NCBI RefSeq assembly: GCF_014696135.1
Contig: NZ_JACJPP010000018.1
Location: 62,001-126,000 of the forward strand
Direction of reading: 5' to 3'
DNA: 64,000 nucleotides
Origin: Nodosilinea sp. FACHB-141
GTDB taxonomy: Bacteria > Cyanobacteriota > Cyanobacteriia > Phormidesmidales > Phormidesmidaceae
How positions within the stretch are numbered: position 1 is the stretch's first letter; each line of letters begins with the position of its first letter. This document shows positions 1 through 64,000 of the stretch, one piece after another. The translations under genes were made by a program, and so were the position numbers. The notes under the pieces are model-generated. The model was not told where the DNA came from, made no database searches, and saw only the letters and a list, made by a program, of their open reading frames with translations.

Positions 1-1
1 C

Positions 2-370
2 ATTCCGGTAGCCGAGCTGATGCCTGCTCCCCGGCTGCAAGCGCTGATTGATCGCACCCGCAACGGCGGTGCCGAAATTGTACAGTTGCTCAAGCAGGGA
101 GGTGCTTACTACGCTCCGGCCTCCTCGGCTTGCGTCATGGTGGAGTCAATGCTGTTCAACCAGCGGCGCATCTTGCCCATAGCTGCCCACCTAACGGGCC
201 AGTATGGCTTGGATGGTCTCTATCTGGGAGTGCCCTGCCGCTTGGGTCGAGAGGGCATTGAAGAAGTCCTGGAACTGTCGCTTACCTCGGCCGAGCAGGA
301 AGCCCTCGAACAATCGGCGGCCTCGGTAAAGGAGCAGATACCGCTGGCCCTAGCACTGTTAGATCAGTAA
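2..370 (+). CDS. mdh: Malate dehydrogenase, C-terminal part (5' end outside window)
   Basis: Only the last 122 or so residues are visible; the frame is open to the left edge, so the start lies outside. The enzyme interconverts malate and oxaloacetate with NAD in the cytoplasm. Recognition rests on the LDH/MDH C-terminal pattern: ELMPAPRLQALIDRTRNGG, then a GAYYAPASSA segment, then RRILP and YLGVPCRLG, ending in an acidic helix. These match bacterial LDH-like malate dehydrogenases in order and spacing. The NAD-binding Rossmann half and the catalytic histidine are not in view. Lactate dehydrogenase is the main alternative, but the C-terminal pattern fits MDH better. A weak hairpin lies just after the stop. 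Confidence 0.85.
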   Translation: MPVAELMPAPRLQALIDRTRNGGAEIVQLLKQGGAYYAPASSACVMVESMLFNQRRILPIAAHLTGQYGLDGLYLGVPCRLGREGIEEVLELSLTSAEQEALEQSAASVKEQIPLALALLDQ

Positions 371-804
371 ATCCTTGAGGAAATTTTTCTGTCTAATTCC
401 TCAGTTCACAAGAGTGTAGCGGGCTATGCACCTTAAGGGGTTTGGGGGTGTGCATTAGGGCCGTTAACCTTGTTCTGGCGTGAACTCGCTCTGGCGTATC
501 TAGCGCTGTCCCCTCAAGCCAGTAGAATCACTAGCAGCAGAAAACCGAAAACAGAAGCGCCAGACTGCCAGAAAATTTTAGAAGCTGTGTTATCAACCAT
601 GGCGTTTACCTTACAGGTTAAGGATAGAAACACTGTTTGCTCTAAGTTTTCCCGAATCTAACTTTAGAATTTTGGGGCTTAGATTTTCAGGCTCTAGTCT
701 CACTGTAGGTTGGTGGGGTCAAAACCGCCGTGATAAACGCTCTATACCTCAGTGATGTCGAAGCCCTGCGGCGGTGATCTCGATCAGCTGTTTAGTCGAA
801 TACT
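371..804. other. Intergenic region mdh-codA
   Basis: No convincing gene. Just after the mdh stop there is a 7-bp inverted repeat (arms 376-382 and 397-403) without a following T run, so at most a weak terminator. The rest shows no tRNA-like or riboswitch-like fold I can recognise. The codA promoter should lie in the right half. Confidence 0.5.
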
Positions 805-2154
805 ATGAATTCAACCGCCTTGCCCCAGTTTTTGCAGCAGGCTCCGGCCCACTACTGGTTAGAAAATGCTCGGCTGCCCCTGGCCTGCGTCGACGGGTCG
901 GTAACCTGGAATGCGATCGCATCCCTCGCCGCCCCGCCAATATCAGAAGAATTGGTCGCCGCCCATCTAGAAATTCAGGACGGGCAGATTGCGGCGATTA
1001 TCCCCACCAGCCAGCCCCTTGACACCGACCAACCCCGGTGGGATCTGCGCCAGGGTTTGGTGTGGCCCTGCTTCGCCGACTGCCACACCCATCTAGACAA
1101 AGGCCAGACCTGGTTTCGCAATCCCAATCCCGATGGCACCTTTGCCTCGGCCCTCAAGGCTCTCGAAACCGACCACAGCCACTGGAGCGCCGCAGATCTC
1201 TACCCCCGTATGAGCTTTGGCCTGCGGTGCAGCTATGCTCACGGCACCCAGGCCGTCAGAACCCATCTGGATTGTTTGAATGGGCAGGAGGAAATTAGCT
1301 TTGCGGTCTTCGATCGGTTGCGGCAGGAGTGGGCGGGCAAAATCGCGCTCCAGGCCGTGTGCCTGGTGTCGATGGACTACTACGACCGCCCCGAGGCCGA
1401 ACAGCTGGCGGATACCGTTGCCCGATATGGCGGCGTTTTAGGTGGAGTAATCTATCCTCAACCCGGCCTGGAAGCTCAGATCGATCGCACCTTTGAGCTG
1501 GCTGAGGCCCGGGGCTTAGACCTCGATTTTCACGCCGATGAGAGTCTTGATCCCCAGGCCGAAGGCTTGCGGGTGGTAGCCGAGACCAAACTGCGGCGAG
1601 GGTTTGCTGGGCAGGTCAACTGCGGCCATTGCTGTAGTTTGTCGGTGCAGGCGGGCGATCGCGCCAAAGACACCTTGGCTCTGCTCAAGCAAGCGGGCAT
1701 CAGCGTTGTCAGCCTGCCGATGTGCAACCTCTACCTGCAAGATCGCCAGCCGGGCCGCATGCCCCGCTATCGCGGCGTCACCCTGCTGCCCGAGCTGCGC
1801 CAGTTTGAGGTGGCTGTGGCCCTGGCCAGCGACAACTGCCGCGACGCCTTCTTTGCCTACGGCGACCACGACATGGTGGAGGTGTTTACCCAGGCGGTGC
1901 GCATTGGCCAACTCGATCGCCCAATTGGCGACTGGCCCCAGACAATCACCCACGTCCCGGCTCAAATTATGGGTTTAGATGCGGGGCTGATTGGGACTGG
2001 CCGCCCAGCGGATCTAGTGGTGTTTAAGGCTCGCAGCTTTAGCGAGTTGCTGTCGCGACCCCAGGGCGATCGCGTCGTTTTGCGCCAGGGTAGCCCTATC
2101 GACACCACCCTACCCGACTACGCCGAACTCGATGCAGTGGTGGGAGTTGCCTAA
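805..2154 (+). CDS. codA: Cytosine deaminase-like amidohydrolase
   Basis: A 449-residue metal-dependent amidohydrolase, close to the usual CodA length (about 430). It would deaminate cytosine to uracil and ammonia, feeding pyrimidine salvage. The metal and catalytic set expected from E. coli CodA is present in order: the HxH pair at His94/His96 (HTHLDKG), His243 with Glu246 in FHADES, His275 in NCGHC, and Asp343 in ASDNCRD. A C-terminal strand (GRPADLVVFKA) completes the composite beta domain. The ATG has no strong Shine-Dalgarno. It is a single gene with no pyrimidine neighbours, so substrate is inferred from the family; related enzymes act on isoguanine or other cyclic amidines. Confidence 0.8.
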   Translation: MNSTALPQFLQQAPAHYWLENARLPLACVDGSVTWNAIASLAAPPISEELVAAHLEIQDGQIAAIIPTSQPLDTDQPRWDLRQGLVWPCFADCHTHLDKGQTWFRNPNPDGTFASALKALETDHSHWSAADLYPRMSFGLRCSYAHGTQAVRTHLDCLNGQEEISFAVFDRLRQEWAGKIALQAVCLVSMDYYDRPEAEQLADTVARYGGVLGGVIYPQPGLEAQIDRTFELAEARGLDLDFHADESLDPQAEGLRVVAETKLRRGFAGQVNCGHCCSLSVQAGDRAKDTLALLKQAGISVVSLPMCNLYLQDRQPGRMPRYRGVTLLPELRQFEVAVALASDNCRDAFFAYGDHDMVEVFTQAVRIGQLDRPIGDWPQTITHVPAQIMGLDAGLIGTGRPADLVVFKARSFSELLSRPQGDRVVLRQGSPIDTTLPDYAELDAVVGVA

Positions 2155-2317
2155 TTTGCCCCGCCCCAACCTGGAAAACCGAACTTTCCTCAGGCGTGGG
2201 GTTTGCTACGCTGAATCCAGAGGTAGACATGGGTCTGGCGGAATCGGCGGTGGCCCTCCCCAGCCCAAAGCCGACTACGATAGTCACCACTGAGCGCGGG
2301 TTTTTAGGAGGATAGGA

Positions 2318-3301
2318 ATGGCTGCTACGGGCTTTAAAGACTACTACGCGGTGCTGGGGGTCAATCGCACGGCAAGTGCCGACGAGATCAAGCAGTCTTT
2401 TCGCAAGCTGGCCCGCAAGTACCACCCCGACGTTAACCCCAATGACAAAGCCGCCGAGGCCAAGTTTAAAGAGGTGAGCGAAGCCTACGAGGTGCTCTCC
2501 GACGCCGATAAGCGTAAAAAGTATGACCAGTACGGTCAATACTGGCAGCAAGCCAGCCGCGCCGGGGCCGGTGCCCCCTACGGCAACCCCGGCGACATGG
2601 GCGGCTTTGACTTTAGCAACTACGGCAGCTTTGACGAGTTCATCAACGAGCTGTTGGGTCGTTTTGCCACCCCAGGCGGCGGCAGTGCCCGCTCCTATCC
2701 CTACGGGACGCCCGGCGGTGGGGCAGCCGGGCCTGGGTTTGGATACGAAACCGCCCCAAACCAATCCTTCGACCAAGAGGCCAACATTCGCCTCACCTTT
2801 AGCGAAGCTTTCCACGGTGCCCAGAAGCGCCTGCGCATCGGCAACGACAATGTGGAAGTACGCATTCCGCCAGGAGCCAAGCAGGGCAGCAAAATTCGCC
2901 TCAAGGGCAAGGGGCCAATCAGCCCCTACACCAAGCAGCCCGCTGATATTTATTTGGTGGTGCAGCTAGAGGGGCACAGCTTCTTTACCCTTGAGGGCGA
3001 TAGCCTCACGGCTGAAGTGCCCATTACCCCCGACGAGGCGGTGCTGGGCGGCAAGATTGATGTGCCGACCCCCGATGGCAGCGTGACCATGAACCTACCC
3101 GGGGGCACTCGCTCGGGTCAAACTCTGCGGCTACGGGGCAAGGGCTGGCCTCGCCCCAAGGGCGATCGCGGCGATCTGCTGATTAAAGTTGTGATTACAC
3201 CTCCAGCAAGCCTCAGCGACGCCGAGCGCCAGTTGTACGAAAAAATTCGCGACAGCCGCACGACGAACCCACGTCAGAGCCTGACCAATACGCGCCTGTA
3301 A
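2318..3301 (+). CDS. DnaJ-type co-chaperone without zinc finger (class B, CbpA-like)
   Basis: A 327-residue J-protein. Residues 8-72 form the J domain with the HPD tripeptide (KYHPDVNP) that stimulates the ATPase of DnaK. A Gly-rich/aromatic stretch follows (about 80-150), then the two beta-sandwich client-binding domains (about 150-310). There is no CxxCxGxG zinc finger, so this is a class B J-protein, a set often annotated DnaJ or CbpA. The start is well fixed: AGGAGGAT stands a few bases before the ATG at 2318. A strong bidirectional terminator follows. It probably assists DnaK in folding; nothing nearby points to a special client. Confidence 0.9.
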
Positions 3302-3330
3302 ATCTGATTATTTAGACAGACGCAATCAAA

Positions 3331-3366
3331 AGCCCCCGGTTCTGAATATCGCAGAACCGGGGGGCT
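3331..3366. terminator. Bidirectional rho-independent terminator
   Basis: A GC-rich inverted repeat (arms about 3331-3344 and 3352-3366, loop AATATCG) has an A tract on its left and a T tract on its right. It can therefore stop transcription from both convergent genes: the DnaJ gene ending at 3301 and the membrane-protein gene ending at 3385. Confidence 0.9.
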
Positions 3367-3384
3367 TTTTAGACAGAGACTAAC

Positions 3385-3915
3385 CTACAGTTCCTCAGCG
3401 CGGCTGAGGTCGCCATAGAGCAGGCTGAGCAGCGCACCACAGCCCAGCAGCTTGACAGCTTCTAAGGCAAAGTACACTCCGTGCATCTGATTCATAGCAC
3501 CGGGCACTTCAACGGTGGCGGCAAAGGGGTCGAGGGAGGCACCCAGGGCAGCCATGGCGGGGGCGATCGCATAGGTCAGCACCAGAGTGAGGGCTAACAG
3601 GCCTAGCCCAAGCTCTACAGCCCAACGGCTGCGCAGGCCACTAGCGACTACGGGTCGCTGGGGGCGCGACTGGCGGGCTGCCAATAGACCGGTTAAAATG
3701 ACGCCAGCGCACAGCAGCTCGAGACGGTTAAACACCCAAAACATCGCGTAGCCCGCCGAGCCAAAATCGGGCTGGCTCATCATACCGCCAACAAATAGCC
3801 CGGGCATGATAACAAAGTCCATCAGCAGGCTGCTGCTGAACCAAAACATGAGGGCGAACAAAACTGCCCCGACCCAGGGAGTGGGCTTAGCGATAGGGTG
3901 AGATAGCGAATTCAT
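3385..3915 (-). CDS. Four-helix membrane protein, DUF4149-like
   Basis: A 176-residue protein with about four hydrophobic segments: near residues 15-45 (WVGAVLFALMFWFSSSLL), 57-82, 103-125 and 145-168. The sequence layout resembles small cyanobacterial DUF4149/TMEM205-like proteins, but I recognise no catalytic or transport motif and cannot give a function. It is convergent with the DnaJ gene and shares its terminator. Its promoter would lie in the 400-bp gap to the HAD gene, which carries repeated GTTAC motifs. The ATG at 3915 begins MNSLSHPIAK. Confidence 0.7.
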   Translation of the reverse strand: MNSLSHPIAKPTPWVGAVLFALMFWFSSSLLMDFVIMPGLFVGGMMSQPDFGSAGYAMFWVFNRLELLCAGVILTGLLAARQSRPQRPVVASGLRSRWAVELGLGLLALTLVLTYAIAPAMAALGASLDPFAATVEVPGAMNQMHGVYFALEAVKLLGCGALLSLLYGDLSRAEEL

Positions 3916-4313
3916 GAATATATGCCTAATTAAGGATGACGGATGAAGCGCGGGGTCAGGAACTCGGAGTTTTAGGGCTGAGTTCCTTATTTATCAATGT
4001 TTTCAGCCTAGCGAACTTTATTGGCTGCCGGTGTGAATTATTCTTTCGGCAATGCTGTTATCGCACCGCCGTTACGTTGTGACACAAAGATGAAAGGCTT
4101 CACAGTCGTAGCTTTGGAGCGATCGCACGACTCTGGCAACGGTTACCGGCGAGAAAAAACGTTACTCCCTGTTACAGACGGTAACGTCTCAATTACCATG
4201 AATGGCCTCACAAATATTTAGCCAAGACACCCTCTAAACCCTGACCCCGAACACTGTCTCAAGAGCACAGCCCAGTAATGTAAGTCTGGGCAATTTTCAG
4301 CGGAGCAACGACG
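3916..4313. other. Divergent intergenic region with clustered GTTAC/GTAAC motifs
   Basis: A gap between two divergent genes. GTTAC or its complement occurs five times between 4071 and 4187 (about 4071, 4142, 4161, 4171, 4181). One pair forms a 7-bp inverted repeat, ACGTTAC at 4159-4165 and GTAACGT at 4181-4187. This may be an operator region. The 66-codon open frame at 4021-4221 has no recognisable content and is not called. Confidence 0.4.
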
Positions 4314-4910
4314 ATGGCCATTACGCACATTGTGTTTGATATGGGTGGGGTGCTGATCGAGCTACAGTGGCTCGACCGGGTTAAAGATCTGCTGGGTCGC
4401 CCCCTCACCATTGAGGAAATTCACCGCCTCTGGGTCAGCGCTCCCTCTGTCGTCGATTTTGAGAGCGGCCGTACCGACTTCGATACCTTTGCCGCCGCCT
4501 TTGTGCAGGACTTTGGTTTAGCGATCGCCCCCGCAATCGTCAAGCATGAGTTTTTAGAAATCGTGCGGGCGCCACTGCCCCAGTGCAACGACATGCTTGC
4601 TGCCCTTAAACCCCGCTACCATCTGTCACTGCTATCGAACACCAACCCCGCCCACTACGAGCGACTGCGCGATCGCTACAACTTCTTTGACTACTTCGAT
4701 CAGCTATTTTTGTCCTACAAGATTGGTCTGATTAAGCCCAGTACAGCCGTCTTTGAGCATGTGCTATCGGCGCTTGATGCCTCCGCCGACAGCGTAGCCT
4801 TCTTCGACGACGGAGCCCGCAATGTCGAGGCAGCCTGCACCCTTGGCATTCACGCCTACCGAGTCGACTCTCCAGCCGAAGTCATGGCCGTGGTAGAAAG
4901 CTTCTCCTAG
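4314..4910 (+). CDS. HAD-superfamily phosphatase, YihX-like
   Basis: A 198-residue haloacid-dehalogenase-fold hydrolase. Motif I is FDMGGVL with nucleophile Asp9; the second Asp of the usual DxD is Gly, as in the YihX glucose-1-phosphate phosphatase branch. Motif II is Ser108 (LLSNTN), motif III Lys141 (LIKPS), motif IV Asp165-Asp166 (FFDDGARN). A helical cap lies between motifs I and II. It probably dephosphorylates a small sugar phosphate or nucleotide; the exact substrate cannot be read. It stands alone, 8 bp before the convergent sodX gene. The ATG at 4314 lacks a strong Shine-Dalgarno. Confidence 0.85.
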   Translation: MAITHIVFDMGGVLIELQWLDRVKDLLGRPLTIEEIHRLWVSAPSVVDFESGRTDFDTFAAAFVQDFGLAIAPAIVKHEFLEIVRAPLPQCNDMLAALKPRYHLSLLSNTNPAHYERLRDRYNFFDYFDQLFLSYKIGLIKPSTAVFEHVLSALDASADSVAFFDDGARNVEAACTLGIHAYRVDSPAEVMAVVESFS

Positions 4911-4917
4911 CTCCCCC

Positions 4918-5298
4918 TCAGGGCAGCCGGCAGACAACCTGACCCACCAGTCCCACCCAAGGCACCAAGCCAAATTTGCGGCTGTCGGTGCTCTCCATCG
5001 CATTCAGTCCTTGCAAGAAACAGCCGTTGGCATCAACATAAACCACCCACTTAAGCAGCAGCAGTCCCGGCTGGCGAGGATGGTCGGCCACCACCAGATC
5101 CCCTGGCTGGGGACGCTGCTGTCGGTAGGCAAAGGGGTCGATTAACACCTCTACACCCGGCTCTAACAGGGGCAACATCGAAGTTCCCACAACGCGAAAC
5201 CGCCGTCGCTGGCGCAACAGCCAGAGCACCAGATCGGTGAGCTGACTATGGCGCAACTGCGACGGCGGCTGTAGGGAATTGCTGAGGTTATTTTCCAC
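4918..5298 (-). CDS. sodX: Nickel superoxide dismutase maturation protease (S26 family)
   Basis: A short 126-residue signal-peptidase-like protein. Ser40 in VVGTSMLP is the expected nucleophile and Lys83 in LLLKWVV the general base; the Asp-Ser-Arg box (105-107, STDSRKFG) of S26 peptidases is also present. No clear transmembrane anchor is seen, as in NiSOD maturation proteases. These clip the propeptide of SodN so that the nickel-binding His becomes the N terminus. The gene lies about 110 bp downstream of sodN in the same direction, which supports the role. The start at 5298 is GTG; no better ATG precedes the catalytic Ser. Confidence 0.85.
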   Translation of the reverse strand: MENNLSNSLQPPSQLRHSQLTDLVLWLLRQRRRFRVVGTSMLPLLEPGVEVLIDPFAYRQQRPQPGDLVVADHPRQPGLLLLKWVVYVDANGCFLQGLNAMESTDSRKFGLVPWVGLVGQVVCRLP

Positions 5299-5410
5299 CA
5301 GACTTAATTCAAGGGTGAGGGGATGAGAAAGATAAGGAAATGGGGAAGATGAGGAGCCTTCGTCCTGCTCATCTTATCCACCTCAACTCCCTCATCTCCC
5401 TCATCTCCCT
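5299..5410. repeat. Purine/pyrimidine-rich short repeats between sodN and sodX
   Basis: The spacer has a purine-rich half (GGGATGAGAAAGAT and following) and a pyrimidine-rich half with CTCATCTCCC repeated in tandem near 5391-5411. The halves are partly complementary, so the transcript could fold between the two coding regions. It may tune sodX relative to sodN or be ordinary short tandem repeat. Confidence 0.45.
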
Positions 5411-5884
5411 CTAGCTAGCGGTGTACCAAGACACATCACGGTTCTTGGTTGCCCAGAAGATGCCGTGGATTTTCTGCACGGCTTCCATCAGCTCGTTGGC
5501 GTGCTGCACGCTGACTTCGACTTTGCAGGCAGAGCAGAGTTTAGCGGCTTTCCAGAAGGTGTCATGCAGGTCAGGGAACTGCTCTAGGTGGACGGGCTTA
5601 AAGTAGTCAGTCCACAGCACCAGCAGCTCATCTTTGGTGATTTGAGCCTGCTCTTCTTTAATGGCGGTATAGCGAGCGAAGGTGTTGTGGTAGGCAACGG
5701 AAGCGGCCTTATCGCCACCGGCAGGCACCTCAAGGTCCACCAGCTTTTTGGTCATCGACAGCACAGCTTCGGCGGCAATGCGAGCCGAGGAGGGATCGTA
5801 AACGCCGCAGGGGCCATCGCAGTGCGCGTGGACGGCAGCGGCGGGGAACCATGCCTGTAGCTTGGCAATTGCTTGGTTGAGCAT
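5411..5884 (-). CDS. sodN: Superoxide dismutase [Ni]
   Basis: A 157-residue nickel superoxide dismutase, which disproportionates superoxide to oxygen and hydrogen peroxide. The diagnostic nickel hook HCDGPCGVYDP is at residues 21-31; after removal of the 20-residue propeptide, His21, Cys22 and Cys26 become ligands His1, Cys2 and Cys6. The rest is the expected four-helix protomer. A longer open frame exists upstream, but the family length, the propeptide and an AGG six bases before the ATG at 5884 favour this start. sodX follows in the same direction, forming the usual pair in cyanobacteria that use NiSOD. Confidence 0.95.
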   Translation of the reverse strand: MLNQAIAKLQAWFPAAAVHAHCDGPCGVYDPSSARIAAEAVLSMTKKLVDLEVPAGGDKAASVAYHNTFARYTAIKEEQAQITKDELLVLWTDYFKPVHLEQFPDLHDTFWKAAKLCSACKVEVSVQHANELMEAVQKIHGIFWATKNRDVSWYTAS

Positions 5885-6164
5885 AATCATCCTGGTAATG
5901 AATAGAAATACGGGCAAAAAACGGGAATTTTCTTGCGCCTGGCCCGAGCGGCAACCCCGCACCCGATGGGGTGAAACATCCCTATGCTGGGCAGGGGAAT
6001 AAGCCAGGCCACGTTTCACATTGTTAACGCTATTGAGTCCTTCCGCAACCTCCGCCCCTGCCGTTGGCAATAGATTCGGCCAGAATCGGCGAGGCAGATC
6101 GTCGCACTCAGACGCAATTTCAGTACATTTGTATGAATGTTTTCAAGAGGATGGTCGTTCAACC

Positions 6165-7208
6165 ATGGGTCGATTGGCAATGACATTTTCTCGGCTGCGT
6201 CCCTGGAGCCGATTGTTGCTTGTGGCCCTGGCGCTAGGGCTGGCTGGCTGTGGGAACCTGCTGTCAATGATCAATTGGGTTGCCCCTGTGGATGTATCGA
6301 CCCTGCCTCCCTGTATCGATGACGACTGCAACTGTGGCGACTTCGCTAGCCAGCCTCGGGCTCAAGCGGTACTCGATGCTTTCGGGGGCGACCCCTACAG
6401 TCTCGACGGTGATGGCAACGGTCGAGCCTGCGAACTACTGCCTGCTGAAACACCGGCGGCCGATCCACCGGCCCCACCCTCTAGCAACCCCCATTTAGCG
6501 CTGGGCAACCCCAGCCAGGCGGCGACCACCAACCCCAACAACTATTTAATTCAGCGTGATCAGTATGTACTCAGCTACAGCCGCGATCGCAACGGGCTTA
6601 ACTGGGCCAGTTGGGAAGTAGATGCCGCCTGGCTGGGCTCCACCGATCGCCAAGACAACTTTCGCCCCGACGGGGCGCTGCCCGCTGGGTTTTACCAGGT
6701 TACCCCCAACGACTATCGGGGCAGCGGATACGATCGCGGCCATGTAGTGCCATCCGGCGATCGCACCAGCAGCGTGAGCAACAATGCTGCCACCTTTTTG
6801 ATGACCAACATCATTCCCCAAGCCCCTGACAACAACCGTGGCACCTGGCGGGAACTGGAAGAATACGGGCGATCGCTGGTTTACCAGTACGACCACAGCC
6901 TGCACGTGTTTGCTGGAGCCTACGGCAGCCAGGGCAACATCGGCAACCGAGCCATTGCTATACCTTCCCGCCTATGGAAAATTATTGTGGTGTACGATCG
7001 CCTCCCCAATGGGGACTTAGGCATTGGCAGTGACAGTCAAATAATTGCCGTTGATCTGCCCAACAGCAACCAGGTCAGCCCTGACTGGCGTCGCTACCAA
7101 ACCTCGGTTCAGCGCATTGAAATAGCCACTGGCCATAGCTTCTTTGAGAATCTACCCGCCGAGCTTCAGGCCGTTCTTAAGGCCCGCACCAGCGATGCAC
7201 CCCCGTGA
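6165..7208 (+). CDS. Excalibur-domain plus DNA/RNA non-specific endonuclease lipoprotein (NucA-like)
   Basis: About 347 residues. A basic N terminus and a hydrophobic stretch end in a lipobox (LAGC, Cys29), predicting export and lipid anchoring. Residues about 48-86 form an Excalibur-type calcium-binding module with DGDGNGRACE. The rest is an Endonuclease_NS (NUC1) domain with DRGH (YDRGHVVPSGDRT), including the catalytic His, and the metal-binding Asn region NNRGTWRELE. The family cuts DNA and RNA without sequence preference and needs a divalent metal. Nostoc NucA is a known relative. The open frame extends upstream to 6021, but the signal peptide favours 6165 (or 6180). It is divergent from sodN. 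Confidence 0.88.
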   Translation: MGRLAMTFSRLRPWSRLLLVALALGLAGCGNLLSMINWVAPVDVSTLPPCIDDDCNCGDFASQPRAQAVLDAFGGDPYSLDGDGNGRACELLPAETPAADPPAPPSSNPHLALGNPSQAATTNPNNYLIQRDQYVLSYSRDRNGLNWASWEVDAAWLGSTDRQDNFRPDGALPAGFYQVTPNDYRGSGYDRGHVVPSGDRTSSVSNNAATFLMTNIIPQAPDNNRGTWRELEEYGRSLVYQYDHSLHVFAGAYGSQGNIGNRAIAIPSRLWKIIVVYDRLPNGDLGIGSDSQIIAVDLPNSNQVSPDWRRYQTSVQRIEIATGHSFFENLPAELQAVLKARTSDAPP

Positions 7209-7832
7209 GTGGGGCCCCTGATTCCAGATCAGGGATTGGCAGTATACTATAGTTAAAAGATAAAGTTAATTTTAGGTTTAGTTCAATATGATATTGAGTT
7301 TGGTTATTAAAACTGCGTCATAGTGATTCTTCGGGTGTAGCTAGTTCAGTAAGGCAGTGTGTCTTTAATACAACTGCTAGAGATAAGGTAGATATTTGCT
7401 TTATTTTTCCAGATTTACAGCATCAATTTGACAAAGTGCGTTTACTTCAGGTGCAAATAGTAGAGCCACTCATTTTTAGGGCTGAAAATCAGGGCTGCGG
7501 TGCAGTCTAAGCTATTGAATTCATTCAATTTTGATTTAAATGGCTGTAAGGTTAACCCCTAAAATTTTGTGAGATGTGGCAGTGTAAAATAGCTGATTCA
7601 TCCTCTACCCATTGGGCTTTTCTATCTTTAAGCCTAACCAATCTCTAGATTTTTTTGGTAGAAGCGGCTACACTCTTAGCCTTGTTCTCTATACAAACAC
7701 TTTGGCTAGGCCTAGTTTTCTTGAGTCAAACCTCACTATCGATTGAGTGTTTAGTCTACTAAGTTAACTAGAATCAGCATTTACACTGCTTATAAGATAG
7801 ATGACTCGTTAAGTTAATTATTATTCATATTT
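7209..7832. other. AT-rich intergenic region
   Basis: No open frame of note. Just after the nuclease stop, CCCTGAT (7216-7222) and ATCAGGG (7228-7234) form a 5-base-loop hairpin without a T run. The remaining 600 bp are visibly richer in A and T than the surroundings and hold many short imperfect inverted repeats, for example around 7611-7645. I see no tRNA or known riboswitch. A small RNA or a long leader for the next gene is possible but unsupported. Confidence 0.45.
7216..7234. terminator. Hairpin after nuclease gene
   Basis: Perfect 7-bp stem (CCCTGAT/ATCAGGG) with a 5-base loop, 8 bases after the stop codon. No T tract follows, so intrinsic termination would be weak. Confidence 0.4.
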
Positions 7833-8354
7833 ATGGCAAATAGATACGGCTTGAAGCGTTTGTCGATTTTTGTAGACGGCAATAATATGTTCTACGCCCA
7901 GCAAAAAAATGGCTGGTTTTTTGATCCCAAGCGGGTACTTGAATATTTTCTTAACCTTGACGGTGGGGCTACCCTAGTAAACGCCTTTTGGTACACCGGG
8001 CTGAAAGATCCACAGGACCAGCGCGGTTTTCGGGATGCGCTGATCAGCCTCGGCTACACCGTGCGAACCAAAATTCTCAAGGAGTATTACGACGATACCT
8101 CTGGACGATACTCCCAAAAAGCCAATCTCGATATTGAGATTGCCATCGACATGTTCAACACCGTAGATCAATACGACGAAGTCGTTCTCTTTAGCGGCGA
8201 CGGCGACTTTGAGCGGGCCATTGAACTGCTGCGCTCAAAAAACACCCACATAACCGTTGTCTCGACGGAGGGGATGATTGCCCGTGAACTGCGCAACGCC
8301 ACCGATCGCTACATCGACCTCAACAGCGTTCGTAAGTATATCGAGAAAGACTAA
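7833..8354 (+). CDS. NYN-domain protein, LabA/DUF88 family
   Basis: A 173-residue NYN (PIN-like) domain protein. The acidic residues expected of the fold are present: Asp15 in FVDGNN, Asp100 and Asp106 in NLDIEIAIDM, and Asp123/Asp125 in SGDGDF. LabA of Synechococcus elongatus belongs to this family and acts in circadian output and negative feedback on kaiBC expression; other NYN proteins are RNases. Cyanobacteria often have several paralogues, so this is called LabA-like. The ATG has no Shine-Dalgarno, and a long AT-rich leader precedes it. It is monocistronic, followed by tRNA-Thr. Confidence 0.85.
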   Translation: MANRYGLKRLSIFVDGNNMFYAQQKNGWFFDPKRVLEYFLNLDGGATLVNAFWYTGLKDPQDQRGFRDALISLGYTVRTKILKEYYDDTSGRYSQKANLDIEIAIDMFNTVDQYDEVVLFSGDGDFERAIELLRSKNTHITVVSTEGMIARELRNATDRYIDLNSVRKYIEKD

Positions 8355-8466
8355 GGCGTCAGACTAACCCCAGGGCTGTGCTGCTTTGCCTAGCCTCACT
8401 GCCCTGGGAAACGACTCGATCGCGCGATCGCTGACCCTGTTATACTAGCTAACTGTAAATATCCAT

Positions 8467-8538
8467 GCCGATGTGGCTCAGTGGTAGAGCACTCGATTCG
8501 TAATCGAGCGGTCGCGGGTTCAAATCCCGCCATCGGCT
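8467..8538 (+). tRNA. tRNA-Thr (anticodon CGU)
   Basis: A 72-nt cloverleaf: acceptor stem GCCGATG/CATCGGC with discriminator T, D arm GCTC...GAGC, anticodon stem CTCGA/TCGAG with loop TTCGTAA giving anticodon CGT at 8499-8501, and T arm GCGGG TTCAAAT CCCGC. It reads ACG. The 3' CCA is not encoded, as is common in cyanobacteria. Confidence 0.95.
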
Positions 8539-9024
8539 TTTAACGAAAACCGTCCCTTTGTGGATGTGGACTAAGCATCATCCTAAAATCGCCAGCAACT
8601 TCCCTGGATCGTGATGCGATCGCATCCCCACTGAACCATCGTCGCCATCTCTCGGCGCTTAGCCTTGCTAGCTCACTGCTCAGACAACCCTAGATTCCAT
8701 CATCTCAGCAACCGCTTGGGTCAACTGAGTCGGTAGCACAGGCTGTATCTGTATTTAAATGAATGACAAGCATCACCCACTCGATAAAGAACGGATTCTC
8801 TCACCAGTGATGTGCTACTGACTCGCCTTGACGAATTAGTGTCTAGTTATCGATCTCCACAGTCTCGATGCAAGACAGCCTCCCCGGTATTTTTGGAGGT
8901 GCCATGAGGAATTCAATCTAGGTTATGGAGTTAAATAACTGCGAGAATAGAGGTAATTAAGGAGTGCTAAGAGGGCATCCTTAGCACAACAGTTTGAACA
9001 CAGGCAGTTTGGTTAGACATCCCC
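8539..9024. other. Intergenic region upstream of the galactose operon
   Basis: No credible gene. It contains HIP1 sites, a loose hairpin (GCCTCC...GGAGG around 8878-8907) and the perfect inverted repeat at 8964-8987 described separately. The operon promoter must lie here. Confidence 0.5.
8964..8987. promoter_or_regulatory. Perfect inverted repeat, candidate operator of the gal operon
   Basis: GTGCTAAG (8964-8971) and CTTAGCAC (8980-8987) are perfect 8-bp arms with an 8-bp spacer, ending 37 bp before the GH2 start codon. This geometry suits a dimeric repressor or activator. No regulator gene lies next to the operon. Confidence 0.5.
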
Positions 9025-10998
9025 ATGAATTTCTTCGGTAAATGTCTTGAAGAAGAATATCCCTGCGACTTAACCCCCAGCCTTCAGGCGCAGGCAAGCT
9101 CAGGATACCCCCGTCCTCAGCTACAGCGTTCTCAGTGGACTTCCCTGGATGGCACCTGGAAGTTTACCTACGATGATGAAGGGCACTTTGCACGACCCAG
9201 TGATGTTACATCGTGGGGTCAGAATATCGAAGTTCCGTTCGCTCCCGAATCTATCCGGAGTGGTATTCACGACACGGGATTTCATCCAAATTGCTGGTAT
9301 GAGCGAGAGTTTGAGGTGTCCGCAGAGGGCGATCGCGTCCTTCTCCATTTTGGCGCTGTCGATTACCGGGCGCGGGTGTGGGTAAACGGCCAGTTCATGG
9401 TTGACCACGAGGGTGGCCACACCCCCTTCTCGATGGATATTACTTCGGTATTGTGCCCGGACGGCAAGCAAAGAGTAACCGTATGGGCAGAAGACGACCC
9501 CTATGATTTAGCGAAACCACGGGGTAAGCAAGACTGGCAGCGGGAACCCCACAGCATTTGGTATCCCCGTACTAGCGGCATCTGGCAAACGGTGTGGTTG
9601 GAAAAAGTTCCCGCCACCTATATCGACCGCATTAAATGGACACCCCATTTCGAGCGCTGGGAAATCGGCTTCGAAGGGTTTGTCTCTGGCGACCTGCAAA
9701 GGGAAATGCACCTGAAAGTGCGGTTGACGGTGGGCAAACAACTCCTAGTCAACGACATGTATGAGGTGCTAAACGGTGAAATTCACCGCCGTATTGCCCT
9801 ATCTGACCCCGGTATCGATGACTATCGCAACACCTTGCTCTGGAGTCCTGAGAAGCCGACGCTGATTGATGCTCAGATTCAACTCTGGTGTCAGGGGCAG
9901 TTGGTGGACGAGGTGACCTCCTATACCGCCATGCGGACGGTGAATATTCAGCGCGATCGCTTCATGCTCAACGGGCATCCCTACTACCTGCGGCTGGTGC
10001 TCGATCAGGGCTACTGGGAAGACACGTTGATGACGGCCCCTTCCAATGAAGCCCTGCGCCGGGACGTGGAACTAGTCAAGCAGATGGGCTTCAACGGCGT
10101 GCGTAAGCACCAGAAAATTGAAGATCCCCGCTTCCTTTACTGGGCCGACGTGCTGGGGCTGATGGTATGGGAAGAAATGCCCAGTGCCTACCGCTTTAGC
10201 CCTAAGGCAGTAGAACGGTTGACGAAGGAGTGGACAGAGGTCATCGAACGGGATGCCAGCCATCCCTGCATTGTGGTCTGGGTGCCCTTTAACGAGTCTT
10301 GGGGTGTGCCCGACTTGACCGCGACTCCGGCCCACCGTCACTGTGTCCAAGCGTTGTATCACCTGACTAAAACCCTCGATCCGACCCGTCCAGTGATCGG
10401 GAATGATGGTTGGGAAAGTACGGCCACGGATATTTTGGCGATCCACGACTACGACACTCAATCCCATAGTTTGGCAAAACGCTATGGGCCCGAGGTGAAG
10501 TTGGCGGATCTGTTCGATCGCCAGCGTCCTGGCGGTCGGGTGCTGACCCTAGACGGCTACCCTCACCAAGGACAGCCGATCATGCTGACGGAGTTTGGCG
10601 GCATTGCCTGCACTAAACCTGAAGAGCAGAGCAGCACCTGGGGCTATGCGCGCTCGGATAATGCACTGGAGTTTCAGCGACAGTATGCGGAGCTGCTGCA
10701 AACGGTGAATCAGGTGGAAATGTTCAGCGGTTTCTGCTACACCCAGCTGACAGATACCTTCCAGGAGGCAAACGGGCTGTTGTACATCGATCGCACGCCA
10801 AAGTTCCCCATTTGGGCGATCGCATCTGCCACTTTAGGTAGGGGGATGGGAGAGGATGCCCCGTCTATGCTGCAAGAGCCTGTAAAAGTAGCCCAGGCCC
10901 ACATAGAACATGCACTCTCAGACGCTCTTGAAGCCAGATGGGCGCAACCTCACCCTGTACAGCCGGTCACCCATTGCGGCGGGAATAACTGCGCCTAG
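9025..10998 (+). CDS. Glycoside hydrolase family 2 protein (beta-galactosidase-like)
   Basis: A 657-residue GH2 enzyme with the standard order: sugar-binding jelly roll (about 30-190), immunoglobulin-like domain (about 190-305) and TIM barrel (about 305-620). The acid/base Glu424 is in VPFNESWG and the nucleophile Glu523 in LTEFGG. No signal peptide is seen, so it should work in the cytoplasm on imported oligosaccharides. The family covers beta-galactosidases, beta-glucuronidases and beta-mannosidases. Its place directly before galT and galK argues for release of galactose, but the domain layout alone does not fix the sugar. Its last 89 bases overlap galT in another frame. Confidence 0.85.
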   Translation: MNFFGKCLEEEYPCDLTPSLQAQASSGYPRPQLQRSQWTSLDGTWKFTYDDEGHFARPSDVTSWGQNIEVPFAPESIRSGIHDTGFHPNCWYEREFEVSAEGDRVLLHFGAVDYRARVWVNGQFMVDHEGGHTPFSMDITSVLCPDGKQRVTVWAEDDPYDLAKPRGKQDWQREPHSIWYPRTSGIWQTVWLEKVPATYIDRIKWTPHFERWEIGFEGFVSGDLQREMHLKVRLTVGKQLLVNDMYEVLNGEIHRRIALSDPGIDDYRNTLLWSPEKPTLIDAQIQLWCQGQLVDEVTSYTAMRTVNIQRDRFMLNGHPYYLRLVLDQGYWEDTLMTAPSNEALRRDVELVKQMGFNGVRKHQKIEDPRFLYWADVLGLMVWEEMPSAYRFSPKAVERLTKEWTEVIERDASHPCIVVWVPFNESWGVPDLTATPAHRHCVQALYHLTKTLDPTRPVIGNDGWESTATDILAIHDYDTQSHSLAKRYGPEVKLADLFDRQRPGGRVLTLDGYPHQGQPIMLTEFGGIACTKPEEQSSTWGYARSDNALEFQRQYAELLQTVNQVEMFSGFCYTQLTDTFQEANGLLYIDRTPKFPIWAIASATLGRGMGEDAPSMLQEPVKVAQAHIEHALSDALEARWAQPHPVQPVTHCGGNNCA

Positions 10999-12010
10999 TC
11001 CGAGCAGTGATCCCGTCCAGGCTAATCCACACCTCCGCTGGCATCCGCTGCGGGGGGAGTGGGTGGCCTACGCGAGCCATCGCCAGGGGCGGACATTCAT
11101 GCCGCCGCCAGAATACAATCCGCTGGCTCCCACCAAAAACCCGCAATTTCCCACCGAGTTGCCCGAGGGCAATTACGACATCGCGGTATTTGAGAATCGC
11201 TTTCCGTCGCTGATTCCGTCAGCGGCGGATTCTCCGCGTGAAATTGTGGATACGGTGCCCGCCAACGGCGCCTGCGAGGTGGTGGTGTTTACTCAAGATC
11301 CACAGGCAGCGCTGAGTTCGCTACCGCTGGATCATATTGAGCTGCTGTTTCAAGTGTGGGGCGATCGCACCCAAGCCATTAGCCAGCACTCCCAAATTCA
11401 ATACGTCCTGCCTTTTGAGAACAAAGGGGTTGAGGTGGGGGTGACGCTACACCACCCTCACGGCCAAATTTATGCCTATCCTTTTGTGCCTCCGGTCCCA
11501 GCCCGGATGGGGGAGTGCCAGCAGGAGCATTACCAGCAACACCAGCGGGGATTGTTGGAGGATTTGATTCAGGCAGAAATTGAGGATAATCAGCGGATTT
11601 TGTATCGGGATGAGTGGGCGATCGCCTTTGTTCCCGTGTGCGCGCGCTATGCCTATGAAGTGTGGATTGCCCCGATTCAACCCGTGGCCACGTTCCTGGA
11701 TCTAACCTCTGAGCAGCGGGCGAGCTTAGCTAGAGCGCTAAAGACCGTGACCTTGAAGTACGACGGATTGTGGCAGCGTCCATTTCCTTACCTGATGGCC
11801 TGGTTTCAAGCTCCTGTGAATGGGGAGGCGCATCCAGAATGGCACCTTCATGCCCAGTTTTATCCTCCCTATCGCACCTCAGACCGGCTGAAGTATTTAG
11901 CCGGAACGGAACTGGCAGCGGGGATGTTTGCCAATGATGCGCTGCCCGAAGAAAAAGCCAAGGAATTACAGGCCGTCACCGTTGAGCTTGAACAAGTTAC
12001 TCCTGTTTAA
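10910..12010 (+). CDS. galT: Galactose-1-phosphate uridylyltransferase
   Basis: A 366-residue GalT of the Leloir pathway. It transfers UMP from UDP-glucose to galactose-1-phosphate. The active-site HHPHGQIY is at residues 181-188, with His184 as the expected uridylylated nucleophile; [14 protein letters not shown] near the N terminus and [11 protein letters not shown] near the C terminus are family signatures. The ATG at 10910 lies inside the GH2 gene. I keep it because the early [14 protein letters not shown] stretch looks like the conserved GalT N terminus. The 89-nt overlap suggests translational coupling. Confidence 0.95.
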
Positions 12011-12052
12011 GTCGGTAGTTGTCATTGACCACTGAGTAAGGCAAGTTATGCC

Positions 12053-13156
12053 ATGAATCGATCAGAAGAAATTTCTGAAAAATTAGCCGTTCTGCGGAAT
12101 ACGCTTCAGGAAACGGACGCCGCTGGAATCCGTCTGCGAGGAACTGATTGGTTTGCCTGGGCAACGGCTGGGGGTTCCAACACAGTGCTGCTGGCTGCTG
12201 AAGCTGGGGTGGCTGAGGTGCTAGTGACCCCCACTGATGCCTGGGTGCTGACGGATGAAATTGAGGCTCAGCGGTTGAAGGATGAGGAACTGCCAGAGGG
12301 TTCTCCTTACAAACTTCAGGTCAATCCGTGGGCACAAGGTTCTGAGCGACAAGCTTTTGTAGAGGAAGCGACCCAGGGCGGCCAGGTGTTGAGCGATAAG
12401 CCATCGGGGGTCTCTACTGAAGCGGCCTTGCCTGCATCTCTCATTCAGCATCGATGGGTAATGTTGCCCAGCGAACTGGAGCGTTACCGCCAAGTGGGGC
12501 GGCTGGCCAGCGAAGCGATGACCGAGGTTTTGACTCAAGCCCAGCCGACCTGGACAGAGCATCAACTGGCGGGGGCAGGGGCAGCAGCAATGTGGGCTAG
12601 GGGGTTACATCCGGCGCTAACTCTGGCTGCAGGCGATCGCCGCCTTCCTCTCTACCGCCATCCCCTGCCCAGCGGTGAAACACTTGGACGACAGGCGATG
12701 CTGGTGTTTTGTGCACGAGGACATGGGCTAATTGTCAGTCTGACTCGCTTTGTTTTCTTCGACAAATTATCGGAATCAGACCGGCAACGCCATCGCACCA
12801 TTGCTGAGATTGAAGCTGTTGCGCTCGATCACTCTCAGGTGGATACGCCGCTGAATGCCATTTATCACGCTCTAGCAACGGCCTACGAACAGCACGGGTT
12901 TCCTAACGCGATTCGAGAACATCACCAGGGGGGAACCGCTGGGTATGGGGCTCGGGAGGTGGTGGCTACGGCAGAGACGAGCGATCGCCTCGCAGCCCCT
13001 GTGATCTTGGCCTGGAACCCTAGTATTCCGGGGGCAAAGATTGAGGACACCTTTGTTTTGCACCCGGACAATAGTTTGGAGAACCTGAGCTTTGACCCTC
13101 AGTTTCCTCACCAGGAGATTGCTGGACGGCTGCGATCGATTCCCCTGGAGCGTTAA
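12053..13156 (+). CDS. M24-fold (pita-bread) protein with degenerate metal site
   Basis: A 367-residue protein with an N-terminal creatinase-like half and a C-terminal pita-bread half, as in Xaa-Pro peptidases. Comparing it by eye with active enzymes, the two Asp ligands appear lost: the usual VDLG is VFCA and SDLTR is VSLTR. The usual EPG Glu is Asn (AWNPSIPG). A His (HHQGGT) and the last Glu (KIEDTF) remain. A dinuclear metal peptidase is therefore unlikely; a creatinase-like hydrolase or a binding protein is possible. It sits between galT and galK, with only 2 bases before the galK ATG, so it is almost certainly co-expressed with galactose catabolism. Confidence 0.75.
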   Translation: MNRSEEISEKLAVLRNTLQETDAAGIRLRGTDWFAWATAGGSNTVLLAAEAGVAEVLVTPTDAWVLTDEIEAQRLKDEELPEGSPYKLQVNPWAQGSERQAFVEEATQGGQVLSDKPSGVSTEAALPASLIQHRWVMLPSELERYRQVGRLASEAMTEVLTQAQPTWTEHQLAGAGAAAMWARGLHPALTLAAGDRRLPLYRHPLPSGETLGRQAMLVFCARGHGLIVSLTRFVFFDKLSESDRQRHRTIAEIEAVALDHSQVDTPLNAIYHALATAYEQHGFPNAIREHHQGGTAGYGAREVVATAETSDRLAAPVILAWNPSIPGAKIEDTFVLHPDNSLENLSFDPQFPHQEIAGRLRSIPLER

Positions 13157-13158
13157 AT

Positions 13159-14217
13159 ATGGACTACAGAAAAATTTTCAACACCGCCCCCGACGTTGAA
13201 GCCCGTGCTCCCGGGCGGGTGAATCTGTTGGGCGAACACACCGACTACAACGATGGCTTTGTGCTGCCGACCGCCATTCCCCAACACACTACCGTTGCCA
13301 TCGGCTTCAGCCCCGATGATCACCACCATTTCTACTCCGCCGAATTAGAGGAGCAGGTTGACCTCGACCCCGCTGGGGCCAATCCCGAGGGCTTTGCCAG
13401 TTACGTTAATGGCTGCATTCGCATCTTAGAAACGGCTGGCCACAAAATTCCGCCTTTAAATATCTTCGTCACGTCGTCCGTTCCAATCGGTTCCGGGCTG
13501 TCCAGTAGTGCAGCACTAGAAGTGGCTACCCTGCGAGGATTGCGATCGCTCCTTCAGCTGCCGTTGGACGATGTGGAGATCGCCCAGTTTGGCCAGCAGG
13601 CAGAAATTCAGTATGCCGGGGTTAGCTGCGGCATTCTGGACCAGATGGCCTCTAGCCTGGCCGACACCGATCACATGCTGTTCCTCGATACCCGCACCCT
13701 CGATCGCCAAATTCTATCCTTCCCTACTGGCGCAGAGATTGTGGTGATCGACAGTGGCGTGGCGCGATCGCTGGCCACCAGCGGTTATAACCAGCGCCGC
13801 GCCGAGTGCGAAGCCGCCGCCGAGCAACTGAGCGTCAAAGCTCTACGCGACATCACTGATCCCCAGCAGGCCGAGCAGTTACCTGAGCCGCTCCGCCAGC
13901 GGGCCCGTCATGTGATCACTGAAAACAACCGAGTTTTGAAAGCCCTAGAGGGCATCACCCCCGAAGCTTTTGGGGAGTTGATGAACGCCTCCCATGCCAG
14001 TCTGCGAGACGACTACGAAGTTTCCGTCCCCGCCCTCGACGCCCTAGTAGATATTCTTCAAACCACCCCTGATGTCTTTGGTGCCCGCCTCACCGGCGCC
14101 GGATTTGGCGGGGCCTGCGTTGCCCTAGTCACAAAGGGAAAAGGGGACGCGATCGCCCACTCCACCCTTGAACGCTACAATCACGCCGGACACAACGGCC
14201 GCCTTCTCGTTAGTTAA
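13159..14217 (+). CDS. galK: Galactokinase
   Basis: A 352-residue GHMP kinase that phosphorylates galactose at C1 with ATP. The galactokinase signature GRVNLLGEHTDYNDG is at about residues 19-33. The GHMP ATP-binding loop (PIGSGLSSSAA) is at about 109-119, and motif III (LTGAGFGGACVAL) lies near the C terminus. Length is slightly below the E. coli enzyme (382). Two bases separate it from the preceding M24 gene and 5 from the next small ORF, a tight operon. With galT here and galE at 19.8 kb, the Leloir pathway is complete apart from a mutarotase, which I do not see. Confidence 0.95.
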   Translation: MDYRKIFNTAPDVEARAPGRVNLLGEHTDYNDGFVLPTAIPQHTTVAIGFSPDDHHHFYSAELEEQVDLDPAGANPEGFASYVNGCIRILETAGHKIPPLNIFVTSSVPIGSGLSSSAALEVATLRGLRSLLQLPLDDVEIAQFGQQAEIQYAGVSCGILDQMASSLADTDHMLFLDTRTLDRQILSFPTGAEIVVIDSGVARSLATSGYNQRRAECEAAAEQLSVKALRDITDPQQAEQLPEPLRQRARHVITENNRVLKALEGITPEAFGELMNASHASLRDDYEVSVPALDALVDILQTTPDVFGARLTGAGFGGACVALVTKGKGDAIAHSTLERYNHAGHNGRLLVS

Positions 14218-14222
14218 AGCCC

Positions 14223-14441
14223 ATGAGCAACGAACCATCCCAAAATCGCCTGGAAACCAGAGATCAGTTTATCGAAGGGGCCATTGAAGAGGCCATCGAA
14301 GCCGCTGACCTGTTCCTCACGTCCCTGGAAGAGCAAATCAAACAGGGGAGCTTCCTGGCTTCAGCCAAAACCGAAATCGCGCCATCTGATGAGCAACTAT
14401 TGCCCCTCGAAGACGACACCTTCTTGACCGATTGGTTCTAA
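14223..14441 (+). CDS. Small acidic protein of unknown function
   Basis: A 72-residue, strongly acidic ORF that I do not recognise. It is predicted mostly helical in the first half (FIEGAIEEAIEAADLFLTSLEEQIKQG), then a disordered linker and an acidic tail ending TFLTDWF. It starts 5 bases after the galK stop and ends 35 bases before hflX, so it is placed as an operon member. No signal peptide, Cys or His pattern is seen. The even amphipathic helix and lack of repeats suggest a real gene. Confidence 0.6.
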   Translation: MSNEPSQNRLETRDQFIEGAIEEAIEAADLFLTSLEEQIKQGSFLASAKTEIAPSDEQLLPLEDDTFLTDWF

Positions 14442-14476
14442 TGTCAACCCTTTAATCACCGACCGCGAGGACCACC

Positions 14477-16192
14477 ATGGCAACAGTGCACGGCAATCTT
14501 CAAGGGATTAAATCCAGCCATATTAAACAGTTAGAGAAGCTTTACGATCAGCGCTTGCCGGGCGATCGCTTGCTCACCCCCGAGATCGCTGAGCAACTCG
14601 CCACCCTCAGTCAGACCATTCACCATCCCATCAGCGGCTACGTCAACCGTCGCGGACAAATCATTCGGGTGGGAGTCGGTACTCCCCTGCAAACGCAGCT
14701 TGCTGAAACCGATCTGCCTCGTCGCAGCGGCGATCGCCTCAGCGGCATCCGCTGCATAACGGTCCAGTTTCAGCCTCCCGACCCCAGCGCTTTCATCGCT
14801 CTGATGCGCCAACGGCTAGATGCCCTGGTGGTGCTAATCGTGGCCGACCCCAAAGGCAACAAACACCGCAAAGACAAAGCCGATGCTTCCATCCAACAGA
14901 TGCACCTAGCCCACATCGTTCCCGACCCAGAACAGCCGTGGACCGTAGAAGCGATCGCCCCCAACACCCTGTTCGAAGAAGACTTTGACGAGCGCATTCA
15001 CGAATGGGAACGCGATATCCAGGCTGCGGGATTTGATCTATCCGACGCGCCAACCGGGCAAGCCGATCGCGATCGCGTTTTGCTGGTGGGTGTGATGGCC
15101 GAGGGCATGACCGAGCAACAGTTTGAAGACAGCATTGGCGAACTTGTGCGTTTGGTGGAAAGCGCCCAGGGGGAAGTAGTCGGCATGGTGCAGCAAAAGC
15201 GATCGCGCCCCGACCCACAGACGGTGGTTGGCCAGGGCAAAGTGGAAGAGGTGACCCTGGAAGCCCAGCGTTCTAGAGCCAATTTGGTTGTCTTTAATCG
15301 GGATATTTCGGCCACCCAGGCGCGCAACTTGGAAGAACAGATTGGGTTACTCGTGGTCGATCGCACCGAGGTTATTTTGGATATCTTTGCTCAGCGGGCG
15401 CGATCGCAGGCGGGCAAGCTCCAGGTAGAACTGGCCCAGCTGGAATATATGCTGCCCCGGCTGCGGGGGCGCGGCCAAGCCATGTCGCGCTTGGGGGCAG
15501 GCATCGGCACCCGTGGCCCTGGGGAAACAAAATTGGAAACCGAACGGCGCACCATTCAGCGGCGCATCAACCAGCTCCAGCAAGAAGTTGACCAGCTGCA
15601 GGCCCACCGTGCCCGCCTGCGCCACCAGCGAGAAAATCAGGACATGCCTGCGATCGCCCTTGTCGGCTACACCAACGCTGGCAAATCTACCCTGCTCAAC
15701 ACCCTCACCCAGGCCGATATCTACACTGCCGACCAGCTCTTTGCCACCCTCGACCCCACCACCCGCCGCCTGACTGTTATGGATCCTGACACGGGCAATC
15801 GCCGCGATCTGCTCCTCACCGATACCGTGGGCTTCATCCACCACCTACCCCCCGCGCTGATGGATGCTTTCCGCGCCACCTTGGAAGAAGTCACCGAAGC
15901 CGACGCCCTCCTGCACGTCGTCGATTTGTCTCACCCCGCCTGGGAACGCCACATCCAATCCGTCCAAGAAGTGCTCGACGAATTGCCCTCATCCCCCGAC
16001 GATGTGCTGCTCGTCTTCAACAAAGTCGATCGCACCGACAGCGAAACCCTGGCCCTGGCCCAACAAACCTACCCCAACGCCCTCTTCATCTCTGCCACCG
16101 AGCGCCTAGGTCTAGAAACCCTTCGACAGCGCCTTGTCCAGTTCATCGATGCCCACGCCATAACATCGCCTGAGATTATTCCATCTAAATAA
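14477..16192 (+). CDS. hflX: GTPase HflX
   Basis: A 571-residue ribosome-associated GTPase; HflX binds the large subunit and splits stalled or idle ribosomes. There is a cyanobacterial N-terminal extension of about 190 residues, then the HflX domain with GQGKVEE and the Gly-rich segment AMSRLGAGIGTRGPGETKLE, then the G domain. G1 is GYTNAGKST at about 396-404, G3 is DTVGFI, G4 is NKVD. Transcription may continue from the gal operon through the small acidic gene, but nothing links it biochemically to galactose. The ATG is preceded by GAGGACC. Confidence 0.93.
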   Translation: MATVHGNLQGIKSSHIKQLEKLYDQRLPGDRLLTPEIAEQLATLSQTIHHPISGYVNRRGQIIRVGVGTPLQTQLAETDLPRRSGDRLSGIRCITVQFQPPDPSAFIALMRQRLDALVVLIVADPKGNKHRKDKADASIQQMHLAHIVPDPEQPWTVEAIAPNTLFEEDFDERIHEWERDIQAAGFDLSDAPTGQADRDRVLLVGVMAEGMTEQQFEDSIGELVRLVESAQGEVVGMVQQKRSRPDPQTVVGQGKVEEVTLEAQRSRANLVVFNRDISATQARNLEEQIGLLVVDRTEVILDIFAQRARSQAGKLQVELAQLEYMLPRLRGRGQAMSRLGAGIGTRGPGETKLETERRTIQRRINQLQQEVDQLQAHRARLRHQRENQDMPAIALVGYTNAGKSTLLNTLTQADIYTADQLFATLDPTTRRLTVMDPDTGNRRDLLLTDTVGFIHHLPPALMDAFRATLEEVTEADALLHVVDLSHPAWERHIQSVQEVLDELPSSPDDVLLVFNKVDRTDSETLALAQQTYPNALFISATERLGLETLRQRLVQFIDAHAITSPEIIPSK

Positions 16193-16306
16193 ATGTCCCT
16201 TTGAGGTCGCAAACTCAACCCGTTGGGCGTGTGGCCACAAACCCTGAATAGGTATCTAGCTGTAACAATCCAAACTCAACTCCTTGATTAACCAGAGGAA
16301 AAGCTT

Positions 16307-17155
16307 ATGCGCATTCATCACCTCAACTGTGGCTGCATGTGTCCCCTTGGTGGCTCTCTCTTTGATGGCTTCAGCCGCGGCCTCACCGCGCATCTCGTCT
16401 GCCATTGTCTGCTAATCGAAACCGATCGCGAACTGGTGCTCATTGACACCGGCTTTGGGCTACAAGATATTGAGGCTCCCTACTCACGGCTCAGCCCATT
16501 CTTCATCCATTTCAACAACATTCAGTTCGATCGCAAATACACCGCTGTTGAGCAAATTCAGCGCCTCGGATTTTCCCCCAGTGATGTCCGCCACATTGTC
16601 TTGACCCACCTCGATTTTGACCATGCCGGTGGCCTAGAAGATTTTCCCGAGGCGACCGTTCACATCATGCAAAGCGAGATAGAAACAGCCCGCGATCGCC
16701 AGGGTTTCATCGCTAGTCGGCGCTATCGCCCTAACCAGTGGGATCAGGTCAAGCACTGGCAATATTACACAGCGGTAGGAGAACCCTGGTTTGGCTTTGA
16801 GGCGGTTCGAGATTTGGCCGGACTGCCCCCAGAAATTCTGCTCATTCCCTTGGTGGGGCACACCCACGGCCACGCGGGAATTGCCGTTCAAACCGCTGAG
16901 GGCTGGTTGTTGCACGCCGGCGACGCCTATTTTTATCGAGATGAAATGAACCCATCGCAGCGCCACTGCACCCCAGGGCTGCGCGCCTATCAGTGGATGA
17001 TGGAAGCCGATCGCACCGCCCGGCTACAGAATCAGGATCGGTTGTGGCAGTTGTCGTGCGATCGCCCTAACGACGTGCGCCTTTTCTGTAGCCATGATGC
17101 CGTTGAACTGGATACCTTCGTTAAATCTTCGTCCCCAGAATCTTCACTACGGTAG
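16307..17155 (+). CDS. Metallo-beta-lactamase-fold hydrolase
   Basis: A 282-residue MBL-fold protein. The zinc motif is HLDFDHAGG with His101, Asp103, Asp105 and His106; further ligands are in GHTHGHAG and HAGDAYF. The pattern resembles lactonase-like MBL proteins (AHL lactonase group), but the substrate is not readable. A GAGGAAA Shine-Dalgarno stands before the ATG. Its last codons and stop lie inside one copy of the dispersed palindrome (17146-17183), so the C-terminal tail SLR is repeat-derived. Confidence 0.85.
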   Translation: MRIHHLNCGCMCPLGGSLFDGFSRGLTAHLVCHCLLIETDRELVLIDTGFGLQDIEAPYSRLSPFFIHFNNIQFDRKYTAVEQIQRLGFSPSDVRHIVLTHLDFDHAGGLEDFPEATVHIMQSEIETARDRQGFIASRRYRPNQWDQVKHWQYYTAVGEPWFGFEAVRDLAGLPPEILLIPLVGHTHGHAGIAVQTAEGWLLHAGDAYFYRDEMNPSQRHCTPGLRAYQWMMEADRTARLQNQDRLWQLSCDRPNDVRLFCSHDAVELDTFVKSSSPESSLR

Positions 17156-17183
17156 GGACATTGCCGGCAATGCCTCTACCGTG
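17146..17183. repeat. Dispersed palindrome, copy overlapping the MBL stop
   Basis: An imperfect palindrome around GTAGGGACATTGCC/GGCAATGCCTCTAC, centred between 17165 and 17166. It is related to the palindromes at 42374-42402 and 48801-48841 by the core GTAGGG.CATTGC and its complement. It covers the stop codon of the upstream gene and may also act as a transcript-end hairpin. Confidence 0.65.
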
Positions 17184-17368
17184 AGAATCGCAGGTGATAA
17201 GGGGTTCGCATGAAATAAATTGAGATTTTTGAAGAATCGTCAGAATCACAGGCATTCCGCTTCTACCAATGGGGAGAATAGAAATACGTCGAGGGTTACA
17301 TTTTGCTCTGCCTATCGATCTTTAGCGGCACGATGTCACTCTAACGCCCCCATTTAGCGGATTGCGCA

Positions 17369-18175
17369 ATGATTCAGAGCATTCAGAAAACAACGTTTAG
17401 CTCAGCCGATTTGGACCAACTTGCAGAAGACTTAAACCGAGATGGAATCTGCATCATTCGCGGGCTGTTCGATCGCGCCCTGATTGACGAATGGAAAGCC
17501 GCCTTTGATGCCCTATTTCAGAAGCGGCAGCAACAACCGGGCGGTGTCGCTCCTAGGGGTACTGCGCGCGGCTATGTGACTCTGCCCTGGGTTGCCCCCT
17601 TCGCCAACCCCGAAGTCTTTGCTAACCCAACCATTCTGGGCATCCTCGATCGCGTTTTTTATCAAGAATATAAGCTGGTGCAACTGGCCGCCGATATTCC
17701 CATGCAGGGGTCGGAATATCAGGACATTCACCGCGATTTTCGCCCCCTCTTTTCTGACCAAATTGTGACACCGCTCTATGCCCTGGCAATCAACTTTCCC
17801 CTAGTCGAAGTCACCGCCGACAACGGCCCCTTTGAGATGGCGCGGGGGACCCATGTGATTTCCCGTGAAGAAGGGTTAGTCAAACTTCGAGCGGGCGAAA
17901 TTGAGATGGAGCAATTTCATATGCAGCTGGGAGATGTGATGGTGCGATCGCCCCTGGCTCTCCACCGCGGCACTCCAAATATTACTCCCGAACCCCGCCC
18001 CATGATAGTGATGGGCTACGTCATGCACTGGCTTCACACCCATAAGGTAGATTTAACCCTGGAGCAGGGCTATTACAATAAGTTGTCACCGCAACAGCAG
18101 CAGTTGCTCCGGTGCAACACCGTAGAACAGTTAGCCGACAACGCCACGGAAACCTACGTAAAGTTCGAATATTAG
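17369..18175 (+). CDS. Phytanoyl-CoA dioxygenase (PhyH) family oxygenase
   Basis: A 268-residue Fe(II)/2-oxoglutarate dioxygenase. The iron facial triad is His121 and Asp123 (IHRDF) and distal His199 (LHRGTPN); an Arg in EPRPMIV about ten residues on would bind 2-oxoglutarate. PhyH enzymes hydroxylate small molecules, lipids or natural products, and the substrate cannot be predicted. It lies between the MBL gene and a GH43 gene, followed by the perfect inverted repeat at 18191-18241. An ATG at 17369 fits the domain start. Confidence 0.85.
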   Translation: MIQSIQKTTFSSADLDQLAEDLNRDGICIIRGLFDRALIDEWKAAFDALFQKRQQQPGGVAPRGTARGYVTLPWVAPFANPEVFANPTILGILDRVFYQEYKLVQLAADIPMQGSEYQDIHRDFRPLFSDQIVTPLYALAINFPLVEVTADNGPFEMARGTHVISREEGLVKLRAGEIEMEQFHMQLGDVMVRSPLALHRGTPNITPEPRPMIVMGYVMHWLHTHKVDLTLEQGYYNKLSPQQQQLLRCNTVEQLADNATETYVKFEY

Positions 18176-18190
18176 TCACGGGAGGCGCGA

Positions 18191-18241
18191 GTTTAGCGAT
18201 CGCAGGAGGTTGTTGAGCGCTACCTCCTGCGATCGCTAAAC
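18191..18241. repeat. Perfect 20-bp inverted repeat with HIP1 in both arms
   Basis: Arms 18191-18210 and 18222-18241 are exact reverse complements over 20 bases with an 11-base loop (TGTTGAGCGCT). Each arm contains the HIP1 octamer GCGATCGC next to AGGAGG or CCTCCT. No T run follows. It starts 15 bases after the PhyH stop and ends 18 bases before the GH43 start, so it may end the first transcript or control the second. Confidence 0.85.
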
Positions 18242-18259
18242 CCTAGCCCCGGTTCAACA

Positions 18260-19246
18260 ATGGCTCCGCAAACCTACACCAATCCGGTCTACCCAGAGTA
18301 TTTTGCCGATCCATTCGTGTGGCAGTACCAGGGGATTTATTATGCGATCGGCACGGGGCCAGCAGAAGCGGCTGGAGAGGTGGATGAGCTGCACAAGCGG
18401 CGAGTCTTTCCACTACTGACATCCGAGGATTTGATCCAGTGGCAACCTGCCGGGAATGCTCTGCTGCGGCCTGATCCCGCCTTGGGGGATAACTTTTGGG
18501 CACCGGAAGTGGCTTACCACGAAGGCATCTTCTATCTTTACTACTCCGTAGGGCATGGGGATAAAAACCATCAGCTGCGGGTCGCCACCAGCATTGACCC
18601 TCTCGGGCCTTTTCAAGATGTCGGCGGGTCGTTAATTGATCCCAATTCCTGTGCGTTTGCCATTGATCCCAGCCCCTTTCAGGATGACGATGGGCAGTGG
18701 TATCTCTTCTATGCTCAGGATTTTTTAGATACGGAAGCAGGGGTGCGGGCGGGCACGGCACTAGTGGTCGATCGCCTCTCAACCATGACCACCCTCGCTG
18801 GAGAACCCAAAGTCGTTCTGCGGGCGCGGCACGATTGGCAACGGTTTTTGGCCGATCGCCCTATGTACGGTGGCACCTACGATTGGCATACCTTAGAAGG
18901 CCCCTGCGTGCGTAAGCATGGCGATCGCTACTACTGCTTTTACAGCGGTGGCCGGTGGGAAACCGAGAGCTATGGCGTTGACTATGGCGTGGCCAATCAC
19001 GTTTTGGGGCCCTATTCAGATGCGGGGAATGAGCAGGGGCCACGGGTGTTGCGATCGCATCCTAGCTATGTTTTAGGTCCGGGACATAACTCGATCGCCC
19101 TGCATCCTGACAACTCCACTGAATACGTGGTTTACCATGCCTGGGATCCCGAGATGACGGCACGGCGAATGTGCATCGATCGGCTGCTTTGGACAGCAGA
19201 AGGACCTCGCTGTTACGGTCCAACCTGGACACCACAAGACATTTAA
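18260..19246 (+). CDS. Glycoside hydrolase family 43 protein
   Basis: A 328-residue single-domain five-bladed propeller. The GH43 catalytic set is present: base Asp17 (YFADPFV), pKa modulator Asp136 (AIDPSPF) and acid Glu213 (LEGPCV). The family contains arabinanases, arabinofuranosidases, xylosidases and exo-galactanases. There is no signal peptide, so it should act on imported oligosaccharides or internal glycans. The galactose setting makes a galactan or arabinogalactan fragment attractive, but this is inference. The ATG at 18260 gives the expected start about 15 residues before the first catalytic Asp. Confidence 0.85.
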   Translation: MAPQTYTNPVYPEYFADPFVWQYQGIYYAIGTGPAEAAGEVDELHKRRVFPLLTSEDLIQWQPAGNALLRPDPALGDNFWAPEVAYHEGIFYLYYSVGHGDKNHQLRVATSIDPLGPFQDVGGSLIDPNSCAFAIDPSPFQDDDGQWYLFYAQDFLDTEAGVRAGTALVVDRLSTMTTLAGEPKVVLRARHDWQRFLADRPMYGGTYDWHTLEGPCVRKHGDRYYCFYSGGRWETESYGVDYGVANHVLGPYSDAGNEQGPRVLRSHPSYVLGPGHNSIALHPDNSTEYVVYHAWDPEMTARRMCIDRLLWTAEGPRCYGPTWTPQDI

Positions 19247-19273
19247 GAAATTGGGTTTAAGCAGGGTATTGAA

Positions 19274-19612
19274 ATGCTATCAAACGTAACTACGGGTAAC
19301 GCCTACAGCGATGGGGAAGAAAAGCGAGGGTGGTTTGTCGGCTCGTTTGTCACCCCATCTATTAGCCCCCGCGCCACCTCGGCAGTGGAAGTGAAATGGG
19401 GCGTTCATAAGGCGGGCGACTGCCGCCCCGAGTGGACAGACCCGGCTGAAACCACCACCCTCTCCGTTCTGATTAGCGGTCGGTTTTGTCTACAGTTTCC
19501 CGATGGTGAAACCGTCCTGGCCACACAGGGAGATTACGCTCTCTGGCTGCCCGGCATTGCTCACTTTTGGCGGGCAGAAGAAGATTCTGTGGTGCTGACC
19601 GTTCGATGGTAA
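19274..19612 (+). CDS. Small cupin-like protein
   Basis: A 112-residue protein shaped like a single cupin barrel: VLISGRFCLQFPDGE, then GDYALWLPGIAHFWRAEEDS. The first cupin motif is not a clean HxH...E...; the second has the Pro-Gly-x-x-H of cupin motif 2. It may bind a metal or a sugar acid, or only share the fold. It starts 27 bases after the GH43 stop, so is probably co-transcribed. No close family name comes to mind. Confidence 0.65.
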   Translation: MLSNVTTGNAYSDGEEKRGWFVGSFVTPSISPRATSAVEVKWGVHKAGDCRPEWTDPAETTTLSVLISGRFCLQFPDGETVLATQGDYALWLPGIAHFWRAEEDSVVLTVRW

Positions 19613-19783
19613 ACGGACGGGCCAGAGGCCCATTCCACAAGAGAGAGCATTTGAGCCTTGGGGATCTCAAGGGCAGTTTTTGTGGGATAGCCGTCCCGAC
19701 TGTCCACTCTTCAGCAACCCAAGCCTTACCGCAGCCCTCAACCCTCTCGAATCCCTCTAAGGATTGGGCCACTATAGAAGCAA

Positions 19784-20791
19784 TTAGGGGCGATCGCTAC
19801 CATGCCGCTTCTGATGCCATTGCCACGCATGGGTGAGAATTGTGTCGAGATCAGCATACTGGGGTTGCCATTCTAAAACACTGCGAGCCTTATCGCTGCT
19901 GCCAACCAAAGTGGGGGGATCACCAGGGCGTCGATGGCGCTCTACCACCTGAATCTCCCGTTGCGTTACCCGACGAGCCGCTTCGATCACCTCACGAACA
20001 GAGAAACCGCTCCCGTTGCCTAAATTAAACACATCACTGTTGCCGCCGTTTAGCAGATATTGCAAACCCAAAACGTGAGCCTGGGCCAAATCTGCAACAT
20101 GAATATAGTCGCGAACGCAGGTACCATCAGGGGTAGGATAATCTGTGCCGAAGATAGCAATGCTTTCCAGCTTGCCCAGTGCTGCCAACAGCACCAGCGG
20201 AATAAGGTGGGTTTCCGGCGCATGGTCTTCGCCTAATCGTCCATCGGGATCGGCTCCTGCCGCATTGAAGTAGCGAAAGCGAACCGACTTTACCCCATAG
20301 GCTGCATCAAAATCTGCCAGCATCCGCTCCACCATTTGTTTGCTGGTGGCGTAGGGGCTCATGGGCTCTTGGGGATGGTCTTCGGTGATGGGCACAAACT
20401 TGGGAGTGCCATACAGCGCGCAGGTAGACGAAAATACCAATTGCTTCACCGAAGCCGCAACCATTGCCTCTAAAAGCGTTAACGTTCCGGCCACATTATT
20501 GCGATAGTACTTGCCGGGATCGGTGACCGATTCCCCCACAGCAATGTAGGCGGCGAAGTGCATTACAGCGGCAATCGGGTAAGTGGAAAAGAGGTGATCG
20601 AGGAAGGGGCGATCGCTAATGTCGCCTACCACTACTTTTACCTGCAATTCCTGCTCCACAAGCTCCTGATGGCCATTCGATAAGTTATCCAGCACCAACA
20701 GGTCATACCCTGCCTGCTGCAAAGCTAGGGCTGCATGGGAGCCAATATATCCCGCCCCTCCCGTCACTAAAATCATCGATTTTTCAGGCAT
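19784..20791 (-). CDS. galE: UDP-glucose 4-epimerase
   Basis: A 335-residue extended-SDR epimerase that interconverts UDP-glucose and UDP-galactose with bound NAD. TGGAGYIGSH near residue 11 is the NAD loop; the catalytic YATSK (YxxxK) and preceding SSTCALYG follow, and FNAAGADPDGRLGEDH and RDYIHVADLA are GalE signatures. A GTG four codons upstream extends the frame, but the ATG at 20791 gives the standard length. It is on the opposite strand from galT/galK and not in the operon. It supplies UDP-galactose both for catabolism and for the mutase encoded at 23 kb. Confidence 0.95.
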   Translation of the reverse strand: MPEKSMILVTGGAGYIGSHAALALQQAGYDLLVLDNLSNGHQELVEQELQVKVVVGDISDRPFLDHLFSTYPIAAVMHFAAYIAVGESVTDPGKYYRNNVAGTLTLLEAMVAASVKQLVFSSTCALYGTPKFVPITEDHPQEPMSPYATSKQMVERMLADFDAAYGVKSVRFRYFNAAGADPDGRLGEDHAPETHLIPLVLLAALGKLESIAIFGTDYPTPDGTCVRDYIHVADLAQAHVLGLQYLLNGGNSDVFNLGNGSGFSVREVIEAARRVTQREIQVVERHRRPGDPPTLVGSSDKARSVLEWQPQYADLDTILTHAWQWHQKRHGSDRP

Positions 20792-21691
20792 GGTAGTCCC
20801 CACATTTGAATGACGTTTTCAACCGTCTTTAGAGAGATTTTATAATCCAAAAAATATCTGTTCGTTGCAACCAAAGCTCATTTAAGCTTAAAAAGAACCA
20901 ACGTCAAGAATAAAAGTTAACACACAAATTCTTGCGCTCATCCTATGTTTATCCCAAGAAAGCTAGAGAAATGGATACAGTCTCTAAAGAACGAACAGGC
21001 CTTTAATTAACTTTAAGAATCTACCATTTCTATGAAGGTTATTGATAAGCCCTTAGGCTTAACTCAATAGAATAGTAAAAAACAGCCGCGTATTCCTCTA
21101 ACTCTAGAAGTAATTGCTCAATGCGGTAGCCGATCGATTTGAGGTGGGTAAGGACACGACGCATCATCAAAAGTAAAGCTTCTTCGCCGTTTTTCCGTCT
21201 TGACAAGCGATCGCACGTAGGCGAACTAGTTCGGCCTCACTGAGAGCAAAAAACCATAGTCACTTTTCAGCGGATCGCGCTCAAACAACTGCTGCGATCG
21301 TTAATAAATCAGCGCATTGTTGTAGCGCAAATGAGCTACCAAACTTCCCGCAGATAGCGACTCTCGTTAGCCTAGTTGAGCAATCACCTCTAGAAATAAC
21401 AGTCTATGTAGCAGAGATACATTACTTTTGGCTCTTTAAACTTCTACCCAAAGAGATGTTCCCAGTAGAAACAAACCCCCTACTCTGTAGGTGTCAGCCC
21501 CACTAGATATCTTTAGCAATGCCTGAAGTGGTGGCTAAGAGCAAATATCTTGCGGAATTGAGAAATTGATTGTTTGCAATGGATAGCTGTGCAAGCTATG
21601 GAATTTCATCAGGATTTCGCCTGTATTAGCTCCAAGAATAGACCACGATTTGGAAACGTTAGCTTGTTAAGCCTGCAAATTGGGAGGTAAA
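20792..21691. other. Gene-poor region with decayed coding sequence
   Basis: A 900-bp gap upstream of both galE and the glycosyltransferase operon. The part next to galE (20800-21060) is AT-rich and probably holds its promoter. Between about 21060 and 21390 the minus strand shows broken open segments, listed separately. No complete gene is supported. Confidence 0.5.
21060..21390 (-). pseudogene. Possible decayed gene remnant, family unknown
   Basis: The minus strand carries three protein-like segments in changing frames: one with SLVAHLRYNNALIY then, after an in-frame stop, RSQQLFERDPLKSDYG; one with FFALSEAELVRLRAIACQDG; and one with LLLMMRRVLTHLKSIGYRI leading into a Leu/Glu-rich helix and a stop near 21040. 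Read together they look like one protein broken by stops and frameshifts. I cannot name the family, and chance open segments remain possible. Confidence 0.3.
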
Positions 21692-23038
21692 ATGTCGACC
21701 CACTATATTTCAGAGAGCTATTTAAATAGAAAGCTATCCGATAAAAGATCGATAGAAGATCAGCCCAGTTTAGAAGAGCAAAGTGCTGCATCCCTCGGCT
21801 TACGATGGCCTGAAGGTACGAAACTAGAAGCCTCAGCGCCTGGAGCATCAGATTTAATTTGCTTTTCTCATCTGCGATGGGACTTTGTATATCAGCGGCC
21901 CCAACATCTGCTCAACCGTTGTGCTCAGGCACGCCGCGTTTTTATCGTAGAGGAGCCGATCGCCGTTTCTGAAGAGACTTCCTATCTCGACATTAGCAAG
22001 CGTGATTGTGGGGTCTGGATTGTTGTTCCCCATATGGCCGAAAGCCTGAGCGACGAAGAATATACGCTCTCTCTGCAACAGTTGCTGAATACCTTGTTTG
22101 CCGAGGCTCAAATTCAACAGCCGATCCTCTGGTATTACACGCCGATGGCGGTGCCGTTTACCCATCATTTGTCTGCCTCCGCTGTAGTGTATGACTGCAT
22201 GGATGAGCTTTCCGCTTTCAAAGGCGCTCATCCTCAACTACAAGCTTGGGAAGCTCGTTTGTTTGAGCTAGCCGACCTCGTATTTACGGGCGGACATAGC
22301 CTCTACGAAGCCAAGCAGCACCAGCATTCGAGTGTCCACGCCTTTCCTAGCAGCATCGACGCAGCTCACTTTGCTCAAGCTCGACAGCCCCTGCCTGAGC
22401 CGCCTGATCAAGCAGATATTCCCCATCCCCGGATGGGATTTTATGGAGTGATCGATGAGCGGCTGGATCTGGAGTTGTTGGATGGAATTGCCCAGGCTCG
22501 GCCTGACTGGCATTTGGTCATGGTTGGCCCAGTCGTCAAAATTGACGAGGCCTCCCTCCCCCAGCGTCCCAATATTCACTATTTGGGGGGCAAATCCTAT
22601 CAAGAATTGCCTCACTATTTAGCCGGTTGGGATGTGGCGCTGCTGCTTTTTGCCCGCAATGAATCGACCCGTTTCATCAGCCCGACCAAAACGCCGGAAT
22701 ACCTGGCTGGTGGAAAACCTGTGGTATCGACCTCGATTCGAGATGTGGTGCGGCCCTACGGCGACGAGAACCTAGTTCACATTGCTGATACGGTGCCGGA
22801 GTTTGTGGAGGCGATCGCCGCTGCTCTTGCCCAGAGCCAGGCTCCTTCCGACTGGCTCGATCGGGTTGATGCCCGGCTGGCTCAAACCTCTTGGGATTTG
22901 ACCTGGCAGGCCATGAATGACCGGATTGAGGAGGCGATCGCCGCCAACGCCCGCAAGACCACCCCGGCCGAGACCACCTCGGCCAAGACCAAATATCCAA
23001 CGGCGATCGCAGCCAACATCGACCAGGTAGCGATCTAA
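21692..23038 (+). CDS. Glycosyltransferase (GT-B fold, family 1/4-like)
   Basis: About 448 residues. An N-terminal tail of roughly 50 residues precedes the GT-B core; DLICFSHLRWDFVYQRPQHLL is typical of this glycosyltransferase group, and the C-terminal donor domain has VMVGPVVKID, IHYLGGKSY and FISPTKTPEYLAGGKPVV with the donor-binding Glu. The ATG at 21692 is preceded by GGGAGG (21682-21687), which rules out the TTG just upstream. It lies 23 bases before glf, so it may use UDP-galactofuranose or build the acceptor. The C terminus is a disordered Thr/Ala/Lys tail. Confidence 0.85.
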   Translation: MSTHYISESYLNRKLSDKRSIEDQPSLEEQSAASLGLRWPEGTKLEASAPGASDLICFSHLRWDFVYQRPQHLLNRCAQARRVFIVEEPIAVSEETSYLDISKRDCGVWIVVPHMAESLSDEEYTLSLQQLLNTLFAEAQIQQPILWYYTPMAVPFTHHLSASAVVYDCMDELSAFKGAHPQLQAWEARLFELADLVFTGGHSLYEAKQHQHSSVHAFPSSIDAAHFAQARQPLPEPPDQADIPHPRMGFYGVIDERLDLELLDGIAQARPDWHLVMVGPVVKIDEASLPQRPNIHYLGGKSYQELPHYLAGWDVALLLFARNESTRFISPTKTPEYLAGGKPVVSTSIRDVVRPYGDENLVHIADTVPEFVEAIAAALAQSQAPSDWLDRVDARLAQTSWDLTWQAMNDRIEEAIAANARKTTPAETTSAKTKYPTAIAANIDQVAI

Positions 23039-23061
23039 TTTTCACTGCAAGGAGTAGCCCC

Positions 23062-24324
23062 ATGTTTGACTATTTAATTGTTGGTGCTGGATTTGCCGGC
23101 AGTGTTTTAGCAGAGCGCTTAGCAACTCAGCAAAACAAAAAAGTTCTGATTGTAGACACTCGCAACCACATTGGTGGCAACGCCTACGATCACTACAACG
23201 AAGACGGGATTTTGGTGCATAAATATGGCCCCCACATCTTCCACACCAACTCCCGCGATGTGTTTGAATATTTGTCCCTCTTTACCGAGTGGCGACGCTA
23301 CGAGCACCGAGTTTTAGCCAGCGTAGATGGTCAATTAGTCCCGATTCCCATCAATCTGGACACCATCAACAAGCTATATGGGCTGAAGCTGACCGCCTTT
23401 GAAGTTGAGGAATTTTTAGCCTCCCTCGCTGAAACTAAAGACTACATTCGCACCTCTGAAGATGTAGTGGTAAGCAAAGTGGGTCGAGAGCTCTACGAAA
23501 AGTTCTTCCGCAACTACACCCGCAAACAGTGGGGCGTTGATCCCTCCGAATTAGATAAGTCCGTTACCGCTCGCGTTCCCACCCGCACCAACCGGGACGA
23601 TCGCTACTTCACCGATACTTATCAGGCTATGCCGCTCCACGGCTACACCCGCATGTTTGAGCAGATGTTGGCGCATCCCAACATCAAGATCATGCTCAAC
23701 ACCGATTACCGGGAAATTCAGGATGTCATTCCCTACAAGGAAATGATTTATACCGGCCCAGTGGATGGCTTCTTTGATTATTGCTACGGCAAGCTGCCCT
23801 ACCGCTCCCTCGAATTCAAACATGAAACGCTGAACGAGGAAGTGCATCAGCCCCAGGCCGTTATCAACTATCCCAACGAGCACCTCTATACCCGGGTCAC
23901 CGAGTTCAAATACTTGACCGGGCAAGAACATCTCAAGACCAGTATTGTCTACGAATATCCCCAGGCCGAAGGCGATCCGTACTATCCCGTACCGCGCCCC
24001 GAAAATGCCGAACTTTACAAGCAGTACAAAGCTTTAGCCGATGCCGAACCGGGGGTTCACTTTGTAGGAAGGCTCGCCACCTATAAGTACTACAACATGG
24101 ATCAGGTGGTCGCTCAGGCCTTGGCACTCCATGCCCAGCTATCTAACCGCTCCAGCTGGCACCCCAGGGAAGAAAGCCTGCCGGCAAAGCAGCCTGTTGT
24201 TCCGATGTCGAATGGCAACGGCAATGGCAATGGCTCCTTCAAGGCTGTTTCCAGCAATGGCTCTAGCCGTTCTGCTACCCCTGTGGCGGCAGGCAAAACC
24301 GAAACAAATGGTAAATCTCGTTGA
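23062..24324 (+). CDS. glf: UDP-galactopyranose mutase
   Basis: A 420-residue flavoenzyme that converts UDP-galactopyranose to UDP-galactofuranose. The FAD loop VGAGFAGSVLAERL is at residues 7-20, followed by NHIGGNAYDHYNEDG and KYGPHIFHTN, all mutase signatures; later Arg/Tyr-rich segments (FFRNYTRKQWGVDP, VGRLATYKYYNMDQV) fit the substrate site. The core ends near residue 375. The last 45 residues are a Ser/Asn/Gly-rich tail (NGNGNGNGS) not needed for the fold. It sits between a glycosyltransferase and the GH1-RmlD fusion, overlapping the latter's possible TTG start. Confidence 0.95.
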   Translation: MFDYLIVGAGFAGSVLAERLATQQNKKVLIVDTRNHIGGNAYDHYNEDGILVHKYGPHIFHTNSRDVFEYLSLFTEWRRYEHRVLASVDGQLVPIPINLDTINKLYGLKLTAFEVEEFLASLAETKDYIRTSEDVVVSKVGRELYEKFFRNYTRKQWGVDPSELDKSVTARVPTRTNRDDRYFTDTYQAMPLHGYTRMFEQMLAHPNIKIMLNTDYREIQDVIPYKEMIYTGPVDGFFDYCYGKLPYRSLEFKHETLNEEVHQPQAVINYPNEHLYTRVTEFKYLTGQEHLKTSIVYEYPQAEGDPYYPVPRPENAELYKQYKALADAEPGVHFVGRLATYKYYNMDQVVAQALALHAQLSNRSSWHPREESLPAKQPVVPMSNGNGNGNGSFKAVSSNGSSRSATPVAAGKTETNGKSR

Positions 24325-24341
24325 GCAATAGTGAGCGTGTG

Positions 24342-26603
24342 ATGAGTGCAGACCAGATGTTACCCAAGCTGGAACTTTGGGGTGGCGTTGAATGTACTGT
24401 GAACCGGGTGGGCGATCGCTATTTTGATCAGCTCCAGCGCAATGGTCACGATACCCGCATCGAAGACCTCGACTGCTTTGCCAACCTGGGCATCCAGGCT
24501 ATTCGCTACCCGATTCTTTGGGAACGCACAGCCCCCAATGGCCCAGAGCAAGCCGACTGGAGCTGGGCAGACGAGCGATTAGCGTACCTAGACGATATTG
24601 GGATTCGTCCCATTGTTGGCCTAGTACACCACGGCAGCGGTCCACCTCACACCAGCTTGCTAGACCCGGAGTTCGCCAACGGCCTGGCTGAGTTTGCCCA
24701 GGCCGTTGCCACCCGCTACCCCTGGCTGGAATATTACACCCCAGTCAATGAACCTCTGACCACCGCCCGCTTCAGCGGGCTGTATGGCCACTGGTATCCC
24801 CATGCCCAGGACGATCGCAGCTTTATTCGAGCGTTGATCAACCAATGCCGTGGGGTTGCCCTATCCATGGAGGCCATTCGTCGCGTTAACCCGGCGGCGA
24901 AGTTGGTGCAGACCGAAGACCTGGGTAAGGTTTTTGGTACACCGCTGTTGAGTTATCAGGTTGCCTTTGAAAATGCGCGGCGATGGCTATCCTTTGATCT
25001 GCTCTGCGGCCGGGTAGATCGGAGCCACGAGCTATGGGACTATTTGCGTCAGAGCGGAACTGAGGAATCGGATTTAGACTGGTTTCTCGATCATCCCTGC
25101 CCGCCCGATATTTTTGGCATTAACCGCTACTTGACCAGCGATCGCTTCCTAGATGAACGGCTCGATCGCTACCCAATCCACACCCACGGCGGCAACGGGC
25201 GGCATCAATACGCCGATGTGGAAGCCGTTCGGGTCTGTGAGGAAGGCATTTGTCCTCCCGAGACTTTGCTAAAGGAAGTCTGGGAACGCTACCACCAGCC
25301 CATCGCTGTCACCGAGGTTCACCTAGGCTGCACCCGCGAGGAACAACTGCGCTGGCTTAAGGAAATTTGGGATGCCGCTCAGCACCTGCGCCAGGAGGGG
25401 GTAGACCTGCGGGCCGTCACCGCCTGGTCACTTCTTGGTGCCTACGACTGGAACAGCCTCGTTACCCGCGACGAGTGCTTTTACGAGCCGGGCGTCTTTG
25501 ACGTGCGTCCCCCATGCAGCAGCACGCTGCAATCGCCCTCACCCCGCCCCACAGCGATCGCCACCATGCTCCGCCACCTCTCCCACGGCGAGCCCTACAA
25601 TCATCCCCTCCTGGAAGTTCCCGGCTGGTGGCAGCGGAGCGATCGGCTTCTCTATCCCCCTATTTCCTGTTTCCATACCCACACCTCAGAAGATTCTGCT
25701 AATTTCCCATCTACCCACTCACTCACCCACCCATCTACCCATCCACCCATCACCCCATCACCCCTCCTGATCACCGGAGCGACCGGCACACTCGGTCAAG
25801 CCTTCGCTCGCATCTGTGACGTACGGGGCATTCCCTACCGCCTGCTGAGTCGACAGGATATGGATGTTACCAATCCAGCCATGGTTGAGCAGGTGCTGAC
25901 GGAGATGCAGCCGTGGGCTGTGATCAATGCGGCGGGTTATGTGCGCGTCGATGATGCAGAGCGGGAGTCTCACCTGTGCCGCAGCATTAACACCGATGGG
26001 GCCGCCATTCTGGCGGAGAGTTGTGCGCAGCGCAATATTGGGCTGATCACCTTTTCCTCAGATCTGGTGTTTGATGGCGATCGCCAACAGCCCTACCTGG
26101 AGAGCGATCCCGTCGCGCCGCTGAATGTCTACGGCCACAGCAAGGCCCAGGCAGAACGTCAGGTGCTACACCACCATCCCGATTCTTTAGTCATTCGCAC
26201 CAGTGCTTTCTTTGGCCCCTGGGACGATCACAACTTCCTGACGATTGCCCTCCGCACCCTGAAGGCGGGGCAGCCCTTTTTAGCAGCGGAGGATGCGATC
26301 GTGTCCCCCACCTATGTTCCCGATCTGGTGAATGCCAGCCTTGACTTGCTGGTTGATGGAGAGCGCGGTATCTGGCACCTAGCTAATCCAGGAGCGATAG
26401 CCTGGGCAGACCTGGCTCGTCAGACGGCGCAGCTTGCCGGAGTAGATGCATCCGCTATTCAACCCTGCTCCACCCAAAGCTTTGGCTATGCGGCATCTCG
26501 CCCCGCTTACAGTGTGCTCAGCAGCGAACGTGGGATTTTGCTGCCAGATCTGGATCGGGCGATCGCCCAGTATTTGCATGAGTGCGATCGGGTTCATGTT
26601 TAG
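24342..26603 (+). CDS. Fusion of GH1-like glycosidase and dTDP-4-dehydrorhamnose reductase-like (RmlD) domain
   Basis: About 753 residues. Residues about 10-420 form a GH1-type TIM barrel with acid/base Glu in TPVNEPL and a nucleophile candidate in AVTEVHLG. Residues about 470-750 are an extended SDR like RmlD: GATGTLG for NAD(P), SSDLVFDG and YGHSK (YxxxK). The 40-residue linker contains a low-complexity Thr/His/Pro tract encoded by short tandem repeats (about 25704-25768). GH1-RmlD fusions exist elsewhere as far as I recall; their reaction is not known to me. TTG at 24321 and GTG at 24339 are alternative starts. It follows glf directly. Confidence 0.85.
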   Translation: MSADQMLPKLELWGGVECTVNRVGDRYFDQLQRNGHDTRIEDLDCFANLGIQAIRYPILWERTAPNGPEQADWSWADERLAYLDDIGIRPIVGLVHHGSGPPHTSLLDPEFANGLAEFAQAVATRYPWLEYYTPVNEPLTTARFSGLYGHWYPHAQDDRSFIRALINQCRGVALSMEAIRRVNPAAKLVQTEDLGKVFGTPLLSYQVAFENARRWLSFDLLCGRVDRSHELWDYLRQSGTEESDLDWFLDHPCPPDIFGINRYLTSDRFLDERLDRYPIHTHGGNGRHQYADVEAVRVCEEGICPPETLLKEVWERYHQPIAVTEVHLGCTREEQLRWLKEIWDAAQHLRQEGVDLRAVTAWSLLGAYDWNSLVTRDECFYEPGVFDVRPPCSSTLQSPSPRPTAIATMLRHLSHGEPYNHPLLEVPGWWQRSDRLLYPPISCFHTHTSEDSANFPSTHSLTHPSTHPPITPSPLLITGATGTLGQAFARICDVRGIPYRLLSRQDMDVTNPAMVEQVLTEMQPWAVINAAGYVRVDDAERESHLCRSINTDGAAILAESCAQRNIGLITFSSDLVFDGDRQQPYLESDPVAPLNVYGHSKAQAERQVLHHHPDSLVIRTSAFFGPWDDHNFLTIALRTLKAGQPFLAAEDAIVSPTYVPDLVNASLDLLVDGERGIWHLANPGAIAWADLARQTAQLAGVDASAIQPCSTQSFGYAASRPAYSVLSSERGILLPDLDRAIAQYLHECDRVHV
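25704..25768 (+). repeat. Short tandem repeats (CCCATCTA/CCCATCC type) within the fusion linker
   Basis: Degenerate 7-9 bp units such as CCCATCTAC, CCACTCACTCA, CCCATCCAC and CCCATCACC run through the linker of the GH1-RmlD gene and stay in frame. They resemble the short tandemly repeated sequences common between genes in filamentous cyanobacteria. Confidence 0.7.
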
Positions 26604-26650
26604 GGATTTCGGCTTCGTGTCTTGCTTGATAAACCACTAGCGGCTCAACA

Positions 26651-26872
26651 TCAACGTACTGAGCCGTTCGGCCCGGTAGAGATGGTCGCAGCTACTTCCG
26701 CCAGGACACTGTCGGCCAGCAGCCGTTTGATGTTGCCTTGCTCTGAAGAAACTACGTCGGCGTTGGTAACCGAGTCGTCGTCTTCGATGGCGATCAGGAC
26801 CAAGTCGGTGATGCTGGCTTCAGCCTGCTCTTGCACCCGCTCAGACAGGCGGGTGAAGTAGGCCGGAGTCAA
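26651..26872 (-). CDS. Possible short hypothetical protein or gene fragment
   Basis: A 73-codon frame starting with TTG, whose translation looks protein-like: an amphipathic helix (YFTRLSERVQEQAEASI), a hydrophobic strand (TDLVLIAIEDDDS), then another helix. No ATG is available; upstream the frame opens after a stop about ten codons earlier. The frame on the other strand is Ser/Thr-rich and looks like a shadow. I do not recognise a family. It could be a small gene or the remains of a longer one. Confidence 0.35.
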   Translation of the reverse strand: MTPAYFTRLSERVQEQAEASITDLVLIAIEDDDSVTNADVVSSEQGNIKRLLADSVLAEVAATISTGPNGSVR

Positions 26873-26915
26873 CTCGCGCCGAGATAGTGACTCAGCTCAG
26901 GAGCAATTTAACCCG

Positions 26916-26937
26916 GCCCCAGACGGTGGGGCTTTTT
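26916..26937 (+). terminator. Rho-independent terminator-like hairpin
   Basis: GCCCCA (26916-26921) and TGGGGC (26927-26932) pair around a 5-base loop, followed at once by TTTTT. It lies about 310 bp after the GH1-RmlD stop and could end the glycosyltransferase-glf-fusion transcript. Confidence 0.7.
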
Positions 26938-27085
26938 GCTGGAAAAAAGCAGCAATTCAGCGATGGTTCCAGGAGGCTCGGCGATCGCTAACCATCCCCC
27001 TAAGTTGTCGTTGCCATCAGCGCCCGACTAACCTGAAACCTGCGATCGCAGCTCCTCGCCCCACTGCATCTCTGGAGTATCGTCT

Positions 27086-28267
27086 ATGCGCCTTGCCAAA
27101 AAGCCATTGCCGTCCCTCTGGATTGGCGTAGCGATTTACTTCTACGCCTTTATTGCCATTGGCATCGCCGAAGCAGGGTTAGGGGTTTTGCTGCCCTCTA
27201 TCTTGACGGCCTATAGCCTGACCCCGGCCACCGTAACGCTGCTCTTTGTCAGCCAAATCACCGGTTACATTACAGCAGCTCTCACCAGCAGCCTCGTCAG
27301 TCATCGGTTGGGGCTGGGGCGCATGCTCTTGGGGGCGGCCAGTCTGCTGACGTTAGCCCTGCTCACCTATGCCCTGGCTCCCTTCTGGCTGTTAATGGTG
27401 GCGGCGGGCACCCTGCTGGGGTTAGGCATTGGGTTCATCGATGCCGGGATCAACACGGCTATGGTGCAAGATGCTCGCAGCGCCCACCTGATTGGGACCC
27501 TGCACGGCTTCTACGGAATTGGGGCATGCTCCGGCCCAGCCATTGCCACTACGCTATTGGCGGTAGGCCTCAGCTGGCGGCAGGTCTATGGCGTGCTGGC
27601 CAGTCTCACCAGCCTGTTGATGGTGGGCGTGTTCGCCGCCTTGGTTTGCCGTTACCCTACCATAGTGAAACGACCCGCCGAACAAGATTCACTAGCGGGG
27701 ACGCACCTAAAGCGAGCGCTGCGCACCCCGATCGTCTTTCTGTTTGGAGCGTTTTTGTTTGTCTATGTGGGTGTTGAGGCGTCCTTGAGCAACTGGGCCT
27801 ACAGCGTGCAGGTGATCGCTCGCTCGACGCCGCCGTTGCTGGCGGGCTACAGCGTTAGCGCCTACTGGCTGGGGCTAACCGTGGGGCGCTTTGGGCTAGG
27901 CTATCTGCTGCGATCGCTGGGCGCTATCCGTACTATCACCCCGTCCCTGGGATTGCTGCTGGTCGGGCTGCTGTGCTGGTGGCAACTGCCCAACCCATTA
28001 GTCAGCTTACCCCTGGTTGGGTTTGCCCTGGCGGCCATCTTTCCCACCATTATTTGGCTGATTCCCAAGCGCTTGCCAGAAGCCTTAGTTCCCGCTGCCG
28101 TGAGCTTTGCCACCAGTGCCGCCAGCGTGGGGGCAGCACTGATTCCTGCCGGGCTGGGCTGGGTGACCAGCCGGTCAGACCTGGGGGTGATTCCCCTGTT
28201 GATGCTGCCCATGGCGATCGCCATGGGTGGTTTACACTACTGGCTCATCCGCTCCCCCAAGAAATAG
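27086..28267 (+). CDS. Major facilitator superfamily transporter
   Basis: A 393-residue protein with about twelve hydrophobic helices in two halves, the loop between them at about residues 185-215. The first half has the cytoplasmic loop SHRLGLGRMLLG after helix 2 and GIGFIDAGINTAMV in helix 4, resembling the FucP-like sugar transporter branch. The gene lies between sugar-modifying and hopanoid genes, so a sugar substrate is attractive but unproved. The ATG at 27086 has no strong Shine-Dalgarno. An inverted repeat follows the stop. Confidence 0.85.
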   Translation: MRLAKKPLPSLWIGVAIYFYAFIAIGIAEAGLGVLLPSILTAYSLTPATVTLLFVSQITGYITAALTSSLVSHRLGLGRMLLGAASLLTLALLTYALAPFWLLMVAAGTLLGLGIGFIDAGINTAMVQDARSAHLIGTLHGFYGIGACSGPAIATTLLAVGLSWRQVYGVLASLTSLLMVGVFAALVCRYPTIVKRPAEQDSLAGTHLKRALRTPIVFLFGAFLFVYVGVEASLSNWAYSVQVIARSTPPLLAGYSVSAYWLGLTVGRFGLGYLLRSLGAIRTITPSLGLLLVGLLCWWQLPNPLVSLPLVGFALAAIFPTIIWLIPKRLPEALVPAAVSFATSAASVGAALIPAGLGWVTSRSDLGVIPLLMLPMAIAMGGLHYWLIRSPKK

Positions 28268-28275
28268 CAGAACAG

Positions 28276-28307
28276 CCTTGAGACTGGCGCTAGGGCTAGT
28301 CTCAAGG
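28276..28307. terminator. Inverted repeat between convergent MFS and hpnH genes
   Basis: CCTTGAGACT (28276-28285) and AGTCTCAAGG (28298-28307) are perfect 10-bp arms with a 12-base loop. No T run follows. It is placed to end transcripts from either side. Confidence 0.6.
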
Positions 28308-28345
28308 TCGATTCAGGGGGATACAGTTCGCTCTTCTGCTACTAG

Positions 28346-29356
28346 CTAGAACAGGCTACCCATGGCGCGCAGCATATTCTGCGGCTGCATGGCCGCTTCT
28401 GCCGCCGTCGGCTCGTAGCCGCAGTGCACCATGCAATCGGCGCACTCGGGGTTGCCGCTCTTGTGGCCGTACTTCTCCCAATCGGTGTTGTCGAGGAGTT
28501 CTTGGAAAGTTTCGTAATGGCCTTCATTCAGCAAATAGCAGGGTTTTTGCCAACCCAGCACGCTGTAGCTGGGGCTGCCCCAGGGGGTGCAGTCGTAGTC
28601 TTTTTGCCCCGTCAAGAAGTCTAAAAAGAGCGGGTTGTGGTTAAATTCCCACTTTTTTTTGCCCGCCGTAAACGGGGCCAAAATTTCTCGAAACAGCGCT
28701 TTGGTCTGATCGCGCTTGAGGAAGTGCTCTTGGTTAGGGGCCCAATCATAGCTGTAGCCCGGCGACACCATCATGCCGTCTACTTTCAGCTCGGTCAGGT
28801 AATCAAACAGAGACTGGATTTCCTGGGGATCAGTGCCCTCAAACACGGTGGTGTTGGTGGTGACTCGGAAGCCTCGCGCTTTGGCAGCCCGGATGGCGCT
28901 GATGGCGATGTCGAAGACACCCTTGCGATCGACGCAGCGGTCGTGCAGGTCCTTCATGCCGTCTAGGTGAACGCTAAACGAGAGGTAGGGCGACGGCGTA
29001 AACTTGTCGAGACTCTTTTCGAGCAGCAGGCCGTTGGTGCAGAGGTAGACAAACTTTTTGCGCGCTACCAAACCCTGCACAATCTCGTCAATCTGAGGGT
29101 GCAGCAGCGGTTCCCCACCGGGGATCGAAACCACCGGGGCACCGCATTCTTCCGCCGCCGCAAAGCAGTCTTCGGGCGACAGGTTCTGCTTCAAAATTTC
29201 TTTGGGATGCTGAATTTTGCCGCAGCCCGAGCAGGCCAGATTGCAGCGAAACAGCGGCTCTAGCATCAACACCAGGGGATACTGCTTACGCCCTTTGAGG
29301 CGCTGAGTGACAAGATATTGCCCCACGCCCAGGGCCTGCTGCAGACTGATTGCCAT
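28346..29356 (-). CDS. hpnH: Adenosyl-hopene transferase HpnH (radical SAM)
   Basis: A 336-residue B12-independent radical SAM enzyme. It joins the 5'-deoxyadenosyl group to diploptene to give adenosylhopane, the first step of the C35 side chain. The iron-sulfur triad is Cys38, Cys42 and Cys45 (CNLACSGC). [17 protein letters not shown] and a C-terminal [12 protein letters not shown] Cys cluster are HpnH signatures. The ATG at 29356 fits the family start. It is divergent from the squalene-synthase-like gene, and the rest of the hopanoid pathway lies within the next 13 kb. Confidence 0.95.
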
Positions 29357-29758
29357 TTCTTTTCACTCCTCGGATTGGGAGAATTCGTCAGCATCATCGT
29401 TAAACCGGGCGGCTTGCCTAGGTCACGGCGATTGTAGATGCTTCGAACCCTGATGGTGATTACCCAACTACCGTAATTCATTTTGGCAAAAACGGTTGTC
29501 TCTGCCCCCATTCTGTGTGCGCCTAGACCCCGATCGCTGTTGGGAGTTTTAGCCCAGGGCACGCCGCTGGGGCTGACGGTGTAATATGCGGTTAAACTTT
29601 GCCCGTGGCCAAGTAGCCGACTACAGGTACCCTAGATGCTTAAGTAGCCCCAGATACCGTCCATTCGAGTTGATTCATCGTTAATGCTCTGTTAAAGCTT
29701 ACAGAATCAAAGTCAACCAGTATGGTTGAAAGCCAAAGCAACGTGAGGAGAGCGCTCA
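29357..29758. other. Divergent promoter region hpnH / squalene-synthase-like gene
   Basis: No gene. A GAGGAG Shine-Dalgarno for the right-hand gene is at 29745-29750. I see no clear operator or repeat. Confidence 0.5.
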
Positions 29759-30604
29759 ATGCCGTCGATTAAATCTGCGTTGGACTTGCTAAAAGAGACC
29801 AGCCGAACATTTTTCATCCCGATCAGCTTACTCCCTCCTGGGCTTCAGGAAGCGGTGGCATCTGCGTACCTGTGCATGCGGGCGATCGACCAGATTGAAG
29901 ACCATCCGACCCTAGATGGCGGCATTAAAATTAGCCTGCTGCGCCAAATTAGCCTCAATCTACAGGCGGGCACAGAATCCTCAGCGGTAGCTGACTTTGC
30001 GGCGGGGCTAGAGGACTACAGCGAACAGCTCGAAGAGGTGACCCTACGCATTGGCGAATGGGCCTTGCTGGCCCCCGACACCATCGCCCCTCGGATCTGG
30101 GATGCCACTGCCGCCATGGCCGATCGCATGGCCTACTGGGCCGAGCAAAACTGGCAGATCAAAACCGAAGCCGATCTCGATCGCTACACCTTTAGCGTGG
30201 CCGGGGCCGTCGGGCTGATGCTGTCTGACCTCTGGGCCTGGTATGACGGCACCGAAACCAGCCGGATGGAGGCGATCGGCTTTGGGCGCGGCCTGCAATC
30301 GGTCAACATTTTGCGCAATCATCTAGAAGATAAAGATCGCGGCGTCGACTTTTTCCCGGAGGGCTGGACGGCGGATGACATGCAGCGCTACGCTCGCCGC
30401 AACCTCAGAATGGCCGACGCCTATACCCAAGCTCTGCCCAAGGGACCAGCTCTGCTGTTTTGCCGCATTCCCCTTGCCCTGGCCACCGCCACCATTGATG
30501 CCCTGGCCCAGGGACGAGAAAAGCTCACCCGAGCCGATGTGATGGCGATCGTGACGCCGCTGCTCGGCGTTGGCAAATCGATCGAACTTATGACTAAAGT
30601 CTAG
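29759..30604 (+). CDS. Squalene/phytoene synthase family protein
   Basis: A 281-residue head-to-head prenyl synthase, probably joining two farnesyl diphosphates. The first Asp-rich motif is Asp44-x-x-Glu47-Asp48 (AIDQIEDHP). The second is NHLEDKDRGVDF at 187-198, where the first Asp of canonical squalene synthase (DxxED) is Asn187; I recall this NILRN form from a squalene-synthase-like branch in other bacteria. It could make squalene alone or act like HpnC/HpnD as one part of the three-step route; no HpnE oxidase is in the window. It begins a run with the aminotransferase and sulfotransferase. Confidence 0.85.
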   Translation: MPSIKSALDLLKETSRTFFIPISLLPPGLQEAVASAYLCMRAIDQIEDHPTLDGGIKISLLRQISLNLQAGTESSAVADFAAGLEDYSEQLEEVTLRIGEWALLAPDTIAPRIWDATAAMADRMAYWAEQNWQIKTEADLDRYTFSVAGAVGLMLSDLWAWYDGTETSRMEAIGFGRGLQSVNILRNHLEDKDRGVDFFPEGWTADDMQRYARRNLRMADAYTQALPKGPALLFCRIPLALATATIDALAQGREKLTRADVMAIVTPLLGVGKSIELMTKV

Positions 30605-30641
30605 TTAGATCGCCTACTGCCCCTCTCTACCCCCCTAGTGC

Positions 30642-32030
30642 ATGAACATTCTCGATCGCATCGCCGAGCGGCAGCGAGACAATTTCTCGCTGCACTCCCA
30701 GTACCTCAACCCGCAGATGGTCAACGTACTCAAAACGATCGGGTTCGATCGCCACTACGTGCGCGCGGAGGGGCCTTATCTATTTGACGACCAGGGCGAT
30801 CGCTACCTCGACCTGCTCAGCGGCTTTGGCGTCTTTGCCCTGGGGCGCAACCATCCCAAAGTCGTGCAGGCCCTACAGGATGTGCTAACGGCAGAACTGC
30901 CCAACCTGGTGCAGATGGATGTCTCGATTTTGTCGGGGCTTTTAGCGGAAAAGCTACAACAGATCACGCCACCAGGGTTAGACCGCATCTTCTTCGCCAA
31001 CTCCGGCACCGAAAGCGTCGAGGCGGCGATCAAGTTCAGCCGCCACGCCACCGGGCGCAGCAAGATTGTCTATTGCTCTGGCGGCTACCACGGTCTAACC
31101 ATGGGCTCTCTGTCGGCCACGGGCGATCCCCACTTCAGGGCAGGCTTTGGCCCCTTTTTGCCCGACTTCATCGAAATTCCCTTCGGTGACCTGGCTGCCC
31201 TAGACCAAGCGCTTTCCCGCAAAGACGTGGCCGCCTTTATCACCGAGCCTATCCAGGGCCACGGAGTATGGATTCCAGAGGCCAGCTACCTACCAGGGGC
31301 GGCGGCGCTCTGCCGCAAATACGGCAGCCTGTTCATCGCCGATGAGGTGCAGACCGGGCTAGGTCGTACGGGCAAGTGGTGGGCGGTCGAGCACTTTGGT
31401 GTCGAGCCCGATTTGCTCTGTATGGCCAAGGCCCTGTCGGGTGGGTTCGTGCCGGTAGGGGCCGTGGCCTGTCGGTCGTGGATCTTCGACAAAGTGTTTA
31501 ACCGCATGGATCGCGCCGTGGTTCACGGCAGCACCTTTGGCAAAAACAATTTGGCTATGGCGGCAGGGCTGGCCACCCTCGACGTACTCGAAACCGACGG
31601 CTGGATTGACCATGCGGCGCAGATGGGGCAGCAGATTGTGGCCGATTTGCAGCCTTTGGTGGGCCAGTACGAGTGCCTGAAAGCAGTGCGGGGCCTAGGC
31701 ATGATGATGGCACTGGAGTTTGGCGAACCCAAGAGCTTGACCCTAAAAATGTCGTGGAAGATGCTCGAAACCGCCAACCGGGGCTTGTTTTCCCAAATCA
31801 TCACGGTGCCGCTGTTTACTCGCCACCGAATTTTGTCGCAGGTGGCGGGCTACGGCATGAATGTGGTCAAATTTATTCCGCCCTTGACTCTGCAAGATAG
31901 CGATCGCCGCTGGATTGTCGAGGCCGTCACCGACGTAGTGGCCGACGCTCACCGGGTGCCGGGTGCCGCCTGGGAATTTGGCAAAACCCTAGCCACCCAG
32001 GCAATGAAAACCAAAGCCGGAGCCCGGTAG
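30642..32030 (+). CDS. hpnO: Class III aminotransferase, HpnO-like
   Basis: A 462-residue PLP-dependent fold-type I aminotransferase. The PLP lysine is Lys263 in MAKALSGGFVP; FANSGTESVEAAIKFSR binds the cofactor phosphate, and FIADEVQTGLGRTG carries the Asp to the pyridine nitrogen. HpnO aminates the end of the bacteriohopane side chain to give aminobacteriohopanetriol. The sequence resembles ornithine/putrescine-type enzymes too, so the HpnO call leans on the cluster. The gap to the previous gene is 37 bp and to the sulfotransferase 8 bp. Confidence 0.8.
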   Translation: MNILDRIAERQRDNFSLHSQYLNPQMVNVLKTIGFDRHYVRAEGPYLFDDQGDRYLDLLSGFGVFALGRNHPKVVQALQDVLTAELPNLVQMDVSILSGLLAEKLQQITPPGLDRIFFANSGTESVEAAIKFSRHATGRSKIVYCSGGYHGLTMGSLSATGDPHFRAGFGPFLPDFIEIPFGDLAALDQALSRKDVAAFITEPIQGHGVWIPEASYLPGAAALCRKYGSLFIADEVQTGLGRTGKWWAVEHFGVEPDLLCMAKALSGGFVPVGAVACRSWIFDKVFNRMDRAVVHGSTFGKNNLAMAAGLATLDVLETDGWIDHAAQMGQQIVADLQPLVGQYECLKAVRGLGMMMALEFGEPKSLTLKMSWKMLETANRGLFSQIITVPLFTRHRILSQVAGYGMNVVKFIPPLTLQDSDRRWIVEAVTDVVADAHRVPGAAWEFGKTLATQAMKTKAGAR

Positions 32031-32038
32031 CCCCAGCC

Positions 32039-33148
32039 ATGGCCAGCCTGTTTCATCCACTGTGCGGCAGCAACCCACCGACCCTGCTCAGGCTACTGCG
32101 CGAAAATGGATTGCCCGCGGTTAACAGCTGCCCCCAGGTGGCTCTAGCTCTGGCGGTGTCGCTGGCCCGCTGGCCTTTTTCAACGGCGGAACAGGTGGCG
32201 TTTGCCCTGTCCCCAAAGCAGCCGATGCCCGACCCCGTCTTTATCGTCGGCTACTGGCGATCGGGCACCACCCATCTGCACAATGTGATGGCCCAGTGCC
32301 CCGCCTTTGGCTACATTACCCCCCTGGCAACGGGAATGCCGTGGGATGTTTTGGGCATTGTGCGATCGCTAGAGCCGCTGCTAGAGCAGGCTCTGCCTCA
32401 GGATCGCTACGTCGATAATGTGGCGGTCACGCCTACCTCGCCCCAGGAAGATTCCATTCCCCTGGCGACGATGGGGGCAGCTTCGTACTACCACGGCATG
32501 TACTTTCCTCAGCATTTCGAAACTCACTTTCGGCGAGATGTGTTTGGCGGTGCGATCGCCGATGTGGAGCGGTGGAAACGCCTGCATCGCCATTTGCTGC
32601 GGAAGGTTTCGGTGCACCAAGGGCACCGCTCGCTGCTGATTAAAAACCCAATCTATACCGGCTATATTCGCCATCTGCGGGAGCTGTGGCCGGGGGCCAA
32701 GTTCATTCACATCTATCGCAACCCTTACCGGGTGTTTTCCTCGGCGCGGCACTACTTTACGCGGCTGCTGCCCGAACTGGCGCTGCAAGACTACGGCGAT
32801 TTACCGATTGAATCGCTGGTTTTGGAGAGCTACCCGTTTCTGTTAGAGGCTCTCAGAACCGATACGGCCGATCTGCCCCCCGAACAGTTTGCAGAGGTGC
32901 GTTTTGAGGATTTGCAGACCGAGCCACTGCCGGTGCTAAAAAAGCTATTTGAGCAGCTAGAACTGCCCAGTTTTGAGGCAGCGCGCCCCTATTTTGAAAC
33001 CTATCTAGCGAGTCTAGGAGACTACCAGCAAAACCAGTATTCTCTAGAGCCCGAAGCGATTACTAAGGTTGAACACCACTGGCAAACTTACCTTCAGCGT
33101 TGGGGCTATGACTTAAAGGATGCAGGGCTCTGCTCAAACTCGATCTGA
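32039..33148 (+). CDS. Sulfotransferase family protein
   Basis: A 369-residue PAPS-dependent sulfotransferase. The 5'-phosphosulfate loop is YWRSGTTHL (about residues 71-79) and the 3'-phosphate motif is IYRNPYRVFSSARHYF (about 225-240). The group adds sulfate to hydroxyls or amines of lipids, sugars and small molecules. It lies 8 bases after the hpnO-like gene and shares its transcript, so a hopanoid or another polar lipid is a candidate acceptor; this is inference. Its last 43 bases overlap the convergent ABC transporter gene. Confidence 0.85.
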   Translation: MASLFHPLCGSNPPTLLRLLRENGLPAVNSCPQVALALAVSLARWPFSTAEQVAFALSPKQPMPDPVFIVGYWRSGTTHLHNVMAQCPAFGYITPLATGMPWDVLGIVRSLEPLLEQALPQDRYVDNVAVTPTSPQEDSIPLATMGAASYYHGMYFPQHFETHFRRDVFGGAIADVERWKRLHRHLLRKVSVHQGHRSLLIKNPIYTGYIRHLRELWPGAKFIHIYRNPYRVFSSARHYFTRLLPELALQDYGDLPIESLVLESYPFLLEALRTDTADLPPEQFAEVRFEDLQTEPLPVLKKLFEQLELPSFEAARPYFETYLASLGDYQQNQYSLEPEAITKVEHHWQTYLQRWGYDLKDAGLCSNSI

Positions 33149-34734
33149 CCGTAGTCGAGCTTGAGGATGCGATCGCCCACATAAAAATAGTGGTCGTCAT
33201 GGCTGATCACAAACACCGTCTTCCCCTGGGCCTTGAGGTCGGGCAAAAACTGGGTGTAAAACACCTGCTTAAAGGCGGGATCTTGATCAGCAGCCCATTC
33301 GTCAAATAGATAAATGGGGCGATTTTCCATGTAGGCGCTGAGCAGGGCCAGGCGTTTGCGCTGCCCCTGAGATAGATCCACCGTCGAAAACCGGCCCTGG
33401 TCAATGCGCACCTTGTGGCTGAGCTGTAGCTTTTTTAAATAGTCTTGGGCTTGGCTGTCGCCGGCCTCGCTACTCAGTCCCAGCAGCCGATCAAACAGAT
33501 AGAAATCGGCAAACACCACCGAAAAATGCTGCCGATACCACTCTTGATTTTGCTCATCAATAGGCTGCTGATCTAGCCAAATCGTTCCCGTTTGGGGGCG
33601 ATATAGCCCCGTAAGCACCTTCGCCAGGGTCGATTTGCCGCTGCCGTTGCCGCCAATAATAAAAATCAGCTCGCCGGGATGCACAGTTAGATTCACCGGC
33701 CCTAGGGTGAATTCGGTGCCCTCTTGGTCGGTGCGATAGCTGTGGGTGACCCCTTTTAGCTCTAGCCGCTGCCAGCTTGGGTCGATGGGCGGCACGGCGG
33801 CAGCGGCGATCGGGGCATTGATGCTCAGACCCAGGGCTTTGAGCTTGTCGAGGGCCACGCTGGCCTGACCCAGCAGCGGCAGCTTGTTCACCAGGTTTTC
33901 CATCGGCCCCAGCAGGTAGGTAAAGGTCAGCACGTAGGCCACCCGGGTGCTGGGGCTAATGCCCACCCAATTCGGCAGGGCAAACAGCACCAGCCCGACC
34001 GCAAAAAAGTAGATAAACTTGCCCCAGCTATCGAGCACGGCAAACAGGCTCAACCCCTGCTGGTTGTAGTGCTTGACCTGAAGGGCGGTGGGCTGGAGGT
34101 CGAGCTCGAAGAAGTCTTGGCGGCCCAGACGGTGCAGTTTTAGCTCCTTGATGCCGTCGATCAAGCTGCGGAAATGCTGAAACAGCCGCTCTTGGTGGTT
34201 GCGGGCAGCGGCTAGGCCGCGTCGGCCCGCCACCAGAAACCAGCGACAGCTAAACGAGGCCACTAGGGTAATTAGCAGCACCAGGGCCAGCACCTGCCAC
34301 GACAGCCACGACACGTAGACCATGCAGCCCACAGTGCCCGCGATATTGATCATCAAAACGGGCAAGACCCCGGCGGCGGCGGCGATCGCCTGAATATCCT
34401 CCGTGAGCAGCACCAGCAGGCTGGGCAACCCAAGACTTTCTAAGGACTTCAGCTCCGCCGCTAAAATCTGGCGACAGAGCTGGAGCTGAAGCTCCACCAC
34501 CGCCGCCTGGGAAAACCGCACCAGCAAAATGCGCGACACCATCGCTGTGGTCAGGGCGATCGCGCCCAACCCCACAAACGCTGCCGCCACTAACCCCCCA
34601 GTCACCCCCTGGGCGATGGTGTAGCTGATCAGCGCAATTAGAGCGGCACTACAGCTACCGCTCACTAGGCCAGTGGCCAGGGCAATCCCTAGGGCTGGCC
34701 CAGAGGTCTGCAAGAGAAATAAAACTAAGCTCAT
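33106..34734 (-). CDS. SyrD/PvdE-type ABC exporter (membrane plus ATPase)
   Basis: A 542-residue half transporter with six membrane helices in the first 290 residues and a nucleotide-binding domain after about 320. Walker A is GGNGSGKST (about 358-366), the signature is LSQGQRKRL, Walker B is IYLFDEWAADQDP. The Trp after DE and the AADQDP stretch are typical of the cyclic-peptide/siderophore exporter group (PvdE, SyrD). Substrate unknown. It is divergent from the RND gene and ends inside the sulfotransferase gene, so it may serve the same pathway or be an unrelated insert. Confidence 0.88.
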   Translation of the reverse strand: MSLVLFLLQTSGPALGIALATGLVSGSCSAALIALISYTIAQGVTGGLVAAAFVGLGAIALTTAMVSRILLVRFSQAAVVELQLQLCRQILAAELKSLESLGLPSLLVLLTEDIQAIAAAAGVLPVLMINIAGTVGCMVYVSWLSWQVLALVLLITLVASFSCRWFLVAGRRGLAAARNHQERLFQHFRSLIDGIKELKLHRLGRQDFFELDLQPTALQVKHYNQQGLSLFAVLDSWGKFIYFFAVGLVLFALPNWVGISPSTRVAYVLTFTYLLGPMENLVNKLPLLGQASVALDKLKALGLSINAPIAAAAVPPIDPSWQRLELKGVTHSYRTDQEGTEFTLGPVNLTVHPGELIFIIGGNGSGKSTLAKVLTGLYRPQTGTIWLDQQPIDEQNQEWYRQHFSVVFADFYLFDRLLGLSSEAGDSQAQDYLKKLQLSHKVRIDQGRFSTVDLSQGQRKRLALLSAYMENRPIYLFDEWAADQDPAFKQVFYTQFLPDLKAQGKTVFVISHDDHYFYVGDRILKLDYGQIEFEQSPASFKS

Positions 34735-34871
34735 GGCAGTCTCGCAAATGGTGGTGCACCCAAAGTCTGGGGGCCTGAATGGCGATCGGTGCTGGCGGTG
34801 ACAGGCCTAGGCCCAGTCTGATCAACCGGTTGAACAAGCTATGATATCTGCGTTTCTCTCCTACTAAAGCG

Positions 34872-37652
34872 ATGCCCCGCCTTAACCTCAACCAGCTGCG
34901 AGAACGATTAAATCTCTCTCGATTTGCCCTGCGCAACCGTGGGTTGGCGATCTTCTGCTGGATTGTGATTGGGGTGGCTGGGCTGCTAGCGTTTAGCTCT
35001 TTGAAGTATGCCTTGTTTCCCGACATCACCTTTCCGGTGGTGCTCGTCAACGCCACCGCCCCCATTGAGACGGCAGCTGAGACAGAAGCTGAGCTTACCG
35101 TGCCATTGGAGGCCCAGCTGCAACCTCTAGCTGGTTTGTCTCGCCTCGACTCAACCACCTCGCCGGGGCGGGCAATTCTACGGCTGAATTTTGAGGTGAA
35201 TGCCGCGCTGGAGGAAACCACGGCTGCAGTCGAGCAGGCTATTGACCAGACTGATCTGGCGGCCGGGTTTGACTATGAGATCATCCCGCTTAACTTGAAC
35301 GAGGCGACCGCAATTAGCTATGCCCTAACCAGTGAGGAGCTGCCCCCAGCTGAGCTAACGGCACTGGTTGAAACTGAGATCTTGCCGACGCTGCGCGACA
35401 TTCCCGGAGTGCTGCGGGTAGATTTGCGGGGGACCGGTAGCCGAGCCGCCGCCAGTGGTGAGGGCAGTTTCTTAGCGGAGCTACAAAACCCGCCGACGCT
35501 CATTCGGTTTAATGGGGAAGCGGCGCTGGCGGTTCAGGTGGTGAAGCAGGGCGAGGCCAACACCCTAGAGGTGGTCGATCGCGTCGAGACGGCGATCGCA
35601 CAAATCCGCGAGCAGCAGCCCCAGATAGAGATTGCCCTAGCCGCCACCCAGGCCGAATTCATTCGCGCGTCGACCGAAGCCACCATCGATGCGCTGGTGG
35701 AGGCGATCGTGCTGGCGGTGCTGGTGATTTTGGCTTTTTTGCGCAGCTGGCGGGCCACGGTGATTACGGCGCTGTCGATTCCGCTGTCGCTGCTAGGCAC
35801 GGCGATCGTCATGGCCATCTATGGCTTTAACCTGGAGACCATTACGCTGCTGGCGCTGGCGATCGTGATTGGCATCATTGTCGACGATGCGATCGTTGAG
35901 GTTGAAAACATCATGCGCCATCTGGAAGCGGGGGCGACTCCGCGACAGGCGGTCTTGCAGGCAACGGACGAAATTGCCCTGACGGTGACAGTCTCGACGC
36001 TGACCATTGTGGCCGTATTTTTGCCCGTGGCGCTGATGGGCGGCACCGTAGGGCAGTTTTTTAAGCCCTTTGGCCTGACGGTGTCGGCGGCAGTGCTGTT
36101 CTCGCTATTAGTGGCCCGCACCCTGAACCCAGTGCTGGCGGTGTATTGGCTAAAGGCCTCTGGCTCGCCCCAGACCGCTGCCCCCGCCAACCCTGCTCCC
36201 GCTGCCCTCGAACCCCCTGACCCCGCTGCCACCGCGCTCCTGGCGGAGACGGTGGGAAGCACCTGGCTAGAGCGACAGTACAGCCACCTGCTCGCCTGGT
36301 CACTGCGCCATCCCTGGATGGTGGTGGGGCTAGCGATCGCCAGCCTGGTCGCAGGCATTGCGATTATTCCGCTGATTCCCCAGGGGTTTATTCCCCAGCT
36401 CGACCAGGGGCAGTTTTTGCTGAACTACCGGGTGCCCCTGCCCCAGCGCCCCGGTGGAGCCCAGCTACCGCAGTCTGGACAGCTACCGACAGCCGGACAG
36501 CTACCGACGGGTCTAAGTGCACCACAGGCGGCGGCGGCAGCAGAAGCGGCAGCAGAAGCAGGGCGATCGCAGCTCTTGCAGCGGACCCTTCAGCAAGCCG
36601 ACGACCTGGAGGCGGCGGTGGCTCAGCTGCCCGAGGTCGAGTCGGTGTTGACTACCGTGGGCGGACGGGGGCGACCCAACGAGGGCAGTCTATATATCCA
36701 GCTGCGGGAGGAGCGCGATCGCAACACCGCCGCCGTGCAGGCCCAGCTCCGCCAGGATTTGCCCACCCGAGCGGGCTTAGAAACCAGCGTTGAAGACATT
36801 CAGTTTGTCGATACCGGCGGCGAAAAACCCCTCCAGGTGGCCCTAGTGGGCGACGATCTGACAGCGCTGCAAACCGCCGCCGCTGAGATTCAGATCCAGG
36901 TGAAAGCGCTGCCCGGTTTTGCCGATGTGCGCATTTCGGGAGCCGAGAACACTGCCGATGCGATCGTAGAGATCAGCCACCAGAACGGTGAGCGGGTCGC
37001 CATCGTCAGCGCCAACCTGAGTGACGGCAATGCCTTAGGCGACGCCACCGCCCAGGTGGTAGAAATTGCAGAATCGGTGGTGCCCCCCGGTGTCCGTATT
37101 GACCTGGCGGGCGACTCGGCCAGGGCTGGAGAGGTGCTGGGCAGTTTTGGCCGCATTCTAATTTTGGCCGTGATCTGCATGCTGCTGGTGCTGCTGGTGC
37201 CTTTTGGGCGACTGCTAGAACCGGCGGTGGTGGGCCTATCGCTGCCGCTCTCGGTCGTTGGGGCGACGCTGGCCCTATGGATTACCCGCAGCGACTTTGG
37301 CATTGTCTCGCTGTTAGGCCTGCTGTTTTTGCTGGGATTACTCAGCAAAAACGCGATTTTGCTGCTGGATTACATCAACCAGCTGCGCCGGGCCGGGCTT
37401 GAGCGCACCGACGCCATCAAAAAAACGGGCTTGGTGCGGCTGCGCCCCATTCTGATGACCACCGTTTCGTCAGTGCTGGGCATGGTGCCGATTGCCCTCG
37501 GTTTTGGGGCGGGGGCCGAGCTGCGGCAGCCCATGGCCGTCGCCATTATTGGCGGGTTGCTGACCTCAACCCTGCTGAGTCTAGTGGTGGTGCCGGTGCT
37601 CTACACCCTGCTCGAAGATGGCTGGCTCAAGCTCACCAAGCGGTCGGCCTGA
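34872..37652 (+). CDS. RND-family efflux permease (AcrB-like)
   Basis: A 926-residue inner-membrane permease in two homologous halves. The proton-relay pair Asp338-Asp339 is in GIIVDDAIVEVENIMRH of helix 4. The first periplasmic loop starts at residue 49. The second half has an unusual Gln/Leu/Pro-Ala-rich insert at about 530-575, encoded by imperfect 18-bp repeats. Length is below AcrB (about 1040). It differs from HpnN, the MMPL-type hopanoid carrier. No membrane-fusion partner is adjacent. The ATG of the hpnG-like gene overlaps its stop (TGATG), a sign of coupled translation. Confidence 0.88.
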   Translation: MPRLNLNQLRERLNLSRFALRNRGLAIFCWIVIGVAGLLAFSSLKYALFPDITFPVVLVNATAPIETAAETEAELTVPLEAQLQPLAGLSRLDSTTSPGRAILRLNFEVNAALEETTAAVEQAIDQTDLAAGFDYEIIPLNLNEATAISYALTSEELPPAELTALVETEILPTLRDIPGVLRVDLRGTGSRAAASGEGSFLAELQNPPTLIRFNGEAALAVQVVKQGEANTLEVVDRVETAIAQIREQQPQIEIALAATQAEFIRASTEATIDALVEAIVLAVLVILAFLRSWRATVITALSIPLSLLGTAIVMAIYGFNLETITLLALAIVIGIIVDDAIVEVENIMRHLEAGATPRQAVLQATDEIALTVTVSTLTIVAVFLPVALMGGTVGQFFKPFGLTVSAAVLFSLLVARTLNPVLAVYWLKASGSPQTAAPANPAPAALEPPDPAATALLAETVGSTWLERQYSHLLAWSLRHPWMVVGLAIASLVAGIAIIPLIPQGFIPQLDQGQFLLNYRVPLPQRPGGAQLPQSGQLPTAGQLPTGLSAPQAAAAAEAAAEAGRSQLLQRTLQQADDLEAAVAQLPEVESVLTTVGGRGRPNEGSLYIQLREERDRNTAAVQAQLRQDLPTRAGLETSVEDIQFVDTGGEKPLQVALVGDDLTALQTAAAEIQIQVKALPGFADVRISGAENTADAIVEISHQNGERVAIVSANLSDGNALGDATAQVVEIAESVVPPGVRIDLAGDSARAGEVLGSFGRILILAVICMLLVLLVPFGRLLEPAVVGLSLPLSVVGATLALWITRSDFGIVSLLGLLFLLGLLSKNAILLLDYINQLRRAGLERTDAIKKTGLVRLRPILMTTVSSVLGMVPIALGFGAGAELRQPMAVAIIGGLLTSTLLSLVVVPVLYTLLEDGWLKLTKRSA
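36461..36512 (+). repeat. Imperfect tandem repeats in the RND gene
   Basis: Three imperfect copies of a unit reading CAGCTACCG followed by CAGTCTGGA or close variants encode QLPQSG, QLPTAG and QLPTG in the second periplasmic half. Confidence 0.65.
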
Positions 37653-38326
37653 TGGCAGTTCAAGTGATTCTTGTGCCCGCTGGGGCCGAATATCAAGCGG
37701 TGGTGCGGGGTCTGAAAGCGATTCCCTATGCGCCCCCGGTGGTTGCTGTTCCAGCGGGGCCAGCGGCATTTCGAGCATTTTTAGAAACCTGGAAAGACCG
37801 ATCGCGCTTTGAAGACCAGGAAATTTTGTTGATCGGCCTGGGCGGCAGTCTATTGCCCCAGCATTCGGTGGGAGACGCGCTACTGCTTGAGCAGGTTTGG
37901 GATGCAGCCGGGGGCGATAATGCAAAAGGCTATCAGTGCGATCGCACCCTCACCGACGAGCTGGCCCAACGCCTTGGGGTTCCCGTGGGGACGGGGTTAA
38001 CGTGCAATCGCGTGATCACGACGGTGGCAGAAAAGCGGCGGCTGGGCGATCGCTACCAGGCCGCTGTAGTGGATATGGAAAGTGCCGTACTGCTGGCAAC
38101 CACGCCTCAGGCAAAGGTTGCCATTCTGCGAGTAATCAGCGATGACTGTGGCCACGACTTGCCGGATATTGCGGGGGCGATCGGCCCAGACGGTAGCCTC
38201 CGCGCCAACACTCTCGCCCGCAGCTTCTTGAAACGCCCGATCGCGGCTCTAAAATTCATTAGCGGCTCACTCCAAGCACTCAAAACCCTAGAGCAGATCA
38301 CGTTTGCTCTTTTCAAATCAGATTAA
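37652..38326 (+). CDS. hpnG: Nucleosidase/phosphorylase family protein, HpnG-like
   Basis: A 224-residue PNP/MTAN-fold protein. The nucleoside-binding motif is Asp141-Met-Glu143 (VVDMESAVLL), and LIGLGGSLLPQHSVGD is the N-terminal phosphate or ribose loop region. HpnG removes adenine from adenosylhopane to yield ribosylhopane, following HpnH. The distance to hpnH (8 kb) and to shc supports that role; an unrelated purine nucleosidase is the alternative. Start overlaps the RND stop by one base. Confidence 0.8.
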   Translation: MAVQVILVPAGAEYQAVVRGLKAIPYAPPVVAVPAGPAAFRAFLETWKDRSRFEDQEILLIGLGGSLLPQHSVGDALLLEQVWDAAGGDNAKGYQCDRTLTDELAQRLGVPVGTGLTCNRVITTVAEKRRLGDRYQAAVVDMESAVLLATTPQAKVAILRVISDDCGHDLPDIAGAIGPDGSLRANTLARSFLKRPIAALKFISGSLQALKTLEQITFALFKSD

Positions 38327-38349
38327 TAACATCCCTCTCAAACAATTGA

Positions 38350-38904
38350 TCAAGTGCTTGTTTGGGCCAGGAGCTTTCTAACAGAGACGGTTACATTGTC
38401 AAAAGCCAGCGGCGTGATGTTGCCGTCTTGCACAGTTGTTTGCTGTCTGTATTGTCCTGTCACTGGTTGCTGAAATATTGTGATCTGCATTGTTACTAAA
38501 TTCACAACCCAGTATTCTGAAATCCCGGCGGTGGCATAAACAGCCGCTTTTATGTCCAAATCTTGCTTGAGACTGGTATTGGCGACTTCGATCAGCCAAA
38601 AAATATCCTCAGGGTGGGGATGGCGAGCGCGGTAGGTTGATTCAGGCAGGCGAACAATGGCAATATCGGGCTCTGGCTCAGAATCTCTTAAGGTAACAGG
38701 CCCGTTGAAGCGAACCTCGGCTTTTCCTGCCAACAGCGTTTCTAAGTATTTGGCCCCCTGTTTTGCAGTTGTGTAGTGAATTGGGGTTTCTGGACTTGTC
38801 TCAACAATCTCTCCTTTCAGCAACTCGACGCGACGGGCCTGGAGAATGCCTGCCTGAATCATCTGGTGATAGTCGTCTACAGACCATTTAGCAAGGGTTT
38901 TCAT
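38350..38904 (-). CDS. Uma2-family (DUF820) putative endonuclease
   Basis: A 184-residue protein of the family that is greatly expanded in cyanobacteria. The PD-(D/E)XK-like core is visible: Glu in VELLKGEIVE, then EPEPDIAIVR, then FWLIEVANTSLKQDLDIKAAVYATAGISEYWVV with Glu and Lys. The role is unknown; the family is found scattered near mobile DNA and elsewhere. It lies between hpnG and hpnB on the hpnB strand, 24 bp from the convergent hpnG end. No repeat or transposase is nearby. Confidence 0.9.
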   Translation of the reverse strand: MKTLAKWSVDDYHQMIQAGILQARRVELLKGEIVETSPETPIHYTTAKQGAKYLETLLAGKAEVRFNGPVTLRDSEPEPDIAIVRLPESTYRARHPHPEDIFWLIEVANTSLKQDLDIKAAVYATAGISEYWVVNLVTMQITIFQQPVTGQYRQQTTVQDGNITPLAFDNVTVSVRKLLAQTST

Positions 38905-38965
38905 GGAAAGCTCACCTTAGACCGCCCCATCGTTATGAGTATAAAGGTGCTGTCGGGCAGAACAC

Positions 38966-40138
38966 CTACCCTAGATCGCTATAAACCCGTCCTTTCCAGG
39001 CACCGCCCTGCCCGCCCCAGTGCCGCCGCGCCGAATCTAAGGTCATCAGCGTGTAGAGCAGGGCGATCAACGGCAGCGCCAGCGCCAGCAGTCGCTGGCC
39101 GCCATAGAGCTTCAGCGTTGGCCAATAGGCTAGAGCCATCAGCAGCCATCCCGCCAACCCCATCAGCGCCAGGACAGGGTCGCTCCAGATCAATCCCAAA
39201 ACCACCCCCAGGGGAGCGACCAGATAGACCAACAGCATGCCAAAGACCGTACCGATCAGCAGCCACGGCGAGTAGTTGAGCTGGGTGTAGGCGCTGCGGG
39301 TGATCATGGTCCAGATGCTATGCAGATCGGGGTAGGGGCGCAGGCTGTGGATAGTGGTGCTGAGGCCGAGCCAGATTGGGCCGTTGGCCTTGACCGCCGC
39401 TCCCAAGGCGCAGTCGTCAATCAGCGCCTGGCGAATGGCCTGTAGCCCGTTGATGCGCTGAAGGGCGCTGAAACGGATCAGGGCGCAACCTCCCGCGGCC
39501 GCGGCCGTCTGTTTTTTAGGATTATTCACCCAGGGGAAAGGGTAGAGCAGCTGAAAAAAGAAGATAAACGCCGGAATCAGCAGCCGTTCCCAAAAGCTCT
39601 CACAGCGGAGCTGCACCATCAGTGATACCAGGTCGAGCCGATCGCCCTCGGCCTTGGTCACCAGCTGTTGCAGGCTGGCAGCATCGTGCTCAATGTCGGC
39701 ATCGGTAAAAAGTACATAGTCGGGTGGGGTAGGCTGCGACGCCAGGTAGCGAAAGCCCTGCTCCATCGCCCAGAGCTTGCCCGTCCAGCCAGCGGGGAGG
39801 GCTGCGCCCGAGAGCACCGTGAGGCGGTCGCACTGGTTTACCGCAGTCGCACTTTCGCGCGCCACCGCCGCCGTGCCATCCGTGCTCTGATCATCCACCA
39901 GCACGACTTGCAGGTTGCCGGGATAGGTCTGGGTGAGATGCGATCGCACCGCCACCCCAATCAGATCCGCCTCGTTGCGGGCTGGAATCACCACCGCGAC
40001 CTGGGGCCAGGTCGCCAGTGACACTAGACTCTCGGCATCAAGCCGCTGGTCAGCCCGCCAAAACTGGCCCCAAAACAGCAGCATCCCGATCCAGATCAGG
40101 AGCGCTAGACTCGTCAGGCTCAACGCTAAGATTGCCAT
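38966..40138 (-). CDS. hpnB: Hopene-associated glycosyltransferase HpnB
   Basis: About 390 residues, GT-A fold family 2. An N-terminal membrane helix (LALSLTSLALLIWIGMLLF) is followed by the catalytic domain with VVIPARNEADLIG, LVDDQSTDG and LFTDADIEHD for metal and nucleotide. Several C-terminal hydrophobic helices (about 180-200 and 270-365) anchor it. HpnB is a recurrent hopanoid-cluster member with an uncertain exact role. GTG at 40153 would add five residues; the ATG at 40138 is used. It is divergent from shc. Confidence 0.9.
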   Translation of the reverse strand: MAILALSLTSLALLIWIGMLLFWGQFWRADQRLDAESLVSLATWPQVAVVIPARNEADLIGVAVRSHLTQTYPGNLQVVLVDDQSTDGTAAVARESATAVNQCDRLTVLSGAALPAGWTGKLWAMEQGFRYLASQPTPPDYVLFTDADIEHDAASLQQLVTKAEGDRLDLVSLMVQLRCESFWERLLIPAFIFFFQLLYPFPWVNNPKKQTAAAAGGCALIRFSALQRINGLQAIRQALIDDCALGAAVKANGPIWLGLSTTIHSLRPYPDLHSIWTMITRSAYTQLNYSPWLLIGTVFGMLLVYLVAPLGVVLGLIWSDPVLALMGLAGWLLMALAYWPTLKLYGGQRLLALALPLIALLYTLMTLDSARRHWGGQGGAWKGRVYSDLG

Positions 40139-40310
40139 CGGCTTTGTGTACACTGATTGGTCTTTCGCATCATAAATCAGTTGCTAAATGCGAACCTACT
40201 GCTGAATACGGTCAGAATCCTTGCCGTCCACTTCAGCTATCTTTCCTTGATGGAAGCATTTGCATTATGCTGCCCCAGTGACCATAGCGTTTTGACCGTA
40301 AGGGGTGCCC

Positions 40311-42257
40311 ATGCAGACGCAAGAACCGCAGCAGCTAACTGGGATTGATTCAGCGATTGCCGCCGCGCAAAATTACCTGCTGGCCCTACAGCATCCTGAC
40401 GGCTACTGGTGGGCAGAGCTGGAGTCCAATGTCACCATCACCGCCGAAATCGTTCTGCTACACAAGATTTGGGGCACCGATGGCGATCGCCCCCTGGCTA
40501 AGGCAGAACACTATTTGCGATCGCACCAGCGCGACCACGGCGGGTGGGAACTGTTCTACGGCGATGGCGGCGACCTCAGCACCTCTGTCGAGGCCTACAT
40601 GGCGCTACGGGTGCTGGGGGTGCCCGCCAGCGATCCGGCCTTGCTGAAGGCGAAAGACTTTATTCTCCAGCGCGGCGGCATCAGCAAAACCCGCATTTTC
40701 ACCAAGCTGCACCTGGCCCTAATCGGCTGCTACGATTGGCGCGGCCTGCCCTCGCTGCCCGCCTGGGTGATGCTGCTGGAGTCGCCCTCGCCATTCACCA
40801 TTTACGAACTATCAAGCTGGGCTCGGGGCAGCACCGTGCCACTGCTGGTCGTCTTTGACCAAAAGCCGGTTTACAAGATTGAACCCGCCGTTAATCTGGA
40901 TGAACTCTACGCCGAGGGCATCGCCAACGTGCGCTGGGAACTCCCGAAAGCGGGGGACTGGAGCGACATTTTCATCTGGCTCGACGGCGCGTTTAAGTTT
41001 GCCGAGTCGATTAATTTCACCCCGTTTCGCGACGAGGGCCTGCGCAAAGCCGAGCAGTGGATTTTGGAGCGGCAGGAGGCAACGGGCGACTGGGGCGGCA
41101 TTATCCCCGCCATGCTGAACTCGATGCTGGCCCTGCGCTGCTTGGGCTACGACGTGAACGATCCGGTGGTGCGACGCGGCCTGCGGGCGATCGACAACTT
41201 CGCGGTAGAAACCGACGACACCTACTGGGTACAGGCCTGCGTCTCCCCGGTGTGGGATACGGCGCTGGGCATGCGATCGCTCACCGATTCGGGCCTGGCC
41301 CCTGACCACCCCAGCCTGGTGCGGGCGGGCGAATGGCTGCTCGAAAAGCAAATTCTCGACTACGGCGACTGGATCGTCAAAAACCCTCAGGGCAAACCGG
41401 GGGGCTGGGCCTTTGAGTTTGAGAACCGTTTCTACCCCGACGTGGACGACACGGCGGTGGTAGCGATGGCGCTACAGGATGTCACCCTGCCCGATGAGGC
41501 GCTGAAGCGCGAGGCGATCGCCCGGGCCGTGCGCTGGGTGGCCACCATGCAGTGCAAAACCGGGGGCTGGGGCGCCTTCGACATCGACAACGACCAAGAC
41601 TGGATCAATGCCGTTCCCTACGGCGACCTCAAAGCGATGATCGACCCCAGCACCGCCGATATCACCGCTCGGGTGCTGGAGATGCACGGTCGCCTCTGCC
41701 GCGAACCCAATCTCGCGGCCCGCTACGCCAGCGACCTCAGTGCCCAGCGGCTGGAACGGGGCCTCACCTTTCTGCTCAATGAACAAGAGGCCGACGGCAG
41801 CTGGTTTGGCCGCTGGGGTGTGAACTACCTCTATGGCACCAGCGGGGCGCTATCGGCCCTGGCGTTAATTGCGCCAGAGCGTTGTCAAGGGGCGATCGCA
41901 CGCGGGGTTAACTGGCTCGTCAGCTGCCAAAACCCCGACGGCGGCTGGGGCGAAACCTGCCGCAGCTACGATGACCCCGCCCTCAAGGGCCAGGGGCCAA
42001 GCACGCCGTCTCAAACCGCCTGGTCGCTGCTGGGGCTGCTCGATGCTGGTAGTTCTAGTGCTGCTGCAGAATTAGCGATCGAGAAAGGCATTCGCTATCT
42101 AGTTGAGACTCAGACCCCCGAGGGTACGTGGGACGAGCAGGAGTTCACCGGCACCGGCTTCCCGCGCCACTTTTATATTCGCTATCACCTTTACCGCCAC
42201 CACTTCCCGCTGATGGCGCTGGGTCGCTATCAGCTCAGCCATGTCCCTGAGGCTTAA
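40311..42257 (+). CDS. shc: Squalene-hopene cyclase
   Basis: A 648-residue class II terpene cyclase that folds squalene into hopene and hopanol. The proton-donating DVDDTA is at residues 377-382 (Asp379 matches Asp376 of the Alicyclobacillus enzyme), and many QW motifs are present (for example QTPEGTWDE, QNPDGGWGE, QCKTGGWGA). The frame also opens at GTG 40305, but AAGGGG at 40300-40305 serves the ATG at 40311. It ends a 14-kb hopanoid region and shares a 170-bp divergent promoter with hpnB. Confidence 0.97.
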   Translation: MQTQEPQQLTGIDSAIAAAQNYLLALQHPDGYWWAELESNVTITAEIVLLHKIWGTDGDRPLAKAEHYLRSHQRDHGGWELFYGDGGDLSTSVEAYMALRVLGVPASDPALLKAKDFILQRGGISKTRIFTKLHLALIGCYDWRGLPSLPAWVMLLESPSPFTIYELSSWARGSTVPLLVVFDQKPVYKIEPAVNLDELYAEGIANVRWELPKAGDWSDIFIWLDGAFKFAESINFTPFRDEGLRKAEQWILERQEATGDWGGIIPAMLNSMLALRCLGYDVNDPVVRRGLRAIDNFAVETDDTYWVQACVSPVWDTALGMRSLTDSGLAPDHPSLVRAGEWLLEKQILDYGDWIVKNPQGKPGGWAFEFENRFYPDVDDTAVVAMALQDVTLPDEALKREAIARAVRWVATMQCKTGGWGAFDIDNDQDWINAVPYGDLKAMIDPSTADITARVLEMHGRLCREPNLAARYASDLSAQRLERGLTFLLNEQEADGSWFGRWGVNYLYGTSGALSALALIAPERCQGAIARGVNWLVSCQNPDGGWGETCRSYDDPALKGQGPSTPSQTAWSLLGLLDAGSSSAAAELAIEKGIRYLVETQTPEGTWDEQEFTGTGFPRHFYIRYHLYRHHFPLMALGRYQLSHVPEA

Positions 42258-42612
42258 CCAAGCTGACTGCGATAGGCGCTAATGGCCTAGGGTTTAGGGT
42301 TTAAGGTGTCGGGTTCAAGGCAGGTCATGAACCTGGAATCAATACCGCATCCTAATTTGGTTACAACCGCGTTGTAGGGGCATTGCAGTGCAATGCCCCT
42401 ACGAGATCCCTAATTTGAACCGGGGTTTCTCAAGGCGGATCTCGTACAAATCCTTCTTGGCTACCCCGATTGAACAGGACAAATGCCATAAAGCCTCTGG
42501 CTCGGCTACGCCTGCAACCCTACGGTTTATCCCTCGGGGAATCGGGTTCTGTAATTCGGATTTGGTCTGAGACCTTGAACTACCACCAACCGTTCACCTT
42601 TGGCTTGGCGGA
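42258..42612. other. Intergenic region with dispersed palindrome
   Basis: Convergent gap between shc and the large kinase-GGDEF-EAL gene. It holds a palindrome copy at 42374-42402 and the associated AACCGGGGTTTCT at 42418-42430. No gene is seen. Confidence 0.6.
42374..42402. repeat. Dispersed palindrome, perfect copy
   Basis: Perfect 14-bp arms, GTAGGGGCATTGCA and its complement, around a single G. Fifteen bases further on comes AACCGGGGTTTCT. The same two elements at the same spacing recur at 48801-48863. Confidence 0.8.
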
Positions 42613-45600
42613 TCATTCTCCCTTTGCCAGGTGCAGCCACTGCGCGGCAGACGCTGTAGCCAGGGGTGGGGCAAACCAATAGCCCTGGCCAGATTCACAC
42701 CCTAGAGCTTTGAGAATGTCGAGTTCGGTGGCGGTTTCGATGCCTTCGGCAACCACGTCTATATTTAGGCTTTGGGCCAGGGTGAGAATCATCTGCACCG
42801 TCTCTAGGGAAGTTTGGGCGTCTGGTCCGGTAGGGCTGAGGCGCTGAACAAAGGAGCGGTCAATTTTGAGGGTGTCGATGGGAAATTCGTGCAGGCGGCT
42901 GAGGGACGAATAGCCCGTGCCGAAGTCGTCGATGCAGAGCCGCACGCCCAGGGCCTTCAGCCGCTTGAGTGACTGAGCTTCGCAGGTGAAGGTGTCGAGG
43001 ATGCAGCTTTCGGTAATCTCTAGTTTGATACACTGCCGGGGAATTTGGGTGGCCTGTAGCACCACCTCTAGCCGCTCGATCAGTTCAGGCTGCTTTAGCT
43101 GCATGGCGGACAGGTTGACATTCATGGTCAGTAGCACCCCAGGGGAGGCCGCCTGCCAATGCATGAGCTGCTGACAGGCGGTTTCGAGCACCCACCAGCC
43201 GATTGGGCCAATCAGCCCGGTTTCTTCGGCCACCGGAATAAACTCTAGGGGAGAAATCAGCCCACGGATGGGGTGTTGCCAGCGCACTAGGGCTTCAAAG
43301 CCGCGCACCTGGCCGGTAGCTAGGGAAACAATCGGCTGGTAGTAGAGGCAAAATTCTTGGGCCTCGATGGCTCGTCGCAGGTCGCTCTCTAGCTGGAGCC
43401 GCTGGGTGATCTGGGTTTGCATGGCGGGGTCAAACACCACGTACTGGTTTCTGCCCTTGGCCTTGGCTTGGTAAAGGGCAATGTCGGCATCGCGCAGCAC
43501 GTGGGTAGCCACCTGATAGTTGAGGGTGCTGTAGGTAATGCCCGTGCTGGCGGTGGAAAAGACTTCATAATCGCTCACCCGAAAGGCCAGCGAAAACTGG
43601 TCTTGAATGCGCTGAGCGATCGCCAGGGCATCGTCAGGGTGCACCAAATTTTCGAGCAAGATGGCAAATTCGTCGCCGCCAAACCGCGCTACAACGGCGG
43701 CACCGACGCAGTGTTGCAGCCGTTGACTGGCCAACTTGAGGAATTCGTCGCCGACCAAATGGCCCAGACTATCGTTGATGTTTTTGAACCGATCGAGATC
43801 CATAAACAGCACTGCGTAGAGGCGCTCAGGGTATTGGGCGCTGATCTGAATGGCGTGCTTGAGCAGATTAAGGAAGCAGGCGCGATTGGGCAGATTGGTG
43901 AGGCCGTCGTAGAGGGCATTGTGCTGGAGTTTATCGGTGGCCTGGATCAGCTGCGTTTGGGTTTTTTGCAGATTCTCTAGCGACTGCTGCAGCGTTCGGT
44001 TGCTCAGTTCCAGGTTTTGGTAGAGGTTGGCATTTTCGAAGGAAATGGCCGCCTGAGCACAGAGAATGTCTAACACCTGGATGCGATCGCGGGTGAATGC
44101 TCCCGTAGTCAAAGTATTCTCCAGGTAGAGCACGCCCATCGCCTGGTTTTTTTGAATTAACGGCAGCCCCAGCACCGATTTGGGTGAGTGTTGCACTAGA
44201 TAAGGATCGGCGGCAAAGCGCGGCTCGACGCGCATATCGTCGATCACTAGAGGGGCGGCGGTGCGATCGACAAAGTGAATCAGGCTCACCGGCAGGTGGC
44301 GGCTGGTTTGCAGCGGCACCAGATCCACCCGGCAGGTTTCGCCGCTGAGGCAATGGGCCACCACCACGAGCTGGTCGGCCTGGCGCAAAACTAAGGCCCC
44401 GCGTTCGGCCCCGGCATTTTCTAGCACCAGCTGCATCAGGGTGACGATCAGCTGATCGGGGCGCAGCTCTTGGGAAATGGCCAGGGACGCCTGAACCACA
44501 GCGGCCAAATCGAGGGCGGCGGTATCGCTAGTGCAACTGCTGATCTCATCGCTGGCGCTGAGCACCCCCGGCGCGGGCAGCCCCGCCGTCGCCTGCAACG
44601 CCTCGGGATAGAGGGCTTCAAGCTGTTGAGTTTTGGCCTTTGCCCCCCAGTGAGCGTAGGCCTGGTAGGCCGCACGCAGGTAGGGCTGGGCTAGGTTGGC
44701 TCGCCCCCAGGCCAGGTAAAACCGAGCCGCCAGTTCGTTCGCCAGCCCTTCATCCTGAATAAACCCGTGGGTTTTGGCGGTGGCGATCGCCCCATCGTAG
44801 GCCTCCATTGCCTCTAGATAGCGCCCTTCGACTCGGGCGATTTCGGCTTCAACTAGCTGCCAGCGGTGGCGGTGGTTGCTGGGCGCAGAGTCGGCCCACT
44901 GGGCCAGCTTTTCCTGCTGCTGCTGAATGCGCTGCCACCGGACGGGCTGGTCAGCGGCGGCCTGATCAGCGGGCTGATCCCAGAGCGCCAGCTGAATCAG
45001 AGCATCATAGAAGGCGTAGAGAGCAAAGGAAAACTGGGCTCGCCCCCCATCCAAATAAGTGGCCACCTGATCGGACTGCTGGGCCGCCTGCTCAATTTGC
45101 CCAAACAGGTAGTAGAGCACCGTCTGGTTGAAGTGGTAGTGGAAAAGGGAGGTGCGATCGCTGTGCTCCAGGTGAAACCGCACCGACGTTTCCGCCTCGT
45201 ACACCGACCCGCTCAAGCACCAGGGACTTTCCCCTTCCCCCAGCAGGTTGAGCACCGTCTGCTGCACGATTTCTAAACACTTCAGCGACACCTGCTTGAG
45301 CTGACGCAGGGTCTGGCGATAGGCAGCCATCTCCGCCGCCAAATCCTCCAGGGGCTGCCCAGCAAAATAGGCATAGTGGCCATAGGCCTGGGCGTTGAGC
45401 ACCACACACTCCAGATCGCCCGTCGCCAGCCCGCTTTGGTAGGCCTGCACAAAGGCGGGCAGGCTCTGCCGCAGGGGGTCGCGCCAGTGGCAGATGAAGT
45501 TGTGCACCAGATACCCGGCCCGGCTCTCGCTGGTGGTGGCCCCCAGCTGCTCTAGCAGCCGCAGCGCCAGCTGGCCAAACCCATAGCCCAGCTTGATTTC

Positions 45601-48516
45601 GCCCATGGTACACAGCGCCATGCCATAGCCCGCGTAGGCAAAAATTGAGATCGGGCTATTGCCAAAGCGAATGGAAAACTCGACCTGCTTGGCCATCAGC
45701 AGGGGCATCAGGGCCGGTAGCGCCCGATAGGTTGGAGCGGTGAGCTTGGTCATAATCTGCATGGCCGCCAGCCGCTGGCCCGCCGCCATCTTGGGCAGGG
45801 CCAGCAGGCTGAGGGGGTCTTGCCCAGCCCAAAGCTGACGCGTATCGGCTAGGGCCTGCTGCACCTCAGCCGGAGTGGGCTGTTCTGCAAAGTCAACTCC
45901 CAAGATGCGCAGCACCTGCAGCCCGGTGCGCACCGCAGCCAGGTAATTACCCTGGGCGCGATCGGCCAGCAGCCGCATCTCATAAACGGGCAGCTGATCG
46001 AGCAGGTTATAGGCGTGGCGGACGGTGAGGCCAGCCCAATACTCCACCTGCTCAAAGTCGGTGCAGAGGTAGGCGACTTCGGTAATCTCTTGGTGCAGGG
46101 CCAGGGTCAAGTCATACTGCTGCCCCCAGGTGTTAGCCGGCAGTAGGGCGATGCCCTGACGCAGATAGTCCAGCGCTGCCGAGTAGGCTGTGGCCGTTTT
46201 AGCCCTGCGGCCCGCCTGCAAATTGAGCTGAGCTAGCTGTTCCCGTTCGGCGGCGATCAGCAGCGCCTGCCCCTCGTTGAGGTGGTTGACGATGGTAAAC
46301 AGCTGCTCCTCGCGCTGGGCCGGGGACGATTTGTGCCACAGCAGCTGGCCGATGGTGAGGTGGGTCTGGGAGCGCTGGTCGGTTGGAATCAGCGAATAGG
46401 CAGCCTGCTGAATGCGATCGTGCAGAAACCGGTAGCTTAGCTCTGGTCTGTCTAAGGGCAGCAGGGCCGGCTCTAGGCTACCTTCTGGCTCTAGCAGGGT
46501 GTAGATCTCGCTTTGGGGCAGCACTAGCCCCAGTTCTAAAGCGCTCCAGAGGGCGATCGCCACGTCAGTTTCGGGCAGCTCCGACACCAGCGCCAGCGTA
46601 CCCAAATTAAACGGGTTGCCGATGCAGGCCGCCAGCTTCAGCATGGCCTGGGTAGAAGGCCCCAGCTTTTGCAGCTGCTGGGCCATAAACGCCACCACAT
46701 CCTCGTTTATGGCCGCGCGGCGGGCCTGCCCCAGATCGCACTGCCAGGCTCCCTGCACCGGGTCAAAAACGATGGTGCCTTCCTGATACAGAACCTGCAA
46801 AAACTGGGTGGCAAAAAACGGGTTGCCGCCAGTCTTTTGGTAGACCAAATCGGCCAAGGGCTGGGCCAAAAGCACTGGGCAGACCAGGGTGTCAGCCACC
46901 AGCTGGTTGATGCTGGCGGCCGATAACGGCTCCAGGGTAATGGTATTGATGGTGGTCCCGCTCTGGCGCAGGATGTCTAGGGTCAGCATCAGCGGGTGGG
47001 CCGGGCTCACCTCGTTGTCGCGGTAAGCCCCAATCAGCAGCAGGTGCGGGCACTGGAGGTCGCCGATCAGCAGGTTCATTAGCTGGAGCGAGGCCAGGTC
47101 GGCCCACTGCAAATCGTCTAAAAACATCACCAGGGGATGCTGGGGCGCGGCGAACACCTGAACAAAGTTCTGAAATAGCTGGTTAAAGCGATGCTGCGCC
47201 GCCTGGCCGGAGAGTTCTACCACGGGCGGCTGGGGCCCGATGATCTGCTCTAGCCCAGGAATGACGTCAATTAGCAGCTGGCCGTTGGCACCTAGGGCGG
47301 CCAAAATGCCGGTGCGCCAGGCCTGAAGCTGGGCCTCAGGTTCGCTGAGCAACTGCTGCATCAGCCCTTGCAGGGCGGTCAAGAAGCCGGCAAAGGGGGT
47401 GTTGCGCTTAAACTGATCAAACTTGCCCTGAATGAAGTAGCCCTGCTGGCGGGCGATCGGCCGCTGCACTTCATTGACCACCGCCGTTTTGCCCACCCCC
47501 GAGTAGCCCGCGACCAGCACCAGCTCGCTACCGGTCACTTCAGCCGTGCTGACGCGCTCAAAGGCGGCCAGCACCGCCGCCACCGCTTCCCCCCGGCCGT
47601 AGAGCTTTTCGGGAATTAGAAAACGACGGCTGCGATCGCGCTGCCCGAGCACAAAAGCGACAATGTGCCCTGTCTGCTCTAGCTGGTGGCGGCACCGTGT
47701 GAGGTCGTGGTGTAGGCCCGCTGCGCTCTGATAGCGATCCTCCGGATTTTTTGCCATCAGTCGGCTAACTATGGCCGCCACCACCGCCGGTACGCTCGGG
47801 TTCACGCTGGCGATCGGCGGCGGTGCCTTAGCGATGTGGCAATACACCAGGCCCATCAGAGTATCGGCGGTAAAGGGCACCCGCCCGGTTAGCAGTTCGT
47901 AGAGGGTAATGCCGAGGGAATAGTAGTCGGTGCGGTAGTCAACGCCGCGATTAATGCGCCCGGTCTGCTCGGGCGAAATGTAGGCCAGGGTGCCCTCTAA
48001 CATGCTGTGGCGCTGCCCCAAAATCGCCTCGCGCGGCAGGCGCGAAGCGAGGCTAAAGTCGGTCAACTTCACCTGGCGGGTTTCGGGATGGATCAGCAGA
48101 TTGCTGGGTTTAATGTCTTTGTGAATGATGCCCTGGTCGTTCAGATGCTTCAGGATATCGGTGAGCTGCTGGGCAATTTCGAGAAACTCCAGTAGCTCCA
48201 GTTTGCCCTTGCCCTCGTCCCGGCGTTGCCCCACCCACTGCTTGAGGGAAATGCCGCCAAAATCTTCTAAAATCAGCGCGTAGCTCTGACGGTAGGGCAG
48301 CAGCTCGTAGGGCCGCACGATGTTAGGCGCATGCAGGCTGCGGGCGATCGCAAACTGATGCCGAAACTGCATCAGCTCATCTGGCGTTGGCCGCTCGCTG
48401 CGCAACACCTTGATCACCACCATCTGGCCATCGGCCAGACGACGCCCACGGTAGACTAGACTCTTAACCCCGACGTATAGCTGATCTAAGAGTCGGTATC
48501 CAGGCAGCTCAATCAT
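42613..48516 (-). CDS. Ser/Thr kinase-AAA ATPase-GAF-GGDEF-EAL fusion protein
   Basis: About 1967 residues. Order: protein kinase (about 1-265; HKDIKPSNLL catalytic loop, and DFS instead of DFG), AAA-type ATPase with P-loop GYSGVGKT (about 329), a long helical, TPR-like stretch (about 700-1340), GAF (about 1370-1520), coiled coil, diguanylate cyclase GGDEF (about 1613) and EAL phosphodiesterase (about 1740 on; FEALVRW, ITESCILD, IDDFGTGYSSL). In the usual cyanobacterial version a histidine kinase ends the protein. The RxxD inhibitory site before GGDEF is absent. The ATG at 48516 begins MIELPGYRLL, the usual family start; a TTG lies four codons upstream. Confidence 0.9.
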   Translation of the reverse strand: MIELPGYRLLDQLYVGVKSLVYRGRRLADGQMVVIKVLRSERPTPDELMQFRHQFAIARSLHAPNIVRPYELLPYRQSYALILEDFGGISLKQWVGQRRDEGKGKLELLEFLEIAQQLTDILKHLNDQGIIHKDIKPSNLLIHPETRQVKLTDFSLASRLPREAILGQRHSMLEGTLAYISPEQTGRINRGVDYRTDYYSLGITLYELLTGRVPFTADTLMGLVYCHIAKAPPPIASVNPSVPAVVAAIVSRLMAKNPEDRYQSAAGLHHDLTRCRHQLEQTGHIVAFVLGQRDRSRRFLIPEKLYGRGEAVAAVLAAFERVSTAEVTGSELVLVAGYSGVGKTAVVNEVQRPIARQQGYFIQGKFDQFKRNTPFAGFLTALQGLMQQLLSEPEAQLQAWRTGILAALGANGQLLIDVIPGLEQIIGPQPPVVELSGQAAQHRFNQLFQNFVQVFAAPQHPLVMFLDDLQWADLASLQLMNLLIGDLQCPHLLLIGAYRDNEVSPAHPLMLTLDILRQSGTTINTITLEPLSAASINQLVADTLVCPVLLAQPLADLVYQKTGGNPFFATQFLQVLYQEGTIVFDPVQGAWQCDLGQARRAAINEDVVAFMAQQLQKLGPSTQAMLKLAACIGNPFNLGTLALVSELPETDVAIALWSALELGLVLPQSEIYTLLEPEGSLEPALLPLDRPELSYRFLHDRIQQAAYSLIPTDQRSQTHLTIGQLLWHKSSPAQREEQLFTIVNHLNEGQALLIAAEREQLAQLNLQAGRRAKTATAYSAALDYLRQGIALLPANTWGQQYDLTLALHQEITEVAYLCTDFEQVEYWAGLTVRHAYNLLDQLPVYEMRLLADRAQGNYLAAVRTGLQVLRILGVDFAEQPTPAEVQQALADTRQLWAGQDPLSLLALPKMAAGQRLAAMQIMTKLTAPTYRALPALMPLLMAKQVEFSIRFGNSPISIFAYAGYGMALCTMGEIKLGYGFGQLALRLLEQLGATTSESRAGYLVHNFICHWRDPLRQSLPAFVQAYQSGLATGDLECVVLNAQAYGHYAYFAGQPLEDLAAEMAAYRQTLRQLKQVSLKCLEIVQQTVLNLLGEGESPWCLSGSVYEAETSVRFHLEHSDRTSLFHYHFNQTVLYYLFGQIEQAAQQSDQVATYLDGGRAQFSFALYAFYDALIQLALWDQPADQAAADQPVRWQRIQQQQEKLAQWADSAPSNHRHRWQLVEAEIARVEGRYLEAMEAYDGAIATAKTHGFIQDEGLANELAARFYLAWGRANLAQPYLRAAYQAYAHWGAKAKTQQLEALYPEALQATAGLPAPGVLSASDEISSCTSDTAALDLAAVVQASLAISQELRPDQLIVTLMQLVLENAGAERGALVLRQADQLVVVAHCLSGETCRVDLVPLQTSRHLPVSLIHFVDRTAAPLVIDDMRVEPRFAADPYLVQHSPKSVLGLPLIQKNQAMGVLYLENTLTTGAFTRDRIQVLDILCAQAAISFENANLYQNLELSNRTLQQSLENLQKTQTQLIQATDKLQHNALYDGLTNLPNRACFLNLLKHAIQISAQYPERLYAVLFMDLDRFKNINDSLGHLVGDEFLKLASQRLQHCVGAAVVARFGGDEFAILLENLVHPDDALAIAQRIQDQFSLAFRVSDYEVFSTASTGITYSTLNYQVATHVLRDADIALYQAKAKGRNQYVVFDPAMQTQITQRLQLESDLRRAIEAQEFCLYYQPIVSLATGQVRGFEALVRWQHPIRGLISPLEFIPVAEETGLIGPIGWWVLETACQQLMHWQAASPGVLLTMNVNLSAMQLKQPELIERLEVVLQATQIPRQCIKLEITESCILDTFTCEAQSLKRLKALGVRLCIDDFGTGYSSLSRLHEFPIDTLKIDRSFVQRLSPTGPDAQTSLETVQMILTLAQSLNIDVVAEGIETATELDILKALGCESGQGYWFAPPLATASAAQWLHLAKGE

Positions 48517-48934
48517 CGGATGAGTCAAATTGAATGCTCTTCCTAGTCTTCCCGGACTTATCTACCGTGAGGCGGTACTGGGCAGGGCGGAGCTTACCCG
48601 CCTCCTGATCAAAGCTCACAACCAAGGCTATCGCTCTTGAGTCACACCAGCTAGAGAAGACCTGTAATGTTGACTACTCGTTGGAAACTCTGCTCGTTAT
48701 CAGGCCATCGACAACGAAAAATGGTCGTTTCAGATAACCTTCGGCAAAGGTCATTGGCAATAGAAGAGCGCGATCGCAAGTGATACAAGTCCTATCTGTG
48801 TACCCCGTAGGGACGTTGCACTGCAATGCCCCCACGGGGTATCGGTCATAAACCGGGGTTTCTAGAGTCGGTGTGAAACCTGGGTGAGACAGCCCCAAAT
48901 GCGATGATTTGAACCTATTCCTAGGCACAGTTCG
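48517..48934. other. Intergenic region with dispersed palindrome
   Basis: Promoter region of the kinase-GGDEF-EAL gene, in the minus direction. It holds the palindrome copy at 48801-48841 and its associated AACCGGGGTTTCT at 48851-48863. The open frame at 48674-48928 covers this repeat and is not called. Confidence 0.6.
48801..48841. repeat. Dispersed palindrome, long copy
   Basis: 20-base arms with three mismatches around a central C: TACCCCGTAGGG... and ...CCCCCACGGGGTA. AACCGGGGTTTCT follows at 48851. The inner part matches the perfect copy at 42374-42402. Confidence 0.75.
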
Positions 48935-51900
48935 TCAATCGATCAGGCTCGCGATCGCCGCCACCAGTTCAGCGGGCTCAACCGGCTTACTAAAGTGGCG
49001 CTGAAATCCGACCGCTAGGGCTTTTTGCTGATTGATTTCCCCAGCATAAGCCGTCAGAGCGATCGCCTTGGGAAGGGAGTAGGCCGCGACCCGCCCCGGC
49101 TCGGCAAACTGAGCAGCCATGTGCTGGAGCAGCATATAGCCATCCATGTCTGGCATGCCAATGTCACTGATTACCACGTCAAAGGGCGATTGGTTGAGGG
49201 CTTGCAGCGCTTCTACCGCAGAGCCTGCGGCCGTCACCCTCGCCCCGGCCTGCTCCAAAATAAACGCCAACATCTCGCGAGAATCGGCTTCATCGTCCAC
49301 AGCCAACACTCGAAAACCCGCGAGGGGCATAGCGCTACTCCCCAAAGCCTCAGACCGAGGGGTATTCGCTGGCTCAAGACCCGATGCCGTCAGCAGCGGC
49401 AGTCTAACCCTAAAGGTAGAGCCCTGCTCGTCGCCGGGGCTCTCGGCCTGCACAGTGCCGCCGTGCAGCTCAACTAGCTGACGCACGATCGCCAGCCCCA
49501 GCCCCAGCCCACCAAACTGCCGGGTCGTTGTGCTGTCGGCCTGACGAAAGCGATCGAAAATGTAGGGCAGCACCTCGTCGGTCAGGCCCTTGCCGGTGTC
49601 GGTGACCGTAATTTGCGCGTAGCCCTGAAGCGGTTGAGACTGGCGGGTTGAGATCTGCATCGGATCGGCAGCTTCAGAACTCATACCCGCCTCCCCCTGC
49701 TCTAAAGACACCTCAACCCGGCCGCCATGGTCGGTAAACTTCACCGCGTTGGAGAGCAAGTTCCACACCACCTGCTGGAGACGACCAGCATCCCCTGAGA
49801 CATATCCCACCGGAGCACAGTTGACCTGAATGGCGATCGCCTTGGCTTCAGCGGCTAGCCGCACCGTTTCTAGAGCGGCTTCAATGACGGCTTGAAGATT
49901 GACCGGCGTGGCCTCAAGGCTGAGTTTGCCCTGCAAAATTTTTGACATGTCGAGCAGGTCGTCAATTAGCTGGGTTTGCAGCCGGGCATTGCGCTCAATG
50001 GTCTGGAGGCCACGGGTTTGGGTGGCCAGATCGTGCTGCTGCTTTTGCAGAATTTGTGACCAGCCCAAGATCGGGTTCAGAGGCGACCTGAGTTCGTGGG
50101 AGAGCACCGCCAAAAACTCGTCTTTGATCTGATTTGCTTGCTCGGCCTCGGCGCGGGCCTGGCGCTCGGCCTCATAGAGCTGCGATCGCGAAATGGCCTG
50201 GGCGCACTGACGGCTCAGGGTCAGCATAAACTCGCGATCGTCCTGGCTGAGCTGCTTAAACTGCTTAAACGACAGCGACAAGCCCCCCACCGCCTTGCCT
50301 TCCACCATGAGAGGCAGCGAGATCCAGGCCTCGAAGGGCTGTTTTTTGTAAGCATCGGCCAGATGGGGGTAGCGGGCCAACCGTTCCGCCATGGGCTCTG
50401 ACCAGGCAGGTAGGCCACTTTTGACCGCCTCTGAAAGCGGCAAGGGCGCATCAATGGAAAACCGAGGCTGAATCTCCTTTGGATCAATGCTGTAGCCAGT
50501 AGATTGCACAATTTCGAGGGTAGTGCCATCCGGGCTGAGCAGGGCCATGAGGGCAGCATCAGCCTCCAGGGCCGCCACGCTCTGCTCGACAATCACCGCC
50601 GCCACTTGAACAGGCGTGAGCGACTCGGAGAGCGCCGCGGTCACCGTCTGCAGCCGAGCGGTGCGATCGGCGGCGGTTTCGGCGGCCTGCTGGGCCTGCT
50701 GGGCCGCTTGATACAGGCGGGCATTGTCGATGGCGATCGCGGCGCGACGGCCCAGGTCTTCGGCTAGGGCCAGGTCGGAGGGGTCGTAGTGCCGCTCCGA
50801 CTCGGCAAACACAAAGGAAATGCTGCCTAAAACCCGCCCCCGCGCCTGGAGAGGAGCGACAACAAAGGACCTCAGGCCTGCACCGCGCAAGATTTCCAGA
50901 TACTCAGGGTTAGTGACAGTTGCCACCATTTGCTCGTCGGTGATGGTGACGACAATTTCGCTTTGCCCAGTCTTCATCACCTGGGAGATGCCGTAGCCAT
51001 CGTCTAGGTGCCGGGGAAAGCGTTCGGCCATCTCCCAGCCCAGCTGCACCTTTTGAGGATCGCAGTGGGCTACGGCAACGCGGCTAATGCTGCCGTCCTC
51101 ATTCAACAAATCGACTGCGCACCAGTCGGCGAAGTAGGGCACGGCTAGCTGGGCAACAATTTGCAGCGTCTGTTCGTAGTCTAAAGACGCCGCCAAGGCC
51201 GCACTCACCTCCACCAGAAAGGTCGATCGCCGCTGCTCAGTCTCCGCTTCTAGGCGGGCCGCCTGGGCCCTGACCAGCTGGGCGCGGTCTTCGACCAGGC
51301 GCAGGCGCATGGCCTCAGCCTGTTTGCGCTCGGTGATGTCGTGCATGACCACCACAGCCCCTTGCCGTTTGCCTTGGCCATCGACGATCGCCTGCCCGTT
51401 GACCAGCAGCGTGCGGGCGGAGCCAGTTTGAGGCGCAATCACCATCTCAGCGTTGCTGATGGTTTCGCCCTGCAACGCTCGAAACAGGGGAATTTCTGCG
51501 GTGGGCAGGGGCGTTTGGCCATCGGGGCGGTAGAGGTCATAGCTCTCGGCCCACTGCTCCGGTGGCAGGGGCTGCTCGGGCAGCCCGTGGAACTCGCGGG
51601 CCGCTTGGTTAAACAGGGTCAAAACGCCCTCGGCATTACAGGCCACGATGCCGGCCTGCACGCTGTCAAGCAGCACCCGCAGCACATCCTGCTCTTTTTG
51701 GAGGGCGGTTTCCGCCTGCTGCCGGTCAGCAATTTCGAGGTGGAGCAGCTGGTTGGTCTGGGTGAGTTTAACGGTTTGCTGGTCGACCAACTGGGTCAGC
51801 GCCCGCTGTCGGGCAGCTTCGGTTTGCTGGCGCTCTAGCTCGGTAGCCACCCGCAGGGCAAAAATAGTCAGCAGCGTCTCGGTAAGCTGAAGGTTGACCA

Positions 51901-52828
51901 GGGGCTTGCTGTCCATGATGCCCAGCAGGCCGATCGCCGTTCCGCTGGAGTCAAAGAAGGGCATGGCGGCATAGCTTTCTATCCCCAGGGGCGCTAGGAG
52001 CGGGGCCTGGGGAAACTTGACCTGCACGCCGTTGGCATAGCAGCAGAGTTTGCGGCTTTCCAACACCCGCTGGCACGGGGTGTCCTGCAGCCGGTACTCA
52101 AAGTTGTCAATGATTTGCCCCTGGGCACAGGCGGCGATCGTTTTAATCGTATTTTGGTTGCCGCCCTGGAGCAGACCAATGTAGGTGTAGTCAACAGCCA
52201 AGGTTTGGGTGAAGTGCTGGACCAGAGCCGCAAAAAAAGCGTCGCCGACCGACCTCGACACCCCCCGGGTCACCTCTAGGAGCGCGGCATCGATTTGAGC
52301 GATCTTGCGCGCGGCCAGGCGCAGTTCTAGTTCATCGATGACCAGGGCCGCCAGGTCAGATAAGACTGTCTGCTGCTCATCGGTTAAAGGCGGGTGGGGC
52401 TGGGTATCGAGCAAACAGAGGGTGCCCAAGACGAAGCCATCCTGGGTGATCAGGGGCGCACCGGCATAAAAGCGCAGGCCAGGTTCGCTCTGCACAAAGG
52501 GATTGCAGGCCAGGCGCTCGTCCTGACGGGTGTCGGCAATCACCAGCACCTCGTTTGACAACAGGGCCAGACTGCAAATCGTGGCGTTTCGCTGCACCTC
52601 TTGGATATCGAACCCATGGGCCGATTTGAACCAACCTCTCGACTCATCGATCAGAGAGATTAGGGCGATGGGCATGCCAAACAGGCGGGCCGCGAGGTTA
52701 GTAATGCGATCAAAGGTGGCTTCGGGCGGGGTATCGAGGATGTTGTACCGCCGTAGGGCCTCCAGCCGAGCGGCCTCATGGGCTGATCGTCGCGCAGTTG
52801 ACGCCGGGTCGGAGAGAGTTTCAGCCAT
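48935..52828 (-). CDS. Hybrid sensor histidine kinase (GAF x4, PAS, HisKA, HATPase, REC)
   Basis: About 1297 residues, soluble. Order: GAF (about 35-185), GAF (about 190-335), coiled coil, PAS (about 390-510), GAF (about 550-700), GAF (about 725-875), HisKA with His in SHELRSPLNPILGW, HATPase with GLGLGLAIVRQLVELHGG, and a REC domain (AVDDEADSREM; phospho-acceptor in ISDIGMPDMDGY). It would autophosphorylate and pass phosphate to its own receiver; the signal is unknown. The frame opens with TTG at 52873, but the ATG at 52828 is preferred. It lies just downstream of a second hybrid kinase and shares its C-terminal layout. Confidence 0.9.
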   Translation of the reverse strand: MAETLSDPASTARRSAHEAARLEALRRYNILDTPPEATFDRITNLAARLFGMPIALISLIDESRGWFKSAHGFDIQEVQRNATICSLALLSNEVLVIADTRQDERLACNPFVQSEPGLRFYAGAPLITQDGFVLGTLCLLDTQPHPPLTDEQQTVLSDLAALVIDELELRLAARKIAQIDAALLEVTRGVSRSVGDAFFAALVQHFTQTLAVDYTYIGLLQGGNQNTIKTIAACAQGQIIDNFEYRLQDTPCQRVLESRKLCCYANGVQVKFPQAPLLAPLGIESYAAMPFFDSSGTAIGLLGIMDSKPLVNLQLTETLLTIFALRVATELERQQTEAARQRALTQLVDQQTVKLTQTNQLLHLEIADRQQAETALQKEQDVLRVLLDSVQAGIVACNAEGVLTLFNQAAREFHGLPEQPLPPEQWAESYDLYRPDGQTPLPTAEIPLFRALQGETISNAEMVIAPQTGSARTLLVNGQAIVDGQGKRQGAVVVMHDITERKQAEAMRLRLVEDRAQLVRAQAARLEAETEQRRSTFLVEVSAALAASLDYEQTLQIVAQLAVPYFADWCAVDLLNEDGSISRVAVAHCDPQKVQLGWEMAERFPRHLDDGYGISQVMKTGQSEIVVTITDEQMVATVTNPEYLEILRGAGLRSFVVAPLQARGRVLGSISFVFAESERHYDPSDLALAEDLGRRAAIAIDNARLYQAAQQAQQAAETAADRTARLQTVTAALSESLTPVQVAAVIVEQSVAALEADAALMALLSPDGTTLEIVQSTGYSIDPKEIQPRFSIDAPLPLSEAVKSGLPAWSEPMAERLARYPHLADAYKKQPFEAWISLPLMVEGKAVGGLSLSFKQFKQLSQDDREFMLTLSRQCAQAISRSQLYEAERQARAEAEQANQIKDEFLAVLSHELRSPLNPILGWSQILQKQQHDLATQTRGLQTIERNARLQTQLIDDLLDMSKILQGKLSLEATPVNLQAVIEAALETVRLAAEAKAIAIQVNCAPVGYVSGDAGRLQQVVWNLLSNAVKFTDHGGRVEVSLEQGEAGMSSEAADPMQISTRQSQPLQGYAQITVTDTGKGLTDEVLPYIFDRFRQADSTTTRQFGGLGLGLAIVRQLVELHGGTVQAESPGDEQGSTFRVRLPLLTASGLEPANTPRSEALGSSAMPLAGFRVLAVDDEADSREMLAFILEQAGARVTAAGSAVEALQALNQSPFDVVISDIGMPDMDGYMLLQHMAAQFAEPGRVAAYSLPKAIALTAYAGEINQQKALAVGFQRHFSKPVEPAELVAAIASLID

Positions 52829-52893
52829 GAATCGATTTAGCAGGAGTAGCTCGCGGTTGATGAGACCAGGCAACCTTAATCCTACCCAGTTTC

Positions 52894-55800
52894 CTAGGCA
52901 GGAGAGGCATGGCCAAGGCCCAGAGTGGCGATCGCCTTCATCAGATCCTTGGGCTCCACCGGTTTGGCCAGGTGCAGCTGAAACCCGGCAGCTAGGGCCT
53001 GCTGCTGGTCGAGTTCGCCGGCGTAGGCGGTCAGGGCGATCGCCGCAATGGTGCCCCCCTGTTCCGGCGGCAGGGTTCTGATCTGCCGCATGAGCTGGTA
53101 GCCGTCGGTGTTGGGCATGCCAATATCGCTCAACAACAGGTCGGGCTTGAGCTGAGTTAACGCGGTCAGGGCCGCCGCCGCCGAGGCCACCGCCACCACC
53201 TCGGCTCCGGCCTGTTCGAGCAAAAACGAAAATACGTCGCGGGTATCCATTTCGTCGTCGACCAGCAGCACTCTGAGCCCCTTTAGCGGGGCAGGGTCGG
53301 CACCCTCTGGGGCAGCGGGCAGGCCGACCTCGGCCTCAAGCCAGGTTTCTAGCAGCGGCAGCCTGACGACAAAGGTGGCGCCCAGCCCCAAGCCGGGGCT
53401 GGTGGCGGCGATGGTCCCCCCGTGCATTTCTACGATGTGGCGGGCGATCGCCAGCCCCAGCCCCAGCCCCCCAAACTGTCGGGTGGTGGCGCTGTCAGCC
53501 TGCCGAAAGGTGTCAAACACATGGGGCAGAAACTCCGGAGCGATCCCCTGACCACTGTCGGTGACTTTAATTTGGGCAGCTTGAGCCGGCAGCGCGGGGG
53601 AATCGCCGGGCGATGGGAGGGCGCTCCAGGGCCAAGGGCTGTTGTCCATCACCCGCTCTAGGGTGACCTCGACTCGACCGCCGGAGGGCGAAAATTTAAC
53701 CGCGTTGGAGAGCAGGTTCCAAACCACCTGCTGCAACCGGTTCGCATCGCCAGACACCCGGCCCACAGCGACGTCAAAAACCGTTTGAATCTCCACGGCT
53801 TTGGTGTTGGCCGCCAGCTGCACCGTTTCGATGGCGGCCTGAATCGTGGTTCTCAAATCAACCGCCCGGTAATCTAGCTGCAGTTTGCCCTGAAGAATCC
53901 GTGAGACATCGAGCAGGTCGCCAATCAGCTGGGTTTGCAGCTGGGCGTTGCGCTCGATGGTCTCTAGGGCCCGATCGGTCGTGGCGGCATCGTACTGGCG
54001 CGATCGCAGCAGTTTAGACCAGCCCAAAATTGGGTTGAGGGGAGTGCGCAGCTCGTGGGAGAGCACGGCTAAAAACTCATCTTTAATGCGGTTGGCCGCC
54101 TCCGCCTCGGCCCGAGCGGCCCGCTCAGCGGCCAGGCTGCGGGTCAGCTCCAACTGAGCCTGGCGCTTGGCTGTGATGTCGCGGACGGTGATAATGGCCA
54201 AAATGATGCGGCCCTGCTTATCCTGCACCGGAGTGCCACTGTAGCTGCCAATCCAGGTCTTGCCGGTATCGCGGCGACGCACCTGAATGCCGTAATCGCT
54301 AAAGGTTTCGCCCCGCAAGGCCATCACCATCGGCCACTGCTCTAGGGAAATGGACTGGCCCTGCAAATCTTCGGCCTCAAATAGGTCTGCAAACTCGGAT
54401 ATGGACTGCTGCACCTGGTCGACGCTGTCGTAGCCATGCAGGGCCAGCGCCACGGGGTTAAACGTCACGATGTGGCCCTCTGGATCGGCGATGACCAGGC
54501 CCTCGGTCATGCTGTTGATCACGGCTTCGAGCTGGCCCAGGCTGGTCTCTAGGCGATGCAGGAGTTGTTCTCGTTCAAGCTCGGCCTGTTTGCGATCGCT
54601 GATGTCTAAAAAAGCCGCCACCGACCCTCGCACCTGACCCTGGTGATCGAGCACCGGTTTGGCGTAGCCAAACAGATTAAACTGGCTGCCATCGCCTCGA
54701 ACTACATCGATTTCAGTTCCTTTGATTTCGGTGTTGTGAATCGCGGCGTGGCACAGGGGAAATTCGTGGGGGGCGAGTTCTCGGCCTTCTCTCAAGATTT
54801 TGTAGGCTGGTGGCGAGGTCTCGACGGGGGGGTAAGACACATTCTCCTGAGGGTCAAGCCCCAAAATTTGGGCAAAGGCCGGGTTCGACTTGACCTGCCT
54901 AAACTCGGCGTCTTGGGCGATTAAGACCCCGATAGGAATCACCTCAAAGAGGGTTTGCATGTCTTGGTTGAGCGCCGCGATCGCCTGTTCTCGCGCCTCA
55001 AGCGCCACGGCCATCTCGTCAAACGCCTGCGCCAGCTGACCTAGCTCCCCAAACTGGTCAGACAGCTCGGTGCGAGTTCCCAGGTTGCCCCCCCGCAGCT
55101 GGTGGGCGGTCTTCACCAGAGACTTGACCTTGCGCGTCAGAAAAACGTCGCCCCCAATCCAAGCGGCCGCCAGGGCTAGCGCCGTCACCCCGGCTAGCGC
55201 CAGCAGGTTTTGCAGCAGCAGCCAGTTGCTTTCGGCCACGACCAGGCTTTTGGGCACCCCAATGCGAATGTGTACCGCCTGATCGGCGGGGCTATCGCCT
55301 AGGGTGGTAAACCCATATAACCGCTCGACGCCATCGAGCCCCCGGGCCACCGCTGTACCCTCTTGCTGAGCCAGCATGATCTGGGTCATGGGCGAATCTG
55401 GTAACGATACGCCTACCCAACTGGGGGAAACTGGGTAGCGCACCAGAACAGTGCCGTTGCGATCGGTGACGGTCATGACCGCCTCCTTGGGCAGGTCCAC
55501 GGCGGTAGCCAGCTGGTTGAGCCAGGCCAGATCGAGCGCGGCGATAACTACGGCCTGCACCTGTCCAGCGTCATCGAGAACGGGATAGCCAAAACTGAGG
55601 TCGGCCTGTTTTGTAATGCGCCCAACCTGGTAGTTGCCAATGGCAAAGTCACGGGTGTCGCGGGCGAGCTGAAAGTACTGGCGATCGCCCACGTACAGCG
55701 GCGACTCAGCCGGTGTACTACAGATCGTGTAGCCCTCTCGATTGGCGACGGCAAGGCCCGCGTAGGCCTGATATTGCCGGAGCAGATTAGCCAAGAGCTG

Positions 55801-56070
55801 ATTGCAGGCCTCCGCGTCGCCCTCGCGCAGGTCGGGCATTTGGGAAAGCGCGATCAGCAGTTGCCGAGCCCCTTCACTCGTCTGCCGCTGGTGGGCAGCC
55901 GCAAATTTAGTTAGCCGCAGCAAATTTTCCTGGGCCTCGACGGCGGCCGTGCGCCGCTGCACCGCTGCCGTGTAGAGAATCAGCCCCAAGGCTGGAACTA
56001 CGGCTAGGAGAACCAGCAGCACCAGGCGAGCACGGAAACTAGATATTAGGTAGCGGAACCTGGTCTGCAT
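52894..56070 (-). CDS. Membrane hybrid histidine kinase (dCache, HAMP, PAS x2, HisKA, HATPase, REC)
   Basis: About 1058 residues. A membrane helix (RLVLLVLLAVVPALGLIL, about 14-31) precedes an extracytoplasmic dCache-like sensor, a second helix (about 285-305), HAMP, coiled coil, two PAS domains (FEVIPIGVLIAQDAEF and EAVINSMTEGLVIADP), HisKA (SHELRTPLNPILGW), HATPase (FGGLGLGLAIARHIVEMHGG) and REC (VDDEMDTRD; LLSDIGMPNTDGY). The frame runs upstream to 56397, but the ATG at 56070 gives MQTRFRYLISSF just before the first helix, and the upstream part overlaps a gene on the other strand. It precedes the second hybrid kinase by 65 bp or less, so they are probably one operon. Confidence 0.92.
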   Translation of the reverse strand: MQTRFRYLISSFRARLVLLVLLAVVPALGLILYTAAVQRRTAAVEAQENLLRLTKFAAAHQRQTSEGARQLLIALSQMPDLREGDAEACNQLLANLLRQYQAYAGLAVANREGYTICSTPAESPLYVGDRQYFQLARDTRDFAIGNYQVGRITKQADLSFGYPVLDDAGQVQAVVIAALDLAWLNQLATAVDLPKEAVMTVTDRNGTVLVRYPVSPSWVGVSLPDSPMTQIMLAQQEGTAVARGLDGVERLYGFTTLGDSPADQAVHIRIGVPKSLVVAESNWLLLQNLLALAGVTALALAAAWIGGDVFLTRKVKSLVKTAHQLRGGNLGTRTELSDQFGELGQLAQAFDEMAVALEAREQAIAALNQDMQTLFEVIPIGVLIAQDAEFRQVKSNPAFAQILGLDPQENVSYPPVETSPPAYKILREGRELAPHEFPLCHAAIHNTEIKGTEIDVVRGDGSQFNLFGYAKPVLDHQGQVRGSVAAFLDISDRKQAELEREQLLHRLETSLGQLEAVINSMTEGLVIADPEGHIVTFNPVALALHGYDSVDQVQQSISEFADLFEAEDLQGQSISLEQWPMVMALRGETFSDYGIQVRRRDTGKTWIGSYSGTPVQDKQGRIILAIITVRDITAKRQAQLELTRSLAAERAARAEAEAANRIKDEFLAVLSHELRTPLNPILGWSKLLRSRQYDAATTDRALETIERNAQLQTQLIGDLLDVSRILQGKLQLDYRAVDLRTTIQAAIETVQLAANTKAVEIQTVFDVAVGRVSGDANRLQQVVWNLLSNAVKFSPSGGRVEVTLERVMDNSPWPWSALPSPGDSPALPAQAAQIKVTDSGQGIAPEFLPHVFDTFRQADSATTRQFGGLGLGLAIARHIVEMHGGTIAATSPGLGLGATFVVRLPLLETWLEAEVGLPAAPEGADPAPLKGLRVLLVDDEMDTRDVFSFLLEQAGAEVVAVASAAAALTALTQLKPDLLLSDIGMPNTDGYQLMRQIRTLPPEQGGTIAAIALTAYAGELDQQQALAAGFQLHLAKPVEPKDLMKAIATLGLGHASPA

Positions 56071-56332
56071 TGCGATAGCGATCGCTCTCCCATTGCCTGA
56101 ATTGAGGTGGACTGAACTAAGGTAACAGCTGCGCTCCCGTGCATCCCAGCCTAAACTAACACCCGCTAGATTCCACCAGGATACGCAGAGAATGCCCGGT
56201 GGCCACTGGGTCAGAACGGAAGAACTTCGCCATACTCTATTAATTAGCCTGTCTGACCGCCAGCGATCGCCCGCTCCTAAGCCTTTCGCTGCCGCAAACT
56301 CCCCCTTTACTGTACTGCTACCGGAAAATCTG

Positions 56333-57118
56333 ATGCGACTAACCGCTGGGTGTGAGCTTTTGTTCGAGACCACTGAGCCTTCGCCGCTCATCCTCATGCT
56401 GCGCCCGCGCGGTGGGGCCGCCCAGCAGGTAATTCAAGACAGCCTAGAGCTTGAGCCCAATGTGCCTGTGGTCGACTATGTCGATAGCTACGGCAACCTC
56501 TGTCAGCGGCTACTCGCCCCGGTCGGGCAGTTGCACGTGCGCAGCACCTCCACCGTTGAGGTCGCCGACGCCATCGATGTGCAGTTTGGCGCTGAGTTTG
56601 TGCCTGTGCAAAACCTGCCCGACTATGCGCTTCAGTTTTTGTTGCCCAGCCGCTACTGCCAGTCTGACTTGACGGCCGATTTAGCCAACAACATCGTGAC
56701 CAACCTTGAGCCCGGCTACGACCAAGTCGAGGCGATTCGCCACTGGATTCACACCAATATTGAGTACCGCTACGGCACCAGTGATGCCTCAACCTCAGCG
56801 ATCGAAACCGAACAAAACCGCGTTGGGGTGTGCCGCGATTTTGTGCATTTGGGCATTGCCCTATGCCGCAGTTTGACAATTCCGGCCCGCATGGTGGTGG
56901 GCTATTTGCACCAGCTGGAGCCCATGGATCTGCATGCCTGGTTTGAGGCCTACGTAGGCGATCGCTGGTATACCTTTGATGCTACTCAGCCTACGGCCAA
57001 AGGCAATCGCATTGTCATTGCCTACGGTCGAGATGCCGCCGATGTCGCTCTGGCCACCCAGTATGGACCTATAAACCTAACTGAAATGGAGGTCTGGGTG
57101 ACCCCGTCAGAGCTGTGA
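56333..57118 (+). CDS. Transglutaminase-like family protein
   Basis: About 261 residues. An N-terminal beta domain (MRLTAGCELLFETTEPSPLILMLRPR) precedes a transglutaminase/protease-like core. The catalytic triad is visible: Cys in VGVCRDFVH, His in MDLHAWFEAYV, Asp in TFDATQPT. Bacterial members hydrolyse or cross-link peptides; a cyanobacterial substrate is not known to me. The frame opens at 56192, but MRLTAGC at 56333 is the usual N terminus. It is divergent from the membrane hybrid kinase. No signal peptide is seen. Confidence 0.85.
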   Translation: MRLTAGCELLFETTEPSPLILMLRPRGGAAQQVIQDSLELEPNVPVVDYVDSYGNLCQRLLAPVGQLHVRSTSTVEVADAIDVQFGAEFVPVQNLPDYALQFLLPSRYCQSDLTADLANNIVTNLEPGYDQVEAIRHWIHTNIEYRYGTSDASTSAIETEQNRVGVCRDFVHLGIALCRSLTIPARMVVGYLHQLEPMDLHAWFEAYVGDRWYTFDATQPTAKGNRIVIAYGRDAADVALATQYGPINLTEMEVWVTPSEL

Positions 57119-57269
57119 CTATTACAATAGAAAGTATTCCAGCTACGGCGCTATGCGTGGCGGGCATTTCTACTGGTGGCCTACAGGGGTTTAAGCCAGT
57201 ACCCAAAATGTCTAAAGCGTATTGGGCATCGCCTAATTTCACTAGCTAGCTCTTTATTGGTCAAACACC

Positions 57270-57368
57270 ATGGGCAAGGAAAAGAAAAGCAACAAAGAAG
57301 TCAAAAAGCCTAAGTCCGAGTCGAGTGGGGAGAAGAAACAGAAGAAAGACCCTAAACGCTACGACTAG
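57270..57368 (+). CDS. 32-residue lysine-rich mini-protein
   Basis: A short frame, ATG at 57270 to TAG at 57366-57368, coding for 32 residues, of which nearly half are Lys and several are Glu, Asp or Ser; it begins MGKEKKSNKEV and ends DPKRYD. It is wholly hydrophilic and probably disordered. A similar Lys-rich mini-protein between larger genes may be common in cyanobacteria, but I cannot check. No strong Shine-Dalgarno is seen. It is too short to be sure. Confidence 0.5.
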   Translation: MGKEKKSNKEVKKPKSESSGEKKQKKDPKRYD

Positions 57369-57400
57369 ATGTTCTGGCGTTGTCAGGTTTTTCAACTGCG

Positions 57401-58072
57401 ATGATTACTGTTCACCACTTAAATAACTCGCGTTCCCAGCGGGTGCTCTGGCTGCTTGAGGAACTGGGCCTGCCCTACGAGGTTAAGCGCTACGAGCGCG
57501 ACCCGGAGACTATGCTGGCTCCCCCCGCCCTGCGGCAGGTGCACCCCCTGGGCAAATCGCCGGTGATTACCGATGGCAATCGCACCCTAGCGGAATCGGG
57601 GGCGATCGTCGAATATTTGGTCGATCGCTACGGCGAGGGGCGACTAATCCCGGCCTTGGATAGCCCAGAACGGCTGCGCTATACCTACTGGCTGCACTAC
57701 GCCGAGGGCTCTGCCATGCCGCCGCTGCTGCTGAAGCTAATTTTCGACAAAATTGAGCAAAGCCCGATGCCCTTTTTTGCCAAGCCAATTGCCCGAGGCA
57801 TCGTCAGCCGGGTCAAAGACTCATTTATCAACCCTCAAATTACTCAGCACCTCGATTTTATGGAAGCGGAGCTGGGAAAAAGCACCTGGTTTGCCGGGGA
57901 AGACTTCACTGCCGCCGATATTCAGATCAGCTTTCCCCTAGAAGCCGCCGCGACGCGGGCGGGGCTAAACGCCAGTCGTCCTAAACTGATGGCGTTTTTA
58001 GATCGCATCCACGCTCGTTCCGCCTACCAAAAAGCGCTGGACCGAGGTGGTAAGTATGAGCTTTTGGGTTGA
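57401..58072 (+). CDS. Glutathione S-transferase family protein
   Basis: About 223 residues. An N-terminal thioredoxin-like domain (about 1-80) begins with HHLNNSRSQRVLWLLEEL, where the Asn-Ser-Arg-Ser stretch is the usual active-site loop, and has the cis-Pro in SPVITDG and the glutathione-binding ESGAIVEYL. The rest is the helical domain. It would conjugate or reduce electrophiles with glutathione. The ATG at 57401 is chosen over TTG at 57380. It follows the mini-ORF by 32 bp. Confidence 0.9.
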   Translation: MITVHHLNNSRSQRVLWLLEELGLPYEVKRYERDPETMLAPPALRQVHPLGKSPVITDGNRTLAESGAIVEYLVDRYGEGRLIPALDSPERLRYTYWLHYAEGSAMPPLLLKLIFDKIEQSPMPFFAKPIARGIVSRVKDSFINPQITQHLDFMEAELGKSTWFAGEDFTAADIQISFPLEAAATRAGLNASRPKLMAFLDRIHARSAYQKALDRGGKYELLG

Positions 58073-58114
58073 GCGCGCAACTTCGGCTGTAACCGGCGGG
58101 CCTTGGCAGACTCT

Positions 58115-58840
58115 ATGGGGCAAAGCAACTCGACAGTCCTACGAGCCGGACGCTTCATAGCCTTGATGCTGGCTGCGCTCAGTCTCAGTTTGTCGATGGC
58201 TCACCTGTTAGAGCTGCCGCAAAGAATGCAATTTGACCAGCAGCTCTGGGTTGAGGTAACGATTGTTGAAAACGTCTATCGGCTGTTTGGCTCGGTGGGC
58301 GCGGTGTTTGAAATAGGGGCCATTTCATCGGCGATCGCGCTAGCGTTTTGGGTGAGAAGGCGCGGTGCGGCATTTTATTGGACCCTAGGTGGAGCGGTGC
58401 TTCTAGGGATAGCATTTGTGGGCTGGCTGCTCTTTGTTTTGCCCATGAACACCGAGTTTGCTACTTGGTTGACCCAGCCCGTGCCCGCCGATTGGACGCG
58501 GTATCGCAACCAGTGGGAATATGCCCACGCAGCGATCGCGCTGATCAAAACCCTTGGCCTAAGTTGTCTTCTCGTCTCTGTACTCCTAGATGCGCCGGGA
58601 AAACTAGCGGTGAATTCTGGGTTTGATCGGCCGCACCAAAATAGCTTGCCAGCAACCACCTTACCCTCTGTGCCTGTTAGAGCTAAGTCTGCCTGGCTAT
58701 GGCCAATGCGGCTGGTGGGGGTAATCGTCGCCAGCGCAGTCTTCTTTGGTTTGATAACCTACGTTTTCCACAGCGTTTTGGTGGGGACGATTTTATCTAT
58801 CGCAGGCATTCTGGGACTTGGCTCTTCCATAAATAGATGA
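58115..58840 (+). CDS. Integral membrane protein, DUF1772-like
   Basis: About 241 residues with five or so hydrophobic segments (roughly 15-35, 55-80, 88-110, 140-160 and 205-235). ENVYRLFGSVGAVFE and NQWEYAHAAIALIK recall the DUF1772 (anthrone-oxygenase-like) pattern, but I cannot assign a reaction. It follows the GST by about 40 bp and may be co-transcribed. The ATG at 58115 is preferred to TTG at 58103. Confidence 0.65.
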   Translation: MGQSNSTVLRAGRFIALMLAALSLSLSMAHLLELPQRMQFDQQLWVEVTIVENVYRLFGSVGAVFEIGAISSAIALAFWVRRRGAAFYWTLGGAVLLGIAFVGWLLFVLPMNTEFATWLTQPVPADWTRYRNQWEYAHAAIALIKTLGLSCLLVSVLLDAPGKLAVNSGFDRPHQNSLPATTLPSVPVRAKSAWLWPMRLVGVIVASAVFFGLITYVFHSVLVGTILSIAGILGLGSSINR

Positions 58841-59037
58841 GGCAGTTCGTTCGTCACCACCGGCAACCTTAGGTCTTTGGAGCGCGCGAACTCAGCGGGC
58901 AGTGAGGTTAAAGAGCGACAAGGGCGATCGCGCCTCAGGGTACAATCCCGCTCGTATTTTTTCGCAATCAGAGCATTCCGTGATCTAGTTAAAATACAAG
59001 CATCCCTTTCTCTCTAGCGGTTACACCGACTCCATTT

Positions 59038-59574
59038 GTGCAACAGCCCTCTAAACAGCCCCACCCTGACTCAGCCTGGCGAGCCGATCCTGGCTTACAG
59101 CGGATCATTACCCACCTCTCGACGACCCTGGAGCGGGATAGTCAGATCGTGGATACCACACGCGATCTACAGGAAAAACTTGGCGCTGACAGAGTGCTGT
59201 TGTATTACTTCTACCGTCCCTGGAAAGGGCGGGTGACCTTTGAAGCCCTCAGCGATCCGCAGTTTTCGATCTTTGGTTCCACTGGGCCAGATGAATGTTT
59301 CACCGACGAATATGCGGCCCTGTACTTGGCTGGACGGATAAGGGCGATCGCCGATATTGAGACAGAGCCCATTGCCGAATGTCACCGCAATTTTTTGCGC
59401 GAGCTGCGAGTGCAGGCCAATTTAGTCGTGCCGGTGCTGGTGAATGACGATCTCTGGGGACTGCTTGTGGCCCACCACTGCCAATCTCCCCATGTTTGGA
59501 CAGATGGAGATATTGCGGCCATGCTGTATGGCGCAGAAACCCTGGCCATTGCACCCGCCATCCGAGGCCAATAG
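59038..59574 (+). CDS. Stand-alone GAF-domain protein, cyanobacteriochrome-like
   Basis: 178 residues, consisting of one GAF domain (about 20-172). Segments such as RVLLYYFYRPW, DECFTDEYAALYLAGRIRAIADIE, AECHRNFLRELRVQANLVVPVL and LWGLLVAHHC match the cyanobacteriochrome-type GAF template, including the Cys-His pair used by many of them to hold a bilin. Non-pigmented GAFs of the same template also carry it, so chromophore binding is uncertain. There is no output domain. Start is GTG at 59038. It is convergent with the GT4 gene. Confidence 0.8.
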   Translation: MQQPSKQPHPDSAWRADPGLQRIITHLSTTLERDSQIVDTTRDLQEKLGADRVLLYYFYRPWKGRVTFEALSDPQFSIFGSTGPDECFTDEYAALYLAGRIRAIADIETEPIAECHRNFLRELRVQANLVVPVLVNDDLWGLLVAHHCQSPHVWTDGDIAAMLYGAETLAIAPAIRGQ

Positions 59575-59650
59575 CGGGTGAAGGTTGGGGTTAGAACAGC
59601 CCTAAAACGCCAGCTTCGAGTTTCTGAAGCGCTCCGATGGAAGAACTGGG

Positions 59651-60829
59651 TCACGGTTGTGGCTTAGGAATCGGACAACGGTGCTCAGCAGTTTTTATCA
59701 GATTGGCCACGGGCTGCACTGGCAGCGGCCCCGGTTGTCGAGCGACGGTGCGGTCTGGGGCAGCACGATCGCGATCGCCCTCTAGGTTCGGCCCTTGACC
59801 ATCGCCGACCAGCTGGTGATAGATCGCCTCATAGCCATCAACCATGCGCTCAATATTAAAATTGACCGCGACATGCTCTCGGCAGGCGCGGCGACTGAGG
59901 CGATGCACCTGGGTCACAGCCTCAACGCAGTCGTCAGTGCTGTGGCAGAGAAAGCCCGTCTTGCCGTCAACCACCACCTCCGGGGCCGACCCCATAGCCG
60001 CAGCAATGACTGGGGTGCCGCTGGCCATCGACTCCGTCATCACCAAGCCAAAGGGTTCTGGCCAGGTGATAGGAAACAGGGTAGCGGTAGCGTGGCCAAT
60101 CAGAGCTTTTTTCTGGGGCTGGCTAACCTTCCCTAAAAACTCAATTTGCTCTCCGTCAATTAGGGGAGCCACACAATGCTCGAAAAACCCTTGGTTTTCA
60201 AAATCGATTTTTCCCGCCATTTTGAGCCGCCAGCCGCTGCGCTTGGCAATCTCGATCGCTAAGTGGGGGCCCTTTTCCTCCGACATGCGACCGAGAAAGG
60301 CTAGATAGGGCGGCTCCTGGGGTAGAGGATGAAAATCAAATTGGTCAATGGCGATCGCGTTGTGGATCGCAGCTACATAGTTCAGCCCGATCTCGGGCCG
60401 CTGCTGCGACCTAGACACCGTGACTAGGTTTTGCCGCCGATATTGGTTAAAGATGTTCTCAAAGGCGGGGGTGAGCAATCCGTGCAGGGTGTGAACCACT
60501 GGCGTCGGGCTGAGGTGGGCGTAGGGCAGCGCCACCGCATCCACATGGGAATGAATGATGTCAAAATCTCTAGCGGATTGAAAGACGTTCTCTAGCTGTC
60601 GCTGCTCATAGCGGGCATACTCTAGCGGCAGTAAGCCCAGGGGGCGCAGGGCACGATAACAGCCCGGCACTAACCGGGCCTGGGTCTGAGAATCGCCTGA
60701 GGCAAATAGCGTCACCTGGTGTCCACGGCGCACTAGCTCTTCGGTGAGCAAACTCGCCACCATCTCAGGGCCACCGTCGTCTAGAGGCGATGCTCTATTC
60801 CACAGGGGTGTAACCTGGGCAATTCTCAT
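59651..60829 (-). CDS. Glycosyltransferase family 4
   Basis: 392 residues, GT-B fold. The N-terminal acceptor domain begins MRIAQVTPLWNR with DDGGPEMVASLLTEEL; the donor domain has LAFLGRMSEEKGPHLAIEIA, then WPEPFGLVMTESMASGTPVIA containing the Glu pair (E-x7-E) of GT4 enzymes. The sugar donor is not readable. The last 40 residues are a disordered Pro/Arg tail. The gene is transcribed toward the GAF gene; the 460-bp gap upstream holds its promoter. Confidence 0.9.
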   Translation of the reverse strand: MRIAQVTPLWNRASPLDDGGPEMVASLLTEELVRRGHQVTLFASGDSQTQARLVPGCYRALRPLGLLPLEYARYEQRQLENVFQSARDFDIIHSHVDAVALPYAHLSPTPVVHTLHGLLTPAFENIFNQYRRQNLVTVSRSQQRPEIGLNYVAAIHNAIAIDQFDFHPLPQEPPYLAFLGRMSEEKGPHLAIEIAKRSGWRLKMAGKIDFENQGFFEHCVAPLIDGEQIEFLGKVSQPQKKALIGHATATLFPITWPEPFGLVMTESMASGTPVIAAAMGSAPEVVVDGKTGFLCHSTDDCVEAVTQVHRLSRRACREHVAVNFNIERMVDGYEAIYHQLVGDGQGPNLEGDRDRAAPDRTVARQPGPLPVQPVANLIKTAEHRCPIPKPQP

Positions 60830-61289
60830 ATCAGCCCCTCCAATTTTGGTATGACGCTAAGCGCATCAGCACTAGGTTAGAAGTCTTAGTCAAAAAGTTG
60901 TGAAAATGTGTGGTCCTAATCGCATTACTCGACCTAGAAATTTTGGTGCCAAATGATTGTCAAACCTAGGAAAAATGCGTATTTAACGTACCGTCATCCT
61001 AAGGCTCTGATCTAGCAGTAGCCTATACCATTGTGACGATTGGCCTACTCAAATATCTCTGCCCAAAGGTTTGTCTAAGCTACCCCTTTGGTACAGGAGA
61101 AATTGATTTATTCTTGATGGAAATTTAGCAACAACAGCAGAAAGATTTAGACCAAAAAATAAGGCTAAAACACAATCGTTTTTAGGGTAAGGAGCTCACC
61201 CTAAAAATGAACCCAAACTGTGCTAGGTATTGATGAATCTGTTGGGCAATACCATCAAATTTACGCTTCGGAAAACCGTAGGCCTTGGT
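60830..61289. other. Intergenic region between GT4 and CDF genes
   Basis: No gene. It holds the promoter of the GT4 gene and, at 61179-61207, a terminator-like inverted repeat serving the CDF gene. The middle is A/T-rich. Confidence 0.5.
61179..61207 (-). terminator. Terminator-like inverted repeat after the CDF gene
   Basis: TTTTTAGGGT (61179-61188) and ACCCTAAAAA (61198-61207) are perfect 10-bp arms with a 9-base loop, starting 82 bases beyond the CDF stop. The arms themselves supply the A and T runs for both directions. Confidence 0.75.
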
Positions 61290-62189
61290 CTAGCGCTCCA
61301 GAGCCTGATCAGCCCAGGAAGCCGGATCCTCTAAGGGTTCTAAATGGGTGAAAACAAAGGTGCCGGGTAACGATCGCGCGATCGCCGCCTCAATATCTTC
61401 ACAGAGGTCGTGCCCTTGCTTGACCGTCCAGGCCCCCGGCACCAGCACATGCAGCGAAACAAACCGCCGGGCACCGGCCACCCGAGTTCTGAGGGCGTGA
61501 AACTGAATACCCTGGGCCTCAAATGGCTGCAACGCCTGGGCGACAATCTGACGTTCTGCCTTAGGCAGCCCCGTATCTAGAAGGCCTAACCCGGTTTCGC
61601 GCATCAGCTTGAGCCCAGCCCACACAATGTTTGCCGCCACTCCCAGGGCAATAATCGGATCGAGAATCAGCCAGCCCGTCAGGGGAATTAGAATCACCCC
61701 CGCCCCCACCCCCACCGAGGTCCAGACGTCGGTCAGCAGATGATGCGCATCTGCCCGCAGGGTAATGGAACGCAACCGCCGACTGGCCCGCAGCATGATA
61801 ACGGCCAAGGCTCCATTGATGACGGTCGCCACCAGCGAGAGAATGAGGCCAAGACCAACCTGCTCTATAGGTTGTGGGTCAAATAGGCGACCCCAGGCGG
61901 CAAAGGCAATGCTGCCAGCGGCTATCAAAATCAAGACACTTTCGGCACCGCTCGAGAAATATTCTGCCTTGTAATGGCCAAAGGCATGGTCTTCATCGGC
62001 CGGTTTAGCGGCAAAGGTGACGGCCCAGGTGGCAACGATCGCGGCCACCAGATTCACCACCGACTCAGCCGCATCGGATAGAAGTCCGACCGAACCGGTC
62101 AGCAAATAGGCCGTTGTTTTAAGCAGGATAGTTAAAACAGCGGCTCCGATGGAGAGCAAGGTGTAAAACCGAGCTGAGCGATCGCCCAT
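61290..62189 (-). CDS. Cation diffusion facilitator (CDF) family metal transporter
   Basis: 299 residues with six membrane helices in the first 205 and a cytoplasmic domain after. Metal-site candidates are in LLSDAAESVVNL (helix 2) and ADAHHLLTDVWTS (helix 5), as in the FieF/CzcD group; DEDHAFGHYKAEYFS is the loop before helix 3. It would export zinc, iron or another divalent metal with proton exchange. The C-terminal domain has RRFVSLHVLVPG and HDLCEDIEAAI as in CDF regulators. The ATG at 62189 fits; the gene is monocistronic. Confidence 0.9.
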   Translation of the reverse strand: MGDRSARFYTLLSIGAAVLTILLKTTAYLLTGSVGLLSDAAESVVNLVAAIVATWAVTFAAKPADEDHAFGHYKAEYFSSGAESVLILIAAGSIAFAAWGRLFDPQPIEQVGLGLILSLVATVINGALAVIMLRASRRLRSITLRADAHHLLTDVWTSVGVGAGVILIPLTGWLILDPIIALGVAANIVWAGLKLMRETGLGLLDTGLPKAERQIVAQALQPFEAQGIQFHALRTRVAGARRFVSLHVLVPGAWTVKQGHDLCEDIEAAIARSLPGTFVFTHLEPLEDPASWADQALER

Positions 62190-62575
62190 GGTCAGTCCAA
62201 AAGGCAGTAGAGAGGCTAACCCTTTCGCTAGTCTACGGCCAGTTGTCCCTCGGTAAACGGCTCCGGTTGTTTTTGCTGGGCTAGAGCGATCGCTCCGAGT
62301 TGAGGGGTTAAGCCCATGGCTACCTCACCCTCGCGTTTCAGTTCCGGTAACCGCCCCAACAACCCCTTAGCCCCTGGAGAAAATAGGAGCTGAACCCTAA
62401 GAATCCATGGCCTACCATGCGGAATTATCCCGCTGGCAGCTGAAGGATCTGGAGCGATCCTGCGGCTTTAAGAAGCATGCGATCACCCTACCCAATCACC
62501 TACTGCCCACTCTGCCCCCGACGTTGACCCTGCCACCACTCGATGGGGCGCAACGTCCTTCTGACTCTATGACCT
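62190..62575. other. Divergent intergenic region CDF / lipoprotein
   Basis: Contains HIP1-like sites and the two promoters. The open frame at 62407-62805 crosses the lipoprotein start in another frame and has no recognisable content. Confidence 0.5.
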
Positions 62576-63235
62576 ATGAAAATCCCAACGCGCTTTCCGA
62601 CTTTAGTCGGCATCAGTTTACTCACTACGGCTCTACTGGCCTGTTCCGCAAGCCCCCCGTCAACCCCACCAACGCCGCCCGAAACGCCGGCTTCTCAAAC
62701 CGACCCGGCCACCCCATCCGGCTGGGCCGACCTTTTAGGGCCTGTTTCTGCTCCCCCAGAGTGGCAGGTCGAGCCCTGCGTCAACGCGGTGCTGCTGTGC
62801 GTTGAGGCCGACGGTGAACTGATTGGCACGGTAGAACGCTTTAGCCATCCAATCAGTGAGGTGCCCATGCAGGGCGGCTTACCGCTGCCTGAAGGATCAG
62901 AACTTGATTTTCTTCAAGCCTGGGTGAGCGACCACTACCGCGTCATCGAAGAAGACCGGCAGATCGCTGACCCCGCCCTCAAGTTTGTCGGAGAAGCGCC
63001 GGTAGCCATTTCTGTGGGCACCCTGCCTGGACTGCGCTACGACTACACCATTAACCATCCCAACGGAGCGTTGTTTGATCGCGGCATTGGCTATGTGACC
63101 ACCGACGGCACCATGCTCTATGTGTTTGCCACCGGGGTAATTAGCGGCGACCCCAGCGGCTCGTTCTCTGACGAGGGTTTATTTGAAACGTTTTTACCCC
63201 ACCTCAACACCATCATCCAGGGACTAAGACTATGA
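62576..63235 (+). CDS. Hypothetical lipoprotein
   Basis: 219 residues with a bacterial lipoprotein signal: MKIPTRFPTLVGISLLTTALLAC, Cys23 being the lipidated residue. A Pro/Thr-rich linker follows, then a globular domain with two Cys in EPCVNAVLLCVEADGE that may form a disulphide. It resembles no family I can name. Its stop overlaps the next gene's ATG (ATGA), so they form an operon. Confidence 0.75.
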   Translation: MKIPTRFPTLVGISLLTTALLACSASPPSTPPTPPETPASQTDPATPSGWADLLGPVSAPPEWQVEPCVNAVLLCVEADGELIGTVERFSHPISEVPMQGGLPLPEGSELDFLQAWVSDHYRVIEEDRQIADPALKFVGEAPVAISVGTLPGLRYDYTINHPNGALFDRGIGYVTTDGTMLYVFATGVISGDPSGSFSDEGLFETFLPHLNTIIQGLRL

Positions 63236-64000
63236 TGCGAGGCAATATGAAGCGACTAAAACGGCTGGCCTATTTGGCCCTGGGTCTGGTGCTGGCAACG
63301 ACATTGAGCTGGCCGGTGAATTCTCTCAAAGCTCAGGTCGACCCGACCGCACAGCAAACCAACTGGGCCCAGGCTCAAGCGGTAGATGTGGAGGCACTGC
63401 GATCGCACCTAGCCGCCCAAGACTGGCCCGCCGCCGATGCCGAAACCCGCCGTATTTTAGACCCTTGGATTCATCCGGGGGGCGATATTCTGAGCCGACC
63501 GCTGGCGACCAACATTCCCCCAGAGGTGCTGCAAACCCTCGACCGGCTCTGGGTTGAGGCCAGCGACGGTCGATTTGGCTTTAGCGTGCAGCGGAAAATT
63601 TGGGCTGAGGTGAGAGCCCAGAACCCAGAAGATTCGGCAGTGGCGGCCAAGGCCTTCGGCGATCGCGTCGGCTGGACCCGCCCTCCCGGTATGGAAGACC
63701 CCACCTTTATTGCTGGAGAATGGCTGACCGAGCTAGAAATTAACCCATCCCTAGATGCGCCCGTGGGCCACCTGCCCTGGGCCGGGGTGAGCTGGGAGCA
63801 AATTAGCAAAATTCTGTCGGTCGAAAGCTGTGGCAGCTGCACTATTGACGCCATGTATCTCCAGGGCGAACGGTTCAATCAGCATCTGCCGGTGCTGTTT
63901 AACTGGGTCGACACAGCGCTAGATCTGCCCGTTCCGGCGGTGGGCTCTTGGCAGCAACCCCAGTTGGCAAGCAGCATCGATCTAAAATCCCTCTACCCCG
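63232..64000 (+). CDS. GUN4-domain protein with signal peptide (3' end outside window)
   Basis: 256 codons are visible and the frame is open at the right edge. The N terminus is basic and hydrophobic (KRLKRLAYLALGLVLATTLSW, shown in part), ending SLKAQ, a plausible export signal. Residues about 60-200 match GUN4: an LRSHLAAQDWPAADAETRRIL helix pair and the hallmark GRFGFSVQ, with LDRLWVEASDG before it. Known GUN4 binds protoporphyrin and Mg-protoporphyrin and activates Mg-chelatase inside the cell. The signal peptide points to another place and job. ATG choices are 63232, 63235 and 63247. Confidence 0.8.
   Translation, partial: MMRGNMKRLKRLAYLALGLVLATTLSWPVNSLKAQVDPTAQQTNWAQAQAVDVEALRSHLAAQDWPAADAETRRILDPWIHPGGDILSRPLATNIPPEVLQTLDRLWVEASDGRFGFSVQRKIWAEVRAQNPEDSAVAAKAFGDRVGWTRPPGMEDPTFIAGEWLTELEINPSLDAPVGHLPWAGVSWEQISKILSVESCGSCTIDAMYLQGERFNQHLPVLFNWVDTALDLPVPAVGSWQQPQLASSIDLKSLYP

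Follow-up and report, generated by a model that had tools for sequence, protein, structure and literature searches.

A conserved hairpin in the phyH-GH43 gap of a cyanobacterium and the inversion of its loop in a sister genome

RESULTS AND DISCUSSION

A long perfect hairpin between phyH and a GH43 gene

The stretch of DNA analysed here (the window; 64,000 nucleotides of the Nodosilinea sp. FACHB-141 genome, G000) carries a phytanoyl-CoA dioxygenase-family gene (phyH) followed on the same strand by a gene for a GH43 family glycosidase, and the short gap between the two is occupied by a hairpin (Table 1). A cupin-like ORF, whose match falls below the family cut-off, continues the series (window 17369-19612).

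Table 1 Features of the phyH-GH43 locus, with positions given in the window
Feature	Position	Strand	Remarks
phyH, phytanoyl-CoA dioxygenase-family gene, 268 aa	17369..18175	+	Pfam PF05721, E 2e-12
Spacer from phyH stop to hairpin, 15 nt	18176..18190	+	15 nt in 7/7 homologues
Extended imperfect hairpin	18184..18248	+	27-nt arms, 89% complementary; folds as RNA
5' arm of perfect stem	18191..18210	+	HIP1 18196-18203, AGGAGG 18204-18209
Hairpin loop, 11 nt	18211..18221	+	With one flanking base per side, reverse-complemented in sister genome G008
3' arm of perfect stem	18222..18241	+	HIP1 18229-18236
Spacer from hairpin to GH43 ATG, 18 nt	18242..18259	+	17-18 nt in 7/7 homologues
GH43 family glycosidase gene, 328 aa	18260..19246	+	Pfam PF04616, E 1.7e-47

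The 20-letter arm, GTTTAGCGATCGCAGGAGGT, is followed by the loop and then by its exact reverse complement (18191-18241; 20/20 letters complementary), just as the initial annotation had described, and the HIP1 and AGGAGG motifs that it placed in the arms, as well as the location that it gave between the two genes, were all recovered. Within the window, the arm 20-mer occurs at up to 3 mismatches only in these two positions, one on each strand, where 0 would be expected (100 shuffles). RNA folding of the 101 nt from 18170 to 18270 gave -50.9 kcal/mol (z -6.11), with none of 200 shuffles equally stable, which places the structure beyond chance. Long perfect hairpins are also frequent in the surrounding DNA: the 308.6-kb contig surveyed (crude gene calls, taken as longest ORFs of 80 aa or more) contains 20 with stems of at least 12 bp, and two first-order Markov copies of it contain 1 and 0.

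The hairpin is GC-rich, as is a canonical intrinsic (L-shaped) terminator, but the 8 bases 3' of the stem (CCTAGCCC) contain no U-tract, in agreement with the earlier remark that no T run follows and that a simple terminator is not the preferred interpretation. The spacer towards GH43 likewise contains no T-run, and is too short for a promoter. A stable U-less hairpin 15 nt past a stop codon does correspond to the form described as an I-shaped (U-less) terminator. Our terminator scan did not return the hairpin, but it accepted loops of 3-8 nt only, and a hairpin with an 11-nt loop lies outside its reach. An Rfam search of the hairpin returned no family at the gathering score; the microRNA model MIR3627 fell short of its threshold (30.1 of 64 bits, E 4.4e-5) and was taken as a generic long-hairpin match. 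A role for AGGAGG as a ribosome-binding site was rejected, as the motif is paired in the stem, lies ~50 nt from the GH43 ATG and is missing from the homologous hairpin of strain FACHB-1052.

The gene pair as a probable transcription unit

A phyH match was found upstream of GH43, on the same strand and within 1,500 nt, in 57 of 74 analysable loci, and in six of those loci the gap, taken up to where the protein match begins, is 0-11 nt. The survey covered 76 loci (72 public-genome loci with GH43 relatives plus 4 from genome-set searches), with some genomes perhaps counted twice. The frequency of the arrangement, together with the very short gaps, favours co-transcription of the two genes. A promoter scan of 16200-20900 located its sole + strand promoter-like site at 16443-16471 and none from there to GH43, a weak result given 2 sites found versus 3.8 in shuffles. 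As an observation on gene order in general, phyH 5' of GH43 is a common arrangement in the cyanobacterial loci examined.

The fold has outlasted its sequence

The GH43 protein and phyH each matched 8 of the 57 genomes searched, and the gap DNA matched 6 (G000 included; G011 over the phyH end only). We compared eight loci from the group to which the window belongs, namely those of G000, G008, FACHB-131 (G028), LEGE 06152, WJT8-NPBG4, FACHB-1052 (G004), FACHB-60 (G030) and G011, whose public names span Nodosilinea, Phormidium and Leptolyngbya. Seven of these eight genomes with the gene pair, the window's own included, carry a homologous hairpin, with a strong fold in five and a weak one in two. 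The number of paired positions (of 19) and the RNA fold z were 19 and -5.4 in G000, 18 and -3.8 in G008, 18 and -4.0 in FACHB-131, 17 and -4.6 in LEGE 06152, 15 and -1.9 in WJT8, 14 and -1.2 in FACHB-1052, and 19 and -5.8 in FACHB-60. The two weak folds are little better than shuffles (WJT8: z -1.88, 8/200 shuffles equally stable; FACHB-1052: z -1.21, 24/200). Both spacers are nearly invariant across the seven homologues (Table 1), and the loop varies in sequence and in length (13-20 nt between 19-bp arms).

Within the stem, 13 of 133 cells over the seven homologues are unpaired. Pairs 2, 6, 10 and 13 of the 19 each show a two-sided, pairing-keeping change in at least one homologue, and FACHB-60 pairs all 19 positions with different bases. 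The covariation term of RNAalifold (+0.49) was slightly unfavourable, and compensation was seen in 2 of 26 pairs. In G011, which sits on the longest branch of a two-gene tree, the gap contains a perfect hairpin of unrelated sequence (15 bp, 11-nt loop), located 3 nt from the phyH stop and 65 nt from the ATG of GH43 (z -5.83). The initial annotation had named the absence of the hairpin from this locus in other genomes as evidence against it; instead, six of the seven others carry a homologue and the seventh another hairpin, so that the gap holds some hairpin in all eight group genomes, with a different sequence in one. The fold outlasts the sequence, as illustrated by the re-paired stem of FACHB-60, the two-sided changes and the replacement in G011. 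We conclude that the hairpin is a real, conserved 3'-end or intercistronic element, ordinary in kind.

A class of hairpins behind genes

To place the element among others of its genome, perfect stems of at least 12 bp with loops of 3-20 nt were collected from 1.11 Mb of G000, using crude gene calls (longest ORFs of at least 100 aa). This yielded 68 hairpins, compared with 0 and 1 in Markov copies of the two contigs. After 12 with GTAGGGG in an arm (the GTAGGGGC dispersed family) were dropped, 47 of the remaining 56 lay in intergenic DNA, with 28 in convergent gaps, 17 in gaps between co-oriented genes and 2 in divergent gaps. Random placement in intergenic DNA (2000 trials) put a mean of 8.2 (max 18) in convergent gaps against the 28 found, and a mean of 11.1 (max 25) within 60 nt of a stop against 35 of the 47 found. 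Hairpin density was 8.4 per 10 kb in convergent versus 0.3 per 10 kb in divergent gaps. In seventeen of the 47, at least 4 of the 8 bases past the stem are T; in nine, such T are confined to the stem end, and 21 show neither feature. The window hairpin is among these 21 without a T-rich stretch, and of the 17 co-oriented cases it lies closest to the next start.

The class favours 3' over 5' ends of genes, which points to a role at RNA 3' ends. This placement is a stronger argument for RNA function than covariation, which is no proof of such function because selection and template switching both leave matched changes. Samples of 80 kb from each of five other genomes gave 0 to 6.2 hairpins per 100 kb, too little to rank genera. 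Densities were 6.0-7.1 per 100 kb in G000, G008 and G028 and only 2.5 in G009, one of the five sampled genomes and of the same genus, and high density is thus not shown to be a genus trait. A search for the Rho RNA-binding domain found none in the genome, and the same search was positive in 9 of 14 genomes used as controls. This bears on the way in which transcripts are ended in cyanobacteria without Rho: a genome with long hairpins behind its genes, a good share of which lack T-rich stretches, offers a direct test of whether a strong stem alone can end or protect a transcript. In Synechococcus elongatus, canonical intrinsic terminator features are described at only 22% of transcription units in the accessible part of a recent study (PMC13289151, 2026).

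A putative leaky terminator or 3' decay block

On balance, we favour the reading that the element acts at the RNA level as the 3'-end hairpin of phyH within a probable two-gene unit, as a leaky terminator and/or a block to 3' decay. Upon transcription of phyH, the 20-bp stem would fold 15 nt past the stop codon, where it could serve as a leaky, U-less I-shaped terminator and/or hinder 3'-to-5' exonucleases on a processed phyH end. With an 18-nt GH43 leader and no U-tract, full termination would silence GH43 unless a promoter lay inside phyH; hence, the hairpin more probably terminates only in part or protects the 3' end. The predicted outcome is that phyH mRNA would be more abundant than GH43 mRNA, with the levels of the two unlinked. 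Selection may account for part of the maintained pairing of the stem, and template switching of DNA polymerase from one arm to the other for another part. The processing or mRNA-stability role put forward in the initial annotation is compatible with these findings and forms part of this reading. Against it, we count that pairing is not strictly kept (15/19 in WJT8 and 14/19 in FACHB-1052).

Several known systems come close to this hairpin. The I-shaped terminators of Synechococcus PCC 7002 (WebGeSTer class, as presented in the accessible text of PMC7406221) are likewise stable U-less hairpins soon after a stop, although the stem of 20 and loop of 11 described here exceed the limits given there (stem 12, loop 8) and, unlike that set, the putative terminator lies inside a probable operon. 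In the same account, transcripts with U-less terminators have shorter half-lives than those with U-tract ones, which argues against a stabilizing role. In S. elongatus, leaky terminators within operons, for example in the phycocyanin operon, similarly lie between co-oriented genes and lower downstream transcription (6:1 for phycocyanin; PMC3219970, in the sections available), as the hairpin in the window would be expected to do; however, those were TransTermHP predictions (a hairpin followed by T-enriched sequence) seen with RNA-seq, and neither holds here. Escherichia coli REP hairpins that stabilize 3' ends, as outlined in PMC13289151, are also U-less hairpins after genes but are repeated, whereas the search for the window hairpin at up to 3 mismatches in the arm gave no other paired copy. 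The part of that study available also places strong structure at only 75 of 163 U-less defined ends in S. elongatus, the rest being without it, a further point against the preferred reading.

Loop inversion and the question of template switching

The whole gap of G008 aligns forward with that of G000, while its hairpin also matches the opposite strand at 94% (82% for the window hairpin against itself). The 13-nt loop of G008 is the reverse complement of the FACHB-131 loop in 12 of 13 letters and of the G000 loop in 11 of 13, and G008 accordingly presents a loop inverted between retained arms, the pattern expected of a template-switch product. The G008 orientation is probably the derived one, since on visual comparison all remaining homologues have their loops oriented as in G000. 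Polymerase template switching between the arms is the probable cause of the flip.

We surveyed hairpins with 5-30-nt loops in the same 1.11 Mb of G000 against collinear G008 (590,529 bases mapped), counting an inversion where the reverse complement aligned better by at least 4 points, a rule tightened after the output of a looser one had been seen. Loops were inverted at 4 of 34 hairpins with stems of at least 12 bp, 1 of 51 with 10-11 bp, 2 of 277 with 8-9 bp and 2 of 2909 with 6-7 bp (Fisher P = 2e-7 for 12+ versus 6-7 bp and 0.0015 for 12+ versus 8-9 bp). Random-segment controls gave 4 of 32,562, two of them overlapping listed flips. The looser rule gave 6/34, 2/51 and 3/277 for the three longer stem classes; two further long hairpins aligned better in reverse by 2-3.9 points only, and a small flip seen by eye at C7:248850 was left out of the count. 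Such an excess at long hairpins is what template switching would give. Another loop inversion relative to G008 lies at L195:16258-16296 (G000 C7), in a divergent gap between two genes that we take to be sigma-70-like and PriA-like.

Stem pairs could be compared in 39 of the 68 hairpins with collinear G008 sequence. There, 508 pairs were unchanged, 17 were changed on one side and still formed a standard pair, 28 were broken by a one-sided change, 11 were changed on both sides and still paired, 2 were changed on both sides and unpaired, and 10 had gaps. The 13 two-sided changes compare with 2.2 expected if the sides changed independently at one uniform rate, an expectation that assumes equal rates across hairpins for a set that includes GTAGGGGC-family members and hairpins inside ORFs.

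Arm homogenization and loop or spacer inversion by template switching are documented in the accessible portions of PMC8794818 and PMC8604942. The cases in rRNA genes, bacterial ones included (PMC8794818), and in yeast coding regions (PMC8604942) resemble ours in the inversion of the loop between retained arms, in matched arm changes and in a preference for longer arms, and small loop inversions reported from chloroplast genomes appear to be the same kind of change. Unlike all of these, the hairpins described here lie in intergenic DNA of a cyanobacterium, and several stand behind genes. Compensatory change is known from Bacillus cereus terminators (PMC5381666), a study whose accessible text contains no words beginning with "inversion" or "template". 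Among the papers listed in our literature searches, mostly outside subscription journals, none described flipped loops in 3'-end hairpins of cyanobacteria, which is weak evidence of novelty.

The same mechanism underlies the alternative that the hairpin is a functionless, neutral palindrome, an inverted repeat made and repeatedly repaired by replication template switching. The inversion in G008, the concentration of inversions at long stems (4/34 versus 2/2909), the published mechanism (PMC8794818 and PMC8604942, in the parts available) and the weak folds in WJT8 and FACHB-1052 are all consistent with it, and compensatory changes would also arise from template switching without selection. However, neutral palindromes need not follow stops (35/47 versus 11.1 expected) or prefer convergent gaps (8.4 versus 0.3 per 10 kb), nor need a different hairpin take the place of a lost one, as in G011, and we consider this alternative unlikely.

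The preferred reading of a 3'-end hairpin can be extended, at present as a rather doubtful conjecture: long, perfect, often U-less post-stop hairpins might be a main signal for 3'-end formation in this cyanobacterium, whose genome gave no Rho match, and might be kept paired by a cycle of template switching that also flips their loops, so that mutation itself would maintain the terminator or stabilizer. The loop flips themselves provide natural replicates in which the loop is changed and the stem kept. Both the inverted loop and the class of hairpins lacking a U-tract merit further study.

Readings based on the GH43 leader, HIP1 and dispersed repeats

The hairpin could also belong to the downstream gene, as a 5'-leader element that controls translation of GH43 or shields the 5' end of its mRNA after processing. 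Its constant 17-18 nt to the ATG and a well-conserved 3' spacer are in keeping with such a role, but the distance to the stop is equally constant, the G011 hairpin lies 65 nt from the ATG and only 3 nt from the stop, and no Rfam family was found at the gathering score. We regard a leader function as quite improbable.

The initial annotation further considered the hairpin to be built around HIP1, a view that the homologues contradict. HIP1 is present in both arms in G000 and FACHB-131 (2/7), in the 3' arm only in G008 and WJT8 (2/7), and in neither arm in LEGE 06152, FACHB-1052 and FACHB-60 (3/7). Since the motif occupies both arms in only two of seven homologues and is absent from one perfect stem (FACHB-60, 19/19), we rejected a HIP1-driven hairpin and regard HIP1 as incidental. 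The hairpin appears, from these sequence comparisons, to be older than its HIP1 sites. On the two-gene tree (midpoint root; support of 100/99 for G000 with G008, less for the remaining forks), the origin of HIP1 is most simply explained by the change of a C-G pair to T-A. The motif occurs 1410 times in 1.11 Mb, compared with 16 and 24 for its neighbours GCGACCGC and GCGGTCGC; being far commoner than either, HIP1 is a plausible target of mutation here. A DNA-level element, such as a cruciform or a paired HIP1 methylation target, would draw on the two HIP1 sites spaced 25 nt apart in a perfect palindrome, yet five of seven homologues lack HIP1 in at least one arm, which makes this reading very unlikely. 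HIP1 in the arms of 2 of the 68 hairpins, versus 0.7 expected from its density, is a small excess that proves nothing either way.

Copies of the hairpin elsewhere were sought by the genome search that the initial annotation had proposed. The 14-letter core of the arm, GCGATCGCAGGAGG, occurs at up to 1 mismatch in 46 places of the 5.9-Mb genome, five of them exact; two of the five are the hairpin arms and the other three are single and unpaired. At up to 3 mismatches, the full 20-letter arm was found in the two arms and in five single places with 3 mismatches each (two places for a reversed control pattern). Hence, with up to 3 mismatches allowed in the arm, the hairpin has no further paired copy in the genome, more diverged copies being beyond the reach of the search, and BLAST of the gap DNA gave no other place in G000. 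This argues against a REP or MITE and against the suggested "repeat seed". The unpaired GTAG or CGTC tag by which REPs are defined in the accessible part of PMC3733652 is absent from the hairpin flanks, and the exact core pattern of the G011 hairpin occurs once in G011 and in none of the other five genomes searched. Thus, despite the dispersed palindromes of the GTAGGGGC family (12 of 68 long hairpins) and one match to Y1_Tnp, a REP-associated transposase type, at G000:C18:219529-219894 (23.2 versus a cut-off of 23 bits), the idea that this hairpin is a mobile or dispersed palindromic repeat is scarcely credible.

Two groups of repeats were observed along the way. The dispersed palindrome GTAGGGGCATTGC..GCAATGCCCCTAC and its variants, which make up the 12 family members in 1.11 Mb, occur at window 42374-42402 and also in G000 C18 and C7, and a sequence upstream of phyH (window 17149-17182) looks by eye like a degenerate relative. 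The first letters of this palindrome recall GTAG-tagged REPs, yet GTAG is paired here. In addition, some hairpins share GTTCAGGGTT-like arms (G000 C18:226864-226913, C7:38527-38572 and C7:680285) that are by eye similar to G011:C7:704883-704911, the hairpin replacing the one in the window, and possibly form a loosely related family.
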